Of a stretch of DNA of 30,518 nucleotides, positions 1 to 30,518 are shown piece after piece. Origin of the DNA: Multifurca ochricompacta (lineage: Eukaryota > Basidiomycota > Agaricomycetes > Russulales > Russulaceae); contig WTXG01000365.1 in assembly GCA_022496185.1 (NCBI GenBank), positions 1-30,518 of the forward strand, given 5' to 3'. The notes beneath the pieces are model-generated. The model worked only from the letters and a program-made list of their open reading frames with translations, was not told where the DNA came from and did not search any database. The position numbers and the translations under genes were made by a program. Within the stretch, counting starts at the first letter, position 1, and every line of letters starts with the position of its first letter.

Positions 1-418
1 TTGCTCCTTTATCTTGTTATCTTGTTATCTTTATGACTGGACACTTACTTAATTCCCTATCAGAAGTGAGGCTTTATGCTGTCCACTTTCATATATTTGG
101 GCCCACTTGACTCCATTATCCTTATCTCATAGATGCCCACTGGATTACGTATATAAGTCTGCTGTAGCTATCTTGTAGACTTCAGACCTGACTTATTGAA
201 TACATCGGTGCTTGTCTTCTGGACATCCCTTTGAATCTCTGACTCATCCATCTCGGTGCTTTTGGCATCCTTCCACTCAACAGTCATCTTAGGGAACAGC
301 CCCTTTGACTACTGACTCATCCCACTTGAACTCCAAGAAGCCTTATTGGTTTCTTATCTGAATATGTGAACACTGCTGTCACACACGTTGTGTGGAACAT
401 CCTGCACCGGACATAACA
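1..418 (+). mobile_element. 5' LTR of Ty3/gypsy element GY1 (left-truncated by window)
   Basis: This is the last 418 bases of a gypsy LTR. It aligns along its length with the reverse complement of the complete LTR at 16177-16755, so roughly the first 190 bases lie outside the window. A TATA box (TATATAAG, 150-157) is followed by the presumed transcription start. The LTR ends in ...GGACATAACA at 418, the same ACA end as the other gypsy LTRs, and the gag region starts directly after it. Family assignment rests on the shared LTR and on the gag/pol remnant downstream. Confidence 0.8.
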
Positions 419-1954
419 TCAAGTCAGGTCTCTCATTGTGGCTTCCAGCTGCAGTCAGACCCTCTTTTGAGAAGAACCCATTGAATGCAGAGACAAGAAT
501 AATCTTTCACAGCAAGTACTTGGCTCTGCCACCTGGAAAGATTTTGAGTCCGAGTTTGGATACTATGTCTATCATGATGGAAGATACCAACTGGTAGAAT
601 ATGACAACGAGAAAAGAGTTTGGTATTGTATCCGATACTCAGACAGCCAACACTCTTGGATTACTACAGGACCCACCCCACCTGAATTTGGACTAGGACC
701 ATGGAGAGAAAATCCCTGGCCATTGTCATGGACTCTGAACCAGAAGAGTATGTAGAAGAAAACAGTGAAGAAGCACTGGTATTAGTGTCAACTACATCCC
801 CAGTTGCACCTGCAGTTGTCATGTCCAGAGCCCCTGCTTTGACAACTCCCCAGATATCCATACAGTCTACTGACACTGTCACCCCATTCTATCAGAATAT
901 GTCAACCATTGCCACCCAGCTCCCAGACCCAGCCCCTCTGGCCCCTCCAGCCCCACCAATCATGTTGCCACCAAATATTCCCCCACCATCAGGATGCCTG
1001 TCAGGTGTACTGCCCCAGACATTCACTGGGGATCAGTCACAGAGTAAGAAGTTTATGTTGGAGTTCATGACATTCAAAAACTTCAACCATGACGTCCCCC
1101 AAATTATCAACCCCTTCCAACAAGCCAATCTCTTCCTATCCCTGATTCAAGGAGAGGTGGTAGATGACTGGACAATGGAGCAGCTGGAATGGCTGAATGA
1201 ACAGATTGAAAGTGGGCGTCATACCACTAGCAAAGGCCTTTGGGAGACCATTGCTCAGTGGTTTAAAGATGCGTTTATGGATGGGCAGGCCAAGCAGAAG
1301 GCCACTCAAGAATTGAAGTCCCTAAAGATGGAAAAGGGAGATTTGGATGCCTATGTGGCAAAATTCAGAAGCCTGGCCAACAGAGCTGGGTATGACACAG
1401 ACAAAGAGGCAACATTGGACCTCTTCTCACAGGGGTTGCCTAACCCACTGGTTAAATATATTATCCAGTTCCACCACCCCCAGGACTGGGAAGGATGGGT
1501 TGACACTGCTTGATGACAGCAGCAAGACTACCTCAACTTCCAAACATGCTTTGGAGTTGACACCAAGAAGGGAAAGACTTGCAACCAGTGGAAGGCCACC
1601 TTCGGAATTAAACCCACACATGCCTCACAGAGGGATCCAAACACCATGGACACTTCGGCTGATAGGACCTGAGCAAGAGCTACACTTACCAAAGATGAGA
1701 GGCAGACGTTGATGAAAGAAGGGAGGTGCTTTTGCTGCAAGGTGCAAGGACACATGTCAAGGGAATGCCCTAAGAAGGGGGTATGAGTGGCTGAAGCAAC
1801 AGTCATGCCTGTCCATAATAACCCACCCACTGTTGAAAAGAAAACACCGACAAAGGAAGAAAAGGCACAGGAAATATGGGCCAACATGATGAAGGAGAGT
1901 GAAGAGGTACAGGCCATCCTGGTTGAAAAGGCATTTGCCAAGAAGGATTTTTGA
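419..1954 (+). pseudogene. gag: GY1 gag (Ty3/gypsy capsid/nucleocapsid), decayed
   Basis: Gag would form the virus-like particle that packages the element's RNA. The frame from 701 encodes a proline-rich segment (about 950-1005), then a retrotransposon gag domain rich in Trp and Phe (about 1010-1500, including WFKDAFMDGQA and LDAYVAKFRSLANRAGYD). A CCHC zinc knuckle follows at 1727-1768 (CFCCKVQGHMSREC). The sequence before 701 is homologous to the start of GY3 gag (30179-30518) but sits in another frame. Comparison with GY3 indicates a one-base deletion near 711-714. Premature TGA codons lie at 1511, 1514, 1670 and 1784. The natural gag stop is probably the TGA at 1952, because GY2 also stops at that position. 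The copy cannot make a full Gag. Confidence 0.8.
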
Positions 1955-2981
1955 CCGGCTCCACCCCATCGGCCTGGGCATGAGCACTACATGTAACCTC
2001 TGTGTATACTAGTCACTTCAAATCTTTGAAAATACCAGTACATTTCAAGACTACACAGAAGACAGCCAACCGTGACATCCTGATAGATTCAGGAGCCACT
2101 GACAACTTTATCAGCCCATGAATGGCAAGAACCATGGGCTTGGGGATGCTGGAACTCCCCCAGGAAAAGAATATTTGGAACATTGATGGAATGGCCAACT
2201 GAGCAGGAAAGATTACACACTATACCAATCTTAATGTTCAAGTAGGAGAAAGGACAAAGATCATTCACTTCCTCGTCACCAATTTGGGAGATGAAGATCT
2301 AATCCTGGGATACCCTTGGCTTGCTGTGTTTGAGCCAAGAATTAACTGGAGTGATGCTACCATGGATAAGGAATTCTACCCTGTCCTCATTACATCATTA
2401 GGGTATGATTATGTGGCCCAATGTTCGACAATACACGGAGCAAGGGAAGGAAGCAAATCAGATGAAGAGGACTCAGGCTACTGTTTCGTTACCAAAGCAT
2501 CAGAACTTGCCCAGAAGGCAATAGAGGGACATGCAGAAAAGACTTTTGAAGAAGTAGTACCAGAGGCATACCACTGGCATTGGAAGGTGTTTTCAGAAGA
2601 GGAATCGCAATGCTTCCTGCCTACATGCCCCTGGGATCATGCCATTGAATTCACATCCAACACTCCATCAGCAGTCAATTGCAAGATCTACCCTCTGTCT
2701 CAAGCAGAACAAACAGCACTTACAACATTCCTTGAAGAACACCTGGCGAAAGGGTACATTTGTCCATCAAAGTCACCATACACATCACCTTTCTTCTTTA
2801 TCAAAAAGAAAGATGGTAAACTTCAACCTGTTCAAGACTACCAACAAATAAACACTTACACCATAAAAAATGCCTATCCCCTGCCACTTATCTTGGAACT
2901 CATTGATACTATGTGGGATAAGTCCCTGTTCTCTAAGATGGATGTTTGCTGGGGTTACAACAATATCAGGATCAGAGAAGG
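1955..2981 (+). pseudogene. pol: GY1 pol, first part: protease and N-terminal reverse transcriptase, decayed
   Basis: Pol runs in the -1 frame relative to gag. A pepsin-like retroviral protease is marked by the active-site DSGATDNF (D-S-G at 2086-2094) and a later LILGYPWLA segment. A linker follows, then the reverse transcriptase palm and fingers (from about 2640, with [20 protein letters not shown] and FSKMDVCWGYNNIRI). Premature TGA codons stand at 1981, 2119 and 2200. At 2119 and 2200 the GY2 copy still has CGA (Arg). The frame is open from 2284 to 2981, where a solo LTR is inserted. It resumes at 4331 and again at 15066. The gene is dead. Confidence 0.82.
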
Positions 2982-4325
2982 TGTAATGCTTAGCAGGGCG
3001 TTGCTGTGCGACGTGCACCGGTCGGCGCAAGTCCACTGACATTAGTCCAGCACTAGTCAGCCACATCTGTGGCACCCGACACTGTGGGTCCGGGATCTAC
3101 AACAAGCCTGGCTCAACAGGGCCAGGCTCTTAGCTTCAGGGTGGATAGGAAGTTGTGCTATAACCAAGCACAGAGAAAGACGGGAAGAGTCAGCCAAAGG
3201 GAGCTAATCCCCTAAGGCTGTTGAGTGGGAATCAGACTCAGCTGCAGTGCCAGAAGCACGTCAAGCAAACTGAGTTCAAGGGAAGTGGCAGAGGGGTTCA
3301 AAAGGAAGGGTACACACCCATTGCCAGAGGCAATGGGGGTCCCTGCAGGGATCTCAAGGATGCAGAAAAGGGGGGAAAAGGCTTCTGATGTATTGGGGTC
3401 TAAGATCTCTAGGCTGAAGGCCCAAGAGGTCAAATCTAGGGTTGTACAAACTGTCTACAGGGTCTTATATACTGTATGGGGATCTGGTTTGTAGCTAATC
3501 AGGAACAGGGTCAGAGTCCTTATCATCCAATAGCAGATAAGATGTCAAATATAGTCCATGATAAGGATAAGCCTTATCAGAAGCATAATCATGTGGGACA
3601 GCCCCACAGGAGTCATATCAGTGTGGGAGGATTCCCACCAGGGTCAGGGGTAAATGGGGAGATAACAGGTTCCACAGGAGTCAGGGTGGATGTGGGAATA
3701 CTCCCACAGGAATCAGAGAAGCAAATGATAAGCCAGATGGGCCATGTGATCAGAAAGGGGTAAATGATCAGATGAAGATGCTGTGATCAGGGTCAGGGAT
3801 CACATGGTCCAAAGTCACATGGTCAGGGATCACATGGTCAAGGATCACATGGCCAAGGGTCACATGGCCAGGAGTCACATGACTGGCAGAGGGTCAAGTA
3901 CAAGCCAAAGTTGAAGATTAGATTGGCAGGGACAGTGTCAGAGATCCTATGGGTGTCAGCCACAGGGACAGGGTACAGATACTGGCCAAGACAAAGGCCA
4001 AGCATCAGGAGAAGGGGGTCTACAGCCAACAGCACAGTAGCTGAACTATCAGTGGGTCAGGTGCAGGTGTCAGGAATGGGGTTCTATGAGCGTCATATCA
4101 CAGGCATCAGGGTGGGGTCCTGGGCACACAGGCCACAGGCAGCAGGCAGGGTCCCAAGGCAGTAAGCCAAGGGCATCAAGTCAAAGGTCCTAGGCACAAG
4201 GCCATAGGCATCTGGGTTCTGGGGCCAAAGTGGTCAAGGGATGGTGGAATAGGGGAATGGACAGTCAAGTGTGGTACAAGGGGGAGGTGCAGTGTAAGGG
4301 TCAGGAAAAGAGTAGGGTCGTAACA
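2982..4325 (-). mobile_element. Solo LTR, 1344 bp, inserted in GY1 reverse transcriptase
   Basis: The segment begins TGTAATGC and ends CGTAACA (TG...CA) and is flanked by the perfect 5-bp duplication GAAGG (2977-2981 and 4326-4330). Removing it and one duplication rejoins the RT reading frame of GY1. It has no coding capacity, so it is a solo LTR left by LTR-LTR recombination. The minus orientation is inferred from the TGTTACGACC start on that strand, resembling other gypsy LTRs here, and from a TATATAAG on the minus strand near 3464-3475. At 1344 bp it is far longer than the other LTRs in the window. Its internal element is not present, so the superfamily (probably gypsy) is a guess. Open frames inside it look like chance. 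Confidence 0.85.
3796..3885. repeat. Six-copy 15-bp minisatellite inside the solo LTR
   Basis: Six tandem 15-bp units share the core TCACATGG (for example GGGATCACATGGTCC, then AAAGTCACATGGTCA). Units diverge mainly at C/T and A/G positions. The array lies in what would be the downstream (R/U5) half of the minus-oriented LTR. Confidence 0.8.
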
Positions 4326-4330
4326 GAAGG

Positions 4331-4410
4331 GGACCAGCATAAAGCGGCTTTCAAAACCAACCAAGGGCTATTTGAGCCAAACATTATGTTCTTTGGCCTC
4401 ACCAACTTGC
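4331..4410 (+). pseudogene. pol: GY1 reverse transcriptase, middle fragment
   Basis: This short fragment continues the RT reading frame after the solo [21 protein letters not shown] is followed by IMFFGLTNL. The GY2 copy has the same segment uninterrupted. It ends at 4410 where copia A is inserted; the last five bases CTTGC are one half of that insertion's target duplication. The next piece of the same gene is at 15066-15138. Confidence 0.85.
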
Positions 4411-4922
4411 TGTCAAACAATCATGCTGCTGGTTATACTGACTGTGGTTAGTAGCGGTTTAGGCTAGAAAAGACAAGTAACTTCAGAGGTAGAAGAAACT
4501 CTATATTACTATACTACTGACCTAGAAAAGACAAGTACTACATAGAGCATTAGTCTAAAGGAAGTAGAGAGTAAAGTAAATGGGACTTACACTTCAGAGG
4601 TAGAAGAAACTCTGAAGTGTAAGAGACAAAACAGACACCCTTATATACCCATAGGGGCCAGGGGAAATGGTCTGTGTGCACTGGGAATAAGTCCACAAGT
4701 GCCAGACAATAAACAGTGAGGGATAAAGGCCATTGGCCAAAGAGATATCACATGCTTACTGTGCATTACTAAGTCCATCACTAATCAGCTGAGTAAGGAG
4801 AGAAGGAAGTGTAATAAAGATAACATAAAAAGTCCGATACTCCGGAATCGAATCTAATCTAATCTACAGCTGAAGCGAACCTTAGATGCCTGAAGCATCT
4901 CTAGACATGTCTTGTGTCAACA
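4411..4922 (-). repeat. Copia A 3' LTR
   Basis: 512 bp, TGTCAAACA...GTGTCAACA on the + strand, that is TGTTGACAC...TTTGACA in element sense. It carries the minus-strand TATA box in TATATAAG and the inverted repeat ACACTTCAGAG/CTCTGAAGTGT close to the presumed RNA start. Compared with the 5' LTR it differs only by transitions. Confidence 0.92.
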
Positions 4923-4932
4923 TCCCTCCATG
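4923..4932 (-). other. Copia A polypurine tract
   Basis: On the minus strand the ten bases ATGGAGGGA plus flank abut the 3' LTR. The same ATGGAGGGA precedes the 3' LTR of copia B, which supports its role as plus-strand primer. Confidence 0.7.
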
Positions 4933-5026
4933 GTGAAGGCATTGATCATAAGTGGAAATGAGTTAAATGAGCACACTGCCATTCACAATTGAATGAACAT
5001 ATCACCAGCCAGAGATCCAACTTCTT

Positions 5027-6072
5027 TTATTCCAGCACTAGTCCAAATCCAGTTACCATGAGATCAAAAGATGATCTAGGCAGAGACTTTGTAAGGCCAT
5101 CTGCTAGCATCTCTCCAGTGGGAGTTCGCACCAAGTCAATCTGGTGTGATTCTACATACTCCCTAATGGCATGGTACTTTATTGGTATGTGCTTTGATCG
5201 CCTTCCTGTGACAGGGTTTAATGCAAGATCTACTGCACCCTTATTGTCACAATGCAGTTGTATGGGTGAACTAACTTCATATCCCAATTCCTGCATAAAC
5301 GTCCTATACCACACTGCCTGATTTGAAGCCTCAGCAAGGCTCATATACTCAGCTTCAGTGGTGGACTGTGCTACTGTCTTCTGCTTCCTGGAACACCAGC
5401 TAATGGCTCCATTAGCAAGGAAAAAGACATAGCCTGAGGTGGAGTGGCAGTCCTCTTGATCTCCCCACAAGGAATCCACAAAGCCATGAAGGCCACTTCA
5501 CCATTCCCTCCAGAATAGTGCAACTTGTAGTCTTTTGTAGCATTTAGATAGGCTAAGACATACTTTGCTAGTTGCATGTGCTGCTGGGAAGGGTTGGAAG
5601 CAAATTGACTAAGGCGTGCAACAGCAAAACTAATGTTGGGTCTGCTCCCAATCTGCACCCAAAGCAGAGATCCCATTAACTGCTGATACCTCTTAATTTC
5701 AGAGGTAGATGCCTGGTCTTCAAACTTGACCAAATGAACATCCACGCCAGTGGGTAGAGGAGTATATACTGGGTTGGAATCCCCCATTCCAAACCTCTCA
5801 ACTATTGAGGATACATAGGCTGTCTGGTCGATATCCAGTGTCTTGTTAGGATGGTCCCTGGTGATGTTAACTCCAAGGTAGGACTGGATTTCGCCAAGAT
5901 CAGTCATCTCATATCAGTTAGATAGAGAGTCCTTCAGCCATTGAATCTTCTTAGTGGAGGACCCAAGTATAGTGATGTCATCAACATATAAAATGATGAA
6001 AAGTGAACCATCCCCCTCTTGGTGATGATACACATATACTCCTGCATCAGAGTACATCTGAGTGAAGCTCAG
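5027..6072 (-). pseudogene. pol: Copia A pol, C-terminal part: reverse transcriptase end and RNase H
   Basis: On the minus strand the segment starts just after the RT thumb junction broken by the solo LTR at 6073. It contains the YVDD catalytic box (about 5960-5985), then MTDLGEIQSYLGVNITRD and the copia-type RNase H (GDQEDCHSTSGYVFFL, TEAEYMSL, HCDNKGAVDLAL, KHIPIKYHAIREYVE). The frame is broken by a TGA at 5914-5916, at the same codon as in copia B, and by a one-base deletion near 5490 where copia B retains frame. The final stop is at 5027. Non-functional as it stands. Confidence 0.85.
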
Positions 6073-6585
6073 TGTTGACACAGGACGTGTCTGGAGATGC
6101 TTCAGGCATCTAAGGTTCGCTTCAGCTGTAGATTAGATTAGATTAGATCTCGGAGTATCGGACTTTTTATGTTATCTTTATTACATTTCTTTCTCACCTT
6201 ACTCAGCTGATTAGTGATGGACTTAGTAATGTGCAGTAAGCATGTGATATCTCTTTGGCCAATGGCCTTTATCCCTCTCTGTTTATTGTCTGGCACTTGT
6301 GGACTTATTCCCAGTGTGCACAGACCATTTCCCCTGGCCCCTATGGGTATATAAGGGTGTCTGTTTTGTCCTTTACACTTCAGAGTTCTTCTTCCTCTGA
6401 AGTGTAAGTCGTCTTTACTTTACTTCCTACTTTTCCTTTGACTAACACTCTCTGTGTAGATAACTTGTCTTTTAGGTCAGTAGTATAGTATTATAGAGTT
6501 CTTCTTCCTCTGAAGTATAACTTGTCTTTTAGCCTAAACCGCTACTAACCGCAGTCAGTATAACCAGCAGCATGATTGTTTGACA
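6073..6585 (+). mobile_element. Solo copia LTR inserted in copia A RT
   Basis: 513 bp, TGTTGACAC...GTTTGACA, flanked by the duplication CTCAG (6068-6072 and 6586-6590). It belongs to the same LTR family as copia A but lies in the opposite orientation and is more divergent. It keeps the TATATAAG box and the ACACTTCAGAG/CTCTGAAGTGT stem. No internal region remains, so it is a solo LTR formed by recombination after insertion. Confidence 0.92.
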
Positions 6586-6590
6586 CTCAG

Positions 6591-7902
6591 TTCATTGAGA
6601 ACTGCATGGAATTGCAAGTTCCATGCCTGGGAAGCTTGTTTGAGGCCATACAGAGCCTTCTGTAGCCTACAAACTTTGGACTCTTGTCCAGCAACAATGA
6701 AACCAACAGGTTGCTCCATATAGATCTCCTCATCCAGATCGCCATGTAGGAATGCTGATTTGACATCCATTTGGTGGATTTCCCAATCCTCAAGCGTGGC
6801 CAATGCTAACAATAGTCTAAGAGACTCAAATCTGGCTACTGGGGAGAAGGTTTCGTCAAAGTCCACCCCCTCTATTTGGGTGAACCCTTTTGCTACAAGC
6901 CTAGCATGAAAGTGTCCATCTGCTTTCAATTTAAAGACCCATTTTGACTTTACAGCCTTTCTACCTTCAGGAAGGTCTTCAAGGTGCCACACTTTAAGTT
7001 TTTCTAAGGCATCAATTTCATATTGACATGCCTCAAGCCAATCACTGGCATTATCAGACTCCATTGCTTCTTTAAAAGTAAGAGGATCCCTATAAGGAGA
7101 TCCTGCAGCATTGAGTAGATCCATCTGACCAAGTCTGGAAGAACCCTGCACAAACTCTGCATTATCCTCGTTGTAGAAGCAAGGATTCAGATGACGGTTC
7201 CAATTGGGTTGTGCAGTATCCAAGTCTAAATCATCTTGGATTGCCCTATCTCATCGTTCAGAGTGTGGACTTGTCCTCTGAAAATTAGGTTGAGGAATTC
7301 TGCCTGCAATCCTTTCTGATTTTCTGATTGCATGGGTTCTCTTGGGAGGGGAGGATGGTTCCATGACTTGTGATGGAGGGGTCTGATATGTAGTCTGAGG
7401 TTGTGTGGTGTCTACATTATGTGTGGGTGTGGTAGGCTGAGGTGGTAATTGAGGAGGTACAATGTCCTCCTGTTCCTCTTCTAGGTCTTCCTCATCTTGA
7501 GGAGCCTCAGGAACATGTGTAGCAGTTGCTGGTGGTGGCTGGACTGGGCCACCAGGTAAGGTAAATGAGCCACCTTCACTAGGTTGCTCTATAGGTTTAT
7601 CTGCTCTGCTGTCCTTCACAGAGCAGGATGGGAAGGATCTCTCATCGAATGTAACATCTCGTGAGGAGACAAGAGACTGGATATGACTATCCCAAAGTGT
7701 ATAGCCCTTAGACGTGGGCTCATATCCGACAAAGACGGCTTCCCTGGCTTTGGGATCTAGTTTACGCCACTTGCCCTCTGGAACATGATAATAGGCTTTG
7801 CAACCAAAGACCTTAAAATACGAGACATCTGGTTTGTTCCCAACCAGAAGCTCAAGTGGAGTTTTCCACTTATTAGAACAGATGGGAGTTCTGTTATATA
7901 TA
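6591..7902 (-). pseudogene. pol: Copia A pol, middle part: integrase C-terminus, linker and N-terminal RT
   Basis: Reading from 7902 down, the segment holds the end of the integrase core (YNRTPICSNKWKTPLELL), the integrase C-terminal region (FKVFGCKAYYHVPE, then VFVGYEPTSKGYTLW), and a Pro/Glu-rich linker. The RT follows, with SKWVFKLKADGHFHARLVAK, GFTQIEGVDFDETFSPVARF, QMDVKSAFLHGDLDEEIYM and ALYGLKQASQAWN. A TGA at 7251-7253 follows an intact CGA codon and is itself likely a CGA-to-TGA change. The N-terminal end is broken by the Tc1-like insertion at 7903 and the C-terminal end by the solo LTR. Copia B shows the undivided version. Confidence 0.88.
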
Positions 7903-8264
7903 CAGTGCCTCACAAAACTGAGTCAATGTTTTGCACTTTTGCACTGTTTGTTGAATATCACATCAGCCAAAACAAATATAAACAAAGTCTTGGTAGACCA
8001 TAAAAGGTACAAGATAAGGGTTATGTAATGCAACAATGATTATGTAATTTTGATCAAAACTTGTGGAGCTATGCCCATTTCAAATTGGGGACTCATTGAC
8101 TCAGTTTTGTGAGTGGGTATCAGAAATATCAGAATCTGATGCTCCACCAAATGTACAGCAACCAATCCATAATATATGGTTACCATAGTTATCTTGATAT
8201 TGATGGGACCTGGAATAGAGCTATTTAACCATGGTTTACATTCCCAGAATATTATAATTTCCCA

Positions 8265-8552
8265 ATGCACCCCACCTCCTCTGCTCAGAAAGAAAACATG
8301 CTCTCTCTGGCCTCTGAAGGTCATTCCACTCACACTATTGCCTCCAGACTCAGCCTCAGCCAGTCCACAGTCTCTAGGACACTCAGGACCCTCCTTCCCA
8401 ACCATCAGTCACCTCATTTTAGTCATCCTTCCAAGCTCTCTGCTACCTCTGAACATGCTATCATGATACAAATCACCACAGGAAAGGTTGCCAATGCTGT
8501 CCAGGCCACAAAGCACATCAATTCCATCATCCCCAACCATGTCTCTTCATAA
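8265..8552 (+). pseudogene. TE1 left arm: N-terminal Tc1 transposase fragment
   Basis: The 95-codon frame encodes the DNA-binding part of a Tc1-like transposase. There is a first helix-turn-helix (SAQKENMLSLASEGHSTHTI, with ASRLSLSQSTVSRTL) and a paired-like second helix region (ITTGKVANAVQATKHINS). It ends at a TAA just before a continuation VHWVLKQHSFKAVTKKK in the same direction. The catalytic domain is absent from this arm, because the palindrome turns back near 8687. It could at most give a truncated DNA-binding peptide. Confidence 0.7.
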
Positions 8553-8583
8553 ACTGTGCACTGGGTTCTTAAACAACATTCAT

Positions 8584-9162
8584 TCAAGGCTGTAACAAAG
8601 AAGAAAAGGCCACTACTCTCTGCAGTACATTGAAAGAAGCACTTAGCCTTTGCTTTGAAGTACAGAGAGTGGACTGTGGAGGACTGGCATCTGACCCAAA
8701 CCTGTTGATTTTGGTCTCATCTGACCAAATCACCCTCTTCCAGTCCTCCATAGTCCAGTTTTGGTACTTCAAAGCAAAGGCTAAGTGCTTCTTGCAATGT
8801 ACTGCAGAGAGTAGTGGCCTTTTCTTCTTTGTTACAGCCTTGAATGAATGTTGTTTAAGAACCCAGTGCACAGTTTATGAAGAGACATGGTTGGGGATGA
8901 TGGAATTGATGTGCTTTGTGGCCTGGACAGCATTGGCAACCTTTCCTGTGGTGATTTGTATCATGATAGCATGTTCAGAGGTAGCAGAGAGCTTGGAAGG
9001 ATGACTAAAATGAGGTGACTGATGGTTGGGAAGGAGGGTCCTGAGTGTCCTAGAGACTGTGGACTGGCTGAGGCTGAGTCTGGAGGCAATAGTGTGAGTG
9101 GAATGACCTTCAGAGGCCAGAGAGAGCATGTTTTCTTTCTGAGCAGAGGAGGTGGGGTGCAT
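8584..9162 (-). pseudogene. TE1 right arm and loop: truncated Tc1 transposase
   Basis: The minus-strand mirror of the left arm gives the same 95-codon N-terminal frame (9162-8875). A stop follows, then a second stretch (8871 downward) with VTKKKRPLLSAVHCKKHLAF, ALKYQNWTMEDWKRVIWSDE and TKINRFGSD. Family knowledge places this last motif at the first catalytic Asp of Tc1 transposases. Beyond the loop the frame enters antisense sequence of the other arm and loses homology. The transposase is therefore cut off after its first catalytic residue. Confidence 0.72.
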
Positions 9163-9526
9163 TGGGAAATTATAATATTCTGGGAATGTAAACCATGGTT
9201 AAATAGCTCTATTCCAGGTCCCATCAATATCAAGATAACTATGGTAACCATATATTATGGATTGGTTGCTGTACATTTGGTGGAGCATCAGATTCTGATA
9301 TTTCTGATACCCACTCACAAAACTGAGTCAATGAGTCCCCAATTTGAAATGGGCATAGCTCCACAAGTTTTGATCAAAATTACATAATCATTGTTGCATT
9401 ACATAACCCTTATCTTGTACCTTTTATGGTCTACCAAGACTTTGTTTATATTTGTTTTGGCTGATGTGATATTCAACAAACAGTGCAAAAGTGCAAAACA
9501 TTGACTCAGTTTTGTGAGGCACTGTA

Positions 9527-10147
9527 TGACATGCTGTCTCGACAGCACACTCCCAGAAACCGAGAGACAGGCCAGCATTGTGCAACATGCTAGTGCCTTT
9601 TTCCATTATGGTTCTATTGAATCTCTCAGCCCTTCCATTCTGTTGTGGACTATATGGCATTGTAAATTTATGCTCTATGCCAAAATCTTCAAGTGTTGCC
9701 TTCAGCGCCTTGTTCACATACTCGCCACCATGATCTGTATGAAGACACTTGATTTTGTGATTAAATTTGTTTTCAAGTAGTGTCTTCAGTTTACTAAAAA
9801 CTGGTGTGAACAGATCTTTAGACTTCATTGGAACAATTAAAGCATATCTGCTATAGTCGTCCAAGAAGGTGGCAAAGTATAGATTCCCTTGTATTGAACT
9901 GCACTGCAAGGGGCCTACAAGATCACTATGAAAAATTTCAAGGGGGGCTGATGCGCACTTTGAAGATGGGGGAAATGGAAGACAATGGGACTTGCCCATT
10001 TCACAGCCATAACATGGCTTGTCTTCCACTTGGCTATTATTAATTTTGAGGCCTTTAACCGCCTCAGGAGCATATCTTTTCAGGGCTTCTTTTGACATAT
10101 GGCCCATTCTTTGATGCCAGATTTCAAGTGAGGCAGATGCAGATGTA
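9527..10147 (-). pseudogene. pol: Copia A pol: integrase zinc-binding and core domains
   Basis: On the minus strand this segment starts at the pre-integrase motif (LEIWHQRMGHMSKEALKRY, then CYGCEMGKSHCLPFP) and covers most of the rve core. The catalytic positions are visible as HSDLVGP (first Asp), HTDHGGEYVN (second Asp) and SPQQNGRAERFNRT (Glu). The second motif has His where copia B keeps Arg, consistent with CpG decay. The fragment is bounded by TE2 on its N-terminal side (TA at 10146-10147) and TE1 on its C-terminal side (TA at 9525-9526); removing both gives a continuous frame. Confidence 0.88.
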
Positions 10148-10465
10148 CAGTAGCCCACAAAACCATTCCAATGTTTGGCCACCCTGAAGAGATTGACCTA
10201 CCACACAATGAGCATAATTTCCAAAATTAGTAGAAATTAGTAGATGATAGTGTAGCATCTAAGCTTCAATTAGAGCCTATAATAATGTCAATTGGATCAG
10301 TGGTTCATGATATATAAAATGTTTTGTGAGGCATTATCATTGGAACAGTTTTGTGGCCAACATGTGAGATGACAAAACCGGTATCTGGTGGTCATGGGAA
10401 TGCATTGACAGTCATGTGACAATGTTTAATAAGTTGAACACACACCAAATAATCATCAAGAACAC

Positions 10466-10840
10466 TTGCTTCTTACCATGCATGCCCTCTCTGCTGCCAA
10501 AAGGACTCACATCATCTCCCTCCTCACTTCAGGCAAATCTGCCCATAAAGTGTCAACTATGACTGGCCATGGCACTATTATCATCTCAAGATGGGTCATA
10601 AATACTGCCCTTACCATCCCAAGTCAAATGGAGGGAGACCAAGGAAGCTGACAGAGAGAAATGCTCAGCATGCTGTTTGCCTTATCTCCTCTGGCAGGGC
10701 AGACACAGATGTGGAAGTGACTAGAGCACTTCAGAAGTTGTTAATGGGTTCCTCTATCAACATAATATGCCCATCCATCCTCCCATCAAGTTTTCAAGCC
10801 ATAACTGGCCCCTCCCATATCATACACCCCCATTCCATCA
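10466..10840 (+). pseudogene. TE2 left arm: Tc1 transposase N-terminal fragment, frameshifted
   Basis: The frame from 10466 encodes a helix-turn-helix start (ALSAAKRTHIISLLTSGKSA). After about 10590 the homologous reading moves to another frame, giving HPKSNGGRPRKLTERN and then VCLISSGRADTDVEVTRALQ, the second DNA-binding subdomain with the GRPR-type linker typical of Tc1 transposases. The change of frame implies an indel near 10590-10600. The gene stops at the palindrome centre before any catalytic motif. Confidence 0.68.
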
Positions 10841-10842
10841 TA

Positions 10843-11061
10843 AGTGCAATAGGCCACAAAACCAATTCAATACATTGCTACACAAAACATTTTATATATC
10901 ATGAACCACTGACCCAATTGACATCAGTATAGGCTCTAAGTGACACTTAGATGATACAATATCATCTACCAATTTCTACTAATTTTGGAAATTATTCCTA
11001 TGGTGTGGTTGGTCAATCTCTTCAGGATGGTTAAACATTGGAATGGTTTTGTGGGTTACTG
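10843..11061. mobile_element. 219-bp MITE at the exact centre of TE2
   Basis: The segment is flanked by TA on both sides (10841-10842 and 11062-11063) and starts AGTGCAATAGGCCACAAAAC, while its other end reads inward as CAGTAACCCACAAAACCATT. These are degenerate versions of the TE2 termini. Its body matches the roughly 220-bp end modules of TE2 with scattered substitutions. It codes for nothing. It is either a related MITE that landed on the central TA of the palindrome or a leftover end produced when the palindrome formed. Confidence 0.72.
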
Positions 11062-11063
11062 TA

Positions 11064-11438
11064 TGATGGAATGGGGGTGTATGATATGGGAGGGGCCAGT
11101 TATGGCTTGAAAACTTGATGGGAGGATGGATGGGCATATTATGTTGATAGAGGAACCCATTAACAACTTCTGAAGTGCTCTAGTCACTTCCACATCTGTG
11201 TCTGCCCTGCCAGAGGAGATAAGGCAAACAGCATGCTGAGCATTTCTCTCTGTCAGCTTCCTTGGTCTCCCTCCATTTGACTTGGGATGGTAAGGGCAGT
11301 ATTTATGACCCATCTTGAGATGATAATAGTGCCATGGCCAGTCATAGTTGACACTTTATGGGCAGATTTGCCTGAAGTGAGGAGGGAGATGATGTGAGTC
11401 CTTTTGGCAGCAGAGAGGGCATGCATGGTAAGAAGCAA
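11064..11438 (-). pseudogene. TE2 right arm: mirrored Tc1 transposase fragment
   Basis: The same two partial frames as in the left arm occur on the opposite strand with identical peptides (11438-11253, and 11313 downward), including the same frameshift. Identity of a disabling mutation in both arms shows that the palindrome formed, or was homogenised, after the transposase had already been broken. Confidence 0.7.
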
Positions 11439-11758
11439 GTGTTCTTGATGATTATTTGGTGTGTGTTCAACTTATTAAACATTGTCACATGACTGTCAAT
11501 GCATTCCCATGACCACCAGATACCGGTTTTGTCATCTCACATGTTGGCCACAAAACTGTTCCAATGATAATGCCTCACAAAACATTTTATATATCATGAA
11601 CCACTGATCCAATTGACATTATTATAGGCTCTAATTGAAGCTTAGATGCTACACTATCATCTACTAATTTCTACTAATTTTGGAAATTATGCTCATTGTG
11701 TGGTAGGTCAATCTCTTCAGGGTGGCCAAACATTGGAATGGTTTTGTGGGCTACTGTA

Positions 11759-13104
11759 TGGATACTATTTAGGACATGTTTGCCTAGTACCCAATACAAT
11801 TTGCCAAACTTCCATGCTTCTGCTATGATGTTATCACCATATTTTATAGTCGCCTTCTTATTATCAAAGAACACAGTTGCCCCTTTTTCTACTAGGGCAC
11901 TGGCGGAGAGTATTTTATGTCCTCCAGGCATGTGGAGCACATCACTCAGTTCCAAGTCAAAACCTTGATCTGTCCTGATTACCACAGTGCCAACTCCACT
12001 TGTTTTGACTATGGAGTTGTCACCTAGTGATACCTCATGGGTGGTGTCAACTTTATATGTGTCAAAGTCTTCAAGGTTTGGACTGAAATGTGCTGTTGCT
12101 CCACTATCAAGCATCCAATAATCTGAGTTGATGTCCAGATTATAGGTGTGAACATAAAGGCGAATGCGAGGTGCTTCTTGCACCTCCTCTATTTTGCCAC
12201 TACCATTTACTATGGTGGCTATAGTATGTACATGTTGGGCCTCAGCCCTCTTCTTGTTCCTTGCCTTGCCCTTTTTGGCATTTTCCAGGTCCTTCTTCTT
12301 CTTTGCACAAGCATTGGACTTGTGTCCAGGCTTTTGGCAATAGAAGCAGACCACCCCTTGTGAACCAGGGGCAGCAGCAGGAAGTGGTGATAAATTTATA
12401 TTTTTTGGTTTTGATTTGACAGGTGCTGCCTTAGATAGGACTGCACTACCACTTCCCGAGGGACCTGCCAGGCAACTTTCCTCATTTAGGAACCTTTGCA
12501 CAAGGTCCTGAGGAGAAAGTCGCTCTGGATCGCCAGAGGCCAGTATGGAGCTGGCAATGGCACTGTAGGAGTCTGGGAGAGCTTTTAATAATATGAAGCT
12601 CATCTGGAGGTCATTGACCTCCATCTCATTCTCCCTAATGGTACTCCTGGCATCCAGAACCTTTTGTAGTTGAGTTCTGAATGACTGTCCTTCATCAAGA
12701 CAGAAGGACACCAGGGCAAGCCACAAATTATATGTGACCATGCTACCTACAGAGCCATAAAGCTGTTCCAACTTATTATACTTCTCACTAAGAGAAGGAT
12801 AATTGGCATTGGAAGCTACTTGGGAGTAGACTTCCTGGGTGACATTGAGAAAGAGGAGCCCAATCAACATTTCCTCTTCTCCCATCCATTCCCTAAGGAT
12901 GGGATCAATTACTTCCTTCTGCATTTTCTCCTTCTCCTCTTTGTCCTCTGGGAGGAGGGGCATGTCAGGATAAGGTGTAATTATGTGCCTCCTGAGCCCA
13001 TTCATCCTCAAAAGGGCATTGAAATTGGCAGACCAGACCTGCCAGTTGGAGCCATCAAGGTGCTCCATCTTGGAGGAGGGAGGGAAGACAATTGAAGACG
13101 GCAT
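11759..13104 (-). pseudogene. gag-pol: Copia A gag and protease (5' part of the polyprotein)
   Basis: The minus-strand frame begins with ATG at 13104 (MPSSIVFPPSSKMEHLDGSN). It contains the copia gag domain (about residues 10-230, with SNWQVWSANFNALLRMNG and LNEESCLAGPSGSG), a CCHC zinc knuckle (CFYCQKPGHKSNAC) and the aspartic protease active site (YWMLDSGATAHF). The frame is open until the Tc1-like insertion at 11756, which cuts it between protease and integrase. The start is supported by the equivalent ATG of copia B (MSSIVFPPTFKFDKLDGSNW). Confidence 0.9.
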
Positions 13105-14536
13105 TTTTTAGATGTTTAAAAAAGTTCCTGGTTCCAAGGAGCAATTAGAACCAGTGCCCATGTCACAGTTAGGTGCGGAACTGTGTCGGGGTCGGACAGG
13201 AGCAAGTCTTCCAAGGCAAGGTTCAAAGTTACAATAGAGTCAAGATCTAGTCAAGCCCATGACAAAGTCAGAGGGCATGCGCATGAGATTCGAAGTCAAC
13301 GGCAGAGACTCTAAGTCCTGCAACAAGTTCAAGATGATGAAGGCTCTCCAAGTCACATCTTGGAGAGTTCAAGTGGGGCTCTAACTGAGAGGATTCGATG
13401 AAGTCCGAAGCACCTTTGATTGAACACAAGAGAACAGACTTAGTCTGTCTCTTCTACTTTACTGTGCTTTAAATACAGGTAGATCTAGCTATGTCATAGT
13501 AAATGGAAGGTTCTAGTACTATGATGTAGTATCTAAATGGTTGTGCAGTAGAATGAGCTAGAACTAAGGAGAATTAGGAGGGGTTAGGCCCTCAGTAAGC
13601 AAAACACCAGTGAAACATGATGTCAAGTCATTAGTAATGTCGCAGGGAGAATTCTGTCACAGCCCAGGTCTTGCTTAAGAGTGCCACCCCATACTGTGGC
13701 ACTATGCTTCAGAACCTAAGAAGGTCCTGCCTCTGTTGTGCGACTTTCTAGGTATAGTAAAGCTGTCTAATGCAATCCTGTAACTAGACATAAGCTCTGG
13801 TAGACTAGCCAGAGTGTCTAGTGTAAACAAGACTGGGAGTCATGTCATGGAGGAGCCAACTGCAAGTTCCATTAGAGACAAAGGGTGTATAGCCCTTCCT
13901 CTAATGCTGGTGGTGGAGTCCATGATTAAGCCCTAGATGATTGGGGCCATGACTGAGTAGACTATTAGGTTTCCTCTGGTGGGGCGAACCCCCACAACTT
14001 GGCAGCGAATACTTCTGCCCAGAGACAAAACCTTCTAGCTACTATGTAAAGACTATAGTAGTGCAGCCTACTTGTATCGAGCCCAAGTGTCATGGGAGTG
14101 ACTACCCATGCCTTGTTCTAGACCCTAAACTCCACATGCGGGTCACTAAACCCGGCTTACAGATAGAGCCAAGCATTGACTGGACTTAAAGCCACAAGCT
14201 TCTGGCTATAGGCCTACTAAAGCTATCTATGGGATGAAAACCCAGCTATAACTATGAAATTACTAATACCTAGTGCGCACTCAAGGAGCTTAAGATGTTT
14301 CACCCACTTAGGGTCCCTCATCATCTTTTGCAAGAACCCCAAAGGGCTAGCCAAACAGTTCAGGATGAGCAGTAAACTGCGTCATCCTGTGGGGTGTTAA
14401 GGTGCACAGACAGTAAATAAGAAGCTCACTGGAAGAAAGTGGTGGGAAAGAGTTTGAAGCTTTTTGTGAGCTTGGTGTGCAAAGCGAGTTGGGCTGTAAT
14501 ATGAACAAAGGGAATTACAGATCAGTATGAGCGGCA
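13105..14536 (-). other. Copia A untranslated leader (holding a solo LTR)
   Basis: No coding sequence is seen between PBS and gag ATG. After subtracting the 501-bp solo LTR and one target duplication the leader is about 930 bases, almost the same as in copia B, and the two align through much of their length despite many substitutions. The conservation of such a long leader suggests a role in RNA packaging, dimerisation or translation start (inference). Confidence 0.65.
13161..13661 (-). mobile_element. Solo LTR, 501 bp, in the copia A leader
   Basis: TGTCACAG...TCTGTCACA with the perfect 5-bp duplication GCCCA (13156-13160 and 13662-13666). Removing it rejoins a leader that aligns with copia B. 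A TATTTAAAG on the minus strand near 13465-13475 suggests minus orientation. Its centre resembles the decayed LTR at 27231-27863 (shared AAGAGAACAGACTTA and the following AGTCTGTCTC), so both belong to one LTR family whose coding element is not in this window. Confidence 0.88.
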
Positions 14537-14548
14537 GGGCCCATAACC
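14537..14548 (-). other. Copia A primer binding site (half-tRNA initiator Met type)
   Basis: On the minus strand GGTTATGGGCCC directly follows the 5' LTR. It is complementary to the anticodon-loop region of initiator methionine tRNA (GGGCCCAUAACC), not to a tRNA 3' end. This half-tRNA priming is established for Drosophila copia and related elements. Confidence 0.8.
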
Positions 14549-15060
14549 TGTCAAACAATCATGCTGCTGGTTATACTGACTGTGGTTAGTAGTGGTTTAG
14601 GCTAGAAAAGACAAGTAACTTCAGAGGTAGAAGAAACTCTATATTACTATACTACTGACCTAGAAAAGACAAGTACTACATAGAGCATTAGTCTAAAGGA
14701 AGTAGAGAGTAAAGTAAATGGGACTTACACTTCAGAGGTAGAAGAAACTCTGAAGTGTAAGAGACGAAACAGACACCCTTATATACCCATAGGGGCCAGG
14801 GGAAATGGTCTGTGCGCACTGGGAATAAGTCCACAAGTGCTGGACAATAAACAGCAAGGGATAAAGGCCATTGGCCAAAGAGATATCACATGCTTACTGT
14901 GCATTACTAAGTCCATCACTAATCAGCTGAGTAAGGAGAGAAGGAAGTGTAATAAAGATAACATAAAAAGTCCGATACTCCGGAATCGAATCTAATCTAA
15001 TCTACAGCTGAAGCGAACCTTAGATGCCTGAAGCATCTCTAGACATGTCTTGTGTCAACA
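14549..15060 (-). repeat. Copia A 5' LTR
   Basis: 512 bp, followed on its right by the CTTGC duplication (15061-15065). It differs from the 3' LTR at seven bases: C/T at GTAG(C/T)GGTTT, A/G at GAGAC(A/G)AAAC, T/C at TGTG(T/C)GCAC, and reciprocal CA/TG pairs at two former CG sites (CCAGAC/CTGGAC and AGTGAGG/AGCAAGG). Confidence 0.92.
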
Positions 15061-15065
15061 CTTGC

Positions 15066-15138
15066 CTGCCACTTTTCAATCTATGATGAACCATATCTTT
15101 TGTGACCTCATTCTTACTGGTGAGGTGGTAGTATACAT
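15066..15138 (+). pseudogene. pol: GY1 reverse transcriptase, third fragment
   Basis: Continues the RT frame after copia [13 protein letters not shown] followed by [15 protein letters not shown]2 goes on with the YMDD catalytic box exactly where this copy stops at 15138. The rest of GY1 is missing from the window, so the element was truncated or interrupted just before its catalytic motif. Confidence 0.82.
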
Positions 15139-15660
15139 TAGGGCCTAGCATGAGTGCACTCATGAGTTACCTGGATCTGAACTTGTGGGTATTTAGATTA
15201 GATAATCCCATACTTGGATCTGCATGAGTATGTTCCCACGGATCACCCAGAGCTGCGAGTCCTATACTTGCACAGATCTGAGTACTCGTGGGTATACTCA
15301 TAGGTTTACTTGTAAGGTTTGAGGCAGCCAGAGATCTTCATCTTGCATACACAGAAAGAATATATATATTACTACAATCCCACAACATTTCAAGTCAGAT
15401 CATGCATCTGATCCAAAATAAAACAAGAATCAGTTACAATATCTATAGAAATGTGAAAAAATGTGAAAAAATGCGAAAAAACATGAAGTGTGGGGTGCGC
15501 CAATCGGACCATGCATTGCCTTCCTATCTAGGAAGGTAGGCTTAAGAATGCACACATCAGCATGCATCGGTACAGAGATGCCGGGATCACACCTAATTGA
15601 TAAGATCAAAAACATGTTCACAATTAATTAGATACTTAGGATATACATCTAAGTGATAAG
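15139..15660. other. Unassigned 522-bp non-coding segment
   Basis: I recognise no gene here. The segment begins TAGGGCCTAGCATGAGTGCA exactly where GY1 homology ends and runs to the copia LTR at 15661. It contains short inverted and direct repeats related to CGTGGGTATACTCAT (near 15225-15303), an AT-rich stretch, and a threefold 10-bp repeat at 15451-15480. The TAGGG start with subterminal repeats recalls hAT-type ends, but I find no matching far end or 8-bp duplication, so the nature is open. Confidence 0.5.
15451..15480. repeat. Three-copy 10-bp tandem repeat
   Basis: ATGTGAAAAA occurs twice and ATGCGAAAAA once in tandem, within the unassigned AT-rich segment. Confidence 0.75.
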
Positions 15661-15859
15661 TGTCAAACAATCATGCTGCTGGTTATACTGACTGTGGTTA
15701 GTAGCAGGTTAGGCTAAAGAAAGACAAGTACTTCAGAGGTTAGAAGAACTCTATATTACTATCTACACACCTAAAGAAAGACAAGTCTAATATAATAGGT
15801 TAGTCTACAGGTAGTGAGAGAGTAGAGTAAAGAGGAACTTACACTTCAGAGGTTAGAAG
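15661..15859 (-). mobile_element. Copia LTR fragment C (interrupted)
   Basis: It starts with TGTCAAACAATCATGCTGCT like the copia A LTR and aligns with it for about 200 bases, then is interrupted after TTAGAAG by a second LTR. Its other part should lie to the right of the window. AGAAG (15855-15859) is the presumed target duplication of the inner LTR. Confidence 0.8.
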
Positions 15860-16176
15860 TGTCAAACAATCATGGTGCTGGTTATACTGACTGTGGTTAG
15901 TAGCGTGTAAGGCTAGAAAACAGATAGTACTTCAGAGGTAGAAGAACTCTATATTAACTATACTACTGACCTAGAAAACAGATAGTCTACATAAGATGGT
16001 TAGTTAAAGGTAAAAGAACAGTATAGTAAAGGAGGCACTTACACTTCAGAGGTAGAAGAACTCTGAAGTGAAAGAGATGAAACAGACACCCTTATATACC
16101 CCAAGGAATGGTCTGTGCGCACTGGGAATAAGTCCACAAGTGCCGGACAATAAGCAGAGAGGGATAAAGGCCATTG
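15860..16176 (-). mobile_element. Copia LTR fragment C' nested in C, interrupted by GY2
   Basis: A second LTR of the same family starts at TGTCAAACAATCATGGTGCT and is collinear with the copia A LTR up to GGCCATTG at 16176, where the GY2 LTR begins. It carries the ACACTTCAGAG stem and the minus-strand TATATAAG box. CATTG (16172-16176) is the left target duplication expected for GY2; the right one is outside the window. Confidence 0.82.
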
Positions 16177-16755
16177 TGTTACGTCCGGTGCGGGATGTTC
16201 CACACGACTTGTGTGACAGCGTGGTTCATAGGTTCAGATAAGGGACCAATAAGATTCCTTGGAGTCAAACGTGATGAGTCAAAGTCAAAGAGGCTGTACT
16301 CTAAGACGATGGTGAGCGGGAAGTGCCCAAGAGCACTGAGACAAGTAAACTTTGAGAAGCAAAGGGGAGTCCAGAAGACTTAGCACCGATGTATTCAATA
16401 AGTCGAGTCTGAGCTCTACAGTGTAACTATAGCCGACTTATATACATAAAGGGGTGAGCGTCTATCGATAAGAATCATGGAGTCAAGTGGGCCCAAATAT
16501 CTGGAAGTGGAGGGGGTAAAGCCTGGCTTCTACTGATAGGGGATTAAGTAAATGTCCAGTCATACGATAAGAAGATAAGTGATAGGCAAAGATAAGGGTA
16601 GACAAACATAACCAAACAAGCGAGTCACAGGGATGGGCAAAGAGCATGTGACGGATCCCACGATGGAGACGTGATCTGATAATGAAGTATGGGCGGCAAG
16701 GAAGGGTCATCGTTGGGTAGGAAAAAGAACACAGGAAGAGACGGGGTTCGTAACA
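16177..16755 (-). repeat. GY2 3' LTR
   Basis: 579 bp; in element sense TGTTACGAACCCC...CGGACGTAACA. A TATATAAG box is seen on the minus strand (near 16434-16445). It aligns with the GY1 LTR at the window start and with GY3 at both ends. Confidence 0.9.
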
Positions 16756-16769
16756 TCACCCCCTCTTCT
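16756..16769 (-). other. GY2 polypurine tract
   Basis: On the minus strand AGAAGAGGGGGTGA lies directly before the 3' LTR, as expected for the plus-strand primer. Confidence 0.75.
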
Positions 16770-16786
16770 GGTTCTAGCAGTCCCGG

Positions 16787-18019
16787 CTAGAAACAATTCG
16801 TACCATCATCATCCTGTACCAACTCCAGGTAGTCATCAGCTACATTACAGTCATCCATGCTGTACGACTCCAGTTCCTGCGGGCATGTGTGGGTACGGAG
16901 AAACCCATATGGGCCACGCTGCCCACATGCGCAGCACAAGTCATAAACGGGGCAGTTGATTTCTTTATGCCCAGCGTTGTGACAAAGGCACTTGCCACAC
17001 CACCCCGATGGGTTGTTGATCGTTGGGGCCACCCCTACGTGTCAGAAGATACAATGTCGACTCCAGTGAAGGTTGCTACGACAATGTTGACACCACTTGC
17101 GGTTGAGAGGGCAGTTCCAGCTGATGTGATACTTGCTATCACATCGCCAGCAGGTTTCCCCACGTGGGTTCTCGTGCAAACGTGGCATCTCGAGCCGGCT
17201 CGGCAGCAGGGTCGGGGCGGCCCCCAGTGTTTGAGGAGGGAGAGGTCATGCATAGGTGTCGGCGTACCTTTCAGCGATCATCTGATATGCATCCCCCGCC
17301 TCCAACCTCTTCCTGATCTCAACAATCTCCTGCTCCAACTGGAACATCCCGTTCATCAGCCTTGCCATCATTTTCACATGCTCCTTGTACTGCTGGTTCA
17401 GTGTCCTTCACAAGGTGATGTTCTTCCACAACCTCATAACTTCTGCCTTGAGGCGTGGGAGCCTCATATCACTCATCACCTCGTCGATTGCAAAGGCGTG
17501 ACAGTCCTCCACAGCGAGGTGGCCCAGCTGTTCATCGGTCAGTGTATGATGAAGCCAGCCCGTGTACCTTTCTTCCAAATAAACAGGAGCCCTGTAAACC
17601 AGCCCATCCTTCCTCATACACCCTGCCACATCCATTCCTCCGTTGGTGTAGTAGATGTATTTTGCGATGGCCTTGGAACCATCAGCCATCATGATCTCCA
17701 GAGGGAAATACATCGACGAGTTGGGGTTGTTGGGGATGAAGGGGAACTCTGGGGCTTTGTCATCGATCTCCCCATTGAGTAGGTCATTGGGATGGGGCTC
17801 TTCACAGTGGGTGAAGTCGTCATTTGGGTTTGGGGATTGGTTTTTGACACAGGCTTCTGCAGCTTCATAGTCGATAGGGGAGGAGGGGTGAGTGGACGGA
17901 TGAGCAGACGGGAAATTTTCGACGACCGTCATTTGGGAGGTGAAGGCATTGATGGCAGCAGAGGTGGCGATGAAAGACATGATAGATTGTTCTGTGGTAG
18001 TAGTGTGCTGGGGTAGCAT
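16787..18019 (-). pseudogene. GY2 ORF3: accessory frame with C-terminal zinc knuckles
   Basis: A single 410-codon minus-strand frame runs from ATG at 18019 to the stop at 16787, interrupted only by three TGA codons (17408-17410, 17246-17248, 17042-17044). The N-terminal 203 codons are acidic and match no family I know (for example YYTNGGMDVAGCMRKDGLVY). Next comes a probable coiled coil (QLEQEIVEIRKRLEAGDAYQ). The C-terminal part has two canonical CCHC knuckles, CWRCDSKYHISWNC and CQHCRSNLHWSRHC, then two variant Cys/His clusters (CGKCLCHNAGHKEINC and CCACGQRGPYGFLRTHTC). It lies after pol and before the polypurine tract, in the same frame as pol but behind a TAA at 18056. A nucleic-acid-binding accessory protein is a reasonable inference. 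It could also be a captured host zinc-knuckle sequence. Confidence 0.65.
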
Positions 18020-18082
18020 ATACTGGGGAACCTGGGAGAGTCTGGGACTGTTCTTTTAACTGTTTTTGGGCGCTTCTGGGTG

Positions 18083-19022
18083 TCAGGCATGGAACTCCGC
18101 GATAAGGACCGGGGCAGAGATATCTCCAGCTGGTTCCCACGAATTGTCAGAGGGTGGGAATCCCTTCCACTTAACTAGGTAGTACAGCTTATGCCCTCGG
18201 CCTTGTCGCTTCGAGTCTAGAATACATTCTACTTCCCACTCCTCTTCCCCATTGATAAGGTCTGGCAGGGGTCTCAGGAAGTTTTCCCCATGCAGGGACG
18301 TTTCTTTGTACAGTGTGAGTAATCTGGCATGGAAGACTGGATGAATGCGCCATGCGGGGGGGAGTTCAAGTTCATATGACACGTCTGACAGCTTCCTTGT
18401 TATCTTGAAGGGTCCGTGACGTCGGGGCGCTAACTTGGCGGTTGGATGTGACGTATGAATGTTCTTCCCTTCCAACCATACCAGGTCATTGGTTCGATAA
18501 GGTGTGAACCTTGTGGGCTTCTCTGCCAGGGTCTTTTGTGCCTTCAACAAGTTTTCATTGGCTGATTTCTTGATCTCTTCCCATTGGTTGATACGCTGTG
18601 TAACTGAGGGGACATTCATTGGCTTTCCCGTCCATGTGGCTCGGGGCGTCCATCCCATGATAAGTGAGAAGGGGGAGTGTTTCGTGGTGCCATTGGGCCA
18701 AGAATTGTGTGCAAATTCTGCCGTTGCGAGCCAGTCAGCCCAATCATCCTGTCATCCATTGCACCAGAATTGAAGATACTGTTCGAGCCATTGGTTTGTT
18801 CTTTCCGACTGTCCATCTGTCTGTGGGTGATATGCTGTGGAGATGTTCTGGGCAATATTCAGCGTTTTGCAGAGTGCCCTAGCAAATGTAGATGTGAAGT
18901 GTGGGTCGCGGTCTGAGATGATCTTTTCAGGGAGGCCATAGTGTCTGTAGACATGATCCAAGTAAAGTTTGGCCACTCCTTCTGCTGTAATGGACTCATT
19001 GCAAGGTATGAACAGTGCTGCT
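18083..19022 (-). pseudogene. pol: GY2 pol, C-terminal part: integrase core end, GPY/F region and chromodomain
   Basis: From 19022 the frame continues the integrase core interrupted by copia B: LPEKIISDRDPHFTSTFARA carries the second catalytic Asp and YHPQTDGQSERTNQWLEQYL the catalytic Glu. A TGA at 18752-18754 lies where related integrases have Arg (WCNG-stop-QDDWADWL). The GPF module (KLAPRRHGPFKITRKLSDVS) and a chromodomain (VECILDSKRQGR, LYYLVKWKGFPPSDNSWEPA) follow. Chromodomains of this kind direct integration to heterochromatin in known chromoviruses. The frame ends at TGA 18083, or if that codon is also a mutated CGA, at TAA 18056. Confidence 0.88.
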
Positions 19023-19525
19023 TGTTGAACACAGAAGATGTTCGGTGATGCTTCAGGCATCAGGTGATTAGATTAGCTACTTTGTAGATTAGATTAGATA
19101 CCGGAGTTTCGGACTATTTACATTATCATTATTACTTTCTTTCTCACATTCCGCAGTAGCTGACTGATGCACCATGTAACATGTGATTTCTGTATTGGCC
19201 AATGGCCTTTGTCCCTCATGTTTATTGTTTGGACTTTGTCCGGCACTTGTGGACTTATTCCCAGTGCACAGACCATCCCTTGAAGAGTATATAAGGGTGT
19301 CTGTTTCGTCCCCTACACTTCAGAGTTTCTTCTACCTCTGAAGTGTAAGTCGTCCTCTCTACTATCTTCATTACCTTAAGACTAACTTGTTATATAGAAC
19401 TTGTCTTCGTCTAGGTATGTAGTATAGTATAATAGAGTTTCTTCTACCTCTGAAGTAACTTGTCTTCGTCTAGCCTAACCCGCTAACCTCACAGTCAGTA
19501 TGCTGCGCCTCATGCCTGTTTCACA
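19023..19525 (+). repeat. Copia B 5' LTR
   Basis: 503 bp, TGTTGAACACAG...CTGTTTCACA. It carries the promoter and the stem-loop described separately and differs from the 3' LTR only at 19043. Confidence 0.95.
19288..19346 (+). promoter_or_regulatory. Copia B LTR promoter: TATA box and start-site stem-loop
   Basis: TATATAAG (19288-19295) is followed about 20 bases later by a perfect 11-bp inverted repeat ACACTTCAGAG (19315-19325) / CTCTGAAGTGT (19336-19346) with a 10-base loop. The distance from TATA puts the stem at or just after the expected RNA start, so it would form the very 5' end of the transcript and be repeated in R at the 3' end. The same stem is kept in copia A, the solo LTR at 6073 and LTR C'. 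Confidence 0.7.
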
Positions 19526-19537
19526 GGTTATGGGCCC
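19526..19537 (+). other. Copia B primer binding site (half-tRNA initiator Met type)
   Basis: GGTTATGGGCCC immediately follows the 5' LTR and is identical to the copia A site. It is complementary to the anticodon loop of initiator Met tRNA, as in Drosophila copia. Confidence 0.82.
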
Positions 19538-20460
19538 TGGCCACGCTTTACTGATCTGTCACTCTTTTTGATCAGTCCATAACAACCTTCTTCAAGCTCA
19601 CACAAGCTTCAAGACTCCTCTCCCAATCAGTCTTCTTTGTGAGCTTCGATTTCTTTTCCTTTGCCCTTAACTGTCCACAAGGTGGTGCGCTTTATGTGCC
19701 CACCTTGATCTGTCTGGCTAGTCCCTCAGGGGATTCTTGCAAGAGGTGATGAGGGACCCTAAGCGGGTGAAACACCTTGAGTTCCTCATGTGCGCTCTAA
19801 GTAAATAGTATTCATAGTTATAGCTGGGTTTTCGTCCCATCCATAGACTTAGTAGGCCACTTGCCCAGAAGGCTTGAGGCTATAGGTTCAGTTAATGCTT
19901 GGCTCAATCCGTAAGCCAGGTTTAGCGACCTGCAGGTAGAGTTTAGGGTCTAGAACAAGGCATGGGTAGTCACTCCCATGACGCTTGGGCTCGATACAAG
20001 TAGGCTTGAACTACTATAGTATTTACACAGTAGCTAGAGGGTTTTGTCTCTAGGCAGAAGTACCCGCTGCTTTTATTGGGGGTCCGCCCCAACTAGAGGA
20101 AACCTAATAGTCTACTATAGTCATGGCCCCAATCATCTAGGGCTTAATCATGGACTCCACCACCAGCACTAGAGGAAGGGCTCTATACCCTTTGTCTCTA
20201 GTGGAACTTGCGGTTGGCTCCTCCATGACATGACTCCCCTTCTATTTACACAGTATCCGCCTGATGTGGCCTTGGGATCTGTTGTAGAATGGGGTTAGAC
20301 AGCCTACTATACTACTTAGAAGTCGCACATCAGAGGCAGGACTTTTTAAGTTCTGAAGCATAGCGCCACAGAGTGGATGGGCCCTCTTCAATGAGACCTG
20401 GACAACTGGTTCTAACTGCTCCTTGGAACCAGGATCAACCTTTTTTACAAAATCATCTCA
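19538..20460 (+). other. Copia B long untranslated leader
   Basis: 923 bases with no convincing coding sequence. It aligns with the copia A leader over several blocks (for example AGGGCTTAATCATGGACTCC near 20140 and its counterpart near 13920), and its length is conserved. Several short ATG-initiated frames precede the gag ATG, which makes simple scanning from the cap unlikely (inference). Confidence 0.65.
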
Positions 20461-23400
20461 ATGTCTTCCATCGTCTTCCCCCCCACTTTCAAGTTCGACA
20501 AACTTGACGGCTCCAACTGGCAGCAGTGGTCAGTGTCCTTCACTGCCCTGCTTAGGATCAATGGAATGAAAAGGCACATCACGCATGATGCCCCTGAGTT
20601 CCTGAATCCTCCGAAGCCAGAAGATGGAGAAAAGGATGACGATTATGCCAAGCGCTTTACGCTTTGGTCTGAGCCTATGTACCATGAATGGAATAGGGTG
20701 GAGGAAGTCCTCATGGGAGTTCTGGTGATGGTCACATCGCCAGAAACATACTCCCAAATTGCCTCAGACAGAACTTACCCGTCTGTCAATGCCAAGTATG
20801 AGCGTTTAGAATCGCTCTATGGCTCAGTAGGTAGCATGGCCACCTACAACTTGTGGTGTTCTGTCTCCTCTTTCCGCTTGGAAGAGGGCAAACAATTCAG
20901 ACCCCAGTTGCAGCGTGTGTTGGATGTGAGGAGTACCCTCAAGGAAAATGGGATGGAGATCTCAGATCTCCAGATGAGCTTTATTTTGCTCCAATCCCTA
21001 CCTCCATCCTACTCAGCCATTGCTGGCTCAATCCTGGCGTCAGGTCCTCCTGACCGCCTTTCCCCTCAGGACCTTGTACAAAGGTTCCTAAATGAGGAAA
21101 GCCGACTTGCCGGCCCCGCAGGAAGTGGTGTTGGGGCTGCCCTTAACAAGGCAGCCCATGTCAACAAAAACAAAAACAAAAAACAAGTATCTTTCACGCC
21201 ACTACCTGCAGGTGCATCATCGTCCAATGATGTCACCTGCTTCTATTGCCAGAAGCCGGGCCACAAGGCAAATGAATGTCGGCAAAGGAAACAGGACAGA
21301 GCCAATGCTGATGCAGGCAAAAAGGGCAACAAGAGGAAGGGGCAAGGCCCCAGTGTACATAATAACTCCACACAAGTAGCTACCGTAATTAATGGTAGCG
21401 GCAGAATACAGGAGGTGCATGAGACACCTCGCATTTCACTTTATATGATGACCACAAATACGCAAGAAGTCGATGATGGCAGCAATCCTTGGATGATGGA
21501 CAGTGGAGCCACCACTCATTTTACACCATACTTAGACGATTTCTCTGAGTATTACCCTCACAAGGGGCACTCGGTGACAATTGGTGATGGTTCAGTAGTC
21601 CAAGTCGAAGGGACAGGCAAAGTTATACTCAAAACTCGAAACAACTACGAGTTAGAGTTAAATAACGTCTTCTATATGCCTGGTAGTGAAAGAATACTAT
21701 CGACTAGCTGCATCACAGACAAAGGCGGATCAGTGGAGTTCTCTCCATCTGAGGTCAAAATAAAGTATAATAATGCAATTATAGCGGAAGGTGTCAAGGC
21801 TATGGGACTCTATTGGGTCTTTGGGAAAACAATGCAGAATCTAAATACTGCCTCCCACAAATCTGCATCAACTAGCCTTGACACTTGGCATTTGCGTATG
21901 GGTCATATGTCAAAAGAGGCCCTCAAAAGACATGCTCCTAAGGCCGTAAAAGGCCTTAGTATAGATAATAGCCAAGTGGAAGACAAGCCGTGTTATGGCT
22001 GTGAAATGGGAAAATCACACCGTCTTCCATTCCCTCCCTCTCAAAAGAGAGCTTCAGCACCCTTGGAAGTCATTCATAGTGACCTAGTTGGTCCTCTGCA
22101 ATGTACTTCAATACAAGGGAACCTATACTTCGCCACTTTCATAGATGACTTTAGCAGAACTGCTCTAGTTGTTGCTATGAAAGCAAAAAGTGATTTTACC
22201 TCGACGTTCTGTAATGTTAAGGCATTCTTGGAAAATAAAACAGACAAGAAAATAAAGACCTTACACACAGACCGAGGTGGCGAATTCGTCAATAGGGAGC
22301 TGAAGTCTATACTTGAGCAGGCTGGCATAGAGCATAAATTGACAATGCCATATTCCCCACAACAGAATGGAAGGGCTGAAAGGTTCAACAGAACCATTAT
22401 GGAAAAGGCCACCAGTATGTTGCATCATGCTGGTCTTTCCCTTGGTTTCTGGGAATGTGCAGTGCGGACAGCCTGTCACATATACAATAGAACGCCTATC
22501 CGCTCTAATAAGTGGAAGACACCGCTTGAGCTTCTGGATGGGGACATTCCAGATGTCTCTTACTTTAGAATATTTGGCTGCTTAGCCTATTATACTGTCC
22601 CAGAGGATAAAAGACGTAAACTGGATCACAAAGCCAGGGAGACAGTTTTTGTCGGGTATGCACCCCAGTCTAAAGGATATCTTCTTTGGGACATGCACAC
22701 TCGATCCTTCGTATTGTCAAGAGATGTGACATTTGATGAAGGGTCCTTCCCATCCAACCTTGCCAAGGACAGCAAGGGAAAACAAAAGGAAAAAGTTACG
22801 CCTTTTGTACTAGAAGTTGAGAGGCCTGTCCAGCCTCTACCAGCAATAGCCACAGTTCCTCAGGCTCCTGAAGACAAGGACGCCGAGGTTGAGGAACGGG
22901 AGGTAGTGGAACCTCCTCAAGTAAATCCTGAGCCTACCACACCCGAAAATGAACTTGATACACACGATCAAACTATCTATCAGACGCCCCCATCCCAAAT
23001 CATGGAACCATCTGAACTCCCTGAAAGAACTCGTGCAAAGAGACAGTCTAAGAAAAAGACTGGTGGCAAAATTCCCCAACCAGTATTTACTAGGGAAAGC
23101 CCACGCTCTCAGCAACGTGACCAGGCTGTGCAGGAAGATTTAGATCTTGATACTGCCCGTCCTAGACGCTCACGCCGCATGAATCCTCGATTTTATAATG
23201 AGGATAATGCAGAGTTCGTACAAGGTTCCTCCAGACTTGGGCACATGGAGTTGCTATATGCCGCAGGTGTCTCTTATAGAGACCCCCTGACTTTTCAGGA
23301 GGCAATGCAGTCTGACAATGCCAGTGAATGGCTTGAAGCATGTAAATATGAAATTGATGCTTTAGATAAACTCGATGTGTGGCGCCTTGAGGATCTTCCA

Positions 23401-24824
23401 AAAGGAAGAAAGGCTGTCAAATCAAAATGGGTTTTTAAACTGAAACCAGATGGACGGTTTCGTGCTAGGCTCGTGGCAAAAGGTTTCACTCAAGTAGAAG
23501 GAGTGGACTTCGACGAAACATTCTCACCAGTCGCCAGATTCGAATCACTTAGATTATTACTAGCGTTAGCTATGCTAGAGGATTGGGAAATCCACCAAAT
23601 GGATGTCAAATCGGCATTCCTACATGGCAATCTGGATGAAGAGATTTATATGGAGCAACCAGCTGGTTTCGTCGTTGCTGGTCAAGAGTCCAAAGTTTGT
23701 AGGCTACAAAAAGCATTATATGGCCTCAAACAAGCCTCCCGAGCATGGAATCTACAATTTCATGCAGTTCTTAATGAACTGGGCTTCACTCGGACGTACT
23801 CTGATGCAGGAGTATACGTGTTTCATCAAAAGGAGGAGGATGATTCACTTTATGTCATTCTCTATGTAGATGACATTACTATACTTGGGTCTTCCAATGA
23901 TAAGATAACGTGGCTGAAGTCAGCTCTATCTAATTGATATGAGATGACTGACTTGGGAGAAATCCAGTCATACCTTGGAGTTAACATCACCAGGGATCGT
24001 CCTAACAAGACACTGGAGATTGATCAAGCAGCCTACGTTTTATCTATTATTGAGAAGTTTGGGATGAGGGATTCCAACCGAGTATATACTCCTCTTCCCT
24101 CTGGCGCTGATGTACATCTGGTCAAGTTTGAAGGCCAGGCATCTACTTCTGAGATAAAGAAGTACCAACAGTTGATGGGGTCACTGCTATGGGTGCAGAT
24201 TGGAAGCAGACCCGACATCAGTTTTGCTGTGGCGCGCCTTAGTCAATACGCTTCCAACCCCTCACAAGATCACATGCGACTTGCAAAATATGTCTTAAAA
24301 TATCTTAATAGTACAAAAGACTGCAAGTTGCGGTATTCTGGAGGGAATGGAGAGAGTGGCCTTCATGGGTTTGCAGATTCCTCGTGGGGAGATCAGGAGG
24401 ACTGCCGCTCTACTTCAGGCTACGTGTTTTTCTTAGCAAATGGCGCTATTTCATGGTGTTCCAGAAAGCAAAAACAGTAGCACAGTCCACCACTGAAGCT
24501 GAATATATGAGCCTCTCAGAGGCTGCAAATCAGGCAGCGTGGTATAGGACTTTCATGGAAGAATTAGGGCATGAGGTATCCTCCCCTATTCTACTCCACT
24601 GTGACAATAAGGGTGCCGTGGATTTGGCATTAAACCCAGTCACAGGAAGGCGGTCAAAGCATATACCGATCAAGTACCATGCCATTAGGGGGTACATTGA
24701 ATCGCACATAATTGAGTTAGTGCGAACCCCCACTGGTGAGATGCTGGCAGATGGCTTTACTAAGTCTCTACCAAGAGCATCGTTCGAAGCCATGGCAAAC
24801 GGACTTGGACTTATGCTGGAATGA
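20461..24824 (+). pseudogene. gag-pol: Copia B gag-pol polyprotein, nearly intact
   Basis: The frame opens with ATG at 20461 and is open for 1158 codons. Domains in order: copia gag (about 10-235), CCHC knuckle CFYCQKPGHKANEC from residue 260, aspartic protease with active Asp 347 (MMDSGATTHF), pre-integrase motif (WHLRMGHMSKEA, about 476), integrase core with D541, D604 and E640 (Asp-Glu spacing 35), a Pro/Glu-rich linker, and RT with the YVDD box at 1135-1138. A TGA at codon 1159 (23935-23937) follows, then the same frame runs on through MTDLGEIQSYLGV into RNase H. A one-base deletion in the A-run at 24470-24474 shifts the last part (TEAEYMSL, HCDNKGAVDLAL) into another frame, ending at 24824. 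The full product would be about 1450 residues. Unless the TGA is read through, this copy makes no RNase H. Confidence 0.92.
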
Positions 24825-25079
24825 GAAGAGCTGGAATCTGGAGACTTTGTATACCTTGTATACCAGTTTCACTTTCCCACCATGCCACATGAGCACGTTC
24901 TCGACCTCGAGAGTGATGCAAGAGGTGTGTAGACTTGCATAAGCGAATCTACAACTCGTATGCAAAACTCACAAAGAGAGTTAGAGAAGTTGGATCTCTG
25001 GCTGGCGATATGCTCATTTAATTGTGATGGCAGTGTGCTCATCCAACTCGTTTCACATCCATGACCAGATGCCTTCAGC
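24825..25079 (+). other. Copia B 3' untranslated segment
   Basis: A 255-bp stretch between the end of pol and the polypurine tract. I see no gene in it. Confidence 0.7.
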
Positions 25080-25088
25080 ATGGAGGGA
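25080..25088 (+). other. Copia B polypurine tract
   Basis: ATGGAGGGA abuts the 3' LTR, the same sequence as in copia A. Confidence 0.75.
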
Positions 25089-25591
25089 TGTTGAACACAG
25101 AAGATGTTTGGTGATGCTTCAGGCATCAGGTGATTAGATTAGCTACTTTGTAGATTAGATTAGATACCGGAGTTTCGGACTATTTACATTATCATTATTA
25201 CTTTCTTTCTCACATTCCGCAGTAGCTGACTGATGCACCATGTAACATGTGATTTCTGTATTGGCCAATGGCCTTTGTCCCTCATGTTTATTGTTTGGAC
25301 TTTGTCCGGCACTTGTGGACTTATTCCCAGTGCACAGACCATCCCTTGAAGAGTATATAAGGGTGTCTGTTTCGTCCCCTACACTTCAGAGTTTCTTCTA
25401 CCTCTGAAGTGTAAGTCGTCCTCTCTACTATCTTCATTACCTTAAGACTAACTTGTTATATAGAACTTGTCTTCGTCTAGGTATGTAGTATAGTATAATA
25501 GAGTTTCTTCTACCTCTGAAGTAACTTGTCTTCGTCTAGCCTAACCCGCTAACCTCACAGTCAGTATGCTGCGCCTCATGCCTGTTTCACA
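25089..25591 (+). repeat. Copia B 3' LTR
   Basis: 503 bp, identical to the 5' LTR except for T in place of C at 25109. The base lies in a CG in the 5' copy, so the change fits deamination. Confidence 0.95.
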
Positions 25592-25596
25592 CTGCT

Positions 25597-26676
25597 TTCG
25601 AATAGTCGTGGTCAGTGATGGTTAGGATTGAATCGAACCCTCTGGAAGTGGGGAGTTTAATGATGAAGTCCATGGCGATAGTCTGGAATGGTTGTGATGC
25701 CGTTGGTGTGATTGGGAATGGTGCTGGTGGGTGTGGGTGTGTATTCACTTTGTTGGCCTGGCAGTCTGCGCATCCCTTCACATACTCTTCTATGTCCTTC
25801 TTCATATTCGGCCACCAGTAGTCTCGTTTGGCAAGAGCATAGGTGTTGGCAATACCTGGATGTCCTGCAGAGGGGAGGTCATGGTGAAAATGGATCACCC
25901 CCTTCTTAATGTTGTCGCCACCGGTGACAATGAGCCGATCCCCGTCCTTCCACCACAAGCCATCAATCTTCTTCAGGTTATGTGCATCGGCCCATGCTTC
26001 GCATAGCTGCTGATTCATATTCTGCGACACTTGGGCCCATAAATCCATGTCATGAAGACTGACAACCGCTGTTTTTGTGAAGATCTCCTCAGGGAGTACC
26101 GTGATATCATTATTGTCCTCCTCGCCACCATTCAGATCTGGCTGTTGTGATAGTGCATCCGTGTGTGCATTGCAACTTCCTGCAATATGTTTCAACACGA
26201 AATTGTATTCTTCCAGCTCTAGAACCTCGTGGGCAACTCGCCGACTGATCTTGTGGGGCTCCTTCCAGTAGAGTAGGTTGGAGTGGTTGGTGTGAATAAT
26301 GGTTTTATGAGGGGTTCCTGCTAGGTATGGTCGCCAGTGCTGTAGTGCTTTCACAATGGCTAGTAATTCTCTATCCCAAATATCATAATTTTGCTCTGCT
26401 GGCGAGAATGTTTCCGAGTAGAAGGCGACTGGGTGAAGCAACCCGGCCGCATCTCATTGATTCAACACCGTGCCATTGGCAAAGTGAGATGCATCGACTT
26501 CTAGTTCAAAAGGTTTTTCTAAATCTGGCTGTAGAAGAACCAGCTCTGAGCTGATGATGTCACGGATTTGCTCAAAAGCGCGTTGCTGTTCCTCTGCCCA
26601 CTGCCATGGCATGTCTTTCTTTAATTGTCACAGCCAGGTCTCTGCTGTGTCAAGTGTCGTTCTGGTCAAGCCCCTT
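25597..26676 (-). pseudogene. pol: GY2 pol: RNase H, integrase zinc finger and start of integrase core
   Basis: On the minus strand the segment begins near 26676 (TRTTLDTAETWL, then QLKKDMPWQWAEEQQRAFEQ), the RT-RNase H connection. RNase H follows (FELEVDASHFANGTVLNQ, with ELLAIVKALQHWRPYLAG), then the HHCC zinc-binding domain (HFHHDLPSAGHPG ... GCADCQANK) and the first part of the integrase core (FQTIAMDFIIKLPTSRGFDS). TGA codons at 26628-26630 and 26454-26456 interrupt it. It ends at the copia B insertion (25592) and is continued at 19022. The N-terminal junction with the decayed LTR is approximate. Confidence 0.85.
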
Positions 26677-26695
26677 CAAGATATGGAGTGCCTGC

Positions 26696-26917
26696 TGTTG
26701 ACACAGTCAGGTGTCGCACAATGCAACTCTGCATGACCTCATATAGGAGGTTGTGTACCACTATGAACCTGAGGCCGTGTAGCTCAGTGGTTTAGAGCAC
26801 CGGACCCGGCTTGTCCAGAGGTCTTGGGTTCAATCCCCAACGTGGCCATTTCTTTTCTAGTGTGTGAGCCAGGGTCCTGTTTAAGGTCCCTTGATCGGGG
26901 TGCGTGTTTAGCCAACA
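26696..26917 (+). repeat. TRIM left LTR
   Basis: 222 bp starting TGTTGACACAGTCAGGTGTC and ending TTTAGCCAACA. It includes a short AT-rich box (ATATAGG, 26741-26747), about 30 bases before the tRNA-like sequence. No base differs from the right LTR. Confidence 0.92.
26773..26847 (+). tRNA. tRNA-derived sequence in TRIM left LTR (pseudo-tRNA)
   Basis: It folds as a cloverleaf. The acceptor stem GGCCGTG pairs with CGTGGCC using two G-U pairs, the D stem is GCTC/GAGC, and the T stem TTGGG/CCCAA encloses TTCAATC. The anticodon arm is weaker (CGGAC with GTCCA, one mismatch). Its loop CCGGCTT would give anticodon GGC but lacks the universal U33, so it is probably not a working tRNA. Box A is TAGCTCAGTGG (26780-26790) and box B GGTTCAATCCC (26827-26837), both close to Pol III consensus. 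A TTTT at 26853-26856 could end transcription, so the RNA would be tRNA-sized unless read through. Confidence 0.7.
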
Positions 26918-26933
26918 TGGTAGCAGCACGTCG
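26918..26933 (+). other. TRIM primer binding site
   Basis: TGGTAGCAGCACGTCG abuts the left LTR. Its complement ends in GCTACCA, which fits the 3' end of an initiator Met-type tRNA. This differs from the half-tRNA sites of the copia elements here. Confidence 0.75.
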
Positions 26934-27008
26934 TCCACTCCGGGTCATTGGCTCCCTAGAGGGAAATTGGATAGAGTTTGCATGCACAGTTACATGTGCG
27001 TAGGGGCG

Positions 27009-27230
27009 TGTTGACACAGTCAGGTGTCGCACAATGCAACTCTGCATGACCTCATATAGGAGGTTGTGTACCACTATGAACCTGAGGCCGTGTAGCTCAG
27101 TGGTTTAGAGCACCGGACCCGGCTTGTCCAGAGGTCTTGGGTTCAATCCCCAACGTGGCCATTTCTTTTCTAGTGTGTGAGCCAGGGTCCTGTTTAAGGT
27201 CCCTTGATCGGGGTGCGTGTTTAGCCAACA
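27009..27230 (+). repeat. TRIM right LTR
   Basis: 222 bp identical to the left LTR, followed by the second CCTGC. Confidence 0.92.
27086..27160 (+). tRNA. tRNA-derived sequence in TRIM right LTR (pseudo-tRNA)
   Basis: Identical to the copy in the left LTR, offset by 313 bases, with the same A and B boxes and the same downstream TTTT. Confidence 0.7.
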
Positions 27231-27868
27231 CCTGCAAGGTCAAAACTGTCAAGGACAAGTTGGTTCAAGGATCAAGGTCAAGACTATCAAAGGTAAGTCA
27301 ATTCAGGGTGTCAAAGTGAACCACAGAGGGCCGCGGTCAGAGTTCAAGGCCCACACAAGATAAGAGGGGCACGCGTGCAAGAGGCAAGTCGAAGCAGTGG
27401 CAATAAGCCCTGCTGGAGATCTGGGGTGAAGGCTCCCTAAGTTGCAGCTTAGGGAGTTCAAGGGAATTCTGGGTGAAGCACAGTAAACCTGTATTAGATA
27501 CAAGAGAACAGACTTAAAGTCTGTCTCTCCAGTATGTACTGCTTAAATACAAGTACTCTAGTGTCTTTGTAAGTAAAGTAGAAGATTCAATATAGTAAAG
27601 TAAATGTCCATGTGAATCTCCAGTGGAGATTGAGACAGGGAAAGCAAGTGGTGTTGCACCCACTCCAAAAGCAAATGAGTGTCAGTCCAAGTCAGTCTAA
27701 GTCCGAAAATCAGATCAGATAAGAAGAGATCATCAACTCCAGTCACATGACTCGGAGTAAGAAGTCGAAACGTTGAAACAAAAGTCGAACGCGCGCGGGT
27801 CGAAAACCGTCACAAAACGTCACACGCGCGTCACAAACCGTTACATCGCAAGAAAGCGTCACATTAAT

Positions 27869-29394
27869 AGTCCGTTTAGTGGTTGGGCAATGCCGGAGAA
27901 TCCTCGAACAAATCATCGGTAGAAGTTGCAAAACCCCACGAAGGACTGTACATCTTTGACACATGTGGGTACAGGCCATTCCCGGACCCCTTGGATTTTT
28001 ACCGGGTCCATTCGTACATGCCCTCCTTCTAGGATAACTCCCAGGTACTCCACACTTGGCTGTTCAAATGAGCATTTGGCTGGTTTGAGATATAGGTCAT
28101 GTTCATGTAAGATATCCAGTACCTGGTGTACCCATTCTCGATGGTGAGCAAGGTCGTTTGTAGTAGCTACCAGGATGTCATCCATGTACACCACCACTTC
28201 GCCAGTAAGAATGAGATCGCGGAATATGTGATTCATCATGGATTGGAATGTAGCTGGCGAGTTGGTGAGACCGAAAAACATGACATTTGGTTCAAAAAGC
28301 CCTTGGTTGGTTTTGAACGCCACTTTACATTGGTCCCCTTCCTTGATTCGGACATTGTTGTATCCCCAGCGGACGTCCATCTTAGAGAATAAGGACTTGT
28401 CTCGCATGGTATCAATGAGTTCCGATATAAGTGGTAACAGGTAGGCATTTTTCACAGTGTAGGCATTGATTTGTCGATAGTCCTGGATGGGTCGGAGTTT
28501 TCCATCCTTCTTCTTGATAAAGAAGAATGGTGACGCATATGGTGACTTTGATGGACGGATATACCCCTTTGCAAGATGCTCCTCGAGAAATGCCATGAGC
28601 GCCATTTGTTCTGCCTGTGACAGCGGGTAGATTTTACAGTCAATTGCTGATGGAGCGTTGGACACAAATTCAATAGCATGGTCCCATGGTCATGCAGGTG
28701 GGAAGCGTTGGGATTCCTCCTCTGAGAAGACCTTCCAGTGGCGGTGATATTCCTGCAGCACTGCCTCTTCAAAGGTCTTTTCCACCTGTCCTTCTATCGC
28801 CTTCTGTGCAAGTTCCGATGCTTTGGTAGTGAAACCACAGCCTGAATCTTCATCCTCGTTCACCCTCTGTGCTACCGAATGTCAGGCGGCATAGTCATAT
28901 CCCATCGATGTGATAAGGACAGGGTAGAATTCCTTGTCCATGGTCGCGTTGCTCCAGTTGATTTTCGGCTCAAATGCCGCGAGCCAGGGATATCCTAGGA
29001 TGAGATCTTCGTCGCCCAGGTTGGTGACTAGGAAGCGGATGACTTTCGTTACTTCCCCTACTTGGACGTTGAGATCGGTGTAGTGCGTAATTTTTCCTGC
29101 TCGATTGGCAGTTCCGTCAATATTCCAGATATTCTTTTCCTGGGGGAGTGCCAGCATTCCTAATCCCATGGTCTTTGCCATTCGCGGGCTGATAAAATTG
29201 TCAGTGGCACCTGAGTCGATCAGGATGTCACGGTCGGCCGTTTTCTGTGTAGTCTCGAAATGTACTGGTATTTTCAACGATTTGAAGCGACTAGTATACA
29301 CAGAGGTTACATGTAGTGCTTGTGCCCAGGCCGATGGGTTTGAGCTGATTAAAAATCCTTCTTGGCAAATGCCTTTTCTACTAGAATGGCTCAC
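27869..29394 (-). pseudogene. pol: GY2 pol, first part: protease and reverse transcriptase
   Basis: On the minus strand the frame overlaps the end of gag in the -1 frame. The protease active site is DILIDSGATDNFISPRMAKT, and the end of the domain is LILGYPWLAAFEPKINW. RT runs from about 28665 with [60 protein letters not shown] and the catalytic YMDD at 28178-28189. It ends with FVGFCNFYR and, after a TGA at 27913, RGFSGIAQPLNGL, where the decayed LTR is inserted. TGA codons also lie at 28882 and 28690. No frameshift is seen. This copy shows the uninterrupted form of the RT that is split in GY1. Confidence 0.88.
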
Positions 29395-29583
29395 ACTTCT
29401 TCACTCTCCTTCATCATGTTTGCCCATATTTCTTGCGCCTTTTCTTCCTTTGTCGGCATTTTCTTTTCGATAGTTGGTGGGTTGTTATGTACAGGAGCGG
29501 TCGTAGCTTCAGCCACTCGCAGTCCTTTCTTTGGGCATTCCTTCGACATGTGTCCTTGTGCTTTGCAGCAAAAGCACCTTCCT
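29349..29583 (-). pseudogene. gag: GY2 gag, C-terminal part with zinc knuckle
   Basis: From 29583 the frame reads the CCHC knuckle (RCFCCKAQGHMSKECPKK, about 29527-29577), then LRVAEATTAPVHNNPPT and KEEKAQEIWANMMKESEEV, and stops at TAA 29349-29351 after KAFAKKDF. A TGA at 29391 interrupts the tail. The N-terminal capsid part lies beyond the GY3 insertion, outside the window. Confidence 0.82.
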
Positions 29584-30178
29584 TGTTACGAACCCCGTTG
29601 CATCGCTTTCATTTTTCCTTTGACATCACATGACACCCCATTTGGCTCTGTTTGCCCCTTTGTTGACCATGTTATGACTTCGTTTGTGCATGTTTGTTCC
29701 TTATCTTTGACCGAGGCTGTGCTTATCTCTGACTCATACATTACACAAGAACTCTTACGTATTTTCCCACCAGAATTGCAATTATACCAAACTCATCTAC
29801 GTATATTCTCATCTGGCCCACTTAGCTCTGTTCCCTCTTTGGATAGATTACGACTTCGTTGATACACCGAGTACAATACTCCGATTCAGACTCCGATCTC
29901 TATTACGTATATAAGGCCTGCCTAGATAGCCTGTATGCCTTAGACTCGACTTCTTAATCGACTTGGTGCATTACCTTCTGGGTGATTCCTAAGACCCGAC
30001 TCTTGAATCGTCTCAGTGCTTCTGGCACTTGTCCACTCACCAACACTAAGGGATTAGCTCCTTCGTGTTGACTTCTCACTCAATCTCTGTGTACTTGGAA
30101 GACAGTGCACACCTGATTCCGTAGTTCTGCTACATGACTCATCACACATTGTGACAAATGCCCGCATCAGGTGTTACA
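29584..30178 (+). mobile_element. GY3: 5' LTR of a third Ty3/gypsy element
   Basis: 595 bp, TGTTACGAACCCCG...GGTGTTACA, inserted in GY2 gag; TTCCT (29579-29583) is the expected left target duplication. A TATATAAG box lies near 29902-29909. The start equals the GY2 LTR start, and the end aligns with GY1. The body has diverged strongly from both. The element continues past the window. Confidence 0.85.
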
Positions 30179-30518
30179 TTAAGTCGAGTCTCCCCCACCG
30201 TGGCTTCATCCAGCCACAGTCAGAACCTGCACAACGAAGAACTCATCAACTGTCAAGACAAGGATAATCTTTCACAACAAGTCCTTGGCTCTGCCGTCTG
30301 GAAAGATTTTGAAACCAAGTTTGGATACTACGTCTATCACAACGATCAGTACCAGCCAGTTGAATACGACGAACAGAAGAGGGTCTGGTACCATATCCAT
30401 TACTCTAGAAGCCATCATTCCTGGGTTACCACAGGACCTGCCCCACCAGAGTACGGCCTAGGACCTTGGAGAGAGAATCCTCCAGCCATTATCACAGATT
30501 CAGAACCCGAAGAATACA
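30158..30518 (+). CDS. gag: GY3 gag, N-terminal part (cut by window end)
   Basis: An open frame without stops runs to the window end and encodes, among others, QQVLGSAVWKDFETKFGYYV, YDEQKRVWYHIHYSRSHHSW and EYGLGPWRENPPAIITDSEP. The same protein start is recognisable in GY1 (about 490-740) across a frameshift. The only in-frame ATG upstream of the conserved part is at 30158, inside the LTR 20 bases before its end, so translation may begin within the LTR. The conserved block is N-terminal to the gag domain and unlike any domain I can name. Whether the gene is intact cannot be seen here. Confidence 0.65.
   Translation, partial: MPASGVTLSRVSPTVASSSHSQNLHNEELINCQDKDNLSQQVLGSAVWKDFETKFGYYVYHNDQYQPVEYDEQKRVWYHIHYSRSHHSWVTTGPAPPEYGLGPWRENPPAIITDSEPEEY

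Follow-up and report, generated by a model that had tools for sequence, protein, structure and literature searches.

We report that a 535-bp element in the genome of the mushroom Multifurca ochricompacta is a short, non-coding LTR element carrying a tRNA-like unit in each of its two identical LTRs. It lies in a 30,518-nt stretch of contig WTXG01000365.1, the whole of which was analyzed and is called the window here. The kind is already described: TRIMs with a tRNA-like LTR sequence, fungal families included, were named Helenus, and Helenus, Cassandra and Ajax together make up TRIMp3 (Kojima, 2024, Biology 13:119, PMC10886601). We put at roughly two in three the probability that the element is a Helenus-type TRIM in which the unit is a likely internal Pol III promoter, the four Ts behind it a leaky terminator, and the RNA a substrate for copying and insertion by enzymes that an autonomous LTR element supplies.

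A TRIM of the Helenus kind

The anatomy on which the original prediction based its call of a genuine TRIM, namely identical 222-bp LTRs, a CCTGC duplication and no coding sequence, was verified (Table 1). The two LTRs are 100% identical over 222 bp each, and no open reading frame of at least 150 amino acids overlaps the 535 bp. The element is inserted in a gypsy-like stretch, and its flanks, joined with one copy of the duplication, match an unbroken gypsy copy elsewhere (locus L030) over 124 bp at 96.8%, which represents the empty site. The cloverleaf-like sequence, originally given as 75 bases (26773-26847), is recognized by both ARAGORN and Rfam and is 76 nt long (26773-26848); the covariance search proposed as a check on it gave 49.8 bits (E 1.3e-9) against the Rfam tRNA model, RF00005. 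The A and B boxes, the AT box about 30 bases upstream and the TTTT lie where they had been described. The G-rich tract TAGGGGCG is also present, as a short run that is not pure purine; the same position reads GGGGGCG in one type-B and GGGGGCA in one type-C element (types A, B and C are described below).

Table 1. Parts of the element and their positions in the window
Feature	Positions	Strand	Description
Complete LTR element	26696..27230	+	535 bp: LTR 222 bp, internal 91 bp, LTR 222 bp
5' LTR (TGTTGA...CAACA)	26696..26917	+	222 bp, same sequence as 27009-27230
3' LTR	27009..27230	+	222 bp, from sequence comparison
Target site duplication, left copy CCTGC	26691..26695	.	
Target site duplication, right copy CCTGC	27231..27235	.	
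Internal region	26918..27008	+	91 bp, without coding sequence
TATA-like box ATATAGG	26741..26747	+	26-32 nt 5' of the tRNA-like unit
tRNA-like unit, 5' LTR	26773..26848	+	76 nt, predicted internal Pol III promoter; ARAGORN and Rfam RF00005
tRNA-like unit, 3' LTR	27086..27161	+	76 nt; ARAGORN and Rfam RF00005
A box TAGCTCAGTGG	26780..26790	+	Read from sequence; present in 47/47 LTRs counted
B box GGTTCAATCC	26827..26836	+	Read from sequence; present in 47/47 LTRs counted
TTTT, 5' LTR	26853..26856	+	Proposed leaky Pol III terminator and R/U5 border
TTTT, 3' LTR	27166..27169	+	Proposed end of the genomic RNA
18-nt motif GTCCCTTGATCGGGGTGC	26886..26903	+	3' of the tRNA-like unit; common to types A and C
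Primer binding site	26918..26934	+	Complement of the host initiator tRNA-Met 3' end, CCA included, 16/17
G-rich tract TAGGGGCG	27001..27008	+	Read from sequence; PPT position, adjoins the 3' LTR

Like Helenus, the window element is short and non-coding and has a tRNA-like sequence with A and B boxes in each LTR, together with a PBS and a PPT (PMC10886601). At 535 bp it has the make-up of a TRIM (two LTRs, about 1 kb or less, non-coding), and the tRNA-derived sequence inside the LTRs, from which the Helenus name follows, is present in all 47 full LTRs of types A and B counted. Its boxes TAGCTCAGTGG and GGTTCAATCC agree with the Helenus A box (TRGCY and YGG) and B box (GGTTC), its relatives have the 5-bp duplications of fungal Helenus (28/35 perfect), and PBS and PPT both lie between the LTRs, the PPT being short and not purely purine. 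The likeness extends to several families per genome, solo LTRs and inflated tRNA gene counts (PMC10886601). Agaricomycetes are among the Helenus hosts (Agaricus bisporus, Coprinopsis cinerea and Amylostereum areolatum), whereas neither Multifurca nor a Russulaceae host is named in the main text of PMC10886601. Two further differences concern function: only several fungal families are said there to prime with a tRNA 3' end, here that of initiator tRNA-Met, and the main text does not discuss a Helenus terminator, the word occurring once, about Cassandra. Pol III transcription of Helenus is presented in that paper as a prediction, unvalidated.

The original prediction also likened the element to Cassandra, proposing a tRNA-based analogue in a fungus, and this is supported, the group being the one already known as Helenus (PMC10886601). 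Cassandra, a plant TRIM, likewise is non-coding, has a methionine PBS and bears in each LTR the gene of a small RNA together with its Pol III promoter and terminator (PMC10853983), but its LTR carries 5S rRNA where that of the window element carries a tRNA-like unit. An Rfam search of 26600-27330, with E values up to 0.1, gave no 5S rRNA match and two tRNA hits only. With tRNA-derived SINEs the element shares a tRNA-like Pol III head, and it differs from them in having two LTRs, a primer site and 5-bp duplications of the integrase type. These features indicate the copying route of LTR elements rather than that of tRNA-SINEs, which have no LTRs and whose ends are made by target-primed reverse transcription, a structure that does not fit the element. 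Among the matches listed from open-licence papers we recognized no other literature on such fungal elements, and no listed title fitted work on Multifurca transposable elements.

Copies, types and constraint on the unit

A search of the source genome with the 222-bp LTR had been proposed to decide whether the tRNA-like unit is a property of the family or of a single copy. We searched 53.8 Mb in 605 contigs and found at least 47 LTR matches at 95-100% identity among the best 40 of 259 candidates scored. Of these, 45 are full-length and therefore span the tRNA-like unit, while a variant without it could sit among the candidates beyond the best 40 of 259. The unit is thus a family property: neither a single copy nor a family with the unit absent from most members was borne out.

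Many copies with different duplications had also been expected, and were found. We merged 78 loci by hand to 37 (two duplicates were dropped afterwards), which gave 38 rows, with one locus on both strands. Three of the 38 rows were set aside for a missing LTR end or LTRs too far apart, leaving 35 LTR-bounded places. Perfect 5-bp target duplications flank 28 of the 35, all 28 different, and one more has a single mismatch. The remaining six are without a duplication; at five of them none is expected because a complete second LTR is missing, since L018, L041, L044 and both L048 copies end in internal sequence on one side, and the sixth, L027, is unexplained. Locus L048 (C122:33821-36880) holds two type-B copies head to head, with internal regions facing and one LTR kept by each.

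We distinguish three types. Complete copies of type A, the type of the window element, show 0, 0, 2, 1, 0 and 11 LTR-to-LTR differences, and those of type B show 7, 3, 1, 6 and 5; full-length LTRs of type B share 79-83% identity with that of the window element. Type C, about 223 bp in length, gave at least 41 matches among the best 40 of 215 candidates scored; it has the unit, the TTTT, the 18-nt motif and the ends in common with type A, the rest being hardly alignable. By eye, five type-C copies have 5-bp duplications (L079 TCATA, L080 GCAAG, L083 GGCAC, L109 TGGGG and L127 GGCAG). The group is well sampled, with three types in one mushroom genome, and recently active, the LTRs of the window copy being identical. 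Counted per copy over 32 type-A LTRs, 45 of the 62 changes from the column majority are CpG transitions, a pattern that cytosine methylation or a RIP-like process would be expected to leave.

The unit is far better kept between types than the sequence around it. The A box, the B box and TTTTCT are unchanged in all 47 full LTRs of types A and B counted; this box count covers 47 of 48 LTRs, and the constraint test repeated with all 48 gave the same numbers. Between types A and B, 3 of 76 columns are changed in the unit (73/76 identity) vs 38 of 149 in the flanks (Fisher p 3.6e-5), whereas within types polymorphism is the same in both (9/76 in the unit vs 17/149 in the flanks, p 1.0). The corresponding McDonald-Kreitman-like table, 3:9 vs 38:17, gives p 0.0077; the copies are related, and all these p-values are guides only. 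Between A and C, identity is 64/76 in the unit, 32/100 in the stretch 5' of it and 33/69 in the stretch 3' of it, in an alignment made without the near duplicates L110, L112, L117 and L121. The 18-nt motif GTCCCTTGATCGGGGTGC (26886-26903) is kept between A and C although most other LTR sequence outside the unit differs, and is a possible signal.

The simplest reading of this pattern is that dead copies drift freely and spreading lineages would keep the unit. Comparing variation within and between types separates promoter use from use as a host tRNA, and the result fits a promoter kept by active elements and not host tRNA genes. Conservation of the unit through gene conversion or exchange between types could look alike.

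That the units are working tRNA genes, carried by the element or used by the host, is very improbable. The 49.8-bit Rfam score and acceptor, D and T stems paired in 95-100% of cells would suit it, yet the anticodon stem is the worst helix (79%), the anticodon calls differ among relatives (Ala-GGC, Ser-GGA, Ser-AGA, Thr-AGT, Ala-AGC), and copies are as variable in the unit as elsewhere. By our own reading of the loop, the window unit also has C at position 33, which is nearly always U in tRNAs. An RNA covariation test on 17 representatives found no cloverleaf covariation above shuffles, so that selection on RNA folding itself is not supported, and at minimum energy the unit is predicted to fold into something other than a cloverleaf (z -0.93, with equally good folds in 37 of 200 shuffles). 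Among 13 host tRNA genes scored, which are part of the full set, the nearest is Ile-AAT for all three types (71-74%), followed by Thr-CGT (68-71%). By hand comparison of coordinates and flanks, 31 of 62 tRNA-model hits lie inside these elements (best 63 of 1851 candidates scored), and tRNA gene counts in such fungi are inflated, as Kojima warns (PMC10886601).

An ordinary Pol II TRIM, in which capped RNA would be made from a TATA box at about -30 and the tRNA-like unit would be no more than an old passive insert, is unlikely, even though canonical TRIMs ("TRIMp2") are taken as Pol II elements (PMC10886601) and the TATA-like ATATAGG of type A and GTATATAAGG of type B, about 30 nt before the unit, would suit Pol II. 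Type C keeps the unit with no such box seen on by-eye inspection, and a passive insert should diverge like its flanks, which is not what the A-B comparison gives. The perfectly kept A and B boxes could be explained by TFIIIC binding alone, but a unit serving mainly as a TFIIIC site (an insulator, a determinant of nuclear position or a silencing boundary), with transcription secondary, would leave the conserved TTTT directly after it unexplained, and we consider this quite improbable. The idea that a tRNA gene or tRNA-SINE landed by chance in a single retrotransposon copy has the resemblance to a tRNA in its favor and nothing beyond; the boxes recur in all 47 full type A and B LTRs counted and type C has the unit too, so that the family copies and types B and C refute it and we give it next to no credence.

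T-runs, priming and a proposed life cycle

In whole elements, one each of types A, B and C, runs of at least four Ts occur at the two terminator places only. In the 40 nt counted from the B box, T-runs reach four and no more in each of the 48 LTRs; a single T4 run is present in 47, and two in the remaining one. In type C the TTTT stands between Cs in 7/7 representatives that keep the stretch, a count made without L113, L114 and L119, which lack it. For comparison, 11 of 13 host tRNA genes are followed by a run of at least six Ts (18-57 nt read); for the other two, the 21-23 nt read contain T4 at most, and behind the host initiator gene two T4 runs precede a T8.

In budding yeast the minimal Pol III terminator is five Ts, with six needed for efficiency, and T4 is rare as a first tract and weak, though helped by an adjacent RNA fold (PMC9278858); read-through occurs at many yeast tRNA genes (PMC4937561). 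Because T4 is weak in that organism, leaky read-through would be expected at the TTTT of the element in its fungal host. T4 may also terminate well there, given the host tRNA genes with T4 only and the T4 runs of the initiator gene, the weak-T4 argument being one from yeast. The original prediction had treated the TTTT as a puzzle, a Pol III product being too short as a template unless read through, and offered an insulator, a localization element or a source of small RNA instead; read-through would be a way out, with the weakness of T4 in budding yeast on its side (PMC9278858), and is a simpler reading than those three.

The primer site holds up as the complement of a tRNA 3' end. The internal region begins with TGGTAGCAGCACGTCGT; compared with the 3' end of host initiator tRNA-Met, 16 of 17 positions agree, 12 of them contiguous. 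A type-B primer site compared has the same match, and in type C the first nine bases match, then partly. The initiator gene itself (L099, C24:473840-474010) was located with a T-loop and acceptor pattern; by our reading it has a 9-nt intron, because of which ARAGORN misnames it tRNA-His.

Two Copia elements lie in the window, one at 19023-25591 with 503-bp LTRs followed by the primer site GGTTATGGGCCCTG, and one at 4410-14840 with the same primer site. GGTTATGGGCCCTG is the complement of the anticodon arm that initiator tRNA-Met has after splicing (half-tRNA priming). Since these Copias use a different site on the same tRNA, the helper, judged from primer sequences, is probably another element. 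A Copia helper with the same primer type goes with Helenus; here, no autonomous element with the LTR-primer junction of the TRIM was found among the sites read, which are part of all sites. A search with ACATGGTAGCAG gave 23 sites: 18 in elements already seen, one in a further TRIM (C290, L100), and four that have no LTR and were rejected as partners. Of these four, three fall in loci with Copia reading frames and one in a COQ4 gene. We also rejected CACTGGTAGCATCAC (at least 12 sites, three loci examined): in neither of the two longer loci is the site enclosed by a pair of LTRs, and the one site whose surroundings were read sits among short repeats of a different sort. For TGGTAGCAGCACGTT, three sites read of at least six non-TRIM sites have a common context without an LTR end.

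Other repeats were seen along the way. Locus L108 (3456-5091) is an inverted repeat of about 1.6 kb (97%) with a reading frame on both strands, and these frames look to us like a transposase helix-turn-helix. The minus-strand Copia copy of the window contains two near-perfect inverted repeats with short centers (7900-9527 and 10146-11758), with arms of 788 nt (99%) and 697 nt (100%), either a real fold-back duplication or an assembly artefact.

The sequence shows the anatomy, the copies with their duplications, the match of the primer site, the conservation and the T-runs; Pol III use, read-through, the borders of R, priming and a helper make up the inferred part, which runs as follows. U3 would be the bases before the unit, R the unit plus TTTT (about 84 nt) and U5 the remaining LTR. 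Pol III would start at the tRNA-like unit of the 5' LTR and pass the TTTT of that LTR in part of the transcripts, and the TTTT of the 3' LTR would be the stop, yielding an RNA with R at both ends, as reverse transcription needs. Cassandra is transcribed in a comparable manner, from the 5S in its 5' LTR to the 5S in its 3' LTR (PMC10886601). The 3' end of initiator tRNA-Met would then prime first-strand synthesis at 26918, the G-rich tract at 27001-27008 may prime the second strand, and a borrowed integrase would make the 5-bp duplication. More tentatively, and at clearly less than even odds, the unit and exactly four Ts form the R region, with the weak strength of the terminator alone setting the split between tRNA-sized and genomic RNA.

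If true, a leaky T4 would define an LTR life cycle run by Pol III alone and would have been retained through the turnover of the remaining LTR, and there would be a testable answer to how a full-length retroelement RNA can come from a Pol III promoter that brings a terminator of its own.
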